NCBI GenBank assembly: GCA_900318015.1
Contig: ONJB01000015.1
Location: 33,661-97,660 of the forward strand
Source: an uncultured Bacteroidales bacterium
GTDB taxonomy: Bacteria > Bacteroidota > Bacteroidia > Bacteroidales > UBA932
Length of the DNA stretch: 64,000 bases
Direction of reading: 5' to 3'
A program made the translations under genes and the position numbers. This document shows, piece after piece, positions 1 through 64,000 of this stretch; positions within the stretch are counted from its first letter, which is position 1; each line of letters starts with the position of its first letter. Under the pieces are notes generated by a model. The model was not told where the DNA came from and did not search any database. It saw nothing but the letters and a program-made list of their open reading frames with translations.

Positions 1-739
1 CAATGCGCTGATAGCTACGCTACTATGTGTTGGATGCTATCGCATCGGCTTCGGGAATAGCCTTGCCAACATCATTATTGGCGCCATCATGCCGCTCATC
101 CCGGGCGTTCCTTTCGTGAACGGGGTCCGGGACCTCGCCAACGCGGATTATCTCGCCGGGCTCACCCGGCTGACGGATGCCCTGCTGGGCTTCTTCTGCA
201 TCGCGATCGGCGTGAGTGTCGGCCTTATCCTGGACGGCGCCATGGCCGGCGGCCTGATCCAGCTGAACGGTGTCTGGGCAAATCCGGAGACGGCAGGTCT
301 CTTGGTCCAGACCTTGGCCGCTTTCGTCGGTACGACCGCCTTTGCGGTTCTTTTCGGCGTTCCGCGGAAGCAATATGTCCCGTCAGGCATCGTCGGTGCG
401 TTGGGCTGGCTGCTCTACCTGATCCTTTTCCGGAAAGCCGGGATGTCCGCCGCCATGGCGACGCTGGTTTCGACCGTATTCATCGGCATCCTTTCCCGTG
501 TTTTCGCGGTCATCGAAAAGTGTCCTGCCGCCGTCTTCCTGCTGTGCGGCATTTTCCCGCTCGTTCCGGGAGCAGGTGTATTCTGGTGCACGTATTATCT
601 GATTTCCAGTCAGTTGGAACAATCGAGCGCGGCGGGTTTCCTGGCCGGCAAGGTGGCCATCGCCATCGTGCTGGGCATCATCCTCGCGATGGAGCTGCCC
701 CAGCGGTTCTTCTCCGGTCACCGGAGGCTATCCCATTAG
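1..739 (+). CDS. Threonine/serine exporter family protein (ThrE-like), 5' end outside window
   Basis: The reading frame is open from the left edge of the window, so the N terminus is missing; the first in-frame ATG at 89 lies inside a conserved segment and is not the real start. The visible part carries the end of the ThrE_1 (DUF1212) domain, recognisable by a run ending in GAIMPLIPGVPFVNGVRDL and a following hydrophobic helix, then the second ThrE_2 type domain with four more predicted helices. Proteins of this family export threonine and serine across the inner membrane. Having both halves in one chain is the single-polypeptide form; many bacteria split them. Its last 12 bases overlap the convergent EamA gene. 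Confident on family, not on substrate. Confidence 0.8.
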   Translation, partial: NALIATLLCVGCYRIGFGNSLANIIIGAIMPLIPGVPFVNGVRDLANADYLAGLTRLTDALLGFFCIAIGVSVGLILDGAMAGGLIQLNGVWANPETAGLLVQTLAAFVGTTAFAVLFGVPRKQYVPSGIVGALGWLLYLILFRKAGMSAAMATLVSTVFIGILSRVFAVIEKCPAAVFLLCGIFPLVPGAGVFWCTYYLISSQLEQSSAAGFLAGKVAIAIVLGIILAMELPQRFFSGHRRLSH

Positions 740-1666
740 GAAGAACATCGCCACACCCACCATACTTACCGTGACGCCGATGATTTCCTTCAGGCGGACT
801 TTCTGCTTGTACAGGATGGCGTAAGGGAGGATGATCAGGACGGGCGTCAGCGCCATGAGCGTGGATGCGATGCCGGCATCCGTATATTGGACGGCCATCA
901 GGGAAAGGGAGACGCCCAGGGCGGGTCCGAAGAGGGTCAGGATGGCGACGTAGGTCAATCCCTTGCGGTCATGGAAGGCGGCCTTCAGCCGGGGCAGGTC
1001 TTTTTGGAGCGCCATCAGCGCGAGGAATCCGGCACCGCCGATGAGGGCGCGGATCATCGTGGACGCGAAAGGCAGCATCGTGTCCATGAGTTCAGGCGCA
1101 CCGGCCGGAACCGCCGCTTCGTAATGCTGCATGCCGATCTTGCTGAGGACGAGGCCGACACCCTGTCCGGCACCGGCGCCGAGGCCCAGCAGGACGCCTT
1201 TCAAGGGCAGCGACAGCTTCATCTTATGACCTTCTCCCTTGCTTAAGATGGAAATGGCGATACCGCTGAGGGTCACTACCATCGCGAGTATCGATTTCCA
1301 GGTAAGCGTCTCTCCGAGCATGGCCCATCCGGCGATGGCGGCCATCGGGGGAGCAAGGGTCATGAACAGCTGGCCAAAGCGCGCGCCGATGACCAGGTAG
1401 CTGTTGAACAGGCACCAGTCCCCGAATACGTAGCCTACCAGCGCGGAGAGCCCGAGCCAGAGCCAGGCCTTGCCGTCGGCATAGCGGGGATAGGGCAGGC
1501 CGATGGTGACCCAGAGCAGGACGGCGAGGAAGACGGAGGCCATCGTGAGGCGGAGGACATTGGTCGACATCGACCCGATCCGGTGGCTCGCCTTGTCGGC
1601 GAAGATAGCCGTCACCGTCCAGAAAACGGCGACCGCCAGCGAGATGATTTCACCCAGATGCTGCAT
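728..1666 (-). CDS. EamA/DMT family permease
   Basis: A 312-residue, strongly hydrophobic protein with about ten predicted membrane segments arranged as two similar halves, as in the drug/metabolite transporter (EamA) superfamily. The first half begins MQHLGEIISLAVAVFWT and the second half ends in a short tail after the final helix. The frame is open further upstream, but the ATG at 1666 starts the first transmembrane helix and sits about eight bases after a TATCTTTG box read on this strand (1675-1682), so I chose it. It overlaps the end of the preceding exporter gene tail to tail. Substrate cannot be inferred; members of the family export amino acids, nucleobases or other metabolites. Confidence 0.85.
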   Translation of the reverse strand: MQHLGEIISLAVAVFWTVTAIFADKASHRIGSMSTNVLRLTMASVFLAVLLWVTIGLPYPRYADGKAWLWLGLSALVGYVFGDWCLFNSYLVIGARFGQLFMTLAPPMAAIAGWAMLGETLTWKSILAMVVTLSGIAISILSKGEGHKMKLSLPLKGVLLGLGAGAGQGVGLVLSKIGMQHYEAAVPAGAPELMDTMLPFASTMIRALIGGAGFLALMALQKDLPRLKAAFHDRKGLTYVAILTLFGPALGVSLSLMAVQYTDAGIASTLMALTPVLIILPYAILYKQKVRLKEIIGVTVSMVGVAMFFLMG

Positions 1667-1674
1667 AGCGGGGG

Positions 1675-1712
1675 CAAAGATAATGCAAATTCGTGAAAAT
1701 GTGTTATCTTTG
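1675..1712. promoter_or_regulatory. Divergent Bacteroidetes-type promoters for EamA (-) and acyltransferase (+)
   Basis: A TATCTTTG box on the minus strand (1675-1682) faces EamA and a second TATCTTTG on the plus strand (1705-1712) faces the acyltransferase gene. Each lies about 8-9 bases from the respective ATG, so both mRNAs would have almost no leader. I see no clear upstream TTTG element for either. Confidence 0.55.
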
Positions 1713-1721
1713 ATAATTCTA

Positions 1722-3569
1722 ATGATAAAAGAACGCGTTACGAAAATCGAACCGAAGACCAAAACGACCGTCCTGGAAGTCGACGAACTGCAGAACCTCT
1801 TGGGAATCAAGGGGTGGCTGGGCCGTCGGATCGCCTCGGCCGCCTACCGGCTGCTGGAATTCAAGGAGGTGAACCGTATCCACCACAAGTTCCACGAATC
1901 TGTCGGCCCCGAATTCTCGGCCCATGTGCTCGAGGAGGTGGGTGTCCGGTATGAGATTCCGCAGGAACAGTTGGAACGTATCCCGACGGAGGGTGGTTTC
2001 ATCACGGTCTCCAACCACCATTACGGCAGTCTGGACGGGATGATCCTGAGCGCCGTGGTCGGTTCCCGCCGTCCGGACTACAAGATCCTGACGACCTTCT
2101 TCCTGTCGATGATTCCAAGCCTCAAGGACAGTTTCATCCCCGTGGACAATTTCTCCAGCGGCGGCGCCCGGAGCATCTCCGGCATCCGTGCGGCGCTGGG
2201 TCATATCGGTGACCAGCACCCCCTCGGCCTTTTCCCGGCCGGCGAAGTGGCTACTTGGCAGAAGGGAAAGAACAAGACGTCCCTCCGTGCGGGAAAGGTC
2301 GTGGAAGACATCCCCTGGGCGGAAAACATCATTAAACTGGTCCGGAAGTCCGGTTTCCCGGTCATCCCCATCTACTTCGAAGGCGGGAACTCGGAATCCT
2401 TCCATATCCTCGGGCGGATCCATCCCCGGCTCCGGACGGCGCGCCTCATCCACGAGGTATTCAACAAGCCCGGACAAGTGATCCGGGTGCGGATCGGCCA
2501 GCCCATACCGGCTGCTGAGATCGCGTCCATGGACGTGCCGGCCCTCGGCCGGTTCCTGCGTAACCGGACCTATGCCCTGGAAGGGCAGCTCCAGGAGGCC
2601 TCCAAACCCTCTTCCCAGGGAACGCCGGCTCCGGTTGCCGAAGCCGTTCCTGTCGACGCGATCCGCGCGGAAATGGAGAAACTCCGGCCGCACGTCCTGT
2701 TCGAGATCGGCGATTACCGGGCCTATCTGATTCCGGCACCGGAAGCCCCGCTGGTCATGCAGGAACTCTACCGCCTCCGTGAAGAGACGTTCCGCGCCAT
2801 CGGTGAAGGCACAGGCCTCGCCTTCGATACGGACGAGTATGACGCTTATTATAAGCAGATGGTGCTCTGGCATATCCCGAACCAGGAAATCGTCGGCGCC
2901 TACCGCCTCGGCTTCGGTCCGGAGATCATGGCTTCGCACGGCGGCCTGTCCGGTTTCTATTCGGACACTCTCGTGAAGTACGGGGAGAAGGCGGAGTCGC
3001 TCCTGTCCCGCTCCATGGAACTCGGCCGCTCCTTCATCGTCCAGAAATACCAGCGCGAGGTCCAGCCGCTGCGGCTGCTTCTGACCGGCCTGGCCGTCTC
3101 GGTGCTGAAGAATCCCGACCTCGAGTACTATTCCGGCCCCGTGAGCATCAGCAACGACATTCCGCACTTCTTCAAGAGCCTGATCGTGGATTACGTCACC
3201 CGGAATTATCCGATGCCCGATGCGGAGCGGATCGCTCTGCCTTCCCATCCCTTCGTGCCGGATTTCCTGAACGTGAATCCCGACGACCTGCGGATCGCCC
3301 CGGGGAACATCGATGCGCTGGACCGCGCCATCCAGACCCTGTCCGACGGGAAGTACCGCCTGCCCGTGCTTGTCCGGAAGTATTTCAGCTGCAGTGCCCG
3401 GCTCGTATGCTTCAATGTGGATCCGCTGTTCTGTGACTGTCTGGACGGCCTGATTTTCCTGCGTTACAGCGATTTCCCGAAGAACACGACCCGCGCCGTC
3501 CTGCGCGGCCTGCCGGACGAACTGCAGGATGCCGTCTGGACCCGTTTCTACGGGGAGCCCCGGCCGTAA
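1722..3569 (+). CDS. Bifunctional O-/N-acyltransferase (OlsF-like: PlsC domain + GNAT/hemolysin domain)
   Basis: A 615-residue fusion. Residues about 85-265 form a PlsC-type lysophospholipid acyltransferase: H100-YGSL-D105 is the HX4D catalytic motif, FPAGEVA (171-177) matches the FPEG block, and FPVIPIYFEG (212-221) the fourth block. Residues about 340-600 match the hemolysin-like GNAT family that N-acylates ornithine or glycine (YRLREETFRAIGEG; VGAYRLGF). This order, O-acyltransferase first and N-acyltransferase second, is that of OlsF, which makes ornithine lipids; Bacteroides makes glycine lipids with the separate GlsB/GlsA pair. I therefore infer an aminolipid synthase acting at the inner membrane; the amino-acid head group is unknown. 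The start is the ATG just after a TATCTTTG promoter box; longer upstream frames run through the divergent gene. Confidence 0.82.
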   Translation: MIKERVTKIEPKTKTTVLEVDELQNLLGIKGWLGRRIASAAYRLLEFKEVNRIHHKFHESVGPEFSAHVLEEVGVRYEIPQEQLERIPTEGGFITVSNHHYGSLDGMILSAVVGSRRPDYKILTTFFLSMIPSLKDSFIPVDNFSSGGARSISGIRAALGHIGDQHPLGLFPAGEVATWQKGKNKTSLRAGKVVEDIPWAENIIKLVRKSGFPVIPIYFEGGNSESFHILGRIHPRLRTARLIHEVFNKPGQVIRVRIGQPIPAAEIASMDVPALGRFLRNRTYALEGQLQEASKPSSQGTPAPVAEAVPVDAIRAEMEKLRPHVLFEIGDYRAYLIPAPEAPLVMQELYRLREETFRAIGEGTGLAFDTDEYDAYYKQMVLWHIPNQEIVGAYRLGFGPEIMASHGGLSGFYSDTLVKYGEKAESLLSRSMELGRSFIVQKYQREVQPLRLLLTGLAVSVLKNPDLEYYSGPVSISNDIPHFFKSLIVDYVTRNYPMPDAERIALPSHPFVPDFLNVNPDDLRIAPGNIDALDRAIQTLSDGKYRLPVLVRKYFSCSARLVCFNVDPLFCDCLDGLIFLRYSDFPKNTTRAVLRGLPDELQDAVWTRFYGEPRP

Positions 3570-3575
3570 TCACGT

Positions 3576-4235
3576 ATGGACAGTCCTTTCTGGGTTTACC
3601 TCATCGGCTTTGCGGGGATGGCCGTCTACGGCGTGCGCATCCTCATCCAGTGGTATCTCTCGGAGAAATCCCATTCGGTGGAGTCTCCGGGCATCTACTG
3701 GATCCTGAGCAGCATCGGCGCGGTCATCCTGTACGTATATGGGTGGCTCCGGAAGGATTTCTCCATCATCTTCGGCGAAAGCGTCGGCTATTATATCTAC
3801 ATGTGGAATATCGGCGTGATGGGCCTGTACAAGAAGGTCCCGCGCATCGTGATCATTATCCAGGCCCTGTTCCCGGTCGTGATCCTGGCCCTCATCGCCA
3901 AGGATTTCCAATCGTTCGTGGACACGTTCCTGCATAACCAGGACGTCCCGCTGGGGCTGCTGCTCTTCGGTGTCCTGGGCCAGTTCACCTATGAGATGCG
4001 GACGGTGTACCAGCTTGTGTACAGCTACAAGCGGCACCGTTCCATCCTGCCGCTCGGGCATTGGGTGCTGGGTGTCGTGGGTTCGGTGATGATCATCGCG
4101 TACGGCCTCGTCCGGCACGACTGGGTGCTGGCCATCGGCCAGTTCTCCATCGTGTTCACCGTCCGGAACCTGATGCTGTCGATAGCGGAAACCCGGCGGG
4201 AGGGGCAGAAAGACGACGCGGAAGAAAAGTACTAG
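3576..4235 (+). CDS. Membrane protein with two LAB_N (lipid-A-disaccharide synthase N-terminal-like) domains
   Basis: 219 residues with about six predicted membrane helices. Two copies of the LAB_N motif are visible: YGVRILIQWYLSEKSHSVES followed by a helix ending near DFSIIFGE, and later TYEMRTVYQLVYSYKRHRS followed by a helix and VRNLM. LAB_N domains are found at the N terminus of some LpxB proteins and as free-standing membrane proteins near glycosyltransferases in Bacteroidetes; their own activity is not established. It starts six bases after the acyltransferase stop, so the two are probably one transcript with an envelope-lipid theme. Its stop overlaps the convergent DUF1846 gene by four bases. 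Confidence 0.78.
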   Translation: MDSPFWVYLIGFAGMAVYGVRILIQWYLSEKSHSVESPGIYWILSSIGAVILYVYGWLRKDFSIIFGESVGYYIYMWNIGVMGLYKKVPRIVIIIQALFPVVILALIAKDFQSFVDTFLHNQDVPLGLLLFGVLGQFTYEMRTVYQLVYSYKRHRSILPLGHWVLGVVGSVMIIAYGLVRHDWVLAIGQFSIVFTVRNLMLSIAETRREGQKDDAEEKY

Positions 4236-5734
4236 GATTCCTCGTCCACGATCCGCTGCTGCTTCTTGATCTTGCGCACCGGATCGCATGTCAGGCCGAT
4301 TCCGAGCTTCTGGAAGGTTTTGCGGTCCACTTCACTGAGCATGACCGTGGAATGTACCTGGGCGCCCCGCAGCTTGGGCAGCTGCTCGAGCGCCAGCTTG
4401 CAGTTCTCGTCGATCAGGCTCATCATGGAGATGGCCACCAGCACCTCGTCCGTATGCAGGCGGGGGTTCCTGCCGTGCAGGTAGTCCACCTTGGTCTTCT
4501 GGATGGGGACGATCATGGTCTGGGGGATGAGCTTGACGTTGTGCTCGATGCCGGCGAGGTGTTTCAGGGAGTTCAGCAGCAGGGCGGCGCTGGGGCCGAG
4601 GAGGGGACTGCCCTCGGCGGTCAGGATGGTGCCGTCCTCGAGTTCGATGGCTGCCGTAGCCGTGCAGGTGCTGGAACGGTCCAGTCGGTCTTTCGCGGCG
4701 ACCGTCGTCATGCGGTAGGAAGGGGAGATGCCCGCCCGCTTCATCAGGAGGGCGATCTTGTTCACTTCGGCTTCCGTCGCCTTGCCGTCGGCGAAGTTGC
4801 ACAGGGCCGTGTAGTAGCGGCGGACAATCTCCTGCAGGGAGGCCTCACGGCATACTTCATCGTCGGAGATGCAATATCCGGCCATGTTCACGCCCATGTC
4901 CGTCGGGGACTTGTAGGGCGATTCGCCGTAGATATCCATGAAGAGGGCGTTCATCACGGGGAAGATCTCCACGTCACGGTTGTAATTCACCGCCGTCTTG
5001 CCGTAGGCTTCCAGGTGGAACGGGTCGATCATGTTCACGTCTTCGAGGTCCGCCGTGGCGGCTTCGTAGGCGAGGTTCACGGGATGGGTGAGGGATAGGT
5101 TCCAGATCGGGAAGGTCTCGAACTTGGCGTAACCGGCTTTGACCCCGCGTTTGTTCTCCTGGTACAGCTGGCTCAGGCATACGGCCATCTTGCCGCTGCC
5201 GGGACCGGGGGCTGTGATGACGACGAGGGGCTTCGTGGTCTCCACGTAGTCGTTCCGGCCGAATCCTTCGTCGGAGTCGATGAGGGCGACGTTGTGCGGA
5301 TAGCCTTCGATGGTGTGGTGGTAATAGACCTTGATGCCCATGTTTTCGAGCCGTTTGCGGTAGGCCACGGCGCTGGACTGGCCGCTGAAATGGGTGATGA
5401 CGATGCTGTTCACGCTGAGTCCGCGCTCCATGAACTCGTCGCGGAGGCGGAGGACGTCCATGTCGTAGGTGATGCCGAGGTCCGTCCGGACTTTGTTCTT
5501 CTGGATATCCACGGCGCTGATGACGATGACGATCTCCGCGTCATCCTTCATCTGCATGAGCATCTTGAGCTTGCTGTCCGGCTCGAAGCCCGGAAGGACC
5601 CGGCTGGCGTGGTAATCGTCGAAAAGCTTGCCGCCGAACTCCATGTAGAGCTTGTCGCCGAACGTAGCGATGCGGTCCCTGATGTGTTCCGATTGGATCT
5701 TGAGATACTTAGCGTTGTCGAACCCGTATTTCAT
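4232..5734 (-). CDS. DUF1846 domain-containing protein
   Basis: A 500-residue cytoplasmic protein that matches the DUF1846 family over its whole length (starts MKYGFDNAKYLKIQSEHIRD, usual family length about 500). A glycine-rich segment at 174-184 (TAPGPGSGKMA) looks like a nucleotide-binding loop, which suggests an ATP- or GTP-dependent role, but I know of no established function for the family. It is preceded by a TACCTTTG promoter box with a matching upstream TTTG. It stands alone, convergent with the LAB_N gene and divergent from the rhamnosidase gene. Confidence 0.85.
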   Translation of the reverse strand: MKYGFDNAKYLKIQSEHIRDRIATFGDKLYMEFGGKLFDDYHASRVLPGFEPDSKLKMLMQMKDDAEIVIVISAVDIQKNKVRTDLGITYDMDVLRLRDEFMERGLSVNSIVITHFSGQSSAVAYRKRLENMGIKVYYHHTIEGYPHNVALIDSDEGFGRNDYVETTKPLVVITAPGPGSGKMAVCLSQLYQENKRGVKAGYAKFETFPIWNLSLTHPVNLAYEAATADLEDVNMIDPFHLEAYGKTAVNYNRDVEIFPVMNALFMDIYGESPYKSPTDMGVNMAGYCISDDEVCREASLQEIVRRYYTALCNFADGKATEAEVNKIALLMKRAGISPSYRMTTVAAKDRLDRSSTCTATAAIELEDGTILTAEGSPLLGPSAALLLNSLKHLAGIEHNVKLIPQTMIVPIQKTKVDYLHGRNPRLHTDEVLVAISMMSLIDENCKLALEQLPKLRGAQVHSTVMLSEVDRKTFQKLGIGLTCDPVRKIKKQQRIVDEES

Positions 5735-5759
5735 AAGTCGTTTGCCTGAATACGGGATA

Positions 5760-5806
5760 CAAAGGTAGGAAATCCCCGCGGTTTTTCAAAGAAAAGGTTA
5801 TCTTTG
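5760..5806. promoter_or_regulatory. Divergent promoters for DUF1846 (-) and GH106 (+)
   Basis: On the minus strand TACCTTTG (5760-5767) is preceded after 19 bases by TTTG (5787-5790), a full Bacteroidetes sigma-ABfr-type promoter giving a leader of about 20 bases for the DUF1846 gene. On the plus strand TATCTTTG (5799-5806) ends five bases before the rhamnosidase ATG, so that mRNA is nearly leaderless; its upstream element is not recognisable. Confidence 0.6.
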
Positions 5807-5811
5807 CAAGT

Positions 5812-8800
5812 ATGAAAAAACGATTGTTTTTCCTCGTTTGCCTGCTTGTCTCGCAGGTGGCCGGCGCCCAGGGACTTTATGAACAGTTCGCGGATCCTCC
5901 GCAGGAAGCCCGGCCGCGCGTGTGGTGGCATTGGATGGACGGGAACGTGTCCATCGACGGAATCACGAAGGATATCGAGTGGATGGAACGGGTCGGGATC
6001 GGCGGTTTCCACCAGTTCGATGCCGGCGGCATCGGCATGCTTCCCATCGTGGATGAAACCATGCCGTACCTGTCGCCGCAGTGGCAGGTAGCGGTCCGGT
6101 ATGCCATGAACCTGGCGGCCGAGAAAGGTATGGAGACAGCTGTTGCGTCCGCTCCGGGCTGGAGTTCCACGGGAGGTCCGTGGGTGAAGCCGGCGGACGC
6201 CATGAAGAAACTGACTTGGCGGACGGCCGAAGTGACCGGTGGCAAGGTGCAGCTGATCCGCATGCCGGCGCATTTCGACACGCCCGGTACCTATCAGAAT
6301 ATCGCCGACGGCGGCGATGCGGAGCATTGGTACCAGCATGTGGCCACCCTGGCCGTGAAACTCCCCGATGCGGAAAAGTCCATGCAGGAAATGGGGGCCA
6401 GCGTCACCGCTTCCGGCGGCCATTTCACGGTCAGCGAGCTCACGGACGGGGATTTCAGCCAGGACCTGGAACTTCCCCTGCCCGCAGGCGGGGAGTATGC
6501 CTGGATCCAGTATTCTTTCGACCATCCCCAGATGATCCGCGCCCTGACGCTTTGCGGCGGCCAGCGGCGCAGCATCTGGCGTAATACGCCCCCTACCTAT
6601 GAGAACCGCCTGGAAGCCAGCGACGATGGTGTCACCTGGCGTCGGGTGTGTGACATTCCGTCGGCCTGCAGCCAGGTCCTGACGATGGATATCCCGGCCA
6701 CGCAGGCACGGCATTTCCGCCTTCTGGTCCGCCAGAAAACGAGGATTCCGGAGTTTGTCCTGCACGGGGTCGTCAAGGTCAATCATGCCGAGGACAAGGC
6801 GGGCTTCGCCGCGCCGTTCGACTTCGCCGATTATGTGACGCCAGAAACCGGCGATCCGGTCCTGCAGGTCGAGGATCTCACCCTGGTTGACCAGGGCGGG
6901 AAACTGATCTGGAATGTTCCTCCGGGACGCTGGCGCATCTACCGGTTCGGCGTTTCCCTGACCGGGAAGAAGAACCACCCGGCCCCGCCGGAGGCGACGG
7001 GCCTGGAGGTGGACAAGTTGGACCCGAAGGCCTGGGAAGCCTATTTCAAGGAGTTCTTCCGCATCTATCAGGGCGCTCCGGTCCAGTATGTCCTCACGGA
7101 CAGCTACGAAGCCGGGCAGATGACCTGGACAGGGAACATGTTTCAGGAATTCAAGGAGCGGCGGGGCTATTCGCTGTTTCCGTGGCTACCGGCACTGACC
7201 GGGGAGATTCTCCGCAATACGACCGAGACGGAGCACTTCCTTTTCGATTGGCGGCGTACGCTCGGTGAACTGATGGCGGAGAATTACGACCGCCTGGGCG
7301 GCATCGCCCGCGCAGCCGGCCTGAAAGGACGCTATGCCGAATCACACGAGAACGGGCATGTGTTCGTGGGGGACGGCATGGACCTCAAGCGGACGGCCGA
7401 CATTCCGATGTCCGCCATCTGGATGGACAATGCCGGTGCCGGCTCCTCGATTCCGATGGCCATGGCCGACATCCGTGAATCGGCCTCCGTGGCCCATATC
7501 TATGGGCAGAACATCGTCGCGGCGGAATCTTTCACCACCAGCGGCGTAGGCGGCAAGAACTATTCCTACTGCCCCGAAAACATGAAGAATACGGCCGATA
7601 TCGCCCTTTCCTGCGGCCTGAACCGCTTCGTCATCCATGAGACCTCCCACCAGCCGGACGACCGGCACAAGCCGGGCCTGGACCTCATCGGCTATGGTCA
7701 GTGGTTTAACCGCCACGATACCTGGGCGGAAGAGGCGCGCCCCTGGATGGATTACCTGGCCCGCAGCTCCTATCTGCTGCAGCAGGGCCATTTCAAGGCC
7801 GATATCCTCTATTATTACGGGGAGGATAACTGCATCACCGGGCTGTTCGGGAACCAGCTGCCGGACATCCCGGCTGGCTACGCGTACGATTTCGTGAATC
7901 CGTACGCACTGCAGCATGCCGTCTTTCCCCTCGACGGCCACTTGGTCACGGAGTCGGGAATGAGCTACAAACTGCTGGTGCTCGGTCCCAACTGCAAGAC
8001 CATGACCTATGCGCTCCTCAAGCGGATCCTGTATCTGGCACAGGCCGGAATCCCGGTGTGCGGCACCCTGCCGGAACGTTGCGCCTCGCTGACGGACCAC
8101 CAGGAAGCCTTCGACCTGCTGCTCATGCAGCTCAAGCCGCTCTTTCTGGACATGCCGGTGAAAGCGGCGCTGAACGCCCGGGGAATCGAGCCGGATTGCA
8201 TGATTCCCGATGATTGGGCCTATGTCCACCGGGAGACGGACCGGGAAGACATCTGGTGGATCCGGAACTTCTCCGGCGTCCCTGCCTCTTCCGTCGTCCT
8301 GCTCCGGGGCGGGGAAGGGCAGCCGCGGGTACTGGATCCTGTCACCGGGAAGGTGCAGAGAATCACGGCGTCCACCTCGCCGGACGGCTACAGGTACTTC
8401 AATCTGAATATGGAGGCGGATGATGCCCTGTTCGTCGTCATCGGCAAGGCTCCGGAAGTGCAGGTTCCCGTCGCTCCGGTCCGGAAAGTGCCGGTCCTCA
8501 CGATGAAAGGCTCCTGGAACCTTTCCTTTGATTCCGGCCTGGGCGCTCCTCCGACGGCGGTTTTCGACCAGCTGATGTCCTATACGGAATCGACGGATCC
8601 GGCCATCCGCTACTATTCAGGCACGGTTACGTACCGGAAAGCTTTCACCCTGAAAAAGAGACATCTCAGGAAGGCGGCGGCCTTTGAAATCGACCTGGGC
8701 AGCGTCAAGAACATCGCCCGCGTGAAGGTGAACGGATTTGACGTGGGGGTCGCCTGGAAAGCGCCTTTCCGGTTGGAAATACCGACGGCTTATCTGCACT

Positions 8801-8982
8801 CCGGCCGGAATGATTTGGAAGTGAAGGTCATCAACCTCTGGCCGAACCGGATCATCGGCGACCTGCAGCCGGGCGCCGGCCGGAAATGGACCTATACCGC
8901 TTCGAACTGGTACACGGCCGATTCACCCTTGCTGCCTTCCGGCCTGCTGGGCCCGGTATCGGTGTCACGCATCCAGAAGTAA
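5812..8982 (+). CDS. Secreted glycoside hydrolase, GH106 alpha-L-rhamnosidase-like
   Basis: 1056 residues with an N-terminal signal peptide (MKKRLFFLVCLLVSQVAGA, cleavage expected before QGLYEQF). The start of the mature protein, PRVWWHWMDGNVSIDGIT followed by a WMERVGIGGFHQFD segment, is the hallmark of GH106 alpha-L-rhamnosidases, which release rhamnose from plant pectin (rhamnogalacturonan) and related glycans. Conserved acidic segments TDSYEAGQMTW and AESHENGHVFVGD lie mid-protein in the catalytic region. The last 180 or so residues form a GH2-type beta-sandwich (ending near LEVKVINLWPNRIIGDLQPG). No SusC/SusD pair is next to it, so it is not in a classical polysaccharide utilisation locus in this window. 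Expected location is periplasm or cell surface. Its 3' end overlaps the convergent lplA by 18 bases. Confidence 0.85.
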   Translation: MKKRLFFLVCLLVSQVAGAQGLYEQFADPPQEARPRVWWHWMDGNVSIDGITKDIEWMERVGIGGFHQFDAGGIGMLPIVDETMPYLSPQWQVAVRYAMNLAAEKGMETAVASAPGWSSTGGPWVKPADAMKKLTWRTAEVTGGKVQLIRMPAHFDTPGTYQNIADGGDAEHWYQHVATLAVKLPDAEKSMQEMGASVTASGGHFTVSELTDGDFSQDLELPLPAGGEYAWIQYSFDHPQMIRALTLCGGQRRSIWRNTPPTYENRLEASDDGVTWRRVCDIPSACSQVLTMDIPATQARHFRLLVRQKTRIPEFVLHGVVKVNHAEDKAGFAAPFDFADYVTPETGDPVLQVEDLTLVDQGGKLIWNVPPGRWRIYRFGVSLTGKKNHPAPPEATGLEVDKLDPKAWEAYFKEFFRIYQGAPVQYVLTDSYEAGQMTWTGNMFQEFKERRGYSLFPWLPALTGEILRNTTETEHFLFDWRRTLGELMAENYDRLGGIARAAGLKGRYAESHENGHVFVGDGMDLKRTADIPMSAIWMDNAGAGSSIPMAMADIRESASVAHIYGQNIVAAESFTTSGVGGKNYSYCPENMKNTADIALSCGLNRFVIHETSHQPDDRHKPGLDLIGYGQWFNRHDTWAEEARPWMDYLARSSYLLQQGHFKADILYYYGEDNCITGLFGNQLPDIPAGYAYDFVNPYALQHAVFPLDGHLVTESGMSYKLLVLGPNCKTMTYALLKRILYLAQAGIPVCGTLPERCASLTDHQEAFDLLLMQLKPLFLDMPVKAALNARGIEPDCMIPDDWAYVHRETDREDIWWIRNFSGVPASSVVLLRGGEGQPRVLDPVTGKVQRITASTSPDGYRYFNLNMEADDALFVVIGKAPEVQVPVAPVRKVPVLTMKGSWNLSFDSGLGAPPTAVFDQLMSYTESTDPAIRYYSGTVTYRKAFTLKKRHLRKAAAFEIDLGSVKNIARVKVNGFDVGVAWKAPFRLEIPTAYLHSGRNDLEVKVINLWPNRIIGDLQPGAGRKWTYTASNWYTADSPLLPSGLLGPVSVSRIQK

Positions 8983-9948
8983 GGCGGTCAGTTCTTTTGG
9001 AGAGAGCCTGTCGAAACAGTTTTCGACGGGCTCTTTGCATAAGACCGCCTCGATGGCTTCCCGCGTGAAGCGGCAGCCTTGCAAGGCTTCAGCGATGCGG
9101 TCCGCTGGAATGTTTCCCAGGAAATCGCCGCTGAAGCGGAGGCCGTCGATGCAGCCCGCCTTGAGGGAAAAGGAGGCTTCGACGCGGCCGCAGGCGAATT
9201 TCCTTCCGACACGGAAGGCTGCAACGGGGGAGTGTCCGTAGACCCATTCCCAAGTGCGGTATTTTGCGGTGGCATCGGCCTCGATTTGCGCGATTTGCGC
9301 TTCCGTCAGGCGGATCTCTCCGTCATCCCCTGCCAGAAGGGCCTGTAAAGCCGCCTGGAATGCATGAATGTCCTCGAACTGGGGAAGATACTCCTTGAGG
9401 TTTGCGACGCGGCTGCGGACCGAAGAAATGCCTGCGGCGGACAGTTTGCTACCGGGGGTGGCCAGCACCTGCGTGAGCGTGTCGATGTCGACATCGTACA
9501 TCAGCGTGCCGTGGATCATCAGCCGGTCCTTGGAGACGCGCTTGGCATAGCCGGAGCATTTGCGTCCGTCCACGAGGATGTCGTTCCGACCGCTGACTTC
9601 CGCAGGTACGCCCAAGGCGCGCAGAGCCCGGGCCATCGTCTCCACATAGGCGGGGTAGTCCGTCTCCAGGTCCCGGATGCGTCCGGTGATGGTGTAGTTG
9701 AGATTCTGGAGATCATGATAGACGGCGCCGCCGCCCGTCACGCGCCGGGCCAGGACAATGCCCTTTTCCCGCAGGTAGGGGAGATTGACCTCGGCGTACG
9801 CGCTTTGGTTCAGGCCAATAATGACGGACGGCCGGTTCTGCCACAGGTAGAAAACCGGCTCGTCCGCCTTGAGTTGTTCCAGGCAGAACTCGTCGAACGC
9901 CATGTTGAAGTGCGGGTCCGTCGAGTAATTCTGGACGATGTATTTCAT
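8965..9948 (-). CDS. lplA: Lipoate--protein ligase
   Basis: 327 residues, matching LplA along its length: FYLWQNRPSVIIGLNQ near the start and RRVTGGGAVYHDLQNLNYT (residues about 69-87), the lipoyl-AMP binding loop. LplA activates free lipoate with ATP and attaches it to a lysine of E2 or GcvH domains. It starts three bases after the stop of the decarboxylase beta-subunit gene and is therefore almost certainly co-transcribed with the biotin-dependent decarboxylase. No lipoyl-domain protein is in the window, so the operon link is unexplained; LplA and biotin ligase are structurally related, and a role on the biotin carrier is conceivable but purely speculative. Confidence 0.85.
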   Translation of the reverse strand: MKYIVQNYSTDPHFNMAFDEFCLEQLKADEPVFYLWQNRPSVIIGLNQSAYAEVNLPYLREKGIVLARRVTGGGAVYHDLQNLNYTITGRIRDLETDYPAYVETMARALRALGVPAEVSGRNDILVDGRKCSGYAKRVSKDRLMIHGTLMYDVDIDTLTQVLATPGSKLSAAGISSVRSRVANLKEYLPQFEDIHAFQAALQALLAGDDGEIRLTEAQIAQIEADATAKYRTWEWVYGHSPVAAFRVGRKFACGRVEASFSLKAGCIDGLRFSGDFLGNIPADRIAEALQGCRFTREAIEAVLCKEPVENCFDRLSPKELTALLLDA

Positions 9949-9951
9949 CTG

Positions 9952-11097
9952 TTATCCGAGGAAGGCCAGGAGGATACCGGCCGCCACGGCGGAACCGATC
10001 ACGCCGGCCACGTTCGGGCCCATGGCGTGCATCAGCAGGTGGTTCTTCGGGTCGATCTCGCGGCCCACGACCTCGGACACACGGGCGCTGTCCGGCACGG
10101 CGGACACACCTGCGTTGCCGATGAGCGGGTTGATCTTCTTCGCCGGGTTCTTGATGAAGATGTTCATGATCTTCACGAAGCACACACCGCAAGTGGTGGC
10201 GATGACGAAGGAGAGGAGACCCAGACCGAAGATGAGGATGGACTTGGCGCTCAGGAACTTGTCGGCCTGCGTGGAAGCGCCCACGGTGAGACCGATCAGC
10301 ATGGTCACGACATCGATCATCGGGCCGGCGGCGGTGTTCGCCAGACGGCGGGTCACGCCGCTTTCCTTCAGGAGGTTACCGAAGAACAGCATGCCCAGCA
10401 GCGGGAGACCGGACGGGACGATGAACGCGGTGGTGAGGAAGCCCACGATCGGGAAGATGATCTTCTCTTTCTGGGAAACGGAACGCGGGGCGGGCATCCG
10501 GATGAGGCGCTCCTTCTTGGTGGTCAGCAGGAGCATGATCGGCTTCTGGATCACCGGGACGAGGGCCATGTAGGAATAGGCCGACACGGCGATGGCGCCC
10601 ATCAGGTCCGGGGCCAGCTTGGAGGACAGGAAGATGGCGGTCGGACCGTCCGCGCCGCCGATGATGCCGATGGCGCCGGCCTCGTTCGGGGCGAACCCGA
10701 ACGCCAGGGCCAGGAGGTAGGCGCCGAAGATACCCATCTGCGCGGCGGCACCGATGAGGATGAGCCGCGGCTGGGAGATCAGCGCCGAGAAGTCGGTCAT
10801 CGCGCCGATGCCGAGGAAGATCAGCGGCGGATACCAGCCCTGCCGCACACCCTGGTACAGGATGTTCAGGACCGATCCGTCCTCATAGATACCGATGTTC
10901 AGCCCCGGGAACATGGGGATGTTGCCGACGATCATGCCGAAGCCGATCGGAATCAGCAGCATCGGTTCCCACTCCTTCACGATGGCGAGCGTGATGAAGA
11001 CCAGTCCGATGACGATCATCGCCACGTTCTGCCACGCGCAGTTGGCAAAACCGGTATATTCCCAGAACTGGGAGAGGGATTGGAAGATGTGCTCCAT
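9952..11097 (-). CDS. mmdB: Sodium-translocating methylmalonyl-CoA/oxaloacetate decarboxylase, beta subunit
   Basis: 381 residues, highly hydrophobic, with the conserved helices of the OadB/MmdB/GcdB family, including the segments IGGADGPTAIFLSSKLAPDL and NAGVSAVPDSARVSEVVGRE that contain the aspartate and serine residues of the sodium channel. The subunit decarboxylates carboxybiotin on the carrier protein and couples this to outward Na+ transport across the inner membrane. I chose the ATG at 11097 (MEHIFQSLSQFWEY), seven bases after the carrier gene, rather than an upstream TTG. It belongs to the operon mmdA-oadG-like-mmdC-mmdB-lplA. Confidence 0.92.
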   Translation of the reverse strand: MEHIFQSLSQFWEYTGFANCAWQNVAMIVIGLVFITLAIVKEWEPMLLIPIGFGMIVGNIPMFPGLNIGIYEDGSVLNILYQGVRQGWYPPLIFLGIGAMTDFSALISQPRLILIGAAAQMGIFGAYLLALAFGFAPNEAGAIGIIGGADGPTAIFLSSKLAPDLMGAIAVSAYSYMALVPVIQKPIMLLLTTKKERLIRMPAPRSVSQKEKIIFPIVGFLTTAFIVPSGLPLLGMLFFGNLLKESGVTRRLANTAAGPMIDVVTMLIGLTVGASTQADKFLSAKSILIFGLGLLSFVIATTCGVCFVKIMNIFIKNPAKKINPLIGNAGVSAVPDSARVSEVVGREIDPKNHLLMHAMGPNVAGVIGSAVAAGILLAFLG

Positions 11098-11104
11098 ACG
11101 GGAA

Positions 11105-11530
11105 CTAGGCAATCGTTACGATCGGGTCGCCTTCCTGGAGGGTGTCTCCCTTATGCACGAGGATCTCCGTGACGGTGCCGTCCTTGGGGGCGGGGATCTC
11201 GTTCTCCATCTTCATGGCCTCGAGGATCACGAGCTTCTGGCCCTGCTTGACCTGCTGGCCTTCCTTGACGGAGATTTCGATGATGACGCCCGGAAGCGGG
11301 GAAGGAACCTTCTCGCCGGCGCCGGCGGGCTTCGCCGCGGGAGCGGCGGCTGCGGGCGCAGCCTGGGCCGGGGCGGCCGCCGGCTGGGGAGCCGGAGCGG
11401 CGACCGGCGCGTTCTCGGACTCCACCTCGTAGGTGGCGCCGTTCACGGTCACATCGAACAATTTGCCTTCCTTGGGATTGACGGTCACGTTATACTCCTT
11501 GCCGCCGATCTTGAACTTGTACTCTTTCAT
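11105..11530 (-). CDS. mmdC: Biotin carboxyl carrier subunit of the decarboxylase
   Basis: 141 residues. A short N-terminal domain (YKFKIGGKEYNVTVNPKEG) is joined by a flexible Ala/Pro-rich linker (residues about 42-72) to a C-terminal biotinyl domain containing EAMKMENEI, whose central lysine is the biotin attachment site. It shuttles the carboxyl group from the alpha subunit to the membrane beta subunit. The linker length and position between the OadG-like and beta-subunit genes are typical of the propionate-forming methylmalonyl-CoA decarboxylase of Bacteroidales. Confidence 0.92.
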   Translation of the reverse strand: MKEYKFKIGGKEYNVTVNPKEGKLFDVTVNGATYEVESENAPVAAPAPQPAAAPAQAAPAAAAPAAKPAGAGEKVPSPLPGVIIEISVKEGQQVKQGQKLVILEAMKMENEIPAPKDGTVTEILVHKGDTLQEGDPIVTIA

Positions 11531-11545
11531 ATCGCTGTATTTGTT

Positions 11546-12511
11546 TTATCTGGGTAATTTTCTGAAAATCTGCTTCTTGTCGTTCCAGGCGGAACCTTCC
11601 TTGGGACGCATCGTCAAGACGAAGGACTCGTTGTCGTGCACGGCGTCGGAGAAGTAAAGGTGCATGGCCATCGCGATGGCGGCATAGTCGTCGCCGCCCT
11701 GTTCCATGTCCATGGCAAGGGCGATGACGGCCGCGATCTCGTCGGTCGGAGCGCCGGCGGGCACTTCGGCCAGGCCGGCCTTCTTGCCTTTCTTTTCCTT
11801 CTTGGGTTTCGGAGGCTGGTTCTTCGCGGCGGCGGCCTTCTTGGCCGGGCGGTCGAAGAAGAGCCAGAACAGGAACCACAGGATGGCGAGGGCGCTGAAC
11901 ACGACCGTGACCGCGACGAGGGAGAGGATGCCGCCGTGCGGGTCCTTCTCCTTCATGGCTTCGGCCTTGGAGGCGGCGTTCAGGTCGCCGTTGAAGATGC
12001 CCGGGGAAGGAACCGTCGGGGTCGGGACGGGCTCGAATTCCCGCTGGCGCAGGTCGTGGGCCTCTTTCCGCATGGACATGCCGACCGGGATGTTGGCCGG
12101 GATGATCAAGGAGTCGATGACGGTGCGGCCGTCATTGGAGACAAGATAGACGGTGCTGCCCGGGCGGACCTTGAAACTGGTATAGAAGGTGCCGTCGTCG
12201 CCGTTGCCGCTGGCATAGAACAGCGTGGTCTGGCGCGGGCCGATCTTGGTACGGAGGTCACCCTTGGGGATGATGCTCTTCTTGAGATTGGAGCGGTCGT
12301 CCGTCAGGAAGCACCCGGCGATGTTGACCGTCCCCTGGGAGGTGTTGAAGATCTCGATCCAGCCTCCCTGCCTTCCGTAGTCGTCCACGATGCCGGTGGA
12401 GTCCGGAACGGCCAGGGCCTCGGCGATGATGAGGTCGATGACGTTCTGGGCGCGGAGGCTCGTGAAACTGACCGCGAGAAGGGCCAGGATGAGGAGAATG
12501 CGTTTTCTCAT
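11546..12511 (-). CDS. OadG-like decarboxylase subunit with extracytoplasmic lamin-tail domain
   Basis: 321 residues. A signal/anchor segment ([21 protein letters not shown]) is followed by a beta-sandwich that looks like a lamin-tail (LTD) domain ([34 protein letters not shown]), then a transmembrane helix (about residues 199-221, [20 protein letters not shown]) and a Lys/Ala/Pro-rich cytoplasmic tail. The helix plus tail is the OadG-type anchor that holds the decarboxylase complex on the membrane. Its stop overlaps nothing downstream, while its start overlaps the mmdA stop by four bases, so translation is probably coupled. The large extracytoplasmic domain is absent from proteobacterial OadG. 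Function of that domain unknown. Confidence 0.8.
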
Positions 12512-14043
12512 AACGGAAGGTTGTCGTGTTTCTTGGCAGGGACTTCCTGCTGCTTGTTCGCGAGCTGCTCGAGGGCGCGGATCACGCGGAAGCGGGTGTT
12601 CCGGGGCTCGATGATGTCGTCGATGTAGCCCTTCTGCGCGGCCTGGTAAGGGTTGGAGAAGAGTTCCTCGTATTCTTTCTTCTTCTCGTCGAAGATCTTC
12701 TGGGCGTTCTCGGGATCGTCCTTCATGTCCTTCGCGTAGAGGACGTTCACGGCGCCGTCGGCGCCCATGACGGCGATGTTGGCCGTCGGCCAGGCGTAGT
12801 TCACGTCGCCGCGGAGCTGCTTGCAGCTCATCACGATGTGCGCGCCGCCGTAGCCCTTGCGGAGGGTGACCGTCACCTTCGGGACGGTAGCCTCGCCATA
12901 GGCGTAGAGGAGCTTCGCACCGTTGGTGATGATGGCACCGTACTCCTGCTGCGTACCCGGCAGGAAGCCCGGGACGTCCACCAGGGTGACGAGCGGAATG
13001 TTGAAGGCGTCGCAGAAGCGGACGAAGCGCGCGGCCTTGCGGGACGCGTTGATGTCCAGCACGCCGGCCAGCACATCGGGCTGGTTCGCGACGATACCGA
13101 CGCTGCGGCCGTTCATGTGCGCGAAGCCCACGATGATGTTCTTGGCGAAATCCTTGTGGACCTCGAAGAAACGGTTGTCGTCCACGATGCTGCGGATGAC
13201 GCCGTACATGTCGTAGGCCTTGTTCGGATTGTCAGGGATGATGTCGTTCAGGGCGTCGTCCGTGCGGCTCACCGGGTCGTTCGTGGCGGCCACGGGGGCT
13301 TCCTCCCGGTTGTTCTGCGGCAGGAAGGAAAGGAGTTCCTTGATGGTGGCGATGCCTTCTTCCTCGCTGGCGGCGGCGAAATGCGCGACACCGCTCTTGG
13401 AGGCATGGACGGATGCGCCGCCCAGGGACTCGTGGTCCACGTCCTCGCCGGTGACGCTCTTGACGACCGCCGGTCCGGTGAGATACATGTAAGAGGTATT
13501 CTTGACCATCAGGGTGAAGTCCGTGAGGGCGGGGGAGTACACCGCGCCGCCGGCGCAGGGACCGAAGATGCCGCTGATCTGCGGCACCACGCCCGAAGCG
13601 AGGATGTTGCGCTCGAAGATCTCGCCGAAGCCGGCGAGGGCGTCGATGCCTTCCTGGATGCGGGCGCCGCCGGAATCATTCAGGCCGATGACGGGGGCGC
13701 CGGCGCGGACCGCCAGGTCCATCACCTTGCAGATCTTCTCGGACATGGTCTTGGAGAGGGATCCCCCGGCCACCGTGAAGTCCTGGGCGAACACGTACAC
13801 CAGGCGGCCGTCCACCGTGCCGCAGCCGGTCACTACGCCGTCGCCGTCGAAGTGCTGCTGGTCCATGCCGAAGTTCGTGCAGCGATGCTGGACGAACATA
13901 TCGTACTCCTCGAAGCTGCCTTCGTCGAGAAGGAGCGCAATCCGCTCGCGGGCGGTCAGCTTGCCCTTGGCATGCTGGGCCTCGATGCGTGCCTTCGCCC
14001 GCCGCTCGACCAGCTTCTGGATGTTGTCTGTCTGAATGCTCAT
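12508..14043 (-). CDS. mmdA: Methylmalonyl-CoA decarboxylase alpha subunit / acyl-CoA carboxyltransferase
   Basis: 511 residues with the two crotonase-like halves of the acyl-CoA carboxyltransferase family: [19 protein letters not shown] at the N terminus, the first oxyanion glycine segment near [19 protein letters not shown], and the second near [20 protein letters not shown]. It transfers the carboxyl group of methylmalonyl-CoA (or oxaloacetate) to biotin. With the carrier, beta and OadG-like genes behind it, the set forms a Na+ pump; in Bacteroidales this is the last energy-conserving step of succinate-to-propionate conversion. Methylmalonyl-CoA as substrate is inferred from that context. 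The ATG at 14043 starts the usual N terminus ([17 protein letters not shown]); a GTG further upstream lies in the promoter region. Confidence 0.9.
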
Positions 14044-14065
14044 GGTAGAATGGTTAAAAATCACA

Positions 14066-14097
14066 CAAAGATAGTGATTCTTCAGCGAAAGGACAAA
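14066..14097 (-). promoter_or_regulatory. Promoter of the methylmalonyl-CoA decarboxylase operon
   Basis: Read on the minus strand, TTTG (14094-14097), a 20-base spacer and TATCTTTG (14066-14073) form a complete Bacteroidetes consensus promoter. The expected start of transcription leaves a leader of roughly 17 bases before mmdA. Confidence 0.75.
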
Positions 14098-14136
14098 AAA
14101 AAATCGCCGGAGCGACAGGGGCTCCGGCGACTTTTT
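14095..14136. terminator. Bidirectional intrinsic terminator downstream of yebC
   Basis: A perfect 10-bp stem (14104-14113 with 14121-14130, TCGCCGGAGC/GCTCCGGCGA) with a seven-base loop is flanked by a run of nine A on one side and five T on the other. On the minus strand it would end the TPR-yebC transcript just before the mmd promoter, whose upstream box lies in the A-run. Confidence 0.85.
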
Positions 14137-14150
14137 CCGAGGCTGAAAGA

Positions 14151-14909
14151 TTACTCTTCAGCAGGCTTCATGGTGGTGTACACATTGGTAACGTCTTCGT
14201 CGTCCTCCAGGAGGCCGGTGAGCTTCTCGAGGGTGGCGCGCTGGTCGTCCGTGACCTCCTTGAGCTCCACGTTCGGGATCTGCTCGAAACCGCCGGAAGC
14301 GAGTTCGTAGCCGTTCTCCTCGATGTACTTCTGGATCTGGCCGTAGGAAGTGTAGTCGCCGTAGATGACGATCTCGCTGGTCACGTTCTCGTCCTCGTCC
14401 TCGATTTCCTGGCGGAAAACCTCGTCGGCGCCGAAGTCGATCAGTTCGAGCTCCAGCTCGTCCAGGTCGATGGGCTTCGCGGGATCCTCCTTGATGCGGA
14501 AGACGCACTTGTGGTCGAACATGAAGGCGACGCTGCCGCTGGTCTGCAGGGAACCGCCGCACTTGGTGAAGTAGCTGCGGACATTCGCGACGGTGCGGGT
14601 GTTGTTGTCGGTCGCGGCCTCCACGAGGTAGGCGATGCCGAACGGGCCGAAGCCTTCGTAGATGATCTCCTTGAAGTCACCGGACTTGGCCTCGGTGGCT
14701 TTCTTGATAGCGCGCTCGATGTTCTCCTTGGGCATCTGCTCGGACTTCGCCTCGGCGATGAGGGCGCGGAGGCGGGGGTTGCCCGTCACCTCGGCGCCGC
14801 CCTGCTTGACGGCGATGGTGATTTCCTTGCCCAGCTTGGTGAAGGTCTTGGCCATGTGGCCCCAGCGCTTCATCTTGCGCTCCTTGCGGAATTCAAACGC
14901 TCTTCCCAT
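14151..14909 (-). CDS. yebC: YebC/PmpR family protein
   Basis: 252 residues, colinear with the YebC/PmpR (TACO1) family from [20 protein letters not shown] through [19 protein letters not shown] to the C-terminal [11 protein letters not shown] segment. Family members have been described as transcriptional regulators and, more recently, as translation factors that relieve ribosome stalling; which applies here cannot be told. It begins two bases after the TPR gene and the two share a transcript ending at the terminator that follows. Confidence 0.93.
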
Positions 14910-14911
14910 GA

Positions 14912-15583
14912 CTAGAATTCGATGCGGGTGATGTACTTGTCGATATCGGCGGCTTCGACAGCCTGCGGGTACTGGTCCTTGATCTTCTTGTAGCAGGCGA
15001 GGGCCTTGTCCTTGTCCCCGAGTTCCTCGGCGACCTGGCCGGCCTTCAGGAGGTAACCGGCGGCGAACAGGTTGTCCGCGGTCGCGGCGGCCTTCTCATA
15101 GGCGGCGAGGGCATTCTTGTAGTCCTCGAGACCCACATAGGCGTCACCGATGCCGGCCTGGGCGCGGGAGAGGAGGATCTTGTCCTCACCGGCGTACTTC
15201 TTGAAATACTTGACGGCCTTCTCGAAGTCGCCCAGCTGGAGGGCGCTGCCACCGGCATAGAGGTACACGGCTTCGCCGGCTTTCTTGCCATAGGTGCTGA
15301 TGATCTCTTCGAAGCCCATGTTGTTGTCGTCACCGTTCAGGGCGAGTTCGAAGTCGCCGGCGGCGAACTTCTGCTCGGCCTTGAACATTTCCTTCTGGGC
15401 CTCCGCCTTCTTGGGCTGGTAGATGAAACGGTTGTAAGCGAGGATCGCGAGGGCGATCACGAGGACGGCTGCCACGCAGCCATAGATGAGTTTGGCGTTC
15501 TTCTGGAAGAACAGCTCGGTCTTGGAAACGGCTTCAGCGGTCTTCTGCTGACGGAGTTCCTGCTCGGTAGGTTTGTTTGCCAT
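14912..15583 (-). CDS. Membrane-anchored tetratricopeptide repeat protein
   Basis: 223 residues. A hydrophilic N terminus is followed by one transmembrane helix (about 35-52, IYGCVAAVLVIALAILAYNRF) and then TPR-like helical pairs (AVYLYAGGSALQLGDFEKAVKYFKKY; IGDAYVGLEDYKNALAAYEKA; KAGQVAEELGDKDKALACYKKI). The topology resembles YfgM-type periplasmic chaperone adaptors: cytoplasmic N terminus, TPRs outside. A similar gene lies near recF in other Bacteroidetes as far as I recall. Function not assigned. A TATTTTTG box on the minus strand (15641-15648) is the likely promoter. Confidence 0.78.
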   Translation of the reverse strand: MANKPTEQELRQQKTAEAVSKTELFFQKNAKLIYGCVAAVLVIALAILAYNRFIYQPKKAEAQKEMFKAEQKFAAGDFELALNGDDNNMGFEEIISTYGKKAGEAVYLYAGGSALQLGDFEKAVKYFKKYAGEDKILLSRAQAGIGDAYVGLEDYKNALAAYEKAAATADNLFAAGYLLKAGQVAEELGDKDKALACYKKIKDQYPQAVEAADIDKYITRIEF

Positions 15584-15640
15584 ATCTTTTCGTTTGTTAT
15601 TAAATCAATGTAACTGCCCCCTATGGGCACATTCAGCCTG

Positions 15641-15668
15641 CAAAAATAGTAAAAAAATGTTATATTTG
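15641..15668. promoter_or_regulatory. Divergent -7 boxes for the TPR gene (-) and recF (+)
   Basis: TATTTTTG on the minus strand (15641-15648) and TATATTTG on the plus strand (15661-15668) lie 12 bases apart between the TPR gene and recF. Neither has a perfect TTTG upstream element, so these are assigned from the -7 match and position. Confidence 0.5.
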
Positions 15669-15687
15669 CAATCAAGAACGCATTGCC

Positions 15688-16785
15688 ATGCCTACGCTCA
15701 AGAAAATCGTCGTCCAGGATTTCCGGAACATCGCCTTCCAGGAGCTGTCGTTCTCGCCGAATGTGAACTGCATCAGCGGGAACAACGGCGAGGGAAAGAC
15801 GAACCTCCTGGATGCGATCTACTACCTGTCCATGACCAAGAGCGCCTTTCCCGCCCCCGACCGCTATAACTGGCGGTTCGGCACGGAAGGCTTCACCATC
15901 GGCGGTACATACCTGATGGACAACGGGCTGGAATCACGTTTTTCCATCCGCGTGGGGGAAGGGGAGAAGAAACTGGTCCGGGACGAAAAACCCTGCACCC
16001 GTATCTCCGAGCACATCGGTGTCCTGCCGGTCGTGATGGTCTCTCCCGGCGACATCGCCCTTGTAAGCGAGTCCGGCGAGGAGCGTCGCCGGTTCGTCAA
16101 CGGCGTCCTCTCGCAGATGGACCGCAGCTATCTCGCGGCTGTCCAGACGTATAACCGCCTCCTGGCGCAGCGCAACAAGATGCTCAAGGACGGTAACGTG
16201 GACTGGGAACTGATGGACGTGTTCGACGCCCGGATGGCGGCCGCCGCGCAGCCCGCCTTCGAGGCCCGGAAACGTTTCTCGGAGGAGCTCCGTCCTGTCG
16301 TCCAGTCCTATTATAAACTCATCTCCGGAGGCAGCGAAGAAGTCTCCGTCGAATACCGGTCGGATCTTGCCAAGGCTCCGCTCGAGGAACTCCTCCGGGC
16401 CGGCCGCGAGCGGGACCAGGTTCTCCGGTTCACCGGCTCCGGCATCCAGCGGGATGATTTCCTTTTCACCCTGGACGGCCATCCCATCCGTCGCTGCGGC
16501 TCCCAGGGGCAGCAGAAGTCCTTCCTCGTCTCGCTCAAGTTCGCCCAGTATGAAATCATGCGGGAAGGCTATGGATATGCACCGATCCTGCTGCTGGACG
16601 ATGTCTTCGACAAACTGGACATGACTCGGATCGGCAACCTCATCGGGATGGTCGCCGGCAGCGGGTTCGGCCAGATCTTCATCACCGACTGCAACAAGGT
16701 CCGCCTGTCCGGCATCGTGGACCGCATCACCGACGACCGCGCCTATTTCGATACGGCGGCCGGCGTCTTCACGAAAGTGGAGTAA
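15688..16785 (+). CDS. recF: DNA replication and repair protein RecF
   Basis: 365 residues. Walker A is SGNNGEGKTNLLDAIYYL (residues about 31-48); the ABC signature/Walker B region is RCGSQGQQKSFLVSLKFAQ followed by APILLLDDVFDKLD. RecF is an SMC-like ATPase that binds gapped DNA and loads RecA with RecO and RecR. The stop and the ATG of the next gene overlap in TAATG, so the DUF721 protein is translationally coupled, a pairing seen in other Bacteroidetes. Confidence 0.95.
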   Translation: MPTLKKIVVQDFRNIAFQELSFSPNVNCISGNNGEGKTNLLDAIYYLSMTKSAFPAPDRYNWRFGTEGFTIGGTYLMDNGLESRFSIRVGEGEKKLVRDEKPCTRISEHIGVLPVVMVSPGDIALVSESGEERRRFVNGVLSQMDRSYLAAVQTYNRLLAQRNKMLKDGNVDWELMDVFDARMAAAAQPAFEARKRFSEELRPVVQSYYKLISGGSEEVSVEYRSDLAKAPLEELLRAGRERDQVLRFTGSGIQRDDFLFTLDGHPIRRCGSQGQQKSFLVSLKFAQYEIMREGYGYAPILLLDDVFDKLDMTRIGNLIGMVAGSGFGQIFITDCNKVRLSGIVDRITDDRAYFDTAAGVFTKVE

Positions 16786-17132
16786 TGGCCGAGCACAAGA
16801 AACGCAACTACTTCATCCGCCGGAAAGAGGCGCTGACCATGGAGGAAGTGATCGAGGAGTACATCAAGTCCGCGAAACTGGCCTCCGGACTCAATACGCA
16901 GCGTATTTTTGCCGCCTGGGACGCGTGCTCCGGCGCCGGTCCATTTACCTTGAAACGCTATTTCCGGAGCGGCACCCTCTATATCACCCTCAATTCCTCC
17001 GTCATCCGGAACCAACTCTCCTTCCAGAAAACGGAGCTTATCGAAAAGATGAACGCCACGCTGGCTGGGGACCGGCTCTTCACTGCCGACAACCGGACGG
17101 TCGGCTACATCCAGGAACTGGTGCTCAAATGA
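16785..17132 (+). CDS. DUF721 (DciA-like) protein
   Basis: 115 residues of the DUF721 family: TMEEVIEEYIKSAKLASGLNTQRIFAAWD at the start of the domain and GTLYITLNSSVIRNQLSFQK in the beta-strand half. DciA proteins load the replicative helicase in bacteria that lack DnaC/DnaI. Coupling to recF by a one-base stop/start overlap fits a replication role, which is inferred from the family rather than shown here. Confidence 0.85.
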   Translation: MAEHKKRNYFIRRKEALTMEEVIEEYIKSAKLASGLNTQRIFAAWDACSGAGPFTLKRYFRSGTLYITLNSSVIRNQLSFQKTELIEKMNATLAGDRLFTADNRTVGYIQELVLK

Positions 17133-17145
17133 AAAAGCCGTGATC

Positions 17146-18015
17146 CTACGGAATCACGACTTTGTAGGTCTTGTTGCCCTTGTTTGTCAGTTTTTCGTCC
17201 CGGAGCCAGAGATTGGCTTCCTTCAGCCGCGCATAGGTGGTTCCGTGCTCGAGGGCGAAGTCCACGAGGCTGGGGACGGGATAGTTCACGGTCAGGACAT
17301 CTTTCGGCTCGATGTACGGATAGCGTTCGGCCATCGGTACATTGAAACCGAAGGAAGCTGGATTCTCGAAGAACATCTTCACGGCCAGGAGGCGGAACAT
17401 ATAACGGGCCGTCTCCTCGGGCAGCCACAGTTCCAGGGCCGAGGTCTGCTTCTGAGCCTCCCGGCGCTTGGAAATCCCGCCCTGGCCGGCGTTGTAGCTG
17501 GCCGCGACAGTCATCCAGTCCCCGTATTTCCGGTAGGCGTCCTTGAGGAACTTGCAGGCCGCGACGGTTTCCTTCTCGATGTTGTAGCGCTCGTCCACCT
17601 CCGGGGACACCTCCAGCCCGTAGGTCTGGGCCGTGGCCTTGGTGAACTGCCAAAGGCCGGCCGCGCCTGCCACGGACAGGGCTTTCGGATCCAGGCTGCT
17701 CTCGATGGCCATGAGGTATTTCAGGTCCTCCGGGACGCCCTGCTGCCGCAGGATTGGGACGATCTGCGCGAAATACCGGCGCGAACGCTTGAGCATCAGC
17801 GTCGTATTCGTGTGCATGTACGTAAATGAAATGAGCTCCCGGTCCATGCGCTCATAGAAGTCGGTGCGGTCGAAGCGGATGGTGTCGCCGGCGAAGGCGA
17901 CGTATTCCGGGACGGCCGGCGCCTGGGGGTGGAGGATCTGCGTCCAGGCCGGCTGGGCGTGGAGGACGGGCGCGGTGGCAAGCGCCAGGAGGAGGGGGAG
18001 GAGAATTCTTCTCAT
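17146..18015 (-). CDS. Lytic transglycosylase (SLT domain, MltD-like)
   Basis: 289 residues with a signal peptide (MRRILLPLLLALATAPVLHA). The SLT domain spans about residues 90-220: IESSLDPKALSVAGAAGLWQF contains the catalytic glutamate, Glu105, and AASYNAGQGGI is the second conserved motif. It cleaves peptidoglycan glycan strands to 1,6-anhydro products in the periplasm. The C-terminal segment resembles MltD between its catalytic and LysM domains, but no LysM repeat follows, so the protein is shorter than MltD. Its start overlaps the stop of the AMP-dependent ligase gene by four bases. A short inverted repeat (CGTGAT/ATCACG, 17139-17158) with an A-run lies at its 3' end and may terminate it. 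Confidence 0.85.
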   Translation of the reverse strand: MRRILLPLLLALATAPVLHAQPAWTQILHPQAPAVPEYVAFAGDTIRFDRTDFYERMDRELISFTYMHTNTTLMLKRSRRYFAQIVPILRQQGVPEDLKYLMAIESSLDPKALSVAGAAGLWQFTKATAQTYGLEVSPEVDERYNIEKETVAACKFLKDAYRKYGDWMTVAASYNAGQGGISKRREAQKQTSALELWLPEETARYMFRLLAVKMFFENPASFGFNVPMAERYPYIEPKDVLTVNYPVPSLVDFALEHGTTYARLKEANLWLRDEKLTNKGNKTYKVVIP

Positions 18016-19628
18016 GAGGGCCGGTTGCGCTGGTACAGATAGCGTTTGATGCTGCCCTTGGGGGTCATCTCGAAGTCTTCCGGCATCAGTTCCAGATGGG
18101 TGATGTGGGAGTAATTCGGGAAGAGATGGTTCACATCTTCCAGGTTCGCCTGGATCAGTTCGTCCAGTTCCTTGACGCGGAGCCCGTCCAGGTTCGCCTG
18201 CTTGTAGTCCGGATAGATCAGGCCCACCAGCTTGCCGTTATCTTCGATGACGAGGGAATGGACCACGTACGGGATATTGTTCAGGGCCGCCTCGATCTCT
18301 TCCGGGTAGATGTTCTGGCCGTTGGCGCCGAGAATCATGCATTTCGTACGCCCGCGCAGGTACAGATAGCCGTCATTGTCCAGGATGCCGACGTCGCCGG
18401 TGCGGAACCATCCGTCCTGCGTGAAGGCTTCGGAGGTCGCGTCGGCGTTCTTGTAGTAACCCAGGAACACGTTCATGCCCTTGACCTGGACCTCGCCCGG
18501 AATCAGGTGCGGCGCCTTGGAATCGACCCGGATCTCGATGTTGGGTGCCGTCAGGCCGCAGGAATACATCCGGCCCTTGAACCAGCGGGAATAGGTGATG
18601 ATGGGAGCGCACTCCGTCATGCCGTAGCCGACGGTGAAGGGGAACTTGATCCGGCGGAGGGCCCGTTCGACCTCGGGATTGAGGGCCGCGCCGCCGATGA
18701 TGACTTCCTCGAAGTCGCCGCCGAAGAAGTCTTTCAAGGCCTTGCACAGGTCTTCGCCTTCGGGAATGCTCCGCTTCATGGCCTTGTACACCTTTTCGAC
18801 GATGAGCGGGACGGCATAGACGACGTTGGGACGGATGTCGGCGAACGCTTCGGCAAGGACTTTAGGGCTCGGTGCCTTCGTGAGGAAATGGATGTGGCAG
18901 CCCATCACCATCTCGAAGAAGAACTCGAACATCATCCCGTACATGTGCGCGGAAGGGAGGATGACCACCACGTTGGAGGTGTTGTCGATCATCGGGAGGT
19001 TTTCGTGCATGAAGGACACGTTGGACCAGACAGCCCGGTAGGGGATCATGACGCCCTTGGAGAATCCGGAAGTGCCGGACGTATAGCTCAGGATGGCCAG
19101 TTCATCGGGCTCGTCCTGGTGATAATTGAGGTCTTCGGGGCGGATTCCGCGAGGGAAGGCCTTCTTGTACATCTTCTCCAACTGCGGCCGGGCCGCTTCA
19201 GAGGCGCCTTCCTTCAAGTGCAGGACTTCGTAATCCTCGATCTGGATGACGGCGGTCAGGCCGGGCATGTCCTCGGCGCTCAGGCCGTCCCAGATGGTAT
19301 GTTCGACGAAGAGGATCTTCGCGTCGGAATGGTTCACGAGGTAATGGATGTTCCCGGGCTTGAATTCATGCAGGAGGGGGACCGGGACGGCCCCATAGGT
19401 CATCGCGGCGAGGAAACACACCGCCCAATGGGTCTGGTTCCGGGAGCAGATGACGACCTTGTCGCCGGGGATGATTCCGTAATGCGCGTAGGCGATGTGC
19501 ATCTTGGCGATGCTGCGCGCGAGGTCGCTGTACAGGAGCGTTTCACCCTTGAAGTTGGAAAGGGCCGGACGCTTCCAGTTGAGACGGAAACTCTTTTCGA
19601 GGAGCTTATTGACGGACGTTGCTTTCAA
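18012..19628 (-). CDS. AMP-dependent synthetase/ligase (long-chain acyl-CoA synthetase-like)
   Basis: 538 residues of the ANL adenylating superfamily. LAILSYTSGTSGFSKGVMIP is the phosphate-binding loop, VGYGMTECAPIITYS the adenine region, and WFRTGDVGILDNDGYLYLRG the hinge with its conserved aspartate. Sequence style points to fatty-acid CoA ligase or a related acyl activation step rather than peptide synthesis. The only start that keeps the N-terminal helix (KATSVNKLLEKSF) is a TTG; an in-frame stop lies 16-18 bases above it and the next Met is about 43 residues in. A near-consensus box (CATATTTG on the minus strand, 19647-19654) lies upstream. Its stop overlaps the transglycosylase start. 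Confidence 0.85.
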   Translation of the reverse strand: MKATSVNKLLEKSFRLNWKRPALSNFKGETLLYSDLARSIAKMHIAYAHYGIIPGDKVVICSRNQTHWAVCFLAAMTYGAVPVPLLHEFKPGNIHYLVNHSDAKILFVEHTIWDGLSAEDMPGLTAVIQIEDYEVLHLKEGASEAARPQLEKMYKKAFPRGIRPEDLNYHQDEPDELAILSYTSGTSGFSKGVMIPYRAVWSNVSFMHENLPMIDNTSNVVVILPSAHMYGMMFEFFFEMVMGCHIHFLTKAPSPKVLAEAFADIRPNVVYAVPLIVEKVYKAMKRSIPEGEDLCKALKDFFGGDFEEVIIGGAALNPEVERALRRIKFPFTVGYGMTECAPIITYSRWFKGRMYSCGLTAPNIEIRVDSKAPHLIPGEVQVKGMNVFLGYYKNADATSEAFTQDGWFRTGDVGILDNDGYLYLRGRTKCMILGANGQNIYPEEIEAALNNIPYVVHSLVIEDNGKLVGLIYPDYKQANLDGLRVKELDELIQANLEDVNHLFPNYSHITHLELMPEDFEMTPKGSIKRYLYQRNRPS

Positions 19629-19731
19629 TTCACAATGTTTAGACTACAAATATGGGGATTTTTTACCGAAATACCGCCGTTCATCGTTCAAAAATCATAC
19701 CTCTTTCCGGACGAAGGAACCGTATTTTTTA

Positions 19732-19739
19732 TACCTTTG
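19732..19739 (+). promoter_or_regulatory. -7 box for the outer-membrane barrel gene
   Basis: TACCTTTG lies 19 bases before the ATG of the barrel protein. No good upstream TTTG at the right spacing was found. Confidence 0.45.
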
Positions 19740-19758
19740 TGACAGATAACCCCTTGAA

Positions 19759-21543
19759 ATGCGTCCCCTGGTCCTGCTGCTCTCCGTATGGGTGCTCCTT
19801 CTTTCCGGATGGAGCGCGGCGGCGCAGCCCTCTTCCGACCAAGGAAAATGGTCGGGCCGGGCTTCCCTCACCGCCGGCTACGGCTGGTCGATGCCGGACG
19901 AGGAATTGGCCTTGACAGACACGCTGAGCCGCTTCCGCCAGACGGCCGAAGTCGTGCTCCGGTATGAACGGAAGAAGTTTTTTGTGTCCACACGCCTCTC
20001 GCAGATGCAGGATCGGAACCACACCGACGGGACGAAGATCGTTTTCTCCGGGACGAACGACCTGGATGAGCTGACCCGCTTCGACATGATCACCCGCCAT
20101 TCGAGACCGGCCCAAAAACGCTACGAGGCGCGCACAGACATCCGCTGGACGCCGTCCGAACGGGCTTCGTTCTCGGGATACGTCGGCTATGTGGACGGGC
20201 ATAACACGGGGGAGAACACGGTGGGACAGTTCAAAGTGGTTGCGGAGCAGCTGGCCTTCAGCCTCGAAACCGTGGACGTGCGGCAGCGGATGGCCCTGTC
20301 CGGCTTTCGGGGAAACCTCCTCCTTCCTGACCATAAGATCCTCCTGGGCGGCTTCGACTGGACCCGTGAATGGAACCGGCGGCAGTCGCAGTGGGACGGG
20401 ATCGACACGAACCTTGCCGAGCTGTACCGCGCCTACCGCCTGACGCCGTTCTTCATCCGGGACCGGTCCAACGCCTTTCTTACATACCGGGATTCCACGC
20501 TGTTCGGCGTCCCCCGCCTGCGCTTCGAGGCCGGCGGCCGGTTGACTGTGAACCGGGATAACGACCGGTACGGCGGTGAGAATCTCGGCCGGGACGGCAA
20601 CTGGAAGGACAGCTTGCGGATCAAGGAGCATTTCGATTTCATCGCGGCGCAGCTGGAACCCTATGTCCGGCTGGACTGGAGTCGGGAAAACCTGTCCGTC
20701 TATGTGGAAACGGGCCTCCAGCTCTATGGAACGCGTCTGGACAACGACACGCTGCACCAGGCTCTGTCGGTACGGCCAGCGGTCGTGGTGGGAGCCCTGG
20801 GCGGACGCTGGCATCCCGGTACGATGCACACGGTCACCTGGTCGGGGTCCTGGAACGTCCAGCGACCTACCTACCAGAACATCTGCTGGTACCAGCGGCA
20901 GGGACGGTATGACAACCAGTTCTATCAGGGGAATCCGGAACTCAGTCCGACCCGGACGCTGAACGCGCAGATCGGCTATGGGTTCGTCTACCAGAAGTTC
21001 CATGCGGATTTCACCTCCACCTATTCCCGCCGGGACGACGAGGTGGTCCAGACCTTCTGGCACCAGAAAGTTGACAACCGGAACTTCACCATCTTCAGCT
21101 GGGTCAATGCGGCCCGCACCCGGACCTTTGTCGAACGGCTGGGCGTCGGCTGGAGAGGAACGATGCTGACGGCGAATCTGTCCTGCCTCTACCACGACCT
21201 GTATCAGCGGAAGGACCTCGATGACAAGGACAAGGAAAACCGTTACTGGGAATTTGCCGGGGAGGTTCAGCTCCGCCTGCCCAGGCAATGGACGATGAGC
21301 GTGAACGGGAACTACCATACGACCATCCGGACGCTGTATCAAATCGTCGACCCGTACTTCCGGTTGGATGCACGGGTCGAAAAGGCCTTCGGAAAGGCCT
21401 GGATGGTGTTCCTGGACGGGCGTGACCTGCTGGACCGGCCGATCGGCAACGGCATCATCTCCGACATCGAGCAGCAGAACTGGTACGAGGAGACCCGGAG
21501 CAACCGGCGCCTCGTCCAGGTGGGCGTCACCTATCAGTTCTGA
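19759..21543 (+). CDS. Outer-membrane beta-barrel protein (TonB-receptor-barrel-like, no plug)
   Basis: 594 residues with a signal peptide (cleavage expected near WSAAAQ). The mature protein is a succession of amphipathic strands rich in aromatic residues and ends in GVTYQF, with the terminal Phe recognised by the Bam complex. The stretch YQGNPELSPTRTLNAQIGYG resembles the conserved turn near the end of TonB-dependent receptor barrels (OMP_b-brl type). There is no TonB box, carboxypeptidase-like domain or plug, and the chain is shorter than a receptor, so uptake by TonB is doubtful. No partner gene suggests a ligand. Its stop lies two bases before the convergent pyrB stop. Confidence 0.7.
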   Translation: MRPLVLLLSVWVLLLSGWSAAAQPSSDQGKWSGRASLTAGYGWSMPDEELALTDTLSRFRQTAEVVLRYERKKFFVSTRLSQMQDRNHTDGTKIVFSGTNDLDELTRFDMITRHSRPAQKRYEARTDIRWTPSERASFSGYVGYVDGHNTGENTVGQFKVVAEQLAFSLETVDVRQRMALSGFRGNLLLPDHKILLGGFDWTREWNRRQSQWDGIDTNLAELYRAYRLTPFFIRDRSNAFLTYRDSTLFGVPRLRFEAGGRLTVNRDNDRYGGENLGRDGNWKDSLRIKEHFDFIAAQLEPYVRLDWSRENLSVYVETGLQLYGTRLDNDTLHQALSVRPAVVVGALGGRWHPGTMHTVTWSGSWNVQRPTYQNICWYQRQGRYDNQFYQGNPELSPTRTLNAQIGYGFVYQKFHADFTSTYSRRDDEVVQTFWHQKVDNRNFTIFSWVNAARTRTFVERLGVGWRGTMLTANLSCLYHDLYQRKDLDDKDKENRYWEFAGEVQLRLPRQWTMSVNGNYHTTIRTLYQIVDPYFRLDARVEKAFGKAWMVFLDGRDLLDRPIGNGIISDIEQQNWYEETRSNRRLVQVGVTYQF

Positions 21544-21544
21544 T

Positions 21545-22624
21545 CTACCGGACCTTGGAGTCGCAGTACCAGCAGCGGAGGACGCCGTTTTCGGTGCGGC
21601 GGAAACGGTGCGGTGCGTGCTCGTTGTTGCAGATGCACTTCTTGTTCGGGCAGCGGAGTTCCGGGTCTTCCACCGGGGTCTCGTCGGTAGGCATGCCGTG
21701 CTCGGGATCGTCCTTCCATTCCAACAGCTTGACAATCAGCGCTTCGCGCACGAATTTCCCGTTCTCTACCTGGCGGAAATAGGCGGCGCGCGGGTCGGCA
21801 TCCACTTCGGTCAGGATCTCGTTCACGCGGGGGAGCGGGTGCAGGACGGCCATCTTCTTCTTGGCTAGCGCCATGCGCGCCGCATCCAGCACGAAGCTGT
21901 CCTTCACACGGTCGAATTCGTCCTCGTCCAGGAAGCGCTCCTTCTGCACGCGGGTCATGTACAGCACATCCAGTTCGCCCATCACTTCTTCCATTGTCGT
22001 CACTTCGCGGTAGGGGATCCCGGTGCGTTCGCACACGTCCTGCTTGATGTAGTCCGGGAGCTTGAGTTCGTCCGGAGCGATGAGGATGACCTTGATGTCC
22101 TTGTACCGGGACAGGGCCTTGATCAGGGAATGGACGGTCCGGCCGAAACGGAGGTCGCCGCAGAAACCGATGGTGATCCCGTCGATATGACCGAGCTCCC
22201 GCTGGATCGTCAGCAGGTCCGTCAAGGTCTGCGTCGGGTGGCTGTGGGAACCGTCACCGGCGTTGATGATCGGCACGGTCGAGACTTCCGTGGCATACAG
22301 CTGGGCGCCTTCGATATGGTGTCGCATGGCGATCACATCGGCGAAGCAGCCCACCACGCGGACGGTGTCCTGCACGCTCTCGCCCTTGGAGACGGAGCTG
22401 CTGCGGGCATCGGAGAAACCGAGCACGTTGCCGCCGAGTTCCATCATGGCGGAAGTGAAGCTCAGCCGCGTACGGGTGCTGGGCTCATAGAAGAGGGTGG
22501 CGAGTTTCTTGTGGGACATGCTGCCCTGGTAGCGTTCGCGGTGGGCGATGATATCCTGGGCCAGGGAGATGATTTCGTCAATCTCGGGCTTGGTCAGGTC
22601 GGTCGGGTCGATGAGGTGTTTCAT
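21545..22624 (-). CDS. pyrB: Aspartate carbamoyltransferase with C-terminal PyrI-type zinc domain
   Basis: 359 residues. Residues 1 to about 305 are a complete catalytic chain: FYEPSTRTRLSF (carbamoyl phosphate site), GDGSHSHPTQTLTDLL, GDLRFGRTVHSL, MTRVQKERF and HPLPRVNEI. The remaining 50 residues contain Cys325-X4-Cys330 and Cys351-X2-Cys354, matching the zinc domain of the regulatory chain PyrI, but the nucleotide-binding allosteric domain of PyrI is absent. In the two-chain enzyme the zinc domain contacts the catalytic chain, so the tail may stabilise quaternary structure here without CTP/ATP control. It is the last gene of the pyr operon, 14 bases after pyrE. Confidence 0.9.
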   Translation of the reverse strand: MKHLIDPTDLTKPEIDEIISLAQDIIAHRERYQGSMSHKKLATLFYEPSTRTRLSFTSAMMELGGNVLGFSDARSSSVSKGESVQDTVRVVGCFADVIAMRHHIEGAQLYATEVSTVPIINAGDGSHSHPTQTLTDLLTIQRELGHIDGITIGFCGDLRFGRTVHSLIKALSRYKDIKVILIAPDELKLPDYIKQDVCERTGIPYREVTTMEEVMGELDVLYMTRVQKERFLDEDEFDRVKDSFVLDAARMALAKKKMAVLHPLPRVNEILTEVDADPRAAYFRQVENGKFVREALIVKLLEWKDDPEHGMPTDETPVEDPELRCPNKKCICNNEHAPHRFRRTENGVLRCWYCDSKVR

Positions 22625-22638
22625 GTTCGTGTATACGG

Positions 22639-23271
22639 TTATTCTTTGATCCAGCTTTCATCCGAAGGGTTGTCGCGGAAGGCGAGGATGCGCTCCTTCC
22701 AGCCCGGTCCGATGCGGCCCTCTTCCTCGGCCACGTCCACAAGGACGTCCAGGTTGCAGAGGGAATGGTTCTCGGTATTCGCGGCGGCGATGCGCTCCAG
22801 GCCGCGCTTCATCCCGTAGGTGAAGATGCTCACGATGCCCAGCACTTCGGCGCCGGCCTCCCGGAGCGCTTCCACCACCTCGATGGCGCTGCCGCCGGTG
22901 GAGATCAGGTCCTCGATGACGACGACCTTCGTGCCCGGGTCCATCTTGCCTTCGATCCGGTTCGTCCGGCCGTGGGTCTTGGCCTCGCCCCGGACATAGC
23001 CCATGGGAAGGTCCAGGATCGTAGCCGTGATGGCGGCGTGGGCGATGCCGGCCGTGGACGTGCCCATCAGCATCTCGCAGTCGGGATAATGGCGCTGCAC
23101 GAGCTTGGCCAGTCCGTTTTCCACCTGCTCCCGCACGCGGGGCGCGGACAGCGTCAGGCGGTTGTCACAGTAGATCGGGCTCTTGATGCCGCTGGCCCAG
23201 GTAAAGGGCTGCTCGGGCCGCAGGAACACGGCGCCGATGGAGAGGAGGGAGGATGCAATCTGTCTTTCCAT
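22639..23271 (-). CDS. pyrE: Orotate phosphoribosyltransferase
   Basis: 210 residues. The PRPP-binding loop is TKVVVIEDLISTGGSAIEVV (about residues 114-133), and ASGIKSPIYCDNRLTLSAP near the N terminus matches the orotate-site region. It condenses orotate with PRPP to give OMP. The gene follows pyrF with no intergenic base and precedes pyrB in the pyrimidine operon. Confidence 0.95.
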   Translation of the reverse strand: MERQIASSLLSIGAVFLRPEQPFTWASGIKSPIYCDNRLTLSAPRVREQVENGLAKLVQRHYPDCEMLMGTSTAGIAHAAITATILDLPMGYVRGEAKTHGRTNRIEGKMDPGTKVVVIEDLISTGGSAIEVVEALREAGAEVLGIVSIFTYGMKRGLERIAAANTENHSLCNLDVLVDVAEEEGRIGPGWKERILAFRDNPSDESWIKE

Positions 23272-23973
23272 TTATACAAACTCTTTGATACAACGCTCAT
23301 AAGCGGCCACCGGGTCTTCGGCGGCGGTGATGGGACGGCCGACGACGATGAAGTCGGAGCCGATTTCGCGGGCGCGGGCCGGGGTAGTGATGCGTACCTG
23401 GTCGTCCTTCCCGGCATCGGCGAAGCGGATGCCCGGAGTGACGGTCAGGAAACCCTCCCCGCAGGCCTGCTTGACCATGCCGGCCTCCAAGGGGGAACAC
23501 ACAACGCCGTCAAGGCCCGCTTCACGGGCGTTCTGTGCGTATTTGACGATCGTGTCATTGATGGAGGCACCGATCAGGAGTTCATTCTGCATGACTTCCT
23601 GGGAGGTGGAGGTAAGCTGCGTGACGGCGATCAGCAGGGGACGCGTCCCGTCCGGCCGGGTGAGGCCTTCCAAGGCCGCCTGCATCATCGCGACGGTCCC
23701 GGACGCGTGGACATTGACCATGTCCACATCCAGCGCGGAGAGCACCCGCATGGCTTTCTTGACGGTGTTGGGAATGTCGTGGAGCTTGAGGTCCAGGAAA
23801 ATCTTGTGTCCGCGGGCCTTGATGTCGCGGACGATGGAAGGTCCTTCGGCATAGAAGAGTTCCATGCCGATCTTCACGAAAGGTTTGCGCCCCTCGGGGA
23901 AACGGTCCAGGAATTCCAAGGTGGCTTCGCGACTGCTGAAGTCGCAGGCGATAATGACGTCTCTATTCATCAT
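23272..23973 (-). CDS. pyrF: Orotidine 5'-phosphate decarboxylase
   Basis: 233 residues. The catalytic tetrad lies in [19 protein letters not shown] (about residues 59-77), the short class of OMP decarboxylase; VIIACDFSS and the late [11 protein letters not shown] segment form the rest of the phosphate and orotate site. It makes UMP from OMP. Two consecutive ATGs are possible; the first overlaps the pyrD stop as ATGA, which suggests coupling. Confidence 0.95.
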
Positions 23974-24881
23974 ACGGTTCCGATAATCTCTTGTAAAGTA
24001 TTGATTCCCAATTCGTCCATCAGAACTGGAAGTTCAGCGACAATCTCCGGGCAGGCGAAGGGATTGCGGATGTTCTCCGCGCCCACCTGCACCGCCGTGG
24101 CTCCGGCCATCATCATTTCGACGACGTCCCGGGCGGAAGCCACGCCGCCGCATCCCATCACGGGAATCCGGCAGGCGTGCGCGACCTGGTAAACCATTCT
24201 CAAGGCAACGGGGAAGACGGCCCGGCCGGAAAAGCCGCCCATCTTGTTGGCGATCACGGGCTTGCGGCGAGCGATGTCGATCCGCATCCCGAGGAAGGTG
24301 TTCACGAGCGTGAGGCCGTCTGCCCCGGCCTCCTCGCAGGCGCGGGCGATGGAGACGATGTCCGTCACGTTCGGGCTCAGTTTCAGGAAAACCGGCTTGC
24401 GGCAGACGGCCTTCACGGCAGCGGTCACTTCCGCCGCCGAAGCGGCCGAAGTTCCGAAGGCCATGCCGCCGTTGTGCACGTTCGGGCAGGAGACATTGAC
24501 CTCGATGATGTCGATGCCGTCGCAGGCATCGGCCTTGGCGCAGCACTCCTTGTATTCGTCCATCGAGAAGCCGCTGATGTTTGCGACGACGCAGCCGGCA
24601 TAGACCTTCCGGAGGGCGGGCACTTTTTCGCCCACCAGCACCTCGATGCCCGGGTTCTGCAGGCCGACGGAATTGATCATCCCGCCTTCGCATTCAGCGA
24701 TCCGGGGCGTCGGATTGCCGTAGCGCGCTTCCCGGGTGGTCCCCTTGAGGGAGATTCCGCCAAGGACGTTCAGGTCCATGTCCCCGGCGAGTTCCAGCCC
24801 GAACCCGAAGGTCCCGCTGGCCGGAACGACCGGATTCTTGAGGCGGATGCCGCAGAGGTCGACAGACAGATCCTTTACCAT
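23970..24881 (-). CDS. pyrD: Dihydroorotate dehydrogenase, class 1B catalytic subunit
   Basis: 303 residues. [13 protein letters not shown] near the N terminus, [15 protein letters not shown] and the late phosphate-binding segment [16 protein letters not shown] are typical of the NAD-linked PyrD of the PyrDK enzyme; the catalytic base is the cysteine in NVSCPN. I chose the ATG at 24881 because it starts [17 protein letters not shown] and is preceded by AAGGAGGAACTGAT, a strong Shine-Dalgarno sequence that is unusual for this phylum. It overlaps pyrK by seven bases, in keeping with a heterotetramer. Confidence 0.93.
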
Positions 24882-25603
24882 ATCAGTTCCTCCTTCTTGA
24901 ACACCGGACCGTCCTTGCAGACGCGCCGGGGGCCGTTTTTCGTTTGGATGCTGCAACCGTAGCAGAAGCCTGCGCCGCAGCCCATCCGCTCTTCAAGCGA
25001 GGCTTCGCCGGGGCCGTCCAACGCCTGGCAGACCACCTTCATCATCACCATGGGGCCACAGGTGTAGAAATAGTCGAACGAAGGTTGAGCGGCTGCAATC
25101 GCATCGGTCACAAATCCTTTCACACCGACCGAACCGTCGACGGTGGAAATGAGCACCTCGTCGCAGATGGCCCGGAACTCGTCGGCAAGAATGATCTCGT
25201 CGGCCTTGTTGAATCCCAGCACCGCCGTGACGCGCTTCCCTTGCGCCTTCAGCCGCTTGGCCAGCAAGAGCAGGGGAGGCACCCCCAGTCCGCCGCCAAC
25301 CAGCAACGCCTGCTCCCGGCAAGCAGCCGGATCGAACCCCCTTCCAAGTCCCGTCAAAACCTCCAATTCACTTCCTACGGGCATTTCCGACAGCACCTTC
25401 GTCCCTTCTCCCACCACCTTGTAAACCAAGGTCAAGCGCCCCTCCTCCCTGTCGCACACCGACAACGGTCTCCGCAGGAAATACCCCGGAATCCCGATGT
25501 CCACGAACTCTCCCTCCTCAACCCCATCACCTTCCAGAACCATTTGATAGGTTTTGGTTGCTATGAGGGAATTCTCTGCAATTGTGTATAAACTCTTATT
25601 CAT
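24875..25603 (-). CDS. pyrK: Dihydroorotate dehydrogenase electron transfer subunit
   Basis: 242 residues. RRPLSVCDREEGRLTLVYKV binds FAD, GGGLGVPPLLLLAKRL and YTCGPMVMMKVV belong to the NAD domain, and the C-terminal MGCGAGFCYGCSIQ plus VCKDGPVF supplies the four cysteines of a 2Fe-2S cluster. It passes electrons from PyrD to NAD+. It follows carB after a 145-base gap that holds a large palindrome. Confidence 0.93.
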   Translation of the reverse strand: MNKSLYTIAENSLIATKTYQMVLEGDGVEEGEFVDIGIPGYFLRRPLSVCDREEGRLTLVYKVVGEGTKVLSEMPVGSELEVLTGLGRGFDPAACREQALLVGGGLGVPPLLLLAKRLKAQGKRVTAVLGFNKADEIILADEFRAICDEVLISTVDGSVGVKGFVTDAIAAAQPSFDYFYTCGPMVMMKVVCQALDGPGEASLEERMGCGAGFCYGCSIQTKNGPRRVCKDGPVFKKEELIW

Positions 25604-25617
25604 AAGTTTACGCTCTA

Positions 25618-25738
25618 GACAGTCGGTTGTTGTCTCCCAAACCTATGGCCGCCCGTGGCCATATGAACGGGAGGGGCCCGCCGCTTGCGGTGGGAGGGAT
25701 GAGCGAAGCGAAGGTTTGGGAGATAATAACCGACTGTC
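25618..25738. repeat. 121-base palindromic element between carB and pyrK
   Basis: Two 27-base arms (25618-25644 and 25712-25738) are inverted copies with two differences; on the plus-strand RNA both become G-U pairs, on the minus strand (the operon strand) C-A mismatches. The 67-base interior holds two more hairpins (ATGGCC/GGCCAT at 25645-25662 and CCCGCCGC/GCGGTGGG further on) and the very stable mini-hairpin sequence GCGAAGC. Read on the operon strand, the element is also open as 46 codons starting directly after the carB stop. It looks like a dispersed palindromic repeat (REP/MITE-like) or a processing/attenuation structure. I saw no second copy in this window. Confidence 0.7.
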
Positions 25739-25748
25739 CCATTGCCAT

Positions 25749-28700
25749 TTACTTATATTCTTCGTCAATGGTGGAGATACCGAGGGTGATCTCCTCCAGC
25801 ACGTCCAGCAGCACGCGCACGGTCTCGAGGGCCGTGAAGATAGTCACGTTGTTTTCCACTGCGCAGCGGCGGATGCCGTAACCGTCCAGGTGGCTGGACT
25901 TCTGGTTCAGGTCGATGGTGTTGATCACGTACTTCACATGTCCCTTGCGGAGGGCCTGGTAGATCTCATCGCTGCCTTCGCGGAGCTTTTTCAGCGTCTT
26001 GGTGCGGATGCCGTGCTCCTTGAGGAACTCGGCGGTGCCCTTGGTGGCCTCGATGTTGAAGCCCAGGTTGTAGAAGCGGCGGATCAGCGGCAGGGCCTCT
26101 TCCTTGTCCTTGTCGGCGATGGTGGCGAAGACGGTCCCGTAGGACTTGATGTCCATGCCGGAGGCCTGCAGGGACTTGTACAGGGCGCGGTTCAGGGACT
26201 TGTCATAGCCGATGGCCTCGCCCGTGGACTTCATCTCGGGGGAAAGGTAGGTGTCGATGCCCTTGATCTTGCCGAAGGAGAAGGCCGGCGTCTTCACAAA
26301 GTGCTTCTTCCGCTCCGGGAAGTACACCTCCGTGATGCCCTGGTCTTTCAGCGACTCTCCCAGCATCACCCGCGTGGCGATCTTCGCCATCGGGATGCCC
26401 GTGCTCTTGGAGATGAACGGAACCGTGCGGGAACTCCGCGGATTGACCTCGATCACATAGACATCCTCGTTCTGGTCCACGATGAACTGGATGTTGAACA
26501 GGCCCACGATGCCGATTTCCTTGCCCAGCTTGACTGTGTCGTCGATGATTTCCTGCTTCACCTTCGGGCTCAGCGAGAAGGACGGATACACGCTGATGCT
26601 GTCGCCGGAATGGATGCCCGTGCGCTCCACGTGTTCCATGATGGCCGGGATGAAGACATTCTCGCCGTCGCAGATGGCATCGACCTCCGTCTCCTTGCCT
26701 TGGATGTACTTGTCCACGAGCACCGGAGATTTCTCGTTGATTTCCACCGCGTTATGGAGATAGTGCCGGAGGGTGGCCTCATTGCCGACGATCATCATCG
26801 CGCGGCCTCCCAGCACGAAGCTCGGGCGCACGAGGACGGGATAGCCGATGTCCTCGGCCGCCTTCACGCCGTCTTCCACGTTCGTGACGGCATGGGCCTT
26901 GGGCTGACGGATACCGGTCTTCCGCATGATTTCCTCGAAGAGCTTGCGGTCCTCGGCGTTGTCGATGGCCTGGAGGCCCGTGCCGATGAGCGGGACGTCG
27001 AACTCTTCCAGCGGACCGGCCAGGTTGATGGCCGTCTGGCCGCCGAGGGTGACGATGACTCCGTCCGGCTTCTCGAGGTGGATCACGTTCATCACGTCCT
27101 CCGGGGTGAGCGGCTCGAAGTACAGTTTGTCGGAGATGGTATAGTCCGTGGACACGGTCTCCGGGTTGTTGTTGATGATGATGGCCTCATAACCGGCTTC
27201 CCGGATGGCCCAGATGGCATGCACGGTGGAGTAGTCGAACTCGACGCCCTGGCCGATGCGGATCGGGCCGGAACCCAGCACGAGGATCTTCTTGCGGCTC
27301 GAAGGGATGGACTCGTTCTCCTGCTCGTAGGTGGAGTAGAAGTAGGGGACATAGGTGTCGTGCTCGGCGCAGCAGGAATCGATCATCTTGTACACCGGTA
27401 CGATGTCGTTCGCGAAACGGAGCCGGATGACATCGGCCTCCGTCCAGCCCCAGAGCTGTCCGATGAACTGGTCGCCGAAGCCCATGCGCTTGGCCTCCTT
27501 CAGGATCTCCACGTCACCCGGGGCCGCCTTGACCCGGCGCTCCATCCGGACGATATTGTAGATCTTCTCCAGGAAGAGCATGTCGATCTTCGTGCGGTCG
27601 TAGATGCGGGACAGGTCGATCCTCAGGCGCAGGAGCTGCGCGATGGCGTGGATGCGGTCGTCGGTCGGGGTGGAGATGTACTCCAGGAGTTTCTCCTCCG
27701 ACCAGTCGTCGAACTTCTTCTTGTGGATGTGGCAGCAGCCGGATTCCAGTGAGCGCATGGCCTTGAGGATGCTCTCCTCCAGGGTGCGGCCGATGGACAT
27801 GACTTCGCCCGTGGCCTTCATCTGGGTGCCCAGCTCGTTGGACGCCTCGCTGAACTTGTCGAAGGGGAAGCGGGCGACCTTCGCCACGACATAGTCGATG
27901 GCGGGCTCGCAGCAGGCGGGGGCGCCTGCCACGGTGATCTCGTCCAGGGTGAGGCCCACGGCGATCTTCGCCGTCACGCGGGCGATCGGGAAACCGCTGG
28001 CCTTGGAAGCCAGGGCGGAAGAACGCGACACGCGGGGATTGACTTCGATGATGTAATACTTGAAGGACAGCGGGTCCAGGGCGAACTGGACGTTGCAGCC
28101 ACCGGCGATGTCCAGGGCGCGGATCAGGCGCAGGGCGCTGTCGCGGAGCATCTGGTATTCCTTGTCCGTAAGGGTCAGTGCGGGGGCCACGACCATCGAG
28201 TCGCCCGTGTGGATGCCCACCGGGTCGATGTTCTCCATCGAGCAGATGGCGATGGCGGTGTCGTTCGCGTCGCGCATCACCTCGAACTCGATCTCCTTGT
28301 AGCCCTTGATGCTCTTCTCGACCAGCACCTCATGGACAGGGGAGAGGTACAGGGCATTCCGCATCATGTCCTCCATCTCCTCCGGATTGTTGACGAAGCC
28401 GCCGCCGGTGCCGCCCAGGGTGAACGCCGGGCGCAGGATGACCGGATAGCCGATCCGTTCGGCCGCCGCGAGGCCTTCCTCGAGGCTGTAGCAGATCTCG
28501 GAAGGGATCACCGGCTCGTTGATGGACAGGCACAGCTCCTTGAAGAGCTCGCGGTCCTCCGCCTTCTCGATGTTCTGGAAGGAAGTGCCCAGGATCTCCA
28601 CGCCGCACTCCTCCAGCACGCCTTTCTTCGCGAGCTGGACGGCGAGGTTCAGGCCGGTCTGGCCGCCGAGGCCGGGTACCAGCGCATCCGGACGCTCATA

Positions 28701-28937
28701 GCGGATGATCTTCGCCACATATTCCAGCGTGAGGGGCTCCATGTACACCTTGTCGGCGATGTTGGGGTCCGTCATGATGGTGGCGGGGTTGGAGTTGACC
28801 AGGATCACCTGGTAGCCCTCTTCCTTGAGGGCGAGGCACGCCTGCGTGCCCGCATAGTCGAATTCCGCGGCCTGGCCGATCACGATCGGGCCGGAACCGA
28901 TGACCATCACTTTCTTGATATCCGTTCTCCTAGGCAT
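25749..28937 (-). CDS. carB: Carbamoyl-phosphate synthase large subunit
   Basis: 1062 residues, full length for CarB. The two homologous ATP-grasp halves are clear: the first starts KKVMVIGSGPIVIGQAAEFDYAG near residue 8, the second KKILVLGSGPIRIGQGVEFDYS near residue 555, each followed by ATP-grasp motifs (GGQTGLNLAVQL; GGQTAINLAGPL). The C-terminal MGS-like allosteric domain ends in the segment about TIDLNQ. The subunit makes carbamoyl phosphate from bicarbonate, ammonia and 2 ATP; ammonia normally comes through a tunnel from CarA. The gene overlaps carA by eight bases. Confidence 0.96.
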   Translation of the reverse strand: MPRRTDIKKVMVIGSGPIVIGQAAEFDYAGTQACLALKEEGYQVILVNSNPATIMTDPNIADKVYMEPLTLEYVAKIIRYERPDALVPGLGGQTGLNLAVQLAKKGVLEECGVEILGTSFQNIEKAEDRELFKELCLSINEPVIPSEICYSLEEGLAAAERIGYPVILRPAFTLGGTGGGFVNNPEEMEDMMRNALYLSPVHEVLVEKSIKGYKEIEFEVMRDANDTAIAICSMENIDPVGIHTGDSMVVAPALTLTDKEYQMLRDSALRLIRALDIAGGCNVQFALDPLSFKYYIIEVNPRVSRSSALASKASGFPIARVTAKIAVGLTLDEITVAGAPACCEPAIDYVVAKVARFPFDKFSEASNELGTQMKATGEVMSIGRTLEESILKAMRSLESGCCHIHKKKFDDWSEEKLLEYISTPTDDRIHAIAQLLRLRIDLSRIYDRTKIDMLFLEKIYNIVRMERRVKAAPGDVEILKEAKRMGFGDQFIGQLWGWTEADVIRLRFANDIVPVYKMIDSCCAEHDTYVPYFYSTYEQENESIPSSRKKILVLGSGPIRIGQGVEFDYSTVHAIWAIREAGYEAIIINNNPETVSTDYTISDKLYFEPLTPEDVMNVIHLEKPDGVIVTLGGQTAINLAGPLEEFDVPLIGTGLQAIDNAEDRKLFEEIMRKTGIRQPKAHAVTNVEDGVKAAEDIGYPVLVRPSFVLGGRAMMIVGNEATLRHYLHNAVEINEKSPVLVDKYIQGKETEVDAICDGENVFIPAIMEHVERTGIHSGDSISVYPSFSLSPKVKQEIIDDTVKLGKEIGIVGLFNIQFIVDQNEDVYVIEVNPRSSRTVPFISKSTGIPMAKIATRVMLGESLKDQGITEVYFPERKKHFVKTPAFSFGKIKGIDTYLSPEMKSTGEAIGYDKSLNRALYKSLQASGMDIKSYGTVFATIADKDKEEALPLIRRFYNLGFNIEATKGTAEFLKEHGIRTKTLKKLREGSDEIYQALRKGHVKYVINTIDLNQKSSHLDGYGIRRCAVENNVTIFTALETVRVLLDVLEEITLGISTIDEEYK

Positions 28938-30012
28938 GGCGCTGCTCCTCCATCATTTGAATGAACTTGTCGAAAAGATACACGAAATCCTGCGGGCCGG
29001 GGGCCGACTCCAGGTGGAACTGGACGCCGGAGATCCGGTCCGCCTTGTTTTCAAATCCTAGCACATATCCTTCGGGGACCAGGACATGCGTGGGGGTGAG
29101 GCCGGTTCCCTCGACGGTGTCGAACCGGTAAGTCTGGTTCAGGACCGCGATGTTGATGCGGCCGGAAACCAGGTCGCGGACGGGATAGTCACCGTGCTTG
29201 CCGCAGCCCATCGGCACGAGCTTCGCACCGTAGGAAAGGCCGATGGCTTCCATGCCGAGGCCGATGCCGAACACCGGGACGCGGCCTTTCAGTTCCTGGA
29301 CCAGGGCGAGGATTTCCGGGGCCTCCAGGGCCGAAACCGGGCCGTTGGAGAGCAGGACTCCGTCCGGATTGAAGGCGAGGATGTCCTTCGCGGGGGTGTT
29401 GAACGGGACGATGGTCACGTTGCAGCCGCGCTCCTTGAGCCGGGAAAGGATGCTCTGCTTGATGCCGCAGTCCACTGCCACCACGTGGTACAGGTGGTTG
29501 GAAGTGCGGGTGACCCAGCGCTTGCGGCAGCCTACGCGGCGGACGAGGTCCGTCGGACGCGGCGTGGCCGCGATGAGGGCAAGCGCCTCTTCCTTGGGCA
29601 TGTCCGCCTCCACGATGGCGGCCATGGGCCGGCCCGTGTCGCGGATGATCTTGGTGAGCATCCGGGTGTCCACGCCGCTCAGGCAGGGGATTCCGTGCTC
29701 TTCCAGTTCTTCTTCCAGGGTCTTGGTGTAGCGGAAGTTGCTGGGGGTGTCGCAGCATTCCCGGACCACCAGGCCGCCGATGTCCGTGCCGTGGGACTCG
29801 AAGTCTTCGTCCGTGATGCCGTAGTTCCCGATCAGGGGATAGGTCATCACGACGATCTGCTCGGCATAGGAGGGATCCGAGATGATCTCCTGATAGCCGA
29901 CGACCGAGGTGTTGAAGACGATTTCGCAGACTTTGCGGCAGTCCGCCCCGAACCCCGTTCCGTAGAACTCCTGTCCGGTTTCCAGCACCAGTTTCTTTGC
30001 GGGTCTGATCAT
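28930..30012 (-). CDS. carA: Carbamoyl-phosphate synthase small subunit lacking the glutaminase cysteine
   Basis: 360 residues, aligned to CarA throughout: N-terminal CPSase_sm_chain domain (GYQEIISDPSYAEQIVVMTY, SGVDTRMLTKIIRDTG), then a class I amidotransferase domain from about residue 172. In that domain the nucleophile motif GICLGHQ is replaced by GIGLGME (codon 29260-29262, Gly251), SNGPGDP by SNGPVSA, and the glutamine-binding SQNHGF by VLNQTYRF, whereas His333 and Glu335 of the triad remain (FHLESAPGPQD). Glutamine hydrolysis is therefore unlikely. The reading frame is intact and in the operon, so the subunit is probably kept for structure or allostery while CarB uses free ammonia, by analogy with animal CPS I, which also lacks this cysteine. 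Confidence 0.92.
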   Translation of the reverse strand: MIRPAKKLVLETGQEFYGTGFGADCRKVCEIVFNTSVVGYQEIISDPSYAEQIVVMTYPLIGNYGITDEDFESHGTDIGGLVVRECCDTPSNFRYTKTLEEELEEHGIPCLSGVDTRMLTKIIRDTGRPMAAIVEADMPKEEALALIAATPRPTDLVRRVGCRKRWVTRTSNHLYHVVAVDCGIKQSILSRLKERGCNVTIVPFNTPAKDILAFNPDGVLLSNGPVSALEAPEILALVQELKGRVPVFGIGLGMEAIGLSYGAKLVPMGCGKHGDYPVRDLVSGRINIAVLNQTYRFDTVEGTGLTPTHVLVPEGYVLGFENKADRISGVQFHLESAPGPQDFVYLFDKFIQMMEEQRHA

Positions 30013-31121
30013 TTTGTCAAGCTGTTATATACTGTTTTTCCTTCCAATACGGTCTTGAGGATCCGCCCATACACCTCGGCTCCCTCGAAGGGGGTGGCCC
30101 GTCCCATGGACGCGAATTCGCTGCTGCGGATGATATAGGGCGTGTCCAGGTCCACTTCGACCCAGTCGTCGGGCGCTTCCGGGAGCCGGAAGATGCGACG
30201 GGGGGCGGCGGACAGGGCTTCCACCAGGCGCTCCATGCTGATGCGGCCGGTTTTTACCAGGCGGGTGTAGAGGACGGGGAATGCCGTTTCCAGGCCCACG
30301 ATACCCATGGCGCTGCCAGCAAGGCCTTTGGCTTTCTCTTCAGCCGAATGCGGAGCGTGGTCGGTGGCGACGACGTCGATCGTGCCGTCAGCCAGACCTT
30401 CGATCAGCGCTTCGCGGTCTTCGGCAGTCCGGAGCGGCGGATTCATTTTGAAGCGACCGTCTTCCTGGAGATCGTCCTCGCAGAGCGTGAGGTAGTGAGG
30501 CGCTGTCTCGCAGGTCACTTTCACGCCACTCTTCTTGGCCTGGCGGATGATGTCCACGCTTTCGACCGTGGAGATGTGGCAGACGTGGTACCGGCAGCCG
30601 GTTTCAGCAGCCAGTTCCACATCCCGGGCGATTTGGCCCCATTCGCTCTCGGAGCAGATCCCTTTGTGCCCATGTTCCCGGCAATAGCGGCCATCGTGGA
30701 TATATCCTCCGCGGAGGAGGGTGTTGTCTTCGCAGTGTGCGGCGATGATAACGTCTTCGGCCGCCGCCGCACGCATGGCTTCCCGCATCATGTCCTGGCT
30801 CTGGACGCCGCTTCCGTCATCGGAAAAGGCGACACAACGGCCTTTGAGGGCGTGGAAATCCACCAGCTCGAGTCCGCGCCGCCCCTTCGTGATGGAGCCG
30901 TAGGGGAGTACCCGGATGAGGGCGTCCCGGTCGATGGCTTCCAGTTCCACGGCGAGATGCTCCGGGCTGTCCGGCACGGGATCGAGGTTGGGCATCGCGC
31001 ATACCAGCGTATACCCGCCCCGCGCTGCGGCCCGGCTGCCGCTGCGGATGGTTTCTTTCCAGGTCTGTCCCGGCTCACGGAAGTGCACGTGAAGGTCGGC
31101 GAAGGCAGGGAGCTTTACCAT
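30009..31121 (-). CDS. pyrC: Dihydroorotase
   Basis: 370 residues of the class I amidohydrolase type. FADLHVHFREPGQ carries the first metal-binding His-x-His, AAHCED and HICHIST (YHVCHISTVESVD) further ligands, and DVVATDHAPHSAEEK the catalytic aspartate. It closes carbamoyl aspartate to dihydroorotate with Zn. I chose the ATG at 31121, the normal family start; longer frames run into the leader terminator. It is the first gene of the complete UMP operon and overlaps carA by four bases. Confidence 0.93.
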   Translation of the reverse strand: MVKLPAFADLHVHFREPGQTWKETIRSGSRAAARGGYTLVCAMPNLDPVPDSPEHLAVELEAIDRDALIRVLPYGSITKGRRGLELVDFHALKGRCVAFSDDGSGVQSQDMMREAMRAAAAEDVIIAAHCEDNTLLRGGYIHDGRYCREHGHKGICSESEWGQIARDVELAAETGCRYHVCHISTVESVDIIRQAKKSGVKVTCETAPHYLTLCEDDLQEDGRFKMNPPLRTAEDREALIEGLADGTIDVVATDHAPHSAEEKAKGLAGSAMGIVGLETAFPVLYTRLVKTGRISMERLVEALSAAPRRIFRLPEAPDDWVEVDLDTPYIIRSSEFASMGRATPFEGAEVYGRILKTVLEGKTVYNSLTK

Positions 31122-31132
31122 GCTGAGCACAT

Positions 31133-31160
31133 AAAAAAAAGACAACCCGTCGGGGCTGCC
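31133..31160 (-). terminator. Attenuator terminator in the pyr operon leader
   Basis: On the minus strand an 8-bp stem GGCAGCCC/GGGTTGTC (two G-U pairs, loop CGAC) is followed by eight U, ending 11 bases before the pyrC ATG. It lies inside the leader, so it should act on the operon's own transcription. Confidence 0.82.
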
Positions 31161-31234
31161 TACCAATAAAAAATAAGGACCTCATCGGTCCGACCGATGC
31201 CGAGTGTCTGGGATATGATGGACTTACTCAACAT
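31160..31234 (-). CDS. Putative pyr operon leader peptide (24 codons)
   Basis: The first ATG after the pyr promoter opens a 24-codon frame (begins MLSKSIIS, ends VLIFYW) whose TAG is the first base-pair region of the leader terminator. Codons 20-23 are encoded by a U-rich run (plus strand 31163-31175 in complement), and a near-perfect palindrome CATCGGTC/GACCGATG (31183-31199) sits just before it. This is the layout of UTP-sensitive attenuation in enterobacterial pyrBI: polymerase pauses at the U-run when UTP is low, the ribosome catches up and covers the terminator. Translation is inferred only from position and frame. Confidence 0.6.
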
Positions 31235-31243
31235 TCCGGATTG

Positions 31244-31276
31244 CAAAGTTACTGCTTTCCGTGGCAATTCTGCAAA
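31244..31276 (-). promoter_or_regulatory. Promoter of the pyrimidine operon
   Basis: Minus strand: TTTG (31273-31276), 21-base spacer, TAACTTTG (31244-31251). Predicted start of transcription is four to six bases before the leader-peptide ATG at 31234. Confidence 0.75.
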
Positions 31277-31341
31277 TTTTTTTGGCATAAAATTTCAACA
31301 AATTGCCTGTGGAAAAGTTTTTCAAAAAAAAGCGGAAAGGA

Positions 31342-31373
31342 TTTGCGACCCTCGGATATTCCGCGTAAATTTG
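31342..31373 (+). promoter_or_regulatory. Promoter of the purine operon
   Basis: TTTG (31342-31345), 20-base spacer and TAAATTTG (31366-31373) form a full consensus promoter ending 21 bases before the purE ATG. It is back to back with the pyr promoter, about 65 bases away. Confidence 0.75.
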
Positions 31374-31394
31374 CACTCCGTTTGTAGAAATCTT

Positions 31395-31865
31395 ATGAGC
31401 AAGGTAGCCATTATCATGGGCAGCGCCAGTGACTGGGACGTCATGTCCCCGGCTTGCGTCACCCTCGAAGAATTCGGTATCCCCTACGAAAAACGTGTCC
31501 TCAGCGCGCACCGCAACCCCGGTCCGCTGGCCGATTATGTCCGGGCCGCCCGGGACAACGGATTCGACATCATCATCGCCGGCGCCGGAGGAGCCGCGCA
31601 CCTGCCGGGCGTGATAGCCGCCCTGACCACGCTTCCGGTCATCGGTGTCCCGGTAAAGTCCAAGGCCCTGAACGGTCTGGATTCCCTCCTGTCCATCGTC
31701 CAGATGCCGTCCGGCATCCCCGTCGCGACGATGGCCATCGACGGGGCTAAGAATGCCGCTCTCTACGCCGTGGCCATCCTGGCCCTCCAGGATACCGCCC
31801 TCCGGAAGAAACTGGAGGATTTCCGCCAGCAGCAGAGCGACAAGGTACTCCATACGGTAATCTGA
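31395..31865 (+). CDS. purE: 5-(carboxyamino)imidazole ribonucleotide mutase
   Basis: 156 residues of class I Pur[27 protein letters not shown] and [28 protein letters not shown] are the substrate-binding segments, with the catalytic histidine in SAHR. It converts N5-CAIR to CAIR. The ATG at 31395 gives the normal N terminus ([10 protein letters not shown]) and lies at a suitable distance from the promoter; the frame is open further up but reads promoter DNA. No purK is in the window. Confidence 0.94.
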
Positions 31866-31870
31866 ATACA

Positions 31871-31904
31871 ATGCCCACCCCCGCTACACCGCGTCGGTGG
31901 GCAT
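31871..31904 (+). terminator. Hairpin between purE and purL
   Basis: ATGCCCACC (31871-31879) and GGTGGGCAT (31896-31904) form a perfect 9-bp stem with a 16-base loop, followed by a short AAATTTTAAAA tract. It may be a weak terminator/attenuator or an mRNA-stability element separating the small purE message from the long operon. Confidence 0.5.
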
Positions 31905-31918
31905 CAAATTTTAAAACC

Positions 31919-34900
31919 ATGAAGAGCAGGCGCATCTTTGTAGAGAAAAAGGAGCAGTTCCGCGTGGAGGCCGCCAGCCTCCTCGCCGAGTTTAACGAGA
32001 ACCTCTCCCTGGGTCTGGGTTCCCTCCGGCTCATCAACGTGTACGACCTATTCGGCTTCTCCGACGACCTGTTGGAAAAGAGCCGTTACAGCGTGTTCGG
32101 GGAAGTGGTGACGGACACCGTCACCGACGACCTTCCGCTCGCGGGCAAGAAATACATCGCCGTGGAATACATCCCCGGCCAGTTCGACCAACGGGCCTCC
32201 TCGGCCGTGGACTGTGTCCATCTGATCGACCCGGAAGCGGACATCGAGATCAAGAGTTCCCGCCTGGTGGTCTTCGAGGACACCGTCTCGGAGGAGACGC
32301 TCGCGAAGATCCGGCACTATTTCATCAATCCGGTGGAATGCCGCGAGAAGGACCTGTCCGTCCTCGCGCTCGGCGAGAAGGCCGACGTGAAGCCCCTTGA
32401 GGACCTGACGGGGTTCATCGACCTGGCCCCGGACCAGTACCCGGGCTTCTGCAAGGGCCATGGACTGGCCATGAACGCGGATGACCTCGGCGAGGTGGTG
32501 AAATACTTCCAGTCCGAGGGACGGAACCCTTCCGAGACGGAACTCCGCATCCTGGACACTTACTGGAGCGACCACTGCCGCCACACGACCTTCACCTCCG
32601 TGCTGGAGGAGATCACCGTGGACGAGTCGTTCATGAAAGCGGAACTGGAGTCCTCCCTCGCGCTCTTCGAACAGATGCGGGCCGACCTCGGCCGCGGGAA
32701 CAAGCCCCGCTGCCTGATGGAACTCGCGACCATCGGCGCCCGCTGGCTGCGCAAGCAGGGCAAGTTGGACGACCTGGAGGTGAGCGAGGAGAACAACGCC
32801 TGCAGCATCTTCGTCAACGTGGACGTGGACGGGAAGCCCGAGAAATGGCTTCTCCAGTTCAAGAACGAAACCCATAACCATCCGACCGAGATCGAGCCTT
32901 TCGGCGGCGCGGCGACCTGCCTGGGCGGCGCCATCCGCGACCCGCTCTCCGGCCGTGCCTACGTGTATCAGGCGATGCGCGTTACCGGCGCCGGCGATGT
33001 GAACGCCTCCGTAGCTGACACCATCCCGGGCAAGCTGCCCCAGCGGATGATCTCCAAGAAGGCGGCCGCCGGCTATTCCAGCTATGGCAACCAGATCGGT
33101 CTCGCCACCACCCACGTCCGGGAAATCTATTCCGAGGGCTATACGGCGAAGCGCATGGAAATCGGCGCCGTCGTAGGTGCCGTGCGCGCCTCCGCCGTGC
33201 GGCGCGAGAGCCCCGCTCCCGGCGACGTGATCCTCCTGCTGGGCGGCCGTACGGGCCGTGACGGCATCGGCGGCGCCACCGGTTCTTCCAAGGAGCACAC
33301 CGAGGCTTCCCTCGAAACCTGCGGCAGCGAAGTCCAGAAGGGTAACGCTCCGGAGGAACGCCAGCTGCAGCGCCTCTTCCGTCGTCCGGAAGTGACCCGG
33401 CTCATCAAGAAATCCAACGACTTCGGCGCCGGCGGCGTGAGCGTCGCCATCGGCGAGCTGGCCGACGGCCTGGACATCTGGCTGGACCGCGTCCCCGCGA
33501 AATATGCCGGCCTGAACGCGACGGAACTCGCGATCAGCGAATCCCAGGAGCGGATGGCCGTGGTCGTGGAAGCGGCGGACAAGGCCCGCATGATGGAACT
33601 CTGCGCCGTGGACAACATCGAGGTCACCCACGTGGCCAATGTCACCGATACCGGCCGGATGCGGATGTTCTACGGCGACAGGAAGGTCTGCGACCTGACC
33701 CGCGCCTTCATCGACAGCGCCGGCGCGAAGCACTATGCCAAGGCTGCGGTCCTGCCCGTCGAGGACAAGGATCCGTTCCTGCGGAAACCGGCAGGCGAGA
33801 CGCTGGAGCAGCAGATGCTCTCCGTGATGGCTTCCCCGAATGTGGCTTCCCAGAAGGGCCTCGTGGAGATGTTCGACTCCACCATCGGCCGCTCTACCGT
33901 CCTGATGCCTTATGGCGGCAAGCGGCAGGCAACCGAGACGCAGGTCTCCGTCCAGAAACTGCCCATGGACCAGTACACCGAGACCGCCAGCGTCATGGCG
34001 TTCGGCTACAATCCGGACCTTGCCCTCTGGAGCCCGTATCACAGTTCTGCCTATGCGGTGGTCGAGGCCTGCACGAAGGTGGCCTGCGCCGGTGCCGACT
34101 ACAGCGGCATGCGGTTCTCCTACCAGGAATACTTCGAGCGCATGACCAAGGACCCGCACACTTGGGGCAAGCCGCTCAGCGCCCTGCTCGGCACGCTCAA
34201 GATGCAGAAGGAGTTCGGTCTGCCGTCCATCGGCGGAAAGGACTCCATGAGTGGAACCTTCGAACACATCCATGTGCCTCCGACCCTCGTCGCCTTCGGC
34301 ATCACGACCGTCGATGCCCGCCGAGTGATCTCTCCGGAGTTCAAGAAGGCAGGCAACCGGATCTATCTCCTGAAACATACCCCGCTCCCGAACCGGATGC
34401 CGGATACGGAGCAGCTGAAAGGGAATTGGGACTATCTGTATAAAGCCATCGGTGCGGGCAGCATCGTATCTGCCTGGTCGCTGTCTTACGGCGGCGTCGC
34501 CGAGGGCCTCGTAAAAATGGCGATGGGCAACGGGCTCGGCGTGAACGTGACGGTTCCGGAAGAGGATCTCTTCTCCCTGGGCTACGGTTCCGCCCTGGTG
34601 GAAGCTTCGTCCTACCTGTCCCATCCTTGTGCCGTCGAACTCGGTGTCGTCACCGATTCCGGTATCCGGGTCAATGGCTGCGAAATGTCCCTGGAGGCCT
34701 TGGAAAAGGCCTATGAGGGCCGCTATTTCAAGCTCTATCCGCCGCGGGTCAAGCCCGCTTTCAACGAGCCCGTCCCGACCGTGGAGCCGGTCCCGTTCGA
34801 CCCGAAGAACCTCGTCTATCCCGGCGCTCCGGTGGAGCATCCCGTGGTCTGCCTGCCGGTGTTCCCGGGTTCCAACTGTGACTACGATACCGCCAAGGCC

Positions 34901-35608
34901 TTCCGGAAGGCCGGCGCCGAGGTCCGTCCGTTCGTGTTCCGGAACCTCACCCCGGAGGATGTCCTCGGTTCCATCGACGCCCTCTCGAAGCAGATTGCCG
35001 AAAGCCAGATCCTGGCGTTCTGCGGCGGCTTCTCTTCCGGTGACGAGCCGGACGGAAGCGGCAAGTTCATCGCCGATGTCATCAACAATGCCAAGGTGGG
35101 CGCCGCCATCACGGACCTCCTGGCGCGCGGTGGCCTCGTCCTGGGCATCTGCAACGGCTTCCAGGCCCTGGTCAAGAGCGGCCTGCTCCCGTACGGGAAG
35201 CTGGGCTGCGTGACGCCGGATTCCCCGACGCTCTTCCGCAACGACATCAACCGCCACGTTTCCCTGATGGCCACGACCGAGGTCGCCACGGTGAATTCCC
35301 CCTGGCTTGCCAGTTTCAGCAAGGGCGAACGCCACAGCATCGCCTTCAGCCACGGCGAGGGCAAGTTCGTCGTGTCGCCGGAACTGGCGAAGGAACTCTT
35401 CGCGAAGGGCCAGGTGGCCTTCCGCTATGTGGACAACCCCAACGGCTCCCACTACGACATCGAGGGCATCGTGAGCCCCGACGGACACATCCTGGGCAAG
35501 ATGGGCCACAGCGAACGCTATGAGGACCATCTGTTCAAGAACATCGCCGGCAACTGCCGGCAGCCTATCTTCGAAAACGCAGTCGCTTACTTCAGAAAAC
35601 AACGATAA
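31919..35608 (+). CDS. purL: Phosphoribosylformylglycinamidine synthase, large single-chain form
   Basis: 1229 residues. N-terminal PurS-like part, linker with the DYWSDHCRHTTF-type motif (LDTYWSDHCRHTTF), two AIRS-like ATP-binding halves (ATGSSKEHTEAS region; GGKDSMSGTF), and a C-terminal class I amidotransferase domain. That domain keeps its nucleophile Cys1078 in VLGICNGFQALVKSG and the HGEGKF histidine. It makes FGAM from FGAR, glutamine and ATP. This is the long type found in Bacteroidetes and Proteobacteria rather than the PurLQS complex. The ATG at 31919 (MKSRRIFVEKKEQFRVE) follows the hairpin; purC starts on the base after its stop. Confidence 0.95.
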   Translation: MKSRRIFVEKKEQFRVEAASLLAEFNENLSLGLGSLRLINVYDLFGFSDDLLEKSRYSVFGEVVTDTVTDDLPLAGKKYIAVEYIPGQFDQRASSAVDCVHLIDPEADIEIKSSRLVVFEDTVSEETLAKIRHYFINPVECREKDLSVLALGEKADVKPLEDLTGFIDLAPDQYPGFCKGHGLAMNADDLGEVVKYFQSEGRNPSETELRILDTYWSDHCRHTTFTSVLEEITVDESFMKAELESSLALFEQMRADLGRGNKPRCLMELATIGARWLRKQGKLDDLEVSEENNACSIFVNVDVDGKPEKWLLQFKNETHNHPTEIEPFGGAATCLGGAIRDPLSGRAYVYQAMRVTGAGDVNASVADTIPGKLPQRMISKKAAAGYSSYGNQIGLATTHVREIYSEGYTAKRMEIGAVVGAVRASAVRRESPAPGDVILLLGGRTGRDGIGGATGSSKEHTEASLETCGSEVQKGNAPEERQLQRLFRRPEVTRLIKKSNDFGAGGVSVAIGELADGLDIWLDRVPAKYAGLNATELAISESQERMAVVVEAADKARMMELCAVDNIEVTHVANVTDTGRMRMFYGDRKVCDLTRAFIDSAGAKHYAKAAVLPVEDKDPFLRKPAGETLEQQMLSVMASPNVASQKGLVEMFDSTIGRSTVLMPYGGKRQATETQVSVQKLPMDQYTETASVMAFGYNPDLALWSPYHSSAYAVVEACTKVACAGADYSGMRFSYQEYFERMTKDPHTWGKPLSALLGTLKMQKEFGLPSIGGKDSMSGTFEHIHVPPTLVAFGITTVDARRVISPEFKKAGNRIYLLKHTPLPNRMPDTEQLKGNWDYLYKAIGAGSIVSAWSLSYGGVAEGLVKMAMGNGLGVNVTVPEEDLFSLGYGSALVEASSYLSHPCAVELGVVTDSGIRVNGCEMSLEALEKAYEGRYFKLYPPRVKPAFNEPVPTVEPVPFDPKNLVYPGAPVEHPVVCLPVFPGSNCDYDTAKAFRKAGAEVRPFVFRNLTPEDVLGSIDALSKQIAESQILAFCGGFSSGDEPDGSGKFIADVINNAKVGAAITDLLARGGLVLGICNGFQALVKSGLLPYGKLGCVTPDSPTLFRNDINRHVSLMATTEVATVNSPWLASFSKGERHSIAFSHGEGKFVVSPELAKELFAKGQVAFRYVDNPNGSHYDIEGIVSPDGHILGKMGHSERYEDHLFKNIAGNCRQPIFENAVAYFRKQR

Positions 35609-36337
35609 ATGACCAAGAACGAACTTATCTTCAACGGAAACGAGAAGCAAGTCTTCTCCACCGACGACCCTACCCGCGTCATCTTCCGTTATAAAGATGT
35701 GACGACCGCCTACCACGGCGTCAAGCGGGCCCGCTTCGCCGGCAAAGGCGCGCTCACGAACCAGATTTCCGCCCTCCTGCTGGGCTATCTCAATGAAAAC
35801 GGTGTGGAAACCCACTATATCGAGACCCTCGACGAACGCGAGCAGCTGTGCCGCATGATCGAGATCATCCCCCTCGAAGTGGTGTTCCACAACCGGATCG
35901 CCGGTTCCCTGGCCACCAAGCTGGGTGTCGACGATGGCATGAAACCGGAGAACACGATCCTGGATCTCTGCTACAACAACGACGAACTGGGAGACCCGCT
36001 CATCAACCGGGACCAGGCTGTCGCGCTGGGGCTGGCGACCTATCCGGAACTGGACTTGATGTATGACATTGTCCGCCGTTCGGGCAAGCTCCTGACGGAC
36101 CTCCTGCACAAGGCCGGTATCGAGCTCGTGGACGCCAAGTTCGAGTTCGGCCGGGCGGCCGACACGGGCGCCATCATCATTTCTGACGAGCTCAGTCCCG
36201 ACACCTGCCGGATGTGGGACATGGAGACGGGGGAGCGGCTGGACAAGGACCGCTTCCGCCTGGACCTCGGCGACATGGTGGCTTCCTACGGCATTGTCCT
36301 GGAGAAATTGAAAAACGTAATGGAAACGGAAGAATAA
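35609..36337 (+). CDS. purC: Phosphoribosylaminoimidazole-succinocarboxamide synthase
   Basis: 242 residues: VIFRYKDVTTAYHGVKRARFAGKG (ATP site), IEIIPLEVVFHNRIAGS and the late segment IISDELSPDTCRMWD are conserved SAICAR synthetase motifs. It joins CAIR and aspartate. It is tightly packed between purL (no gap) and purF (one base). Confidence 0.95.
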   Translation: MTKNELIFNGNEKQVFSTDDPTRVIFRYKDVTTAYHGVKRARFAGKGALTNQISALLLGYLNENGVETHYIETLDEREQLCRMIEIIPLEVVFHNRIAGSLATKLGVDDGMKPENTILDLCYNNDELGDPLINRDQAVALGLATYPELDLMYDIVRRSGKLLTDLLHKAGIELVDAKFEFGRAADTGAIIISDELSPDTCRMWDMETGERLDKDRFRLDLGDMVASYGIVLEKLKNVMETEE

Positions 36338-36338
36338 T

Positions 36339-37694
36339 ATGGGTGTACTTGCTGTATATGGCGTTCCGGACGCCTCGACCTACATCTACTACGGTCTCCA
36401 CAACCTCCAGCACCGCGGCCAGGAAGGCGGCGGCATCGCCACCTTTGACGCGCAGGGGGACTCCCACCGTTACCGGGGCCTCGGCCTCTTGAATGAGATC
36501 TTCAACAATGGGCAAGTGGGCAAGCTGAAGGGCTCCCTGGGAATCGGCTGCGTCAAGTACGCGAATGCCTCCCGGGGCGGCCTGGACAACGTGGGCCCCT
36601 TCTTCTTCCGGCACCATTCCGGTGATTTCTGCGTGGCCAGCGATGGTAACCTGGTGAATTCCAAGCAAATAGCCGAGTACCTGGAGAAACGCGGCACCAT
36701 CTTCCAGACCGACACCGACGCGGAGCTTCTCGCGCACCTGATCAAGAAGAGCGCGAACGAGGACCGCATCGTGAACATCGTGAAGGCCCTGAACATGATG
36801 GAAGGCGGCTACACCTTTGTCATCATGACGAAGAACCGCATCTATGCCGCCCGTGACAAGTACGGTATCAAGCCCCTGTGCATCGGCAAGATCGGCGGTG
36901 GATACGTCGTCAGCAGCGAATCCTGCGCGTTCGGCATCATGGGCGCCGAGTTCATCCGGGACGTGCGTCCGGGCGAGATCATCTCGCTGGACCGCCACGG
37001 CATCCGCAGCACGATCTTCTCGAAGTTCTGCAAGCACCGGATGTGCGGCATGGAATACATCTATTTCGCGCGTCCCGACAGCGACATTGACGGCTGCAAT
37101 GTGCACGCGTACCGCAAGGAAGCGGGCCGGCGCCTGTACCGGGAGTGCCCCGTCGAGGCCGACATGGTCGTGGGGGTTCCCGAGTCCAGCCTGAGCGCGG
37201 CGATGGGCTATGCCGAGGAAAGCGGCATCCCGTACGAGATGGGCCTCGTGAAGCACAAATATGTGGGCCGTACCTTCATCGAGCCGGTTCAGTCCATGCG
37301 TGAACTGGGCGTGAAGATGAAGCTTTCCCCGGTGTACAGCATCGTGAAGGGAAAGCGCATCGTCCTGGTGGACGACTCCATCGTCCGCGGCACCACTTCC
37401 CTGAAGATTGTCCGTCTCCTTCGCGAGGCGGGAGCGACGGAGGTCCATGTGCGCATCGCCAGCCCGATGATGCGGTTCACCTGCCACTACGGCGTGGATA
37501 CGTCCACCCCGGAAGAGCTCCTGTGCTCGCACCGGACGCTGGAAGAGGCCTGTGCGGCCATCGGAGCCGACTCCCTGGGCTACCTGAGCCCGGAATCGAC
37601 GCGTGCCTCCGCTTTCGGCTGCGCCGACCCTTGCCAGGCTTGCTTCACGGGCGAGTATCCGACCCTTTTGTATGACGAAGAAATCAACGACTAG
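36339..37694 (+). CDS. purF: Amidophosphoribosyltransferase lacking the N-terminal catalytic cysteine
   Basis: 451 residues aligned to the Bacillus-type (Fe-S) PurF. The PRTase half is intact: RICSMEYIYFARP-like segment (RMCGMEYIYFARPDSDID), GVPESSLSAAMGYAEESGIP, RIVLVDDSIVRGTTS (PRPP loop) and C-terminal DPCQACFTGEYPT with likely cluster cysteines. The glutaminase half is altered: the mature N terminus should be CGVFGIWG but here the start Met replaces the Cys (MGVLAVYG); GHVRYATAG has become GCVKYANAS and the oxyanion HNGN has become SDGN. An in-frame stop 19-21 bases upstream of the ATG rules out a longer start with a Cys. The enzyme should be unable to use glutamine but could still make phosphoribosylamine with ammonia, an activity known for PurF PRTase domains. 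Confidence 0.9.
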   Translation: MGVLAVYGVPDASTYIYYGLHNLQHRGQEGGGIATFDAQGDSHRYRGLGLLNEIFNNGQVGKLKGSLGIGCVKYANASRGGLDNVGPFFFRHHSGDFCVASDGNLVNSKQIAEYLEKRGTIFQTDTDAELLAHLIKKSANEDRIVNIVKALNMMEGGYTFVIMTKNRIYAARDKYGIKPLCIGKIGGGYVVSSESCAFGIMGAEFIRDVRPGEIISLDRHGIRSTIFSKFCKHRMCGMEYIYFARPDSDIDGCNVHAYRKEAGRRLYRECPVEADMVVGVPESSLSAAMGYAEESGIPYEMGLVKHKYVGRTFIEPVQSMRELGVKMKLSPVYSIVKGKRIVLVDDSIVRGTTSLKIVRLLREAGATEVHVRIASPMMRFTCHYGVDTSTPEELLCSHRTLEEACAAIGADSLGYLSPESTRASAFGCADPCQACFTGEYPTLLYDEEIND

Positions 37695-37697
37695 ACT

Positions 37698-38616
37698 ATG
37701 GCGAAAACCTACGAAAACGCGGGCGTGAACCTCGAAGCGGGGTATGAAGTGGTCCGCAGGATCAAACAGCACGTCGCATCCACGCGCCGGATCGGGTCGA
37801 TGGGCAACATCGGCTCACACCATCGGCATCGACGCCGTGGCGATGTGCGTGAACGACGTCCTTGCGCAGGGCGCCGAACCCCTCATCTTCCTGGACTATG
37901 TGGCGCTCGGCCACAACATTCCGGCCAAGGTGGAAGCCATCGTCGCCGGCGTGGCGGAAGGCTGCCGCCAGGCGGGCTGCGCCCTCGTGGGCGGTGAAAC
38001 GGCTGAGATGCCGGGCATGTACGAGGATGGCGAGTACGACATTGCGGGTTACACCACCGGTGTCGTCGAGAAGTCCAAGCTCATTGATGGGTCGAAGGTG
38101 AAGGTGGGCGATGTCCTGGTGGGCGTCGCATCCAGCGGCGTGCACTCCAACGGCTTCAGCCTCGTGCGGAAGATCGTCGCCGATGCCGGCCTTTCCTATG
38201 ATACGCCGATTGCCGAATTCGGCTACCGGAAGCTCGGCGAGGTGCTCCTCACTCCGACGAAGATCTACGTGAAGCAGATGCTGGAAGTGATCCGCCAGTG
38301 CGATGTCCACGGGATCTGCCACATCACCGGCGGCGGCTTCGACGAGAACATTCCGCGCGTGCTGCAGCCCGGCCAGGGCCTCGAGATCCAGGAGGGAACC
38401 TGGGAGATCCTCCCGGTGTTCAAGATGCTGGAGAAGTGGGGGAATGTCCCGCACCGCGAGATGTTCAACATCTTCAACATGGGTATCGGCATGATCGCCG
38501 TCCTGGATCCTTCCGAGGCCGACAAGGCCATCTCCATCCTGAAGGACCGCGGCGAGAAAGCGGCCGTCATCGGCAAGGTCACGGACAAGCCCGGGGTCAA
38601 TATCGTCCTGCAATGA
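37698..38616 (+). pseudogene. purM: Phosphoribosylformylglycinamidine cyclo-ligase, interrupted by internal deletion and frame change
   Basis: The first 40 or so codons read as PurM in one frame ([24 protein letters not shown] through [11 protein letters not shown]) and from about 37816 PurM continues in another frame ([20 protein letters not shown] to the normal C terminus KPGVNIVLQ). Compared with normal PurM, about 37 residues are missing at the junction, including the ATP-binding SGTDGVGTKL segment. The joint shows a 7-base direct repeat, CATCGGC (37808-37814 and 37821-37827). As written, no functional PurM can be made. Because purM is essential for de novo purine synthesis and neighbours are intact, an assembly collapse is a serious alternative to a real deletion. 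The end overlaps purN as ATGA. Confidence 0.85.
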
Positions 38617-39179
38617 AGAAGCAGTTAGCGGTATTCGCCAGCGGGACCGGCACCAACTTCGACGCCATCGCCCGCGCCTGCGCCGACGGCGTCCTGGATG
38701 CCGAGGTGGCCGTGATGGTGTGTGACAAGCCCGGCGCCGCCGTCATCGAAAAGGCGGCGCGCTACGGCGTGGACACCTTCGTCTTCTCGCCCAAGAGCTA
38801 TCCTAGCAAGGCTGCCTTCGAGACAGAGATCGTGAAGATCCTGGATGCCAAGAAGATCGACCTGGTGTGCCTGGCTGGCTATATGCGCATCGTCGGGGAA
38901 ACCCTCCTGAATGCCTACGAGGGCAGGATCATCAACATCCATCCGGCTCTGCTTCCGGCCTTCAAGGGAGCCCATGCGGTCGAGGACGCCGTCGCCTACG
39001 GTGTCAAGGTGTACGGCATCACCATCCATTGGGTCAATGCGGACCTGGACGGCGGGAAGATCATCGCCCAGCGCGCCTTCGAGTACGATGGAAACGATCC
39101 GGCCGAGGTGCATCGGCTCGGGCAGCCCATCGAACATCAACTGTATGTAGAAACCATTGCGAAACTGATCAAATCATGA
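38613..39179 (+). CDS. purN: Phosphoribosylglycinamide formyltransferase (10-formyl-THF dependent)
   Basis: 188 residues. LAVFASGTGTNFDAI binds GAR phosphate; IINIHPALLPAFKGAHAVEDA holds the catalytic Asn and His, and GITIHWVNADLDGGKIIAQ the catalytic Asp. It transfers a formyl group to GAR; the folD gene at the end of the operon supplies the folate form. Start and stop overlap its neighbours by four bases each. Confidence 0.95.
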   Translation: MKKQLAVFASGTGTNFDAIARACADGVLDAEVAVMVCDKPGAAVIEKAARYGVDTFVFSPKSYPSKAAFETEIVKILDAKKIDLVCLAGYMRIVGETLLNAYEGRIINIHPALLPAFKGAHAVEDAVAYGVKVYGITIHWVNADLDGGKIIAQRAFEYDGNDPAEVHRLGQPIEHQLYVETIAKLIKS

Positions 39180-40705
39180 GAGCGTTAGTTAGTGTTAGTG
39201 ACAAGACCGGCCTCGTGGAGTTCGTCCAGGGCCTGGTGGACCTGGGTTGGGAAATCATCGCCACCGGCGGTACCCAGAAACTCCTCGAGTCCAAAGGGGT
39301 CAAGACCATCGGTATCAGCGAGGTCACCGGCTTCCCGGAGATCTGCGACGGCCGCGTGAAGACCCTGCACCCGAAGGTGCATGGCGGCATCCTGGCCCGC
39401 CGCGACGTCCCGGCCCACATGGAAACCCTGAAGGAAAACGACATCGAGACCATCGAGCTCGTGTGCGTGAACCTGTATCCGTTCCGGCAGACCATCGCCA
39501 AGGAAGGCGTGACGCTGGAGGATGCCATCGAGAACATCGACATCGGCGGCCCGTCGATGGTGCGCAGCGCCGCCAAGAACTGGCGGGATGTCACCATCGT
39601 GTGCGATCCCAACGATTACGGCACTGTCCTCGCCGAACTTCGCGAGAAGGGCTGCACGAGCCCGGAAACCCGTCTGAAACTCTCCGCTAAGGCCTATACT
39701 CATACGGCGGAATACGACGCATGCATCGCCACGTATATGCGCAAGCAGGCCGGCCTGCCTGAAAAGCTCTTCCTGGAGTTCGACATCAAGCAGGGCCTCC
39801 GTTACGGCGAGAACCCGCACCAGAGCGCGAACTTCTATGCCGCTCTCGAACCCGCTCCGTTCTCCCTGGCCTTCGCGAAGCAGATCCAGGGCAAGGAACT
39901 GTCCTACAACAACATCCAGGACGCCAATGCGGCCCTGAATGTGCTTCGGGACTTCGAGGAGCCTTTCTGCGTCGCCCTCAAGCATATGAACCCCTGCGGC
40001 GCTGCGGTGGGCAAGACCATCGAGGAAGCCTGGCAAGCCGCCTATGAGGCCGACAAGGTAAGCATCTATGGCGGCATCGTGGGCGTGAACCGCGAACTCA
40101 CCGCCGAGGTGGCCCGCGGCATGAAGCCCATCTTCCTGGAAATCGTCATCGCCCCGTCCTACACCCCGGAAGCCCTGGAGATCCTCTCCACCAAGAAGAA
40201 CCTCCGCGTGATGCAGGTCGACATGACCCGTACCGACGCCCCGGTTCCGCAGTATGTGAGCGTGAACGGCGGCCTCCTGGTCCAGCAGCTGGACACCCAG
40301 GTGGAAACCGTCACCCCGGAAATGTGCGTGACGAAGGTGAAGCCCACGGAGGCGCAGCTGGCCGATGCCAACTTCGGCTGGAAGATCGTCAAGCACGTGA
40401 AATCCAACGCGATCGCGGTCGTCCGCGACAACCACACCATCGGGGTGGGCGCCGGCCAGACGAACCGCGTCGGCTCCGCCGAGATTGCCCTCAACGAGGC
40501 GAAGGCCGCCGGCTTCACGGAAGGTCTTGTCCTCGCCTCCGACGGCTTCCTGCCGTTCGACGACACCGTCGCCCTCGCCGCGAAATACGGCGTGACGGTC
40601 ATCGTGCAGCCGGGCGGCAGCATCCGCGACGCGGATGCCATCGCCAAGGCCGACGAACTGGGCATCACGATGCTCTTCACCGGTGTAAGACATTTCAAGC
40701 ATTAG
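39176..40705 (+). CDS. purH: Bifunctional AICAR transformylase / IMP cyclohydrolase
   Basis: 509 residues. The MGS-like IMP cyclohydrolase domain (ALVSVSDKTGLVEFVQGL; GRVKTLHPKVHGGILARRD) covers about 1-190; the AICAR transformylase domain follows, with GLRYGENPHQSA, LKHMNPCGAA and ASDGFLPFDDTV. It carries out the last two steps to IMP. The ATG overlaps the purN stop. Confidence 0.95.
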   Translation: MRALVSVSDKTGLVEFVQGLVDLGWEIIATGGTQKLLESKGVKTIGISEVTGFPEICDGRVKTLHPKVHGGILARRDVPAHMETLKENDIETIELVCVNLYPFRQTIAKEGVTLEDAIENIDIGGPSMVRSAAKNWRDVTIVCDPNDYGTVLAELREKGCTSPETRLKLSAKAYTHTAEYDACIATYMRKQAGLPEKLFLEFDIKQGLRYGENPHQSANFYAALEPAPFSLAFAKQIQGKELSYNNIQDANAALNVLRDFEEPFCVALKHMNPCGAAVGKTIEEAWQAAYEADKVSIYGGIVGVNRELTAEVARGMKPIFLEIVIAPSYTPEALEILSTKKNLRVMQVDMTRTDAPVPQYVSVNGGLLVQQLDTQVETVTPEMCVTKVKPTEAQLADANFGWKIVKHVKSNAIAVVRDNHTIGVGAGQTNRVGSAEIALNEAKAAGFTEGLVLASDGFLPFDDTVALAAKYGVTVIVQPGGSIRDADAIAKADELGITMLFTGVRHFKH

Positions 40706-40711
40706 AATCGT

Positions 40712-42037
40712 ATGGGCCTCGTTTATCCGCTTCCCTCCCAGAATGCATCCCTCGGCGGCAAGGTCATCGACCTGGAGAGCTGCCTGGGTAAAACCGTCCT
40801 CGTCATTGGCGGCGGCGGACGCGAACACGCCATTGTCGATGCGCTGAGCCGGAGTCCGCAGGTCTCCAAGATCTATTGCGCCCCCGGTAACGCCGGTATC
40901 GGCCTGAAGGCGTTCAATGTCGCCTTGAAAGATACCGATGTCGAGGGCCTGAAGAACTTTGCGCTGGAAAACGCCGTGGACCTGACGGTCGTCGGTCCGG
41001 AGGCGGCGCTGGCGGCCGGTTTGACGGACGCCTTCCGCGCCGCAGGCCTCGCGGTGTTCGGCCACACGAAAGCCGCCACGGCCATCGAGAGTTCCAAGGA
41101 ATTCGCCAAGCGGCTCATGGAGAAATACGGCATCCCCACGGCCTCCTATCAGGCTTTCTCGGATTATGACGAGGCACTGGCCTATGTCTCCGCCCGTCCG
41201 TTCCCGGCCGTCCTCAAGTATGACGGCCTGGCAGCCGGCAAGGGCGTCGTGATTGCCCAGGATCTGGAGGAAGCGAAGGCCGCGCTCTCCAGCATGCTGC
41301 TGGACGAAGCCTTCGGCAAGGGCAGGGTAGTGGTTGAAGATTTCCTCACTGGCCCCGAGTTCTCCTTCCTGTGCTTCGTGGACGGCAAGCGCGTCTATCC
41401 GATGCCGCTTTCCCAGGACCACAAGCGCGCCTTCGACGGCGACAAGGGCCCGAACACGGGCGGCATGGGCGCCTACACGGGCCTTCCGTTCATCACGGAG
41501 GAAGACCGCGAGTTCGCCTACAAGGAGATCATGTGCAAGGCCGCGGAGGCGATGGTGGCCGAAGGCTGCCCGCTCTCCGGCGTCCTGTACGGAGGTCTGA
41601 TGAAGACCCCGCAGGGCATCAAGGTCATCGAGTTCAACGCCCGCTTCGGCGACCCGGAGACGGAAGTCGTCCTGCCGCTCCTCGAGAGCGACATCTACGA
41701 CATTTTCGAGGCGGTCGCCACGGGACGGGAGACGGCTGAACCGGTCTGGCGCCAGGGCTTCTCCCTGGGCGTCGTCCTGGCCTCCAAGGGCTATCCGGGC
41801 TCCTACCAGAAGGGCTTCGCCATCAACAACCTGGACCAGGTCGATGCGCACGTGGCGCACATGGGCACCGCCTTCAAGGACGGCCAGCTCGTCACCAACG
41901 GCGGCCGCGTCCTGATGGTCATCGCCGAAGGCCCGACCATCGCCGCCGCCCGCGAGAAAGTGTATGCCGAAGTGGCGAAGATCGACTGTGACAACCTGTT
42001 CTACCGGAACGACATCGCGCACTGCGCATTTGAATAG
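40712..42037 (+). CDS. purD: Phosphoribosylamine--glycine ligase
   Basis: 441 residues with the ATP-grasp fold: [20 protein letters not shown], the [17 protein letters not shown] lid strand, [16 protein letters not shown] and [19 protein letters not shown]. It joins phosphoribosylamine and glycine to GAR. An N-terminal extension of about 25 residues before the usual start is unusual but in frame; an internal start is not excluded. Phosphoribosylamine is unstable, so its position in the operon with purF fits channelling. Confidence 0.94.
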
Positions 42038-42038
42038 T

Positions 42039-42893
42039 ATGGGAAACATCATCGACGGAAAGGCGCTCAGCGCCGCAGTGAAAGAAGAAGTCAAGGCCCA
42101 GGTGCCCGAGCTGGAGGCCCAGTACGGCCGCAAGCCGTGCCTGGTGGTCATCATCGTGGGGGAGAACCCTGCCAGCCAGGTGTATGTGCGCAACAAGGTG
42201 AAGGCCGCGGCCTACACGGGCATGGAATCCCGCCTGGTCGAACTCCACGCCGATATCAGCGAGGAGGCCCTCCTGGACCACATCAAGGCTCTGAACGTGG
42301 ACCCGGCCGTGGACGGCATCCTGGTGCAGCTCCCGCTGCCCAAGCATATCGACGAGGAGAAGGTCATCGACACCATCGTCCGTGAAAAGGACGTGGACGG
42401 CTTCCACCCTGGCAACGTGGCGAACCTGTGGCTGGGCAAGGACTGCATTGTCCCGTGCACGCCTGCCGGCGTGATGCGGATGCTGGATTCCATCGGCGTG
42501 GACCTGAAAGGCAAGAACGCCGTGGTCGTGGGCCGCAGCAACATCGTGGGCAAGCCGATGGCGAAACTCCTGCTGGACCGTCACGCGACGGTCACGATCG
42601 CCCATTCCCGCACGGCCGATCTCGGTGCCGTCTGCCGCACCGCCGACGTCCTCGTCGTCGCCGTCGGCCGCGCCGGCCTCGTGACCGGCGACATGGTCAA
42701 GCCGGGCGCCGTGGTCATCGACGTGGGTATGAACCGCAATGCCGAAGGCAAGCTCTGCGGCGACGTGGACTTCGCCTCCGCGGAACCCGTCGCCTCCTGG
42801 ATCACCCCCGTCCCCGGCGGCGTCGGCCCCATGACCATCGCGATGCTCATGAAGAACACCATCGCCTGCTTCCTCTCCCGGCAGCAAGCTTGA
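42039..42893 (+). CDS. folD: Bifunctional methylene-THF dehydrogenase / methenyl-THF cyclohydrolase
   Basis: 284 residues: [18 protein letters not shown] (catalytic Lys in the YxxxK motif), [33 protein letters not shown], and the NADP loop [17 protein letters not shown]; ends with [16 protein letters not shown]. It supplies 10-formyl-THF for PurN and PurH. It starts two bases after purD, as the last biosynthetic gene of the purine operon. Confidence 0.95.
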
Positions 42894-42899
42894 TCCTCT

Positions 42900-44159
42900 A
42901 TGCGAAAGCTGGTTGTCATCATGATGGCCCTGTCGGTTTCGGCAGGGCTTTGCGCACAGGTCAAGGTGGCGAAGCCGGAGGACCACGGGATGGACCCGGA
43001 GCGGCTTGCCCGGGTGGATGCGGTCATTGGCGAAGCCATCGGTGCCGGGGATATCCCGGGCGCTGTGTTGGCCGTTGTGAGGCGGAATGATATCGTGTAC
43101 CTGAAGGCCTACGGAAACAAGTCCGTCGTCCCGGAGGTCGTGCCCATGACGACCGATACGATGTTCGACCTTGCGTCCCTGAGCAAGTGCGTAGGAACCA
43201 CGCTCTCGTTCATGCAATTGATCGAGAGCGGCTCTGTGCGCCTGACCGATCCCGTGAAGCGCTACATCCCCGGTTTCAAACCGTGGAAGGATCCCGAAAC
43301 AGGGGAGGAGGTCGAAATCATCCTGCGGGACCTGCTGACGCATTCCTCCGGATTGTCCGCCTATTACGATGCCGACCTGTTCGTGGAACGCTTCGGGACG
43401 AATGAGCCCGATGCGCTGATGAACGTCATCGCCACCGAGGTGGAACGGCATTTCCGGCCGGGAAGCGACTTCCTGTACAGTTGCCTGAATTTCATTACGT
43501 TGCAGCATATCCTCGAGACTGTGAGGGGGGAGCGTCTCTGCGACTATGCCGAATCGCAAGTCTTCGCTCCGCTCGGCCTCAAACACACTTGCTATTTCCC
43601 GCTGCAGGAGGATCTTCGCACGCCGTCCCGGCATCTGGACCTGCTTCCCCTCGTTGCGCCGACTGAAGTGCAGAGCGATGGCTCGGTGCTGAAGGGCGCC
43701 GTCCACGACCCGCTCGCCCGGCTCGCGAACGGAGGCAACTCCGGCAACGCCGGTGTCTTCTCCGATGCCGTGGACCTTTCCCGGATCTGTATGATGATCA
43801 TGAACCAGGGAAGAGCCCTCCAGGACAAGAAACTCGGTTTTCCCGGGGAGGACACGCGCATCCTGAGCCGCGCCGCCGTCCGCCTGATGACCACCATCCC
43901 GCCGGAAAACGCTCCCCGCGTGGGCCGTGCCCTAGGTTGGGATGTAAAGAGTGAGCACAGTGGCCTCCGGGGCGACTTGTTCAACCCCGAAACCACCTTG
44001 ATGCACACGGGCTATACGGGCACATCCCTGGTCATCGACCTGGACACCCAAACCGCCATCGTCCTCCTTACCAACCGCGTACATCCCACCGACGACGGCT
44101 CTGTCTCCCGCCTCCGCGCCCTCGTCTCCAATATCGTTGCGGGTGCGATCCTGTATTGA
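42900..44159 (+). CDS. Secreted serine hydrolase, beta-lactamase/PBP class C family
   Basis: 419 residues with a signal peptide (MRKLVVIMMALSVSAGLCA). The SxxK motif is S93-LS-K96 in DLASLSKCVG, YSCLN supplies Tyr-x-Asn, and HTGYTGT replaces the KTG triad. Proteins of this type are mostly peptidases or esterases acting on peptidoglycan or small esters, not true beta-lactamases. It lies six bases after folD and so is probably read with the purine operon, without an obvious functional link. Confidence 0.85.
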   Translation: MRKLVVIMMALSVSAGLCAQVKVAKPEDHGMDPERLARVDAVIGEAIGAGDIPGAVLAVVRRNDIVYLKAYGNKSVVPEVVPMTTDTMFDLASLSKCVGTTLSFMQLIESGSVRLTDPVKRYIPGFKPWKDPETGEEVEIILRDLLTHSSGLSAYYDADLFVERFGTNEPDALMNVIATEVERHFRPGSDFLYSCLNFITLQHILETVRGERLCDYAESQVFAPLGLKHTCYFPLQEDLRTPSRHLDLLPLVAPTEVQSDGSVLKGAVHDPLARLANGGNSGNAGVFSDAVDLSRICMMIMNQGRALQDKKLGFPGEDTRILSRAAVRLMTTIPPENAPRVGRALGWDVKSEHSGLRGDLFNPETTLMHTGYTGTSLVIDLDTQTAIVLLTNRVHPTDDGSVSRLRALVSNIVAGAILY

Positions 44160-44166
44160 TCTGCAG

Positions 44167-44433
44167 ATGGGTAAAGCCTATCATACGAAGCACGACGCCA
44201 GGAAGGGTCTGGAGGACTTTGAATTGTCCCGGCATCCGAAGGGAACCAAGGCGAAGGGACTGCGGAAGGTACTCCGTACCAGGATGAAGAATGCCGCCGT
44301 CGCGTTTCCAAGGGATCGGTTCGGATGGGCGGAAGAGAAGAGTTCGCGGCTCCGGGGCGGGCGGCGGAATGTCCATAAAGCAGCTCGGCAGGAATCTCAG
44401 ATAGAGATCGCTGCCGAGCTAAATCAGGAATAA
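44167..44433 (+). CDS. Possible small basic hypothetical protein
   Basis: An 88-codon frame (begins MGKAYHTKHDARKGLEDFEL) starts seven bases after the serine hydrolase stop. It is rich in Lys and Arg, has no motif I recognise, and its last codons lie in the hairpin at 44382-44420. Codon use is less biased than in its neighbours. It may be a chance frame in the 286-base gap between convergent genes. Confidence 0.25.
   Translation: MGKAYHTKHDARKGLEDFELSRHPKGTKAKGLRKVLRTRMKNAAVAFPRDRFGWAEEKSSRLRGGRRNVHKAARQESQIEIAAELNQE
44382..44420. terminator. Long hairpin between convergent genes
   Basis: AGCTCGGCAG and CTGCCGAGCT form a perfect 10-bp stem enclosing a second 5-bp stem (ATCTC/GAGAT). There is no U-run on either side, but the position between two converging transcripts suggests a bidirectional transcript end or 3' stability structure. 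Confidence 0.5.
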
Positions 44434-44445
44434 GGAGGCGTCGTC

Positions 44446-45819
44446 CTATTTCTTGACGACGTACTTGTCGAAGAAATCGAGGAAATAGGGCCAGTTCGGG
44501 CCGGACTCGTGGCCGCCGTCGTGCTGACGGAAGGCCAGTTTGCCCTTGATGATGCCCACATTCGTGCCGGGATACAGGTCCGTGTCCATACCCTTTTCGC
44601 CCAGAAGCTCATAGACCGGCGTCGCCTTGACGGTGGCCATGAACATGCCGATGAGGTCTTGCCACTTGTCCGCATCCCAGGTGCCGCTGGAAATGAAGCA
44701 AGGGCGCGGGGCGCACAGGGCGATGAGTTCGTGCTGGTCCACGGGAAGGTCGTTCTCCGTCAGCGGATCAGCTCCATATTTGATGAAGTTGCCGCACATC
44801 CAGTGGTACTCGCCGGCATCGGCCAGGTTGCCCAGGCTTTCTCCACAATTGCGGCGCCAAGGGGAGGAACCGCCTTCACCGGCCGAGGCCACGAGGGCCG
44901 CCGCGAAACGCTCGTCGAACGCCATGGTCACCAGGGCGGCCTTTCCGTTGCGGGAAACGCCCTCGATGGCCACTTTCGTGGCGTCGAACTCACGCGTCGT
45001 CTCGAAGTAATCCACCAGCTTGGAAGCGCCCCAGGCCCAGGCGCGGAGCGCGCCCCAGTCCGTGGGCTTGCGGTAATCGCCCTTGTTGGTGAGGCCGACG
45101 ATGCCCTGGCGGAGTCCATGGCCGCCATCGGCCTGGATGCTGCCCGTGACGATGACCGCCGCGGCCCAGCCGCGCTCGACCACCTGCTGCTGCCAGGACT
45201 TGGCCCGCGGCCGGTTGTTGCCGCCGGGGAAGTTGAAGCTCATCCCGGCCGGCATGATGAAACCGAATTCCATGATGACGGGAACCGGGCCTTTCGCGGC
45301 TTCCGGCCAAGTGACCTGCGCCTGGATGCGCACCTCGATGGACGGGCAGGCGGAATTGTCCGCCACGCCGGCGAGGTCGCGCCGGATGCACGGAATGCCT
45401 TCCATGTCGACCTTTTCCTCTTTCACGACTTCCCACTTGATGGCGGGAACGTTCTCCGGAACACGGCCATAGACTTCGTCCTCGAAGACTTTCACCAGTT
45501 CCGGACGGCGCACTTTGCGCCATATCTTCGCATCCTTCACCTTGCGGCCGTCGAAAGTGACGAGCGGATCGGGATAGTAGATCCAGGGATTGGCCTTCAT
45601 CTCGTCATAGTTGGGGGCGCGGTTCGGGTCGTCCGTGTAGGCGTCGCGGCCGGGGCGCACGGACGTAAGGCCGAGCTGGCCGAGCATCTGCGCATGGTCC
45701 GCGTTCGTGAGCGCATTGAGGGAGTCCCGGTTCACCCGGGGCATGCCCGGGAACTGGGCCGATGCCTGGCCCTGCGCAAACAGCAGGGCGGCGGAAAGGA
45801 TCAGGACAAGTCTTTTCAT
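44446..45819 (-). CDS. Secreted glucuronoyl esterase-like protein (CE15)
   Basis: 457 residues with a signal peptide (MKRLVLILSAALLFAQGQASA). The CE15 nucleophile motif is GVSRNGKAAL with Ser289; SAGEGGSS supplies the likely acidic residue Glu314 and QHDGGHESGPNW the histidine (His433 or His437). CE15 enzymes cut the ester between lignin alcohols and the 4-O-methylglucuronic acid side chains of xylan. Substrate here is inferred from family only. It is divergent from a GH92 gene in a small glycan-degrading cluster. Confidence 0.88.
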   Translation of the reverse strand: MKRLVLILSAALLFAQGQASAQFPGMPRVNRDSLNALTNADHAQMLGQLGLTSVRPGRDAYTDDPNRAPNYDEMKANPWIYYPDPLVTFDGRKVKDAKIWRKVRRPELVKVFEDEVYGRVPENVPAIKWEVVKEEKVDMEGIPCIRRDLAGVADNSACPSIEVRIQAQVTWPEAAKGPVPVIMEFGFIMPAGMSFNFPGGNNRPRAKSWQQQVVERGWAAAVIVTGSIQADGGHGLRQGIVGLTNKGDYRKPTDWGALRAWAWGASKLVDYFETTREFDATKVAIEGVSRNGKAALVTMAFDERFAAALVASAGEGGSSPWRRNCGESLGNLADAGEYHWMCGNFIKYGADPLTENDLPVDQHELIALCAPRPCFISSGTWDADKWQDLIGMFMATVKATPVYELLGEKGMDTDLYPGTNVGIIKGKLAFRQHDGGHESGPNWPYFLDFFDKYVVKK

Positions 45820-45864
45820 GGGGTTTGCAGTGCCTTAATTTCCGCTAAGTTAAGATTTTTTGCG

Positions 45865-45872
45865 TAACTTTG
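45865..45872 (+). promoter_or_regulatory. -7 box for the GH92 operon
   Basis: TAACTTTG ends seven bases before the GH92 ATG, predicting a nearly leaderless mRNA. No clear upstream element. Confidence 0.5.
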
Positions 45873-45879
45873 AAACGGC

Positions 45880-48195
45880 ATGAAACGGATTCTGACATTA
45901 CTATGGGCGCTGGCCGGCATTTCGTCCGGCGTTTTTGCGCAGCATGCGCACTATGTGGACCCTTTGATCGGCACGGCCGGCATGGGACATACCTTCCCGG
46001 GCGCCTGCGTTCCTTTCGGGGGCGTGCAGCTATCGCCCGACACGGACATGATTCCGCACAACATCGATGGCAAATACCAGCCGCGCACGTATGAGTACTG
46101 CGCCGGGTACCAGTATGGCGACAGTACAATCGTGGGCTTCAGCCACACGCATTTCAGCGGCACCGGTCATTCCGACCTGGGCGACATCCTGCTCATGCCG
46201 GGAACGGGGGAGATCCAATTCGTCCCCGGAACGGCGGAGGACCCGGATTCCGGCTACCGGCAGCGCTTCAGCCATGATACCGAATCGGCGGGCGCCGGCC
46301 ATTATGAGGTCACCCTGGCGGATTCCGGCATCCAGGTGGAACTGACTGCCACCCAGCGCGTGGGCGTGCATCGATATACGTATCCGAAAGGGGAGGAGGG
46401 CCATCTGATCCTGGATTTGGACCATGGCATCTACAACTATGACGGCAAGACGCTGTGGGCGGAAGTCCGCGTGGTGAGTCCGACCCTCGTCACGGGGTAT
46501 CGGATCACGAACGGATGGGCCCGGACCAACTACACCTATTTCGCGATGGAGTTCTCGCGGCCAGTGTTGGAATATGGCTGGAAGGACAAGGCGCCCGTGG
46601 CCTACAACGGCGGCTACGGCAAGTTCCCCCAGTTCGTCGATTTCCCCGAAATGGCGGGCCGGAAGCTGGTGGCCTGGTTCCGGTTCGACACGACAGAAAG
46701 CCCGGAATTGACCGTCAAGGTCGCTCTTTCCGCGACGGGAACTACCGGAGCCCTGAAAAACCTGCAAGCCGAGGCGGAGGGGAAGTCCTTCGATGTCCTT
46801 CGCGCACTGGCGGAAGAAGCCTGGGAAAAGGAACTCGCCTGCATCGACATCGATGGCTCCGAGGCGGAGAAGACGATGTTCTACACCTCCCTGTACCATA
46901 CGATGATCAATCCGTCGGTGTATATGGACGTGGATGGCCTCTACCGGGGCCTGGACCATGAACTGCATCGGGCAGAGGGATTTACGAACTATACCGTGTT
47001 CTCGCTTTGGGACACGTACCGGGCGGAGCATCCGCTGCTGGCGCTGTTCAAGCCCCATCAGGCGGAGGACATGGTCGCCTCCATGCTCAAGCATTATGAG
47101 CAGAGTCCCCACCACATGCTTCCCATCTGGAGCCACATGGCCAACGAAAACTGGTGCATGACCGGCTACCACAGCGTCTCCGTCCTGTCCGATGCCATCG
47201 CCAAGGGTCTGAAGGTCAATGGAAAAGAAGCCCTGGAAGCGATGGTGTCCACCTCGTCGATTCCGTGGTACAGCGGGTTGGGGGAGTACATCCAGCTGGG
47301 CTATGTCCCGCTGGAAAAGACGTCCACCGCCGCCAGCAATACCCTGGAATATGCCTATGACGACTGGGCCATTGCCGCGGCTGCGGAAAGACTTGGTAAC
47401 GAAAAGGTGGCGGAAAGATACCGCGCCCGCGCCGGCTATTACAGGAACATCTTCGATTCCGCGCTGGGCCTTGCGCGGCCGCGGTATGCCGACGGTTCCT
47501 TCAAGGAGCCCTTCGACATCAAGCAGACGGTCGGTCAGGGCTTCATCGAAGGAAACTCGCTGAACTATTCCTTCCACGTGCCGCAGGACGTGCCCGGGCT
47601 GATGACGCTGATGGGCGGGGACAGGAAGTTCATAGCGAACCTGGATGAGCTTTTCGGAAGCGACCTCCCGGAGTATTGCTACGCCGACAACGAGGACATC
47701 ACGGCCGAGTGCCTCCTGGGCGGTTATGTCCATGGGAATGAACCCAGCCACCACATCCCGTACCTGTACGCCTGGACCTCCGAACCCTGGAAGACGCAAT
47801 ACTGGGTCCGGGAAATCGTGGACCGCTTCTACCGGCCCGAAATCCGCGGCCTGGGCGGAAACGACGACTGCGGCCAGATGAGCGCCTGGTACATCTTCAC
47901 CGTCCTCGGTTTCTACCCGGTATGCCCGGGCACCGACCAGTATGTGCTGGGTGCGCCGTGCATCCCGTATGCGAAAGTCACGCTGGATAACGGACGCGCC
48001 CTGGAGATGAAGGCGAAGAACCTGAGCGCCCGGAACCGCTATGTCAAGTCCGTGAAACTGAACGGGAAACCGGTCGACCGGCTTTTCCTCACGCACGGCG
48101 AGCTGCTGGAAGGCGGCACCCTGGAATTTGAAATGGCCCCAAAGCCGAACAAGCGGCGGGGCTTGGCTGGGGATACGAAACCCTATTCATTATGA
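45880..48195 (+). CDS. Secreted GH92 glycoside hydrolase (alpha-mannosidase-like)
   Basis: 771 residues with a signal peptide (cleaved near GVFAQHA). YVDPLIGTAGMGHTFPGACVPFG at the mature N terminus, FSHTHFSGTG, GNEPSHHIPYLY and GLGGNDDCGQMSAWYIFTVLGFYP are hallmark GH92 motifs; the family consists of calcium-dependent exo-alpha-mannosidases that trim N-glycans or yeast mannan. The last glutamate/aspartate motifs are present, so it should be active. It overlaps the following lipoprotein gene by ATGA. Confidence 0.9.
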   Translation: MKRILTLLWALAGISSGVFAQHAHYVDPLIGTAGMGHTFPGACVPFGGVQLSPDTDMIPHNIDGKYQPRTYEYCAGYQYGDSTIVGFSHTHFSGTGHSDLGDILLMPGTGEIQFVPGTAEDPDSGYRQRFSHDTESAGAGHYEVTLADSGIQVELTATQRVGVHRYTYPKGEEGHLILDLDHGIYNYDGKTLWAEVRVVSPTLVTGYRITNGWARTNYTYFAMEFSRPVLEYGWKDKAPVAYNGGYGKFPQFVDFPEMAGRKLVAWFRFDTTESPELTVKVALSATGTTGALKNLQAEAEGKSFDVLRALAEEAWEKELACIDIDGSEAEKTMFYTSLYHTMINPSVYMDVDGLYRGLDHELHRAEGFTNYTVFSLWDTYRAEHPLLALFKPHQAEDMVASMLKHYEQSPHHMLPIWSHMANENWCMTGYHSVSVLSDAIAKGLKVNGKEALEAMVSTSSIPWYSGLGEYIQLGYVPLEKTSTAASNTLEYAYDDWAIAAAAERLGNEKVAERYRARAGYYRNIFDSALGLARPRYADGSFKEPFDIKQTVGQGFIEGNSLNYSFHVPQDVPGLMTLMGGDRKFIANLDELFGSDLPEYCYADNEDITAECLLGGYVHGNEPSHHIPYLYAWTSEPWKTQYWVREIVDRFYRPEIRGLGGNDDCGQMSAWYIFTVLGFYPVCPGTDQYVLGAPCIPYAKVTLDNGRALEMKAKNLSARNRYVKSVKLNGKPVDRLFLTHGELLEGGTLEFEMAPKPNKRRGLAGDTKPYSL

Positions 48196-49361
48196 GAAGA
48201 ATCCTGTCTTTCGCAGCCGGCCTGCTGCTCCTGGCCGCCTGCCATGAGCCCGCTCCCAAGCCCGGATATATCGTCCAGGTTTCCCTCGGCGGCTGGCATT
48301 CGCCCGATTATACGGCGGAGCAGGTCATCGGGCGGATCCAGGAAGTGAACGGGCTGATTCCGGTCGAAAAGGTCATTATCGGATGGAGTCTGGACCCGGA
48401 TATCTACCGGCAGGTGGGGGAGTACCTGCATGCGAACGGAATCCGGATGCTTCTGTGGCTGCCGGTCTTCGCCGAGACGGAGGAAATGTGTGAGAATGTG
48501 CCGGCGGTGGACCTGGCGGGCGTGGTCCCGGCCAACTACGACCTCGCGGCCGGGGAAGGATTCCGTTTCAACTGCCCCACGCGTCCGGAGACGGCAGCGA
48601 ACGTGGTCGCCATCTATGACGACCATTTCCGGGACTGCGGCTTCGACGGCGTCTTCCTGGACCGGATCCGTACGCAATCCTTTGTAAGCGGTGTCAGCGG
48701 TGTCCTGAGCTGCGGCTGCCCGGTATGTAAGGAGCATTTCAAGGCGGAAGGGGTGGATTTGGATGCGGTGCAAGCGGCGTGGGAGGAAAAAGGCGATGCC
48801 TTCTTCTCGGTCACGGGTTATGACCCCCTCCACGGTTTTACCTTCGCGGATCCTTTGGCGGCGGCCTATTTCAAGGCCAAAGGCCATGTGGTCAGCCACG
48901 CGGTGGCCGCGGTAGCCGACCGGTTCCGTGAACGCGGGCTGGAAGTGGGCATGGACCTGTACGCGCCGTTCATGGCGCCTTTCGTGGGGCAGGATTATGC
49001 GATTCTCGCCCAGCACGCCGACTTCATCAAGCCGATGCTGTACCGCCAGACCTTCGCACCCGCAGGAATGGGTTTCGAGTATGACCTGCTGCGGAAGGCG
49101 GTTCCGGGCGCGGAAGGTTACCCGGAATTTGCCATGGATGTGGAGTTCCTGGATTCGCAGTTGGAGGCCATGGAACCGTATGCCTGCGGGAAATACCCCG
49201 GCATCGAGATCAATTACCGGAAAGGCGTGGTCCCCACCTCCCCCGAATACGTCACCGAATCCCTGGATGCCGTCATGGCGCACAAATATAACGGCGCCGT
49301 CCTTTCCTGGAATGTCATGGAGGCGCCGGATTCGCATATTTCCTGTTTAGGAACGCGCTGA
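48192..49361 (+). CDS. Lipoprotein with TIM-barrel glycosidase-like domain, unknown family
   Basis: 389 residues. The N terminus MRRILSFAAGLLLLAACHEP is a lipoprotein signal with Cys17 as the acylation site, so the mature protein sits on a membrane surface. The body reads like a (beta/alpha)8 glycosidase: RMLLWLPVFAETEE, GFDGVFLDRIRTQS with a conserved FDG..LD strand end, and DFIKPMLYRQTF. A cluster SCGCPVCKEHF with three cysteines follows the putative catalytic strand. I do not recognise a numbered GH family. Coupling to the GH92 gene suggests work on the same mannose-containing glycan. Its end overlaps the convergent regulator gene by 15 bases. Confidence 0.7.
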   Translation: MRRILSFAAGLLLLAACHEPAPKPGYIVQVSLGGWHSPDYTAEQVIGRIQEVNGLIPVEKVIIGWSLDPDIYRQVGEYLHANGIRMLLWLPVFAETEEMCENVPAVDLAGVVPANYDLAAGEGFRFNCPTRPETAANVVAIYDDHFRDCGFDGVFLDRIRTQSFVSGVSGVLSCGCPVCKEHFKAEGVDLDAVQAAWEEKGDAFFSVTGYDPLHGFTFADPLAAAYFKAKGHVVSHAVAAVADRFRERGLEVGMDLYAPFMAPFVGQDYAILAQHADFIKPMLYRQTFAPAGMGFEYDLLRKAVPGAEGYPEFAMDVEFLDSQLEAMEPYACGKYPGIEINYRKGVVPTSPEYVTESLDAVMAHKYNGAVLSWNVMEAPDSHISCLGTR

Positions 49362-49802
49362 TGGCGCGCTGAGTTTGTCGATGATATCGTCCAGCATCCG
49401 GAAGAGTTCCGGCGTGGTCTCGGGCGTGACGCTTTCACACAGGACGGAACTGCCCACAATGAAGGGTACCTCTGCCAGCTTGGTCTGAAGTTCCTTCCCT
49501 TTGTCTGTCAGGGAAACAATCATCTGACGGGCATCCTTTTCGCCTTTCCGGCGGACCAGGATGCCTTCTTTTTCCATGCGTTGGAGCAGGGGAGTGACCG
49601 TGTTCGTCTCCAGGAACAGTCGCTTGGCGATATCATTCACCGGCTGGGCGTCCTTCTCCCACAGGACCAGCAGCACGAGGTACTGCGGATAGGTCAATCC
49701 GTGCTCCGAGAGCAGCGGATGATAGGCCTGCGTGAGAAGGCGCGAAGCGGTGTAGAGCCGGAAACAGAGCTGGTTGTCCAGCTTGAATTCCTCTTGGATC
49801 AT
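49347..49802 (-). CDS. MarR family redox regulator, OhrR-like
   Basis: 151 residues. LDNQLCFRLYTASRLLTQAYHPLLSEHGLTYPQYLVLLVLWE is spelled out here only in part: the segment LDNQLCFRLY holds Cys13 at the position of the peroxide-sensing cysteine of OhrR, and LTYPQYLVLLVLWE is the conserved OhrR helix. The winged helix follows (RLFLETNTVTPLLQRMEKEG, recognition helix; RRKGEKDARQ, wing). Such repressors release DNA when organic hydroperoxides oxidise the Cys. The gene overlaps the peroxidase gene by four bases and probably autoregulates it. The ATG at 49802 is the only start giving the family N terminus. Confidence 0.85.
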   Translation of the reverse strand: MIQEEFKLDNQLCFRLYTASRLLTQAYHPLLSEHGLTYPQYLVLLVLWEKDAQPVNDIAKRLFLETNTVTPLLQRMEKEGILVRRKGEKDARQMIVSLTDKGKELQTKLAEVPFIVGSSVLCESVTPETTPELFRMLDDIIDKLSAPSARS

Positions 49803-50341
49803 AACATTCCCTGGAGGTCTTTCTCGATCTCTTCCGGCGTCGTGATGGGGGCGTAGCGCTTGATGACGGTGCCGTCCCGGTTCATCAGGAACTTGGTGAA
49901 GTTCCAAAGAATGTCGCTTTCTTTCTTCGCGGTTTTGCTGAGGCCCTTGAGCATTACCCGGGTCGCCTTGCCCTTGATGCCATTGTAAGCCTCGGTGGGA
50001 GCCTGGGCCTTCAGGTACTCGAAGATGGGTTCGGCATTCTCGCCGTTCACATCGGTCTTGGCCATCAGGGGGAAGGTGACCCCGTGGTTGATGCGGCAGA
50101 ACTCCGCGATCTCCTCATTGGAGCCGGGCTCCTGGCCGGCGAACTGGTCGCAGGGGAAGCCGACGATCACGAAACCTTGGTCCTTGTACTTCTGGTAGAG
50201 GGCCTCCAGGCCGTCATACTGCGGGGTGAAACCGCACTTGGAGGCGGTATTGACGATCATCAGCACTTTGCCTTCGAACTGCGCGAAGTCCACTTCGGCG
50301 CCCTTGTTGCTGCGGGTCTTGAAATCATAGATCTTTGCCAT
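49799..50341 (-). CDS. Glutathione peroxidase family protein (thiol peroxidase)
   Basis: 180 residues. NTASKCGFTPQY holds the peroxidatic cysteine, GFPCDQFAGQEP the conserved Gln region, and WNFTKFL the Trp/Asn of the catalytic tetrad. The selenocysteine of animal enzymes is a Cys here; bacterial members usually take electrons from thioredoxin. First gene of a two-gene unit with the OhrR-like regulator, so a defence against organic peroxides is likely. Confidence 0.92.
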   Translation of the reverse strand: MAKIYDFKTRSNKGAEVDFAQFEGKVLMIVNTASKCGFTPQYDGLEALYQKYKDQGFVIVGFPCDQFAGQEPGSNEEIAEFCRINHGVTFPLMAKTDVNGENAEPIFEYLKAQAPTEAYNGIKGKATRVMLKGLSKTAKKESDILWNFTKFLMNRDGTVIKRYAPITTPEEIEKDLQGML

Positions 50342-50366
50342 CTCTTTATCTTCTTATCGTTTATTT

Positions 50367-50418
50367 ATATCGTTCACGATGCAAATATACGACTTTCTTT
50401 TTATATCGCAAGCGATAT
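50367..50418 (-). promoter_or_regulatory. gpx promoter with two OhrR/MarR-type operators
   Basis: On the minus strand TATATTTG (50382-50389) is the -7 box. A perfect palindrome ATATCG-N4-CGATAT (50403-50418) covers the -33 position, and a second, weaker copy ATATCG-N4-CGAT (50367-50380) lies just downstream of the start of transcription. Two matching operators bracketing the promoter of the gene that precedes an OhrR-like regulator are a strong case for direct repression. Confidence 0.7.
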
Positions 50419-50433
50419 TTTGAAAAAAGTGAC

Positions 50434-50461
50434 AAAAAAAGCGTTCCGGGGGGGGGAACGC
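50434..50461 (-). terminator. Intrinsic terminator after the Na/Pi gene
   Basis: Minus strand: 7-bp stem GCGTTCC/GGAACGC with a loop of seven C (seven G on the plus strand), followed by seven U. It ends the transcript of the Na/Pi-PhoU gene. Confidence 0.85.
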
Positions 50462-50469
50462 ACTTACCA

Positions 50470-52197
50470 TTACACCGTCTTGGCACCGTAGACGCTTTGT
50501 GAGATGTTAATCAGGAAGTCACCCATCTTTTCGATGCAGTTCACCACATCCATGTAGAAGGACCCAGTCTCGTAGGGATAGGATGACTGCTCGATGTTAG
50601 TCAGGTGCTCGTTGCGCAGAGTATCCCGGTACTCATTGATGGCCGTTTCCGCTTCTTCAGCGTTCCGGATGTCCGTGATTTCGACCAGCGGGGTAGAGAG
50701 ATTGTGATCCATGGCGACATAGGCGTCGTCCAACAGGTCCAACAAGTGGTTCAACCGCTGGAGCATATGGTCCGTGAAGTGGCACTTGTGCTCCCAGACA
50801 CGCTGGAGGATCTTGCCGATGGTCTCACCGCTGTCGCCCAGGGACTCCATTTCGCCGATGACCCGGTAAAACTCCCGGATGCGCGCCAGGCCGCCGATAC
50901 TCATCTCGTTCTTGGAGACATCGCGGAGGTAAGTCGCGATTTCCCGTTCCACGTTGTCGGTAATCTCCTCGTAGTGGATGAGTTTCTTGTCCGCTTCCTC
51001 GAATTCGGCCTGCGTCCCGGCGTTGATGGCATTCCGGATATAGCCGAGGTCCCGCCGGCAGAGACGGCCGAATTCCACGACTTCCAACTTGGCGCTGTTC
51101 AGGGCCAGGTCGCCTGTCGCGATGTTGCCGATGCCGATGTATTTCAACCGATAGACTTCTTTCTCTTCGCCCTTGTTCGGAACCATCCAGGTCACCATCT
51201 TGACCAGCTGCGGGATGAACCAGACCAGGATGAGGGTCGTGATGACATTGAAGACCGTATGAAGGACCGCGACGCTGTAGGGCAGCGAGGCGACGAGGGA
51301 TTCCTGCGTGGCGGCGTCCGCACCGGCAAAATCGATCGACACCGGATTCGGGAAGCCCAATGCTTCCACCGTGATGCCCACCAGCTTGATGAACGGCTTG
51401 AAGAAGATCAGCGCCAGGATCACGCCGAACAGGTTGAACAGGAAGTGGGCCCGGGCGGTGCGCTTGGCGCTCTGGTTCGCCACTGCGGCGGCGATGTTGG
51501 AGGTCACGGTCGTGCCCAGGTTGCTGCCCAGGACCATGGCCGTTGCCATGGTGAAGGGAATATACCCCTGGGCGACCAGCACCATCGTGATGGCCGTGGC
51601 CGTAGCGGAACTCTGCAGCATGAGGGTAATGGCGGCGCCGGCCACCATGAATAGGAAGATGCTCCAGATCCCGTAGCCGGAGAGCGTGGAGAGAAAGGTG
51701 CGGACGCCTTCATTGTCCAGGAGCACCGTGGACGTTTCCTTCAACGTGGACAGGCCCAGGAACAGAAGCGCGAAACCCATCAGGAACTCCCCGAAATTCG
51801 CATATTTCTTGGCGCTCATCGCGATGAAGGCGAAGAACATCAGCGGCACGGCGATCGTGGCGATGCTCCAGCTGCCGCCACCGAAACTCAGGGCGAAGAT
51901 CCAAGCTGTCACGGTCGTGCCGATGTTGGCGCCCATGATCACGGCGATGGCGCTTCCCAGCGCCAGCAGGCCCGCATTGGCGAAACTCACGATCAGGAGG
52001 GTCGTCGCCGTCGAACTCTGCACCATGGCGGTGACCACGATGCCGGTCAGGATGCACTTGAAAGTGTTGGATGTCATCTTGGCCATGAAGACACGCAACC
52101 GGTTTCCGGCCATTTTCTGCAGACCGCCGCTCATCAGGGACATGCCATAGAGGAACATGGCCAGGGAGCCTAGGAGGGTCAGGATCTGTAACAACAT
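50470..52197 (-). CDS. Na/Pi cotransporter with C-terminal PhoU-like domain
   Basis: 575 residues. Two inverted Na_Pi_cotrans repeats carry the QSS motifs: MVQSSTATTLLIVSFAN and MLQSSATATAITMVLVAQG, with GANIGTTVTAW and GSNLGTTVTSN after them. From about residue 360 a helical PhoU-like domain follows (LRNEHLTNIEQSSYPY and EKMGDFLINISQSV near the end). Such NptA/YjbB-type proteins move phosphate, often outward, and the PhoU part may sense or regulate. It begins 33 bases after the phosphatase gene and is probably co-transcribed. Confidence 0.9.
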   Translation of the reverse strand: MLLQILTLLGSLAMFLYGMSLMSGGLQKMAGNRLRVFMAKMTSNTFKCILTGIVVTAMVQSSTATTLLIVSFANAGLLALGSAIAVIMGANIGTTVTAWIFALSFGGGSWSIATIAVPLMFFAFIAMSAKKYANFGEFLMGFALLFLGLSTLKETSTVLLDNEGVRTFLSTLSGYGIWSIFLFMVAGAAITLMLQSSATATAITMVLVAQGYIPFTMATAMVLGSNLGTTVTSNIAAAVANQSAKRTARAHFLFNLFGVILALIFFKPFIKLVGITVEALGFPNPVSIDFAGADAATQESLVASLPYSVAVLHTVFNVITTLILVWFIPQLVKMVTWMVPNKGEEKEVYRLKYIGIGNIATGDLALNSAKLEVVEFGRLCRRDLGYIRNAINAGTQAEFEEADKKLIHYEEITDNVEREIATYLRDVSKNEMSIGGLARIREFYRVIGEMESLGDSGETIGKILQRVWEHKCHFTDHMLQRLNHLLDLLDDAYVAMDHNLSTPLVEITDIRNAEEAETAINEYRDTLRNEHLTNIEQSSYPYETGSFYMDVVNCIEKMGDFLINISQSVYGAKTV

Positions 52198-52230
52198 CGG
52201 GATCAGGTTTGGTTTCAGTGGATGAATATC

Positions 52231-54174
52231 CTACTTTTTTCCGAGATATCGGATGGCAAGCATCGTCAGGTCGTCGCTCTGTTCCGCCGCGCCCACAAAG
52301 CCATGGACCGCGTCGTTCAGCGCATGGACCATCGTTTCCGGAGCGCCGGTTTTTTCTTTCCCGAGCACGTCCAGGATCCGCCGCTCACCGAACTGGTCGT
52401 GGTTCGTGTCTTCCGCCTCCGTCAGGCCGTCCGTATAGAGCAGGATCGTCTTGCCCGGCGTAAGGGTCAGCTGCTGTCCCTTGTATTTCCAGGCGGTTTC
52501 CACCCCGACCGGAAGGTTGGACTCCACTTTCAGGAATCCGGGCTCTTTCCCGGTCAGGACCGGCGCGTTGTGACCGGCATTGCAATAGGACAGGACGCCC
52601 GTTTCCAGGTCCAGGATGCCGACGAAGAGCGTCGCGAACATCATGGTCTCGTTGCGGTCCTTCGAGGAAGCGTTGATGGCCGAGACGATCTTTTCGGGCT
52701 TGTCCTCCGTCGAGGACAGGGACCGGAACTGGGTGCTGATGATGGACATGACCAGGGCAGAGGGAACGCCTTTCCCGGAAACGTCGCCGATGCAGAAATA
52801 CAGCCGGCCGTCGCGCACGAGAAAATCATACAAATCGCCGCCCACGGCCTTGGCCGGGGTCAGGCACGCATAGATTTCGAGGTCGTCGCGTTGGGGGGAG
52901 AGCGTGAAATCCGTGGGCAGCATGGACATCTGGATCTCGCGGGCGATGGACAGTTCGCTTTCCATCGACGCTTTCTGGGCCGTGGTGGCCGTCAGTTCCC
53001 GGACATAATCCGCCAGGGAAGTCTGCATGTCGGCAAAGGAATCGCGCAGCATGCCGATTTCATCCTGGTGACGGATTTCGGGAAGCGGCGTGTTGAAATC
53101 GCCCTTCGCCACCTCCTTCGCCGACCGGGCGAGGTACTGGAGGGGCTGGACCGTCCTCCGGATCATGAGCCGGCTGGCCAGGGCGATCAGCAGCATCCCG
53201 AGCAGCATCATCCCGAGGATGAAGAGCCCCTGCTGGAGGCCCGGACTGAGCACGGCGGATAGGGGGACGACGATTCCCACGGACCATCCCGTCTTGTCGA
53301 TGGGCGCATAATACACGTAGGAAGGAATACCGTCGATGACCGTTTTCTCCCGCCCTTTCCCGCCGGCCAGCATCGCATGGCCGATATGGACATAGCTGGT
53401 ATCTCGCGGGGCTGCCTGACCATTGACGTCGAAATAACTCTTCTCGAGCATGCGGTCGGCGTCGGGATGGGCCATGAAATCTCCTTCCTGATCCAGCAGG
53501 AAGGAATAGGGCTGGTGTTCCGCATCGTCCGGGATCCGGTCCCGCTCATGGACAATCCGGTCGATTTCCCGCATCTGCCCGGCCAGCCAGCCCGGCGAGG
53601 CCTCGACGCGGAGCACGGCGACGATGCGTCCCTCCGGGTCATGGACGGGAAGGGAATACGAGCAGAGCATCACTTTGGCTCCGTCCCTGTCCAGATGGGG
53701 ATCGAGCCAGACGTCGGTCCCTGTCGTGAGGGTCAAGTTGAAGAGAGGGGAGTCGTGATAGTTCTGCTCCGGGACACTGAGCTGGCGGCGTACCATGTTT
53801 CCGTCTTCCCTGCGGCTGACCGAGGGCTCGAACCAATGGCCTTCTTTCGGGAAATAATCGGCGACAAAGGCGACGGCGCAGCCCCTGAGGTGGGCATTCA
53901 GCCCCAATTCCCGTTCCAGGGAGGCATAGACGGCATCCGGACTGGAGAGATCCCGCTCCACGCCTTCCCGGACGTTGACGGCCGACACTTCGACCGATCG
54001 CAGGATTCCCTGGACCTTCTCATTGGTCAAATCCAGGACGTCCGCGTAATGGGCGTCGGACAGCCCGGTCATCCCCGACTCGGTCTTGAGGAAGACGACG
54101 GCGGCCACGGCCGACATCATCAGGATCCACAGCAGGAGAATCCGTCGCGTCAGCCGGTCGGCGAAGGAGTGCAT
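52231..54174 (-). CDS. Membrane sensor PP2C/SpoIIE phosphatase (RsbU-type) with Cache-like and HAMP domains
   Basis: 647 residues. Transmembrane helices at about 11-29 and 315-337 enclose a Cache-like extracytoplasmic sensor (DPEGRIVAVLRVEASP; FLLDQEGDFMAHP). A HAMP linker (about 338-390) and a short coiled coil (SELSIAREIQMSMLP) lead to the SpoIIE/PP2C domain (about 430-647) with metal-binding aspartates in KAVGGDLYDF, IGDVSGKGVPSALVMS and EQSDDLTMLAIRY. Such proteins dephosphorylate anti-sigma antagonists in partner-switching. No STAS or RsbW-like gene is near. The ATG at 54174 begins MHSFADRLTRRILLLW. Confidence 0.9.
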   Translation of the reverse strand: MHSFADRLTRRILLLWILMMSAVAAVVFLKTESGMTGLSDAHYADVLDLTNEKVQGILRSVEVSAVNVREGVERDLSSPDAVYASLERELGLNAHLRGCAVAFVADYFPKEGHWFEPSVSRREDGNMVRRQLSVPEQNYHDSPLFNLTLTTGTDVWLDPHLDRDGAKVMLCSYSLPVHDPEGRIVAVLRVEASPGWLAGQMREIDRIVHERDRIPDDAEHQPYSFLLDQEGDFMAHPDADRMLEKSYFDVNGQAAPRDTSYVHIGHAMLAGGKGREKTVIDGIPSYVYYAPIDKTGWSVGIVVPLSAVLSPGLQQGLFILGMMLLGMLLIALASRLMIRRTVQPLQYLARSAKEVAKGDFNTPLPEIRHQDEIGMLRDSFADMQTSLADYVRELTATTAQKASMESELSIAREIQMSMLPTDFTLSPQRDDLEIYACLTPAKAVGGDLYDFLVRDGRLYFCIGDVSGKGVPSALVMSIISTQFRSLSSTEDKPEKIVSAINASSKDRNETMMFATLFVGILDLETGVLSYCNAGHNAPVLTGKEPGFLKVESNLPVGVETAWKYKGQQLTLTPGKTILLYTDGLTEAEDTNHDQFGERRILDVLGKEKTGAPETMVHALNDAVHGFVGAAEQSDDLTMLAIRYLGKK

Positions 54175-54200
54175 GGGTTTTTTCACGCCTCCCGGTGCGA

Positions 54201-54791
54201 TTATTCCGTGAACTTCTTCCCGGAGCCCCAGGCCTGGCCGACGACCTCGCCGAGGGCCCGGTAGGTCAGGGCCGCCGCATCGAAGACGATGGGCTGGAGC
54301 TTGCCCAGGTCGACCTTGCCCTCCGTGAGGATGCACGGGTCGGCGCTCATGTTCACCACCTCACCGACGAGGATGCCGTCCTTCCAGCTGACGACCTTGC
54401 ACTCCAGGGTCAGGGGATACTGGTCGATGATGGGCGCATCCACATTCGGGCTGGGGGAGACCGTGAATCCGACCTTGGCCACCTTGTCAGGAACCTTGGC
54501 GCCGCTGGCGATGCCCAGGTAGTCGGACTCCGCGACGGTTCGGACATCGGCAAAACTGACCGTGAAAGCGCCCGTAAGCTCGATATTCTCGGTGGTCTTG
54601 TGCTTGGACATGCTGACGACGATCTGGTTGTGATCGTACTGGCCCGCCCAGGCGGCCATCATCACGTCGGGGGTATGGTCCTTGTCCCAGGTGGCAATCA
54701 TCACGCAGGGCTGGGGCGTGGTCATCAGGGCATGCGCCGGGCCGAAATTCTGGCGGCCGGCGACTTCGTTGAAACTTTTGTTGGTATCCAT
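54201..54791 (-). CDS. Flavin reductase family protein (FMN-binding split barrel)
   Basis: 196 residues. TTPQPCVMIATWDKDHTPDVMM and VSMSKHKTTENIELTGAFTVSF are the FMN-binding strands of the flavin reductase-like family, and QYPLTLECKVVSWKDGILVGEV the later strand pair. Members reduce flavin with NAD(P)H or act as flavoproteins in redox reactions of unknown substrate. It lies 26 bases before the SpoIIE gene on the same strand and may head that transcript. Confidence 0.85.
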   Translation of the reverse strand: MDTNKSFNEVAGRQNFGPAHALMTTPQPCVMIATWDKDHTPDVMMAAWAGQYDHNQIVVSMSKHKTTENIELTGAFTVSFADVRTVAESDYLGIASGAKVPDKVAKVGFTVSPSPNVDAPIIDQYPLTLECKVVSWKDGILVGEVVNMSADPCILTEGKVDLGKLQPIVFDAAALTYRALGEVVGQAWGSGKKFTE

Positions 54792-54834
54792 CGGTTACTT
54801 GCTATTTATGCGAATGTAAAGATAATGAAAATAA

Positions 54835-56076
<1,242 letters not shown>

Positions 56077-56079
56077 CGC

Positions 56080-56843
56080 CTACCCCAATACGACATCGAG
56101 CACCATCATCAGGATGAAGCCGAGGGCGAATCCGATCGTGCCATATTCGAGTGCTCGCCCTGGGAATATTCCGGGACGAGCTCTTCGACTACGACATAGA
56201 GCATGGCACCGGCCGCAAAAGCCAGCATGTAGGGCATGATGCCCAGGATGGAGGTCGCCAGGAACAGGACCAATGCGCCGCCGACGGGTTCGACAATGCC
56301 GCTCAGCGCACCGATTCCGAACGATCTCCAGCGGGAGTTGCCCTCCGCCCGGAGCGGCATCGAAATGATGGCTCCTTCCGGTACGTTCTGGATGGCGATT
56401 CCCAGCGACAGGGCCAGGGCGCCGGCCATGTTGAAATCGGCCGTCAGGGCGCCTGCGATGGCGACGCCGACGGCCATTCCCTCCGGGAAGTTATGGATGG
56501 TGACCGCCAAAGCCAGCTTCGTGGTGCGCGAAAGGCGGCTTTCTGGGCCTTCCGGACCGCCGACCGGGTGGATGTGCGGGGTGATGTAGTCGATCAGCAG
56601 CAGGAAGGCGAAACCGGCCAGCAGGCCGACGGCGGGCGGGATGACGGCCGCGGCACCGCTGCCCATTTCGATGGACGGGATGATAAGGGACCATACGGAT
56701 GCCGCCACCATCACGCCGGAGGCGAATCCCAGCAGGACTTTCTGCAGCAGGGGAGGCATCTCCCTTTTCATGAAAAACACGAAGGCCGATCCCAGGGCTG
56801 TCCCCAGGAAAGGTATCAATAATGCGATCAGGACCGGACTCAT
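56080..56843 (-). pseudogene. ZIP family metal transporter with one-base frameshift before the last helix
   Basis: A ZIP (zinc/iron permease) protein from MSPVLIALLIPFLGTALGSA onward, with the metal-binding helix motifs LAVTIHNFPEGMAVG and IAIQNVPEGAIISMPL and a His-rich loop (YITPHIHPVGG). The frame ends early with NMARSDSPSASS after GEHS. Deleting one base near 56142-56144 explains this: restoring it gives a last helix GTIGFALGFILMMVLDVVLG and a stop at 56080, four bases from the esterase stop. Without the repair the final transmembrane helix is lost. A sequencing or assembly error is as likely as a true mutation. The ATG is 23 bases after a TAACTTTG box. Confidence 0.82.
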
Positions 56844-56866
56844 GGCAGGACGGTAGTTTGTCGCTG

Positions 56867-56905
56867 CAAAGTTAGGGATTATCCGGTTGCCGGACAATCC
56901 CTAAC
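56867..56905. repeat. Near-perfect inverted repeat over the ZIP promoter and cysE 3' end
   Basis: GTTAGGGATT (56871-56880) and AATCCCTAAC (56896-56905) are exact inverses, separated by TCCGG/CCGGA, with one A-C mismatch, loop TTG. The left arm overlaps the ZIP -7 box (TAACTTTG on the minus strand, 56867-56874), and the right arm lies just past the cysE stop. No U-run follows, so it may be an operator for a metal regulator or an end-of-transcript hairpin. Confidence 0.5.
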
Positions 56906-56915
56906 TGTTGGTATG

Positions 56916-57650
56916 TCAGATCCCGGCGCCGTCCAGGAACTCTTCGTGGGTCCTGCCCTGGAGAATCCTGGAATAGGGAGGAACGCTGTGGGTGAGCCAT
57001 ACGTTGCCTCCGATGACGGAACCTTCCCCGATCGTAATCCTTCCCAGCAAGGATGCGTTGCTGTAGACCGTGACGTTGTCCTCGATGACCGGATGACGCG
57101 GCACGTTCCTTGGCCTTCCCGACTCGTCGTACTTGAAGTTCTTCGCGCCGACAGTGACGCCTTGATAAAGGGTCACATGGTTCCCGATGACGGCAGTTTG
57201 GCCGACGACGACGCCGGTACCGTGGTCGATCGCGAAATGATGCCCGATCCGGGCCTGGGGATGGATGTCAATCCCCGTGGCAGAATGGGCATATTCCGTA
57301 AGCATCCGAGGAATAACCCCGACGCCGAGGCCGTCCAGTTCATGGGCGACCCGGTAATGGACCATAGCGGTGACGGCGGGGTAGCAGTAGACAATCTCCT
57401 GGGTATCGCTGGCGGCCGGATCGTTTCCGCCGATCGCTTCGACATCCTGGGCGAGAAGCTCCGCCAGGAAAGGGATCCTTTCCTGGAAGAGGGACGCTTT
57501 TTCCGGTCCGCATAGATTGGATAAAGCTTGCACTGCTTCGTCTACCGAACGCTCGTACGGGTTCGGGCTGTACTCCGGGAAGAAGGCGTCGAACAGGGAC
57601 TCCATCATCGCCCGGAGGGTGATCCGCATGGTTTTGACCGGAATATCCAT
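56916..57650 (-). CDS. cysE: Serine O-acetyltransferase
   Basis: 244 residues. An N-terminal helical region is followed by a left-handed beta-helix of hexapeptide repeats: TGIDIHPQARIGHHFAIDHGTGVVVGQT contains the catalytic His/Asp pair in two segments, then VTLYQGVTVGAKNFK and IGEGSVIGGNVWLTHSVPP. It acetylates serine to O-acetylserine for cysteine synthesis. The C terminus ends soon after the hexapeptide region. It follows cysK by six bases and shares its attenuated transcript, so serine activation and sulfide addition are regulated together. Confidence 0.92.
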   Translation of the reverse strand: MDIPVKTMRITLRAMMESLFDAFFPEYSPNPYERSVDEAVQALSNLCGPEKASLFQERIPFLAELLAQDVEAIGGNDPAASDTQEIVYCYPAVTAMVHYRVAHELDGLGVGVIPRMLTEYAHSATGIDIHPQARIGHHFAIDHGTGVVVGQTAVIGNHVTLYQGVTVGAKNFKYDESGRPRNVPRHPVIEDNVTVYSNASLLGRITIGEGSVIGGNVWLTHSVPPYSRILQGRTHEEFLDGAGI

Positions 57651-57656
57651 CGCTGA

Positions 57657-58577
57657 TCAGTTTCGGTAGAACAGGCCGGTGGACAGGTATCTTTCTCCCG
57701 TATCCGGAAGAAGTGCCACGATCATCTTTCCGGCGAAGCGTTCCTCACGGGCGAGAGAGAGGGCGGCAAAGAAGGAGGCTCCGGATGATATGCCCACAAG
57801 CAGCCCTTCCTTCGCAGCAAGCAGCCGGGATGAAGCGGCGGCATCCTCGTCCGAGACAGGAATCACTTGGTCGATGACGGTGGCATCATACGTCGCCGGC
57901 ACGAATCCCGCTCCGATTCCCTGGATCTTGTGGCTTCCGCTTCTTCCTTGCGTTAGGACAGGACTCCCGGAAGGTTCCACGGCTACGACCTGCAAGGAGG
58001 GTTTATGCCTTTTCAGGGCCCTTCCGGTGCCGCTGACCGTTCCGCCGGTCCCGACACCGCCGACAAACACGTCGACCGCTCCATCGGTATCCCGCCAGAT
58101 TTCCTCGGCGGTCGTCCGCTCGTGGGCGAGGGGATTGGAGGGATTGACAAACTGACCGAGAATGACGGAGCCGGGGATGGACTCCTTCAGTTCCTGGGCC
58201 TTGGCGATTGCACCCTTCATTCCCTGGGAGGCGGGGGTGAGCTCCAGCCTGGCACCTAACGCGGCCAGCAGGTTCCTTCTTTCGAGGCTCATCGACTCAG
58301 GCATCGTGAGGATTACCTTGTATCCTTTCGACGTCCCGACCCAGGCGAGGCCGACGCCGGTATTTCCGCTGGTGGGCTCGATGATGGTGGCGCCGGACTG
58401 GAGGAGACCGTCCTTCTCGGCGTCCCGGATCATTTGGAGAGCAATCCGGTCTTTGACCGAGCCGCCGGGGTTGAAGGCTTCGATTTTCAGGATGAGGCGG
58501 GCTTTCTGCCCTTCGAATCCGCTGACCTCCAGGAGGGGCGTGTTCCCGATGAGGTCCGTGAGTGATTTGTAGATCAT
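57657..58577 (-). CDS. cysK: Cysteine synthase (O-acetylserine sulfhydrylase)
   Basis: 306 residues, fold type II PLP enzyme. NPGGSVKDRIAL holds the PLP lysine, EPTSGNTGVGLAWV binds the substrate carboxylate, VGGVGTGGTVSGTGRAL the phosphate, and GISSGASFFAAL the C-terminal serine loop. It makes cysteine from O-acetylserine and sulfide. It is the first structural gene after a leader with a Cys-rich peptide and an intrinsic terminator, and leads into cysE. Confidence 0.95.
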   Translation of the reverse strand: MIYKSLTDLIGNTPLLEVSGFEGQKARLILKIEAFNPGGSVKDRIALQMIRDAEKDGLLQSGATIIEPTSGNTGVGLAWVGTSKGYKVILTMPESMSLERRNLLAALGARLELTPASQGMKGAIAKAQELKESIPGSVILGQFVNPSNPLAHERTTAEEIWRDTDGAVDVFVGGVGTGGTVSGTGRALKRHKPSLQVVAVEPSGSPVLTQGRSGSHKIQGIGAGFVPATYDATVIDQVIPVSDEDAAASSRLLAAKEGLLVGISSGASFFAALSLAREERFAGKMIVALLPDTGERYLSTGLFYRN

Positions 58578-58621
58578 GGTTTGTTCGTTTTATATAAGTG
58601 AATAATGTGCTTTGATGGCAT

Positions 58622-58657
58622 AAAAAAGAATGCACCGTCCTCTCCAGGATGATGCAT
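58622..58657 (-). terminator. Attenuator terminator in the cysK leader (segments 3:4)
   Basis: Minus strand: ATGCATCATCC pairs with GGACGGTGCAT (one mismatch, one G-U) around a six-base loop, followed by UC and six U. It lies 44 bases before the cysK ATG, within the leader. Confidence 0.85.
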
Positions 58658-58732
58658 CTATACGCTTTCCCGCGCGGGGAATCTGTCAGGATATACCTGT
58701 CAACAACGCGTGCACCATCCTTCCGGGGTGGT
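58647..58732 (-). promoter_or_regulatory. Alternative RNA pairings of the cysK attenuator (segments 1, 2, 3)
   Basis: Read on the minus strand, segment 1 (58724-58732 and a few bases above) pairs with segment 2 GGATGGTGC (58712-58720). Segment 2 can instead pair over nine positions (one G-U) with segment 3 GCATCATCC (58647-58655), which would otherwise form the terminator with segment 4. Segments 2 and 4 differ by one base. A ribosome held at the three Cys codons would mask segment 1 and free segment 2 for the antiterminator. Confidence 0.7.
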
Positions 58733-58747
58733 ACAACAACAGGTCAT
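58700..58747 (-). CDS. Cysteine-rich leader peptide of cysK-cysE
   Basis: A 15-codon frame reading MTCCCTTPEGWCTRC then UGA, with five cysteines, three of them consecutive at codons 3-5. It starts about 30 bases into the transcript predicted from the promoter upstream and ends 42 bases before the terminator. Cys codons are normally rare, so five of fifteen directly upstream of a cysteine synthase gene is unlikely to be chance. It has no obvious Shine-Dalgarno sequence, as usual for Bacteroidetes. Confidence 0.75.
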   Translation of the reverse strand: MTCCCTTPEGWCTRC

Positions 58748-58783
58748 ATGCAGATTCTGACGCACAGGTACAGATGTCTCTGG

Positions 58784-58816
58784 CAAATTTAATTAAAAAT
58801 TTTTTAAAATCGCAAA
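58784..58816 (-). promoter_or_regulatory. Promoter of the cysK-cysE operon
   Basis: Minus strand: TTTG (58813-58816), 21-base spacer and TAAATTTG (58784-58791), a full consensus. It predicts a leader of about 200 bases before cysK. Confidence 0.75.
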
Positions 58817-58885
58817 TATCTTGAAACGAAAAGGAAACTCGGTCGTTCTCCCCGAGGGAATGAGGTAATAATCAATTATTTTTCT

Positions 58886-58893
58886 TACATTTG
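58886..58893 (+). promoter_or_regulatory. -7 box for the sodium:solute symporter
   Basis: TACATTTG ends four bases before the symporter ATG, so the message would be essentially leaderless. Confidence 0.5.
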
Positions 58894-58897
58894 AGGC

Positions 58898-60490
58898 ATG
58901 TTAGTCAAGTGTATCCTTCTCATCCTGTTCTTTGCCGTGATGATCGGGGGCGGCATCTATTGCCGGCGGACCGCATCTGATGTTCAGGGTTTCGTCCTGG
59001 GAGGCCGCAATGTCGGCTCCTGGCTTACGGCATTCGCATTCGGTACGTCCTACTTCTCGGCGGTCATCTTCGTCGGCTACGCCGGTCAGTTCGGCTGGAA
59101 ATACGGTCTGGCCGCCACCTGGATCGGCCTGGGCAACGCCCTCATCGGCTCGCTCCTGGCCTGGCGGATCCTGGGTCGCCGCACGCGCCTGATGACGCAG
59201 CATCTGCAGAGCGCCACGATGCCCGATTTCTTCGGGAAGCGTTTCTTCAGCACCCCGCTCAAGGTCGCCGCGTCCGTCATCGTGTTCATTTTCCTGATTC
59301 CTTATACTGCGTCGCTCTATAACGGCCTCTCACGACTTTTCAGCATGGCTTTCCATGTGGATTACGTCTGGTGCGTGGTAGGCATGGCCGTCCTCACCGG
59401 CATCTACGTGGTGGTCGGCGGTTACATGGCGACAGCCGTGAACGATTTCATCCAGGGATTGATCATGCTGGTGGGCATCTGCGCCGTCATCGCGTCCGTG
59501 CTCAACGGAAATGGCGGCTTCACCGCGGCTGTGGAGAGTCTGTCGCAGATTCCGTCCGAGTCGGCGCCCGCGCTGAACGGCGCTTTTGTCTCTTTCCTGG
59601 GGCCGCAGCCCATCTACCTGCTGGGTGTGGTGATGTTGACCTCCCTGGGTACCTGGGGACTGCCGCAGATGGTGGGCAAGTTCTACGCGATCCGCAACGA
59701 GGCGGCCATCCGCAAGGGTACGTTCATCTCCACCTTCTTCGCCATCATCGTGGCGGGCGGATGCTATTTCCTGGGCGGTTTCGGCCGGCTGTACGGCCAG
59801 TCCATCGAGTACACCGCAGCCGGTACGCCGGTTTACGACAGCATCGTCCCGTCCATGCTCGCCACCCTGCCGGACCTGATGATCGGCGTCGTGATCATCC
59901 TGGTCCTCTCCGCGTCTATGTCGACCTTGTCCTCGCTGGTGCTCACCTCCGGATCCACGCTGACGCTGGACATCATTGACCCCGCCATGGCCAAAGCACG
60001 TCAGGGCAAGCATATGACGGACCGCACCCAGCTGCTCAGCATCCGGTTGCTCGTGCTGTTCTTCATCATCGTCTCTTCCGTGATCGCCATCGTCCAGGCC
60101 AAGAGCTCCGTGACCTTCATCGCGCAGCTCATGGGCATTTCCTGGGGCGCGCTGGCCGGCGCTTTCCTGGCCCCGTTCCTGTACGGCCTCTACTGGAAGC
60201 GCACGACTTCCGCCTCGGTCTGGGCCTCCTTCATCGTGGGCGTGGGGGTGATGTGCGGCTGCATGTACTGCACCTTCACGGGCAAGACTTTCATCAGCCC
60301 GTACTTCACTTCACCGATCAATGCCGGTATGCTGGCGATGCTGCTGGGCCTGGTGGTCGTGCCCGTGGTAAGCCTCTGCACCAAGCAAAGCCGGAAAGCG
60401 GAGGTCGACGAGATGTTCAGCTGCTACAGCAGCACGGTGAAGGTCCGCGCCACGGACGCCCTGTCCGAGGAAACGGAACAGCAGGACTAG
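58898..60490 (+). CDS. Sodium:solute symporter family protein
   Basis: 530 residues with about 13 membrane segments of the SSS (LeuT-fold) family. AFAFGTSYFSAVIFVGYAG in helix 1 and LSASMSTLSSLVLTSGSTLT in helix 8 hold the Na+-site serines and threonines; VVGGYMATAVNDFIQGLIM is the conserved helix 5-6 signature. The solute (amino acid, sugar, vitamin or sialic acid) cannot be told. It overlaps the convergent DUF2490 gene by four bases. Confidence 0.9.
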   Translation: MLVKCILLILFFAVMIGGGIYCRRTASDVQGFVLGGRNVGSWLTAFAFGTSYFSAVIFVGYAGQFGWKYGLAATWIGLGNALIGSLLAWRILGRRTRLMTQHLQSATMPDFFGKRFFSTPLKVAASVIVFIFLIPYTASLYNGLSRLFSMAFHVDYVWCVVGMAVLTGIYVVVGGYMATAVNDFIQGLIMLVGICAVIASVLNGNGGFTAAVESLSQIPSESAPALNGAFVSFLGPQPIYLLGVVMLTSLGTWGLPQMVGKFYAIRNEAAIRKGTFISTFFAIIVAGGCYFLGGFGRLYGQSIEYTAAGTPVYDSIVPSMLATLPDLMIGVVIILVLSASMSTLSSLVLTSGSTLTLDIIDPAMAKARQGKHMTDRTQLLSIRLLVLFFIIVSSVIAIVQAKSSVTFIAQLMGISWGALAGAFLAPFLYGLYWKRTTSASVWASFIVGVGVMCGCMYCTFTGKTFISPYFTSPINAGMLAMLLGLVVVPVVSLCTKQSRKAEVDEMFSCYSSTVKVRATDALSEETEQQD

Positions 60491-61134
60491 AAAACGAACG
60501 TATAACCGATACCCAACGTGTGACAGGCGGCCGTCAGGCCGCCTTTGTCGTATAGGTGGAACATATAGAAGAAATCCAGCCCGTGGCCTTTCCCGAGGCT
60601 GATTTCCGTACCGGCATAGTGCAGGGAACGCACCCATTTCCCGGTGTCGAAGCTGCTGAAGAACTCGTACATCAGATAAGGGGTGAAAATGCTTTCAGGA
60701 GCCTTGTATTGCCCGCGGAGCCTGGTGCGCAGGGTGTTGGTGAAAGCTCCCGCATCCGGATTGTAGGCCAGTTCGTACTTCTCTCGGAGCGCAAGGGCCA
60801 GGCCTTCGCGCTTGAGGGTTTCGGTAAGGCAGAGGACCGCCTTGTGCTGGGTGATGCCGCCCGCCGCCGGGATCTGCCAATACTCATAACTCAGGTCGCC
60901 CTTGAGCCAGCTGTTGAAGTTGTATCCGCCGCCGGCCATGGCGAACCAGCACTCCGTACCGTGGATGTTGTCATAGGAGCGGTGCTCGAGACGGGCCATG
61001 GCGTAGGGGGCGCCAAGGGATTTGACAAGCTGGACGCTGCTCCAGGTTCCGAGGTCGGAACTGGTCTGGGCATGGGCGGTCTTTGCGGCGAATAACGCAG
61101 AGACGGCCAGAAGGGTAACAATTATTCTTTTCAT
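60487..61134 (-). CDS. DUF2490 outer-membrane protein
   Basis: 215 residues with a signal peptide (MKRIIVTLLAVSALFAAKTAHA). Repeated amphipathic strands (LGTWSSVQLVKSLGAPYAMARLEHRS split in two strands; GGGYNFNSWLKGDLSYEYW; GLDFFYMFHLYDKGG) and a C-terminal GIGYTFVF fit the DUF2490 family of small beta-barrels. No function is known for the family. Confidence 0.82.
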   Translation of the reverse strand: MKRIIVTLLAVSALFAAKTAHAQTSSDLGTWSSVQLVKSLGAPYAMARLEHRSYDNIHGTECWFAMAGGGYNFNSWLKGDLSYEYWQIPAAGGITQHKAVLCLTETLKREGLALALREKYELAYNPDAGAFTNTLRTRLRGQYKAPESIFTPYLMYEFFSSFDTGKWVRSLHYAGTEISLGKGHGLDFFYMFHLYDKGGLTAACHTLGIGYTFVF

Positions 61135-61210
61135 ACACTACTGATTACCAGGAGCGAAGGTACAAACAATAAAAAAATTAAAAAAGTTTTTGCTTTTTAA
61201 ATTTTTTGCG

Positions 61211-61406
61211 TATCTTGCACCCGGAAAAGGTTAGGAACGCAGTGTTACGCACCCTTAATAATTTCTCTCAGCAGCAGTCTTGGAACCAGCAGGTCCCGAG
61301 CGCTTCTGCGTGTGTATAACTCCAGCCTTATGCTGCGCATCCAAATAGAAGCAAATAGAAATCGAAGATAGTTCAGAGGCTGGGCCCGAGGGGTTCAGCC
61401 TCTTTT
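61211..61406 (+). ncRNA. glnN leader with internal terminator, or a small RNA
   Basis: The 332-base gap before glnN contains a promoter-like TTTG (61189-61192) with TATCTTGC from 61211, one base short of consensus, then about 190 bases ending in a strong hairpin. GAGGCTGGGCC (61376-61386) pairs fully (two G-U) with GGTTCAGCCTC (61392-61402), loop CGAGG, then TTTTC. A 13-codon frame (MLRIQIEANRNRR, 61330-61371) stops five bases before the hairpin. The arrangement fits attenuation of glnN or a separate sRNA. It does not match tmRNA, SRP RNA or RNase P as far as I can see. Confidence 0.5.
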
Positions 61407-61466
61407 CATTTTCAGTCAGTCAGTAAACAGTTAGTATAGTAGTTCAATTCTTAATGCATCATTGTT

Positions 61467-63641
61467 ATGGACAGATCTGATTTAGTCAAGGAGTCCTTCG
61501 TGAAGAAGGAAGTTCCGGCCTCGATTCCCGCAGGCAAAACCTCCGATTACTATGGAGAACTGGTCTTCGACCGGAAGAAGATGTGCAAGTATCTGGATGT
61601 GGAAAGTCTCCATGCGTTGCTTGACTGTATCGAAGGCGGCAAACCGCTCGACCGGAAGACGGCGGACGGTGTCGCCCGCGGCATGAAAGAATGGGCGATC
61701 GAGCACGGTGTCACGCACGTCACCCACTGGTTCCAGCCCCTGACCGAGGGTACCGCCGAAAAGCATGACTCCCTGATCGACTATGACGGGAAGGGCGGCG
61801 TGATCGAAACCTTTGACGGCAAGATGCTTGCCCAGCAGGAGCCGGACGCCTCGTCCTTCCCGAGCGGCGGTATCCGGGCCACCTTCGAAGCCCGCGGCTA
61901 TACCGCGTGGGATCCGACCTCTCCGGTCTTCATCCTGGATGACACACTTTGCATTCCGACTGTCTTTGTTTCCTATACCGGCGAGGCCCTGGACTACAAG
62001 ACCCCGCTCAAGAAGGCCCTCAAGGCCGTCAGCGACGCGGCTGTCCCCATCTGCCAATACTTCGACCCGAGTGTGACCAAAGTCTATTCTTACCTGGGCT
62101 GGGAGCAGGAGTATTTCCTGGTCGATGAAGGCCTCTATTCCGCCCGTACGGACCTGATGATCACCGGCCGGACCCTGTTCGGACATAATTCCTCCAAGAA
62201 CCAGCAGCTGGACGACCATTATTTCGCGGCCATCCCGCCGCGTGTGGCGGCTTTCATGCGTGAACTGGAGATTACCGGCCATCGGCTGGGCATTCCGATC
62301 AAGACCCGCCACAACGAGGTCGCCCCGAACCAGTTCGAACTCGCGCCCATCTACGGCGAAACGAACCTCGCAAACGATCAGAACCAGCTCGTCATGAACT
62401 TGATGAACCAGATCGCCCGCAAGCACGGTTTCGTGGTGCTGCTCCACGAAAAGCCTTTCGACGGGGTGAACGGTTCCGGCAAGCACAACAACTGGTCGCT
62501 CGGTACGGACACGGGTACCCAATTGCTGGCGCCCGGCAAGGATGCCAAGGGCAACCTGCAGTTCGTCACTTTCTTCGTGAACGTGCTCGCCGCCGTCCAG
62601 AAACACAACGGCCTGCTGAAGGCGTCCATCGCCAGTGCGACGAACGCGCATCGTCTGGGCGCCAACGAAGCGCCGCCCGCCATCGTTTCCGCTTTCCTCG
62701 GCCGTACGATGACCGATGTTCTGCACAAACTGATGGAAGTGCCCTCTGACACCCCGATTGAAATCGCGGGCAAGAAAGGAAAGAGCGTGGGTCTGGTGGA
62801 GATTCCGGAAATCTTCGTGGACAACACCGACCGCAACCGTACCTCGCCGTTCGCTTTCACCGGCAACCGTTTCGAGTTCCGGGCGGTGGGTTCCTGCGCC
62901 AACTGCGCCGGCGCGATGACCACGCTGAACGCGGCAGTCGCCGAGCAGCTCATCTCGTTCAAGGCTGCCGTGGATACGGAGATTGCCAAAGGAAAGAAAA
63001 CGAACGTCGCCATCATGGACGCCCTGAAGCCGATCATCAAGTCGATCATCGACGTGGTCTGCTTCGATGGTAACGGTTATACCGAGGAATGGAAACAGGA
63101 GGCCATCCGCCGCGGACTCGACGTGGAGACCAACGTGCCCAAGATGTTCTGCGAGTTCACTAAGCCGGCTGCCGTGGAGATGTTCACCAAGACGGGCGTC
63201 TACACCCAGAAGGAACTGGAGGCCCGCAACGAAGTGAAATGGGAGACCTATGTCAAGAAGGTCCAGATCGAGTCCCGTGTGATGGTCCGCATGGCCATCA
63301 ACCACATCATTCCGGCCGCCATCGCCTACAAGACCGCCTTGATGAAGGAGCTGACCCTGGCGAATGAGCTCTTTGGGAATCTGGACAGCTGCCGTACCGA
63401 GGTGCGTGTCCTCGAGCGTATCAACAAGTATGTGGAGGAAGTGGGTGTCAAGGCACAGGAGATGAAGGAGGCCCGCAAAGCCGCCAACGCCATCGAAGGT
63501 GAGTACGAGCGAGCCCTTGCGTACCATGAGATCGCCGAGAGCCTTTACGCGTTGCGCAAACCCATCGACAAGCTCGAGGAAGTGGTGGACAACAAGCTGT
63601 GGCCGCTTCCGAAGTACCGCGAACTGCTCTTCATCAGCTAG
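61467..63641 (+). CDS. glnN: Glutamine synthetase type III
   Basis: 724 residues, the size of GSIII. TSDYYGELVFDRKKMCKYL is the GSIII-specific N terminus; THWFQPLTEGTAEKHDSL, SYLGWEQEYFLVDE, KTRHNEVAPNQFELAPIYGE and EKPFDGVNGSGKHNNWSLGT are metal, glutamate and ATP sites. It makes glutamine from glutamate and ammonia. It is followed five bases later by gltB, so the GS-GOGAT pair is one unit, and it is preceded by a structured leader with a terminator. Confidence 0.95.
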   Translation: MDRSDLVKESFVKKEVPASIPAGKTSDYYGELVFDRKKMCKYLDVESLHALLDCIEGGKPLDRKTADGVARGMKEWAIEHGVTHVTHWFQPLTEGTAEKHDSLIDYDGKGGVIETFDGKMLAQQEPDASSFPSGGIRATFEARGYTAWDPTSPVFILDDTLCIPTVFVSYTGEALDYKTPLKKALKAVSDAAVPICQYFDPSVTKVYSYLGWEQEYFLVDEGLYSARTDLMITGRTLFGHNSSKNQQLDDHYFAAIPPRVAAFMRELEITGHRLGIPIKTRHNEVAPNQFELAPIYGETNLANDQNQLVMNLMNQIARKHGFVVLLHEKPFDGVNGSGKHNNWSLGTDTGTQLLAPGKDAKGNLQFVTFFVNVLAAVQKHNGLLKASIASATNAHRLGANEAPPAIVSAFLGRTMTDVLHKLMEVPSDTPIEIAGKKGKSVGLVEIPEIFVDNTDRNRTSPFAFTGNRFEFRAVGSCANCAGAMTTLNAAVAEQLISFKAAVDTEIAKGKKTNVAIMDALKPIIKSIIDVVCFDGNGYTEEWKQEAIRRGLDVETNVPKMFCEFTKPAAVEMFTKTGVYTQKELEARNEVKWETYVKKVQIESRVMVRMAINHIIPAAIAYKTALMKELTLANELFGNLDSCRTEVRVLERINKYVEEVGVKAQEMKEARKAANAIEGEYERALAYHEIAESLYALRKPIDKLEEVVDNKLWPLPKYRELLFIS

Positions 63642-63646
63642 CACCC

Positions 63647-64000
63647 ATGAAACAAGGATTATACGATGCGGCATCGGAACATGATGCCTGCGGAATCGGT
63701 ATGGTCGTCAACATCCGGGGCGACAAGACCCATGAGCTGGTGGACAATGCCCTGACGGTGCTCGAGAACATGAGTCACCGCGGGGCCGAAGGGGCCGATG
63801 GAAAATCGGGCGACGGCGCCGGCATCCTGGTCCAGATACCGCACGAATTCATTCTCCTCCAAGGGATTCCCGTACCGGAGAAAGGACGCTATGGCACAGG
63901 CCTGATGTTCTTGCCCAAAGACGAAGTCAAGCGCAAACGGATCCTTGAATCCGTGCGCGCGGAGGTCGAGCACGATGGCTGCATTCTGAGCCATATCCGG
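63647..64000 (+). CDS. gltB: Glutamate synthase large subunit, N-terminal fragment cut by window end
   Basis: 118 codons are present. YDAASEHDACGIGMVVNIRG holds the catalytic cysteine (EHDACGIG) that becomes the N terminus after removal of a short propeptide, and LENMSHRGAEGADGKSGDGAGILVQIP is the class II amidotransferase segment. The intact cysteine contrasts with PurF. It transfers the amide of glutamine to 2-oxoglutarate. Together with glnN it would assimilate ammonia. The rest lies beyond the right edge. Confidence 0.93.
   Translation, partial: MKQGLYDAASEHDACGIGMVVNIRGDKTHELVDNALTVLENMSHRGAEGADGKSGDGAGILVQIPHEFILLQGIPVPEKGRYGTGLMFLPKDEVKRKRILESVRAEVEHDGCILSHIR

Follow-up and report, generated by a model that had tools for sequence, protein, structure and literature searches.

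A probable cysteine-sensing leader-peptide attenuator upstream of cysK–cysE in an uncultured Bacteroidales bacterium, with counterparts in other Bacteroidota

The trp/his-type leader-peptide attenuators are known from Proteobacteria. The cysK–cysE leader described here shared with them a short frame enriched in codons for the amino acid under control, mutually exclusive pairings 1:2/2:3/3:4, a U-tailed terminator, and a position before a biosynthetic operon, but it differed in the amino acid sensed (Cys), the Bacteroidetes-type promoter, the host phylum, and the lack of any match to an Rfam leader family. Two described groups of leaders resembled it in their Cys codons: (i) the uORFC-8-2 motif, found before cysS (cysteinyl-tRNA synthetase) in Rhodobacterales of Alphaproteobacteria, which, in the accessible text of its report, had a short frame carrying two Cys codons in tandem (usually at positions 14–15, inside the first stem), hairpins, a U run, and inferred tRNA-Cys sensing (PMC8632094); and (ii) the polycysteine frames of mycobacteria, cysteine-responsive and called leaderless (Canestrari 2020, as cited in PMC13236596 and PMC9094748), together with the actinobacterial cys leaders, where Cys codon runs likewise preceded cysteine genes and no obvious terminator was noted in the available part of the report (PMC1262725). 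Compared with the accessible description of uORFC-8-2, the leaders studied here preceded cysK/cysE instead of cysS and mostly had three to five clustered Cys codons just before stem 1:2; compared with the mycobacterial and actinobacterial leaders as excerpted, they had a terminator with a covarying antiterminator plus a predicted 5′ UTR.

Within Bacteroidota, leader-peptide attenuation of amino-acid operons was suggested in 2021 for Flavobacterium psychrophilum, with no cysteine case named in the accessible text (PMC9723704), and sORFs in long 5′ UTRs were reported for Bacteroides thetaiotaomicron, again with no Cys case in the part available (PMC7366714). A Streptomyces survey listed eight leaders, none for Cys in its accessible sections (PMC8079986), and a 2010 survey of premature terminators covered no Bacteroidetes in its main text as available (PMC2965389). 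No earlier report of a Cys attenuator in Bacteroidota was found in the open-access literature, and the claim of novelty is limited to that literature because subscription papers mostly lay beyond the search. Within that literature, the statement in the initial annotation that no such case was known in Bacteroidetes held for Cys, with the qualification that leader attenuation of amino-acid operons had already been suggested for F. psychrophilum. Since Cys attenuators are known elsewhere, the Bacteroidota element is not a new kind of mechanism; it is a predicted new amino-acid/phylum combination of a classical one, well supported by sequence comparison.

The window (the whole 64,000-nt stretch of DNA analyzed) carried the element on the minus strand at 58578–58816, between a divergent symporter gene (58898–60490; PF00474) and cysK, and the promoter, leader frame, four pairing segments, and six-U terminator announced by the initial annotation were all located there. 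The predicted promoter (58784–58816) was composed of TTTG (58816–58813), a 21-nt spacer, and TAAATTTG (58791–58784), an arrangement that follows the Bacteroidetes −33/−7 promoter pattern; it was not among the matches of a sigma-70 scan of the window. Counted from the predicted transcription start, the 5′ UTR of the window leader would be about 12–30 nt. TAnnTTTG or a near match was present 36–61 nt 5′ of the Cys codons in 19 of the 26 leaders of the family (see below), 17 of which also had the upstream TTG, and was absent at this distance from the other seven (G066, G149, G014, G096, G033, G021, and G001, the last with its leader region cut by a contig end).

The leader ORF, read from ATG to TGA, encoded MTCCCTTPEGWCTRC (58747–58700, TGA at 58702–58700), and it contained the run TGT TGT TGT (58733–58741), the proposed ribosome stall site. 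The Cys-rich frame, first described as having 15 codons, was conserved in the 26 family leaders, but its ATG was not. In the two nearest relatives (G148 and G063), the same frame could be started at a GTG, and because these relatives keep the GTG and lack the ATG, the in-frame GTG at 58765 may be the start of the frame; the longer version (58700–58765, read by eye in the window) may then specify the real leader peptide, VRQNLHMTCCCTTPEGWCTRC.

Downstream of the element, cysK (57657–58577, minus strand) encoded cysteine synthase A, i.e., O-acetylserine sulfhydrylase (TIGR01139, 429 bits against a cut-off of 351), and 6 nt after it lay a cysE-like serine O-acetyltransferase gene (56916–57650, minus strand), whose best match was TIGR01172 (E 1.1e-43, 149 bits, below the cut-off of 210.65) plus PF00132 hexapeptide. 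A ZIP-family metal transporter gene (56109–56897, minus strand; PF02535, with ZupT as the nearest NCBIfam model, below its cut-off) started 18 nt past cysE and may be co-transcribed with cysK–cysE.

Four pairing segments were recognized on the minus strand: (i) segment 1 (UACCACCC, 58733–58726), which could pair with segment 2 as a pause/protector hairpin; (ii) segment 2 (GGATGGTGCA/GGAUGGUGCA, 58720–58711), a partner for segment 1 or 3; (iii) segment 3 (TGCATCATCC/UGCAUCAUCC, 58656–58647), the 5′ arm of the terminator, a partner for segment 2 (antiterminator) or 4; and (iv) segment 4 (GGACGGTGCA/GGACGGUGCA, 58640–58631), the 3′ arm of the terminator. Segments 2 and 4 differed by a single base, and the 2:3 helix comprised ten pairs, one of them G-U. 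The intrinsic terminator (58622–58658), identified by folding and sequence, had its stem at 58658–58629 (folding energy −14.9 kcal/mol), followed by C and six U (58628–58622), and the end of the U run was 44 nt from cysK. A simple terminator scan of the window called no terminator at the leader, probably because an A·C mismatch interrupts the stem.

The element is very probably a ribosome-mediated transcription attenuator of the trp/his kind that senses charged tRNA-Cys. Transcription would start just past the promoter, and a ribosome would translate the leader frame behind RNA polymerase. Given ample Cys-tRNA, the ribosome would reach the stop codon and cover segment 2, the 3:4 terminator would form, and cysK–cysE would be off; with scarce Cys-tRNA, it would stall on the TGT run with segment 1 covered and segment 2 free, 2:3 would pair, the terminator would be blocked, and the operon would be read. 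Without translation, 1:2 and 3:4 would both form, making termination the default. This model presupposes that the leader is translated from the proposed start, that ribosome and polymerase are coupled, that transcription begins at the predicted site, and that the operon responds to cysteine, all of which we infer.

The sequence comparison was applied to the upstream regions of cysK genes in the genus and the family. The genus sample comprised 151 genomes, 52 of them with a cysK match at E ≤ 1e-100, and gave 59 places (58 usable); the family sample comprised 199 genomes, 41 with a cysK match, and gave 38 further usable places after exclusion of one partial place. L003 (on the same contig as G011), G054:C133 (which begins at a contig end), and G286:C24 (a partial match) were excluded before counting. 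A Cys-rich mini-ORF followed by a terminator was found in 26 of the 96 regions: the genus (g1) gave 19 of 58 and the other genera gave 7 of 38, each of these seven belonging to genus g15, with none in the remaining genera sampled from the family. Two of the 26 were decided by hand, namely G063 for its terminator (a C precedes the U run) and G062 for its two-Cys frame. By the terminator finder alone, a hairpin was present in 24 of the 27 regions that had a Cys frame and in 7 of the 57 that lacked one (duplicate L003 removed), one of these seven being G062, whose two-Cys frame was added by hand. Individual leaders departed from the common layout: G062 had only two Cys and a stop codon before segment 2, G080 had its stop inside segment 2, and G012 had a Cys5 frame with no U-run hairpin found. 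An orphan Cys leader (L299, G009:C169) had no terminator and an unrelated gene downstream, and it is either a contig join error or a relic.

When 230-nt upstream regions were dinucleotide-shuffled, 2.2% came to hold a mini-ORF with at least three Cys in five codons; such a frame was seen on none of the reverse strands of the 26 positives and in one of the 58 negatives. The 26 leaders used TGT 90 times and TGC 28 times as Cys codons. Leaders such as MSACCCCCFAPVSDWYGKPAL, MTRIYSSVCCCCTILSDWYGV, MRNFAAYACCCCTCPAGWYGVLCA, and MCCCCAIRKVGRRCRAY had little in common besides the Cys run, and a DNA search with the window leader matched no more than 3 of 151 genomes, namely that of the window and those of its two nearest relatives; what appears conserved is thus the logic of the leader, its sequence being little conserved. 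The Cys-run columns were among the most conserved in alignment A1 (26 rows, with G105 visibly misaligned), although their position was 5′ to the predicted stems or on the stem border. Conserved Cys runs, and the extra Cys in some leaders, would also be expected if the Cys-rich mini-protein were itself the product, e.g., a metal- or redox-binding peptide, but the peptides varied freely outside the Cys run while the RNA pairings behind it covaried, and this reading is very unlikely.

Aligning related leaders in search of conserved Cys frames and covarying stems, as the initial annotation had advised, yielded both: besides the Cys frames counted above, compensatory changes were found in all three pairings 1:2, 2:3, and 3:4. 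Unguided RNAalifold on A1 returned only helices 1:2 and 3:4, with double changes at 10 of 13 pairs: (i) 88.5% of cells paired and double changes at three of six pairs in 1:2, and (ii) 94.9% paired and double changes at all seven pairs in 3:4. A ligand-binding riboswitch or T-box, with the Cys codons as decoration, would show similar switching between terminator and antiterminator; no further helix of this sort came out of the RNAalifold run, however, no Rfam family reached the gathering threshold within the window, and the search over the leader, with E 5 as the limit, gave just two matches, whose scores fell far short of gathering, so that such control of the operon is hardly credible.

When the attenuator pairings were scored as named structures, 2:3 had 90.8% of cells paired and 24 double-change cells (0 of 500 shuffles as high), with 25–47% paired in controls slid along the alignment, and 1:2 plus 3:4 had 91.8% paired and 57 double-change cells (0 of 500 as high). 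Three of the five pair-count measures exceeded all 500 shuffles and two did not: the count of pairs showing a double change (35 of 500 as high for 2:3, 54 of 500 for 1:2 plus 3:4) and the further pair types (175 of 500 and 113 of 500, respectively) fell within the shuffles. These shuffles leave relatedness in, and the slid controls and a partner swap handle it better. Across the 26 leaders, 2:3 duplexes had a mean z of −2.45 against shuffled sequences, with p < 0.05 in 16 leaders and no significance in the other 10 taken singly; when segments 2 and 3 were swapped among 16 non-redundant leaders (one per close group), 0 of 100,000 permutations paired as well. A chance frame beside chance hairpins would fit the eight TGYTGYTGY runs in the window (2.5 expected), the run alone being not rare, yet conservation, covariation, and association with cysK/cysE speak against it, and the partner swap together with the shuffles refutes it, leaving it a negligible probability. 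The weight is on the combination of elements and their conservation, not on the TGY run alone. A search of the window's own genome for TGYTGYTGY gave 272 places, fewer than the 544 in the reversed control, and was set aside.

The spacing was likewise compared among the 26 leaders. The last clustered Cys codon preceded the segment-2 core by a median of 12 nt (range 5–17), exactly 12 nt in 12 leaders, and the stop codon followed segment 2 by a median of 14 nt (range −10 to 17). A ribosome covers about 12–15 nt ahead of its decoding site. With this footprint and spacing, a stalled ribosome would hide segment 1 and free segment 2, and a ribosome at the stop codon would hide segment 2. Of the trp/his-type logic proposed at the outset, the leader codon run, terminator, 2:3 antiterminator, 1:2 hairpin, and spacing were recovered; what the comparison supported was the leader frame with its Cys codons, all three alternative pairings, the spacing, and the downstream genes. 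Control by the Cys frame without any terminator choice (through Rho or translation coupling, the hairpin being incidental) has precedents in the cysteine-responsive polycysteine-frame attenuators of mycobacteria (Canestrari 2020, as cited in PMC13236596 and PMC9094748) and in actinobacterial candidate cys leaders described, in the accessible text, as having no terminators (PMC1262725), but a covarying intrinsic terminator plus antiterminator at near-constant spacing makes it unlikely here.

Counterparts of the element were sought beyond these cysK regions with two covariance models, R1 and R2. R1 over 300 genus genomes gave matches at E ≤ 0.01 in 51, and among its 14 non-training places at E < 1e-6, cysK was the next gene in 13 and a contig end in one (G001:C74); a Cys frame was visible in 12 of those 13, with G355 cut by a contig start. 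Over 393 order genomes, R1 matched 99 at E ≤ 0.01, many on the terminator end of the model only, and the 16 such loci that were read included two Cys leaders (G740 and G768) and one Trp leader. Upstream regions of cysE in other families had a Cys leader in 8 of 45 distinct genes, these eight being mostly among the less similar cysE (20 hand-picked plus 29 best-scoring loci, four of them the same genes): seven of the 20 hand-picked, and one more among the 29 best-scoring (L333/G705, frame MIQKNFNGGFISVQGNCCCCLIR, by model R2 and frame scan). A Cys-cluster frame with no clear leader position or terminator was also seen in cysE regions of G700 (L360/L315), G838 (L316), and G513 (L339), which were left uncounted.

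R2 at E ≤ 0.001 matched 32 of the 198 genomes sampled from the phylum and 34 of the 198 sampled from the order; 43 R2 loci were read beside the training ones, giving further leaders in G664, G688 (start codon ambiguous), G644, G513, G1023, and G902, and the remainder were other amino-acid leaders or none recognized. In all, 16 places outside the family had a Cys leader before cysE, cysE–cysK, or cysK: the order contributed 14, spread over 10 further families, and the remaining two (G1023 and G902) came from outside the class. Since R2 did not match the window's own element, the two groups are distinct in sequence, and only their logic unites them here. The same switch thus appears to be present in many Bacteroidota. 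Cys leaders with terminators were also seen in G715 (L397) and G1007 (L362), the genes downstream being OsmC-like and, at a distance of about 200 nt, one for carbonic anhydrase, a possible wider Cys regulon.

Because the terminator helix was the only one built into R1, the new genus leaders tested the 2:3 pairing on fresh material. Twelve genus leaders outside R1 training (two of which, L243 and L247, were near-copies) had a mean z of −2.1, with p < 0.05 in eight, no single-leader significance in four, and 26 of 100,000 swaps as low. For leaders from beyond the family, 16 in number (nine from the R2 alignment and two, G740 and G768, obtained via R1, none chosen by 2:3 pairing), the mean z was −2.4, with p < 0.05 in 10, no single-leader significance in six, and 0 of 100,000 swaps as low. 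L256 (G422), where the terminator finder took the wrong hairpin, was counted as a failed case in these 2:3 tests.

The Cys leader was absent from 70 of the 96 family cysK genes, which were labeled by pattern search: (i) about 26 after metY in an operon (two of these labels, on members of the palindrome clade, are probably errors), (ii) 16 with an upstream palindrome, and (iii) 28 others. The palindrome, like AAAATACCACAAATGTGGTATTTC, lay just 5′ of the cysK promoter in place of the leader in genera g9, g14, g20, g21, g24, and g25 (e.g., L181, L183, and L207–L216) and is probably the operator of a regulator. Upstream of metY in 18 metY–cysK operons, no Cys/Met/Trp cluster frame was found (0 of 18, with L222 scanned from a wrong gene start); these operons (L217–L234) adjoined a divergent gene that was Lrp/AsnC-like by eye. 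On a tree of the 96 cysK proteins, the leader label required 10 changes versus 23 in shuffles, so the leader was clustered, yet not confined to one clade; 25 of the 26 leader-bearing cysK fell within one supported group of 55 rows. The simplest reading of this distribution is an old element that was lost when cysK joined other operons, and G105, which sits apart from that group at the end of a long branch, may have gained its leader separately.

Leaders for other amino acids were encountered in the same searches: (i) Trp leaders with terminators before trpB-like genes (L297, L298, and L307 in G015, G059, and G807; MIYSNSYWWWRFYNFNKS and MSKILCANWWWLFKLQQKW, by eye), the trpB identity being confirmed downstream of L297; (ii) a Thr leader with eight consecutive Thr (MRFNLTTTTTTTTGQFYWHG, by eye; L300, G011:C75), followed by a terminator and a homoserine kinase gene; (iii) Ile/Val-rich leaders before ilvD-like genes (L365, L367, L369, and L381, of which only L365 had its ilvD confirmed), before a gene for an ACT-domain-like protein that scored under the Pfam cut-off (L368), and before ilvE (L405); (iv) a Phe-rich leader (MAPVHTYYAWSFFFFYFQNKRGHAV; L411, G514) before a prephenate dehydrogenase-like gene; and (v) Met or mixed Met/Cys leaders, e.g., MNTITNMSIILLTSTACMMMMCCMQNFARGRLLYCL, before metY 230 nt on (L387), a metY-like gene at 826 nt (L374), and cysH (L376), with no obvious target gene for L366. 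R1 and R2 had thus caught leaders other than those for Cys, and covariance models of this kind are a practical route to mapping such switches. We favor, with moderate confidence, the view that leader-peptide attenuation is a general and old form of amino-acid control across Bacteroidota, in which the Cys switch at cysE/cysK is the widest branch within a wider set (Cys/Met before metY and cysH; Trp, Thr, Ile/Val, and Phe before their own operons) and has been repeatedly swapped for metY–cysK operons or a palindrome-type operator.

Of more interest than the single element is how widely the switch occurs in Bacteroidota, for which it offers a testable cysteine-supply circuit without a dedicated regulator protein. 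Translation initiation in Bacteroidota proceeds largely without Shine-Dalgarno pairing, and Shine-Dalgarno use is weak. If the proposed mechanism is true, close transcription–translation coupling would be required at these operons in a phylum with such scant Shine-Dalgarno use.
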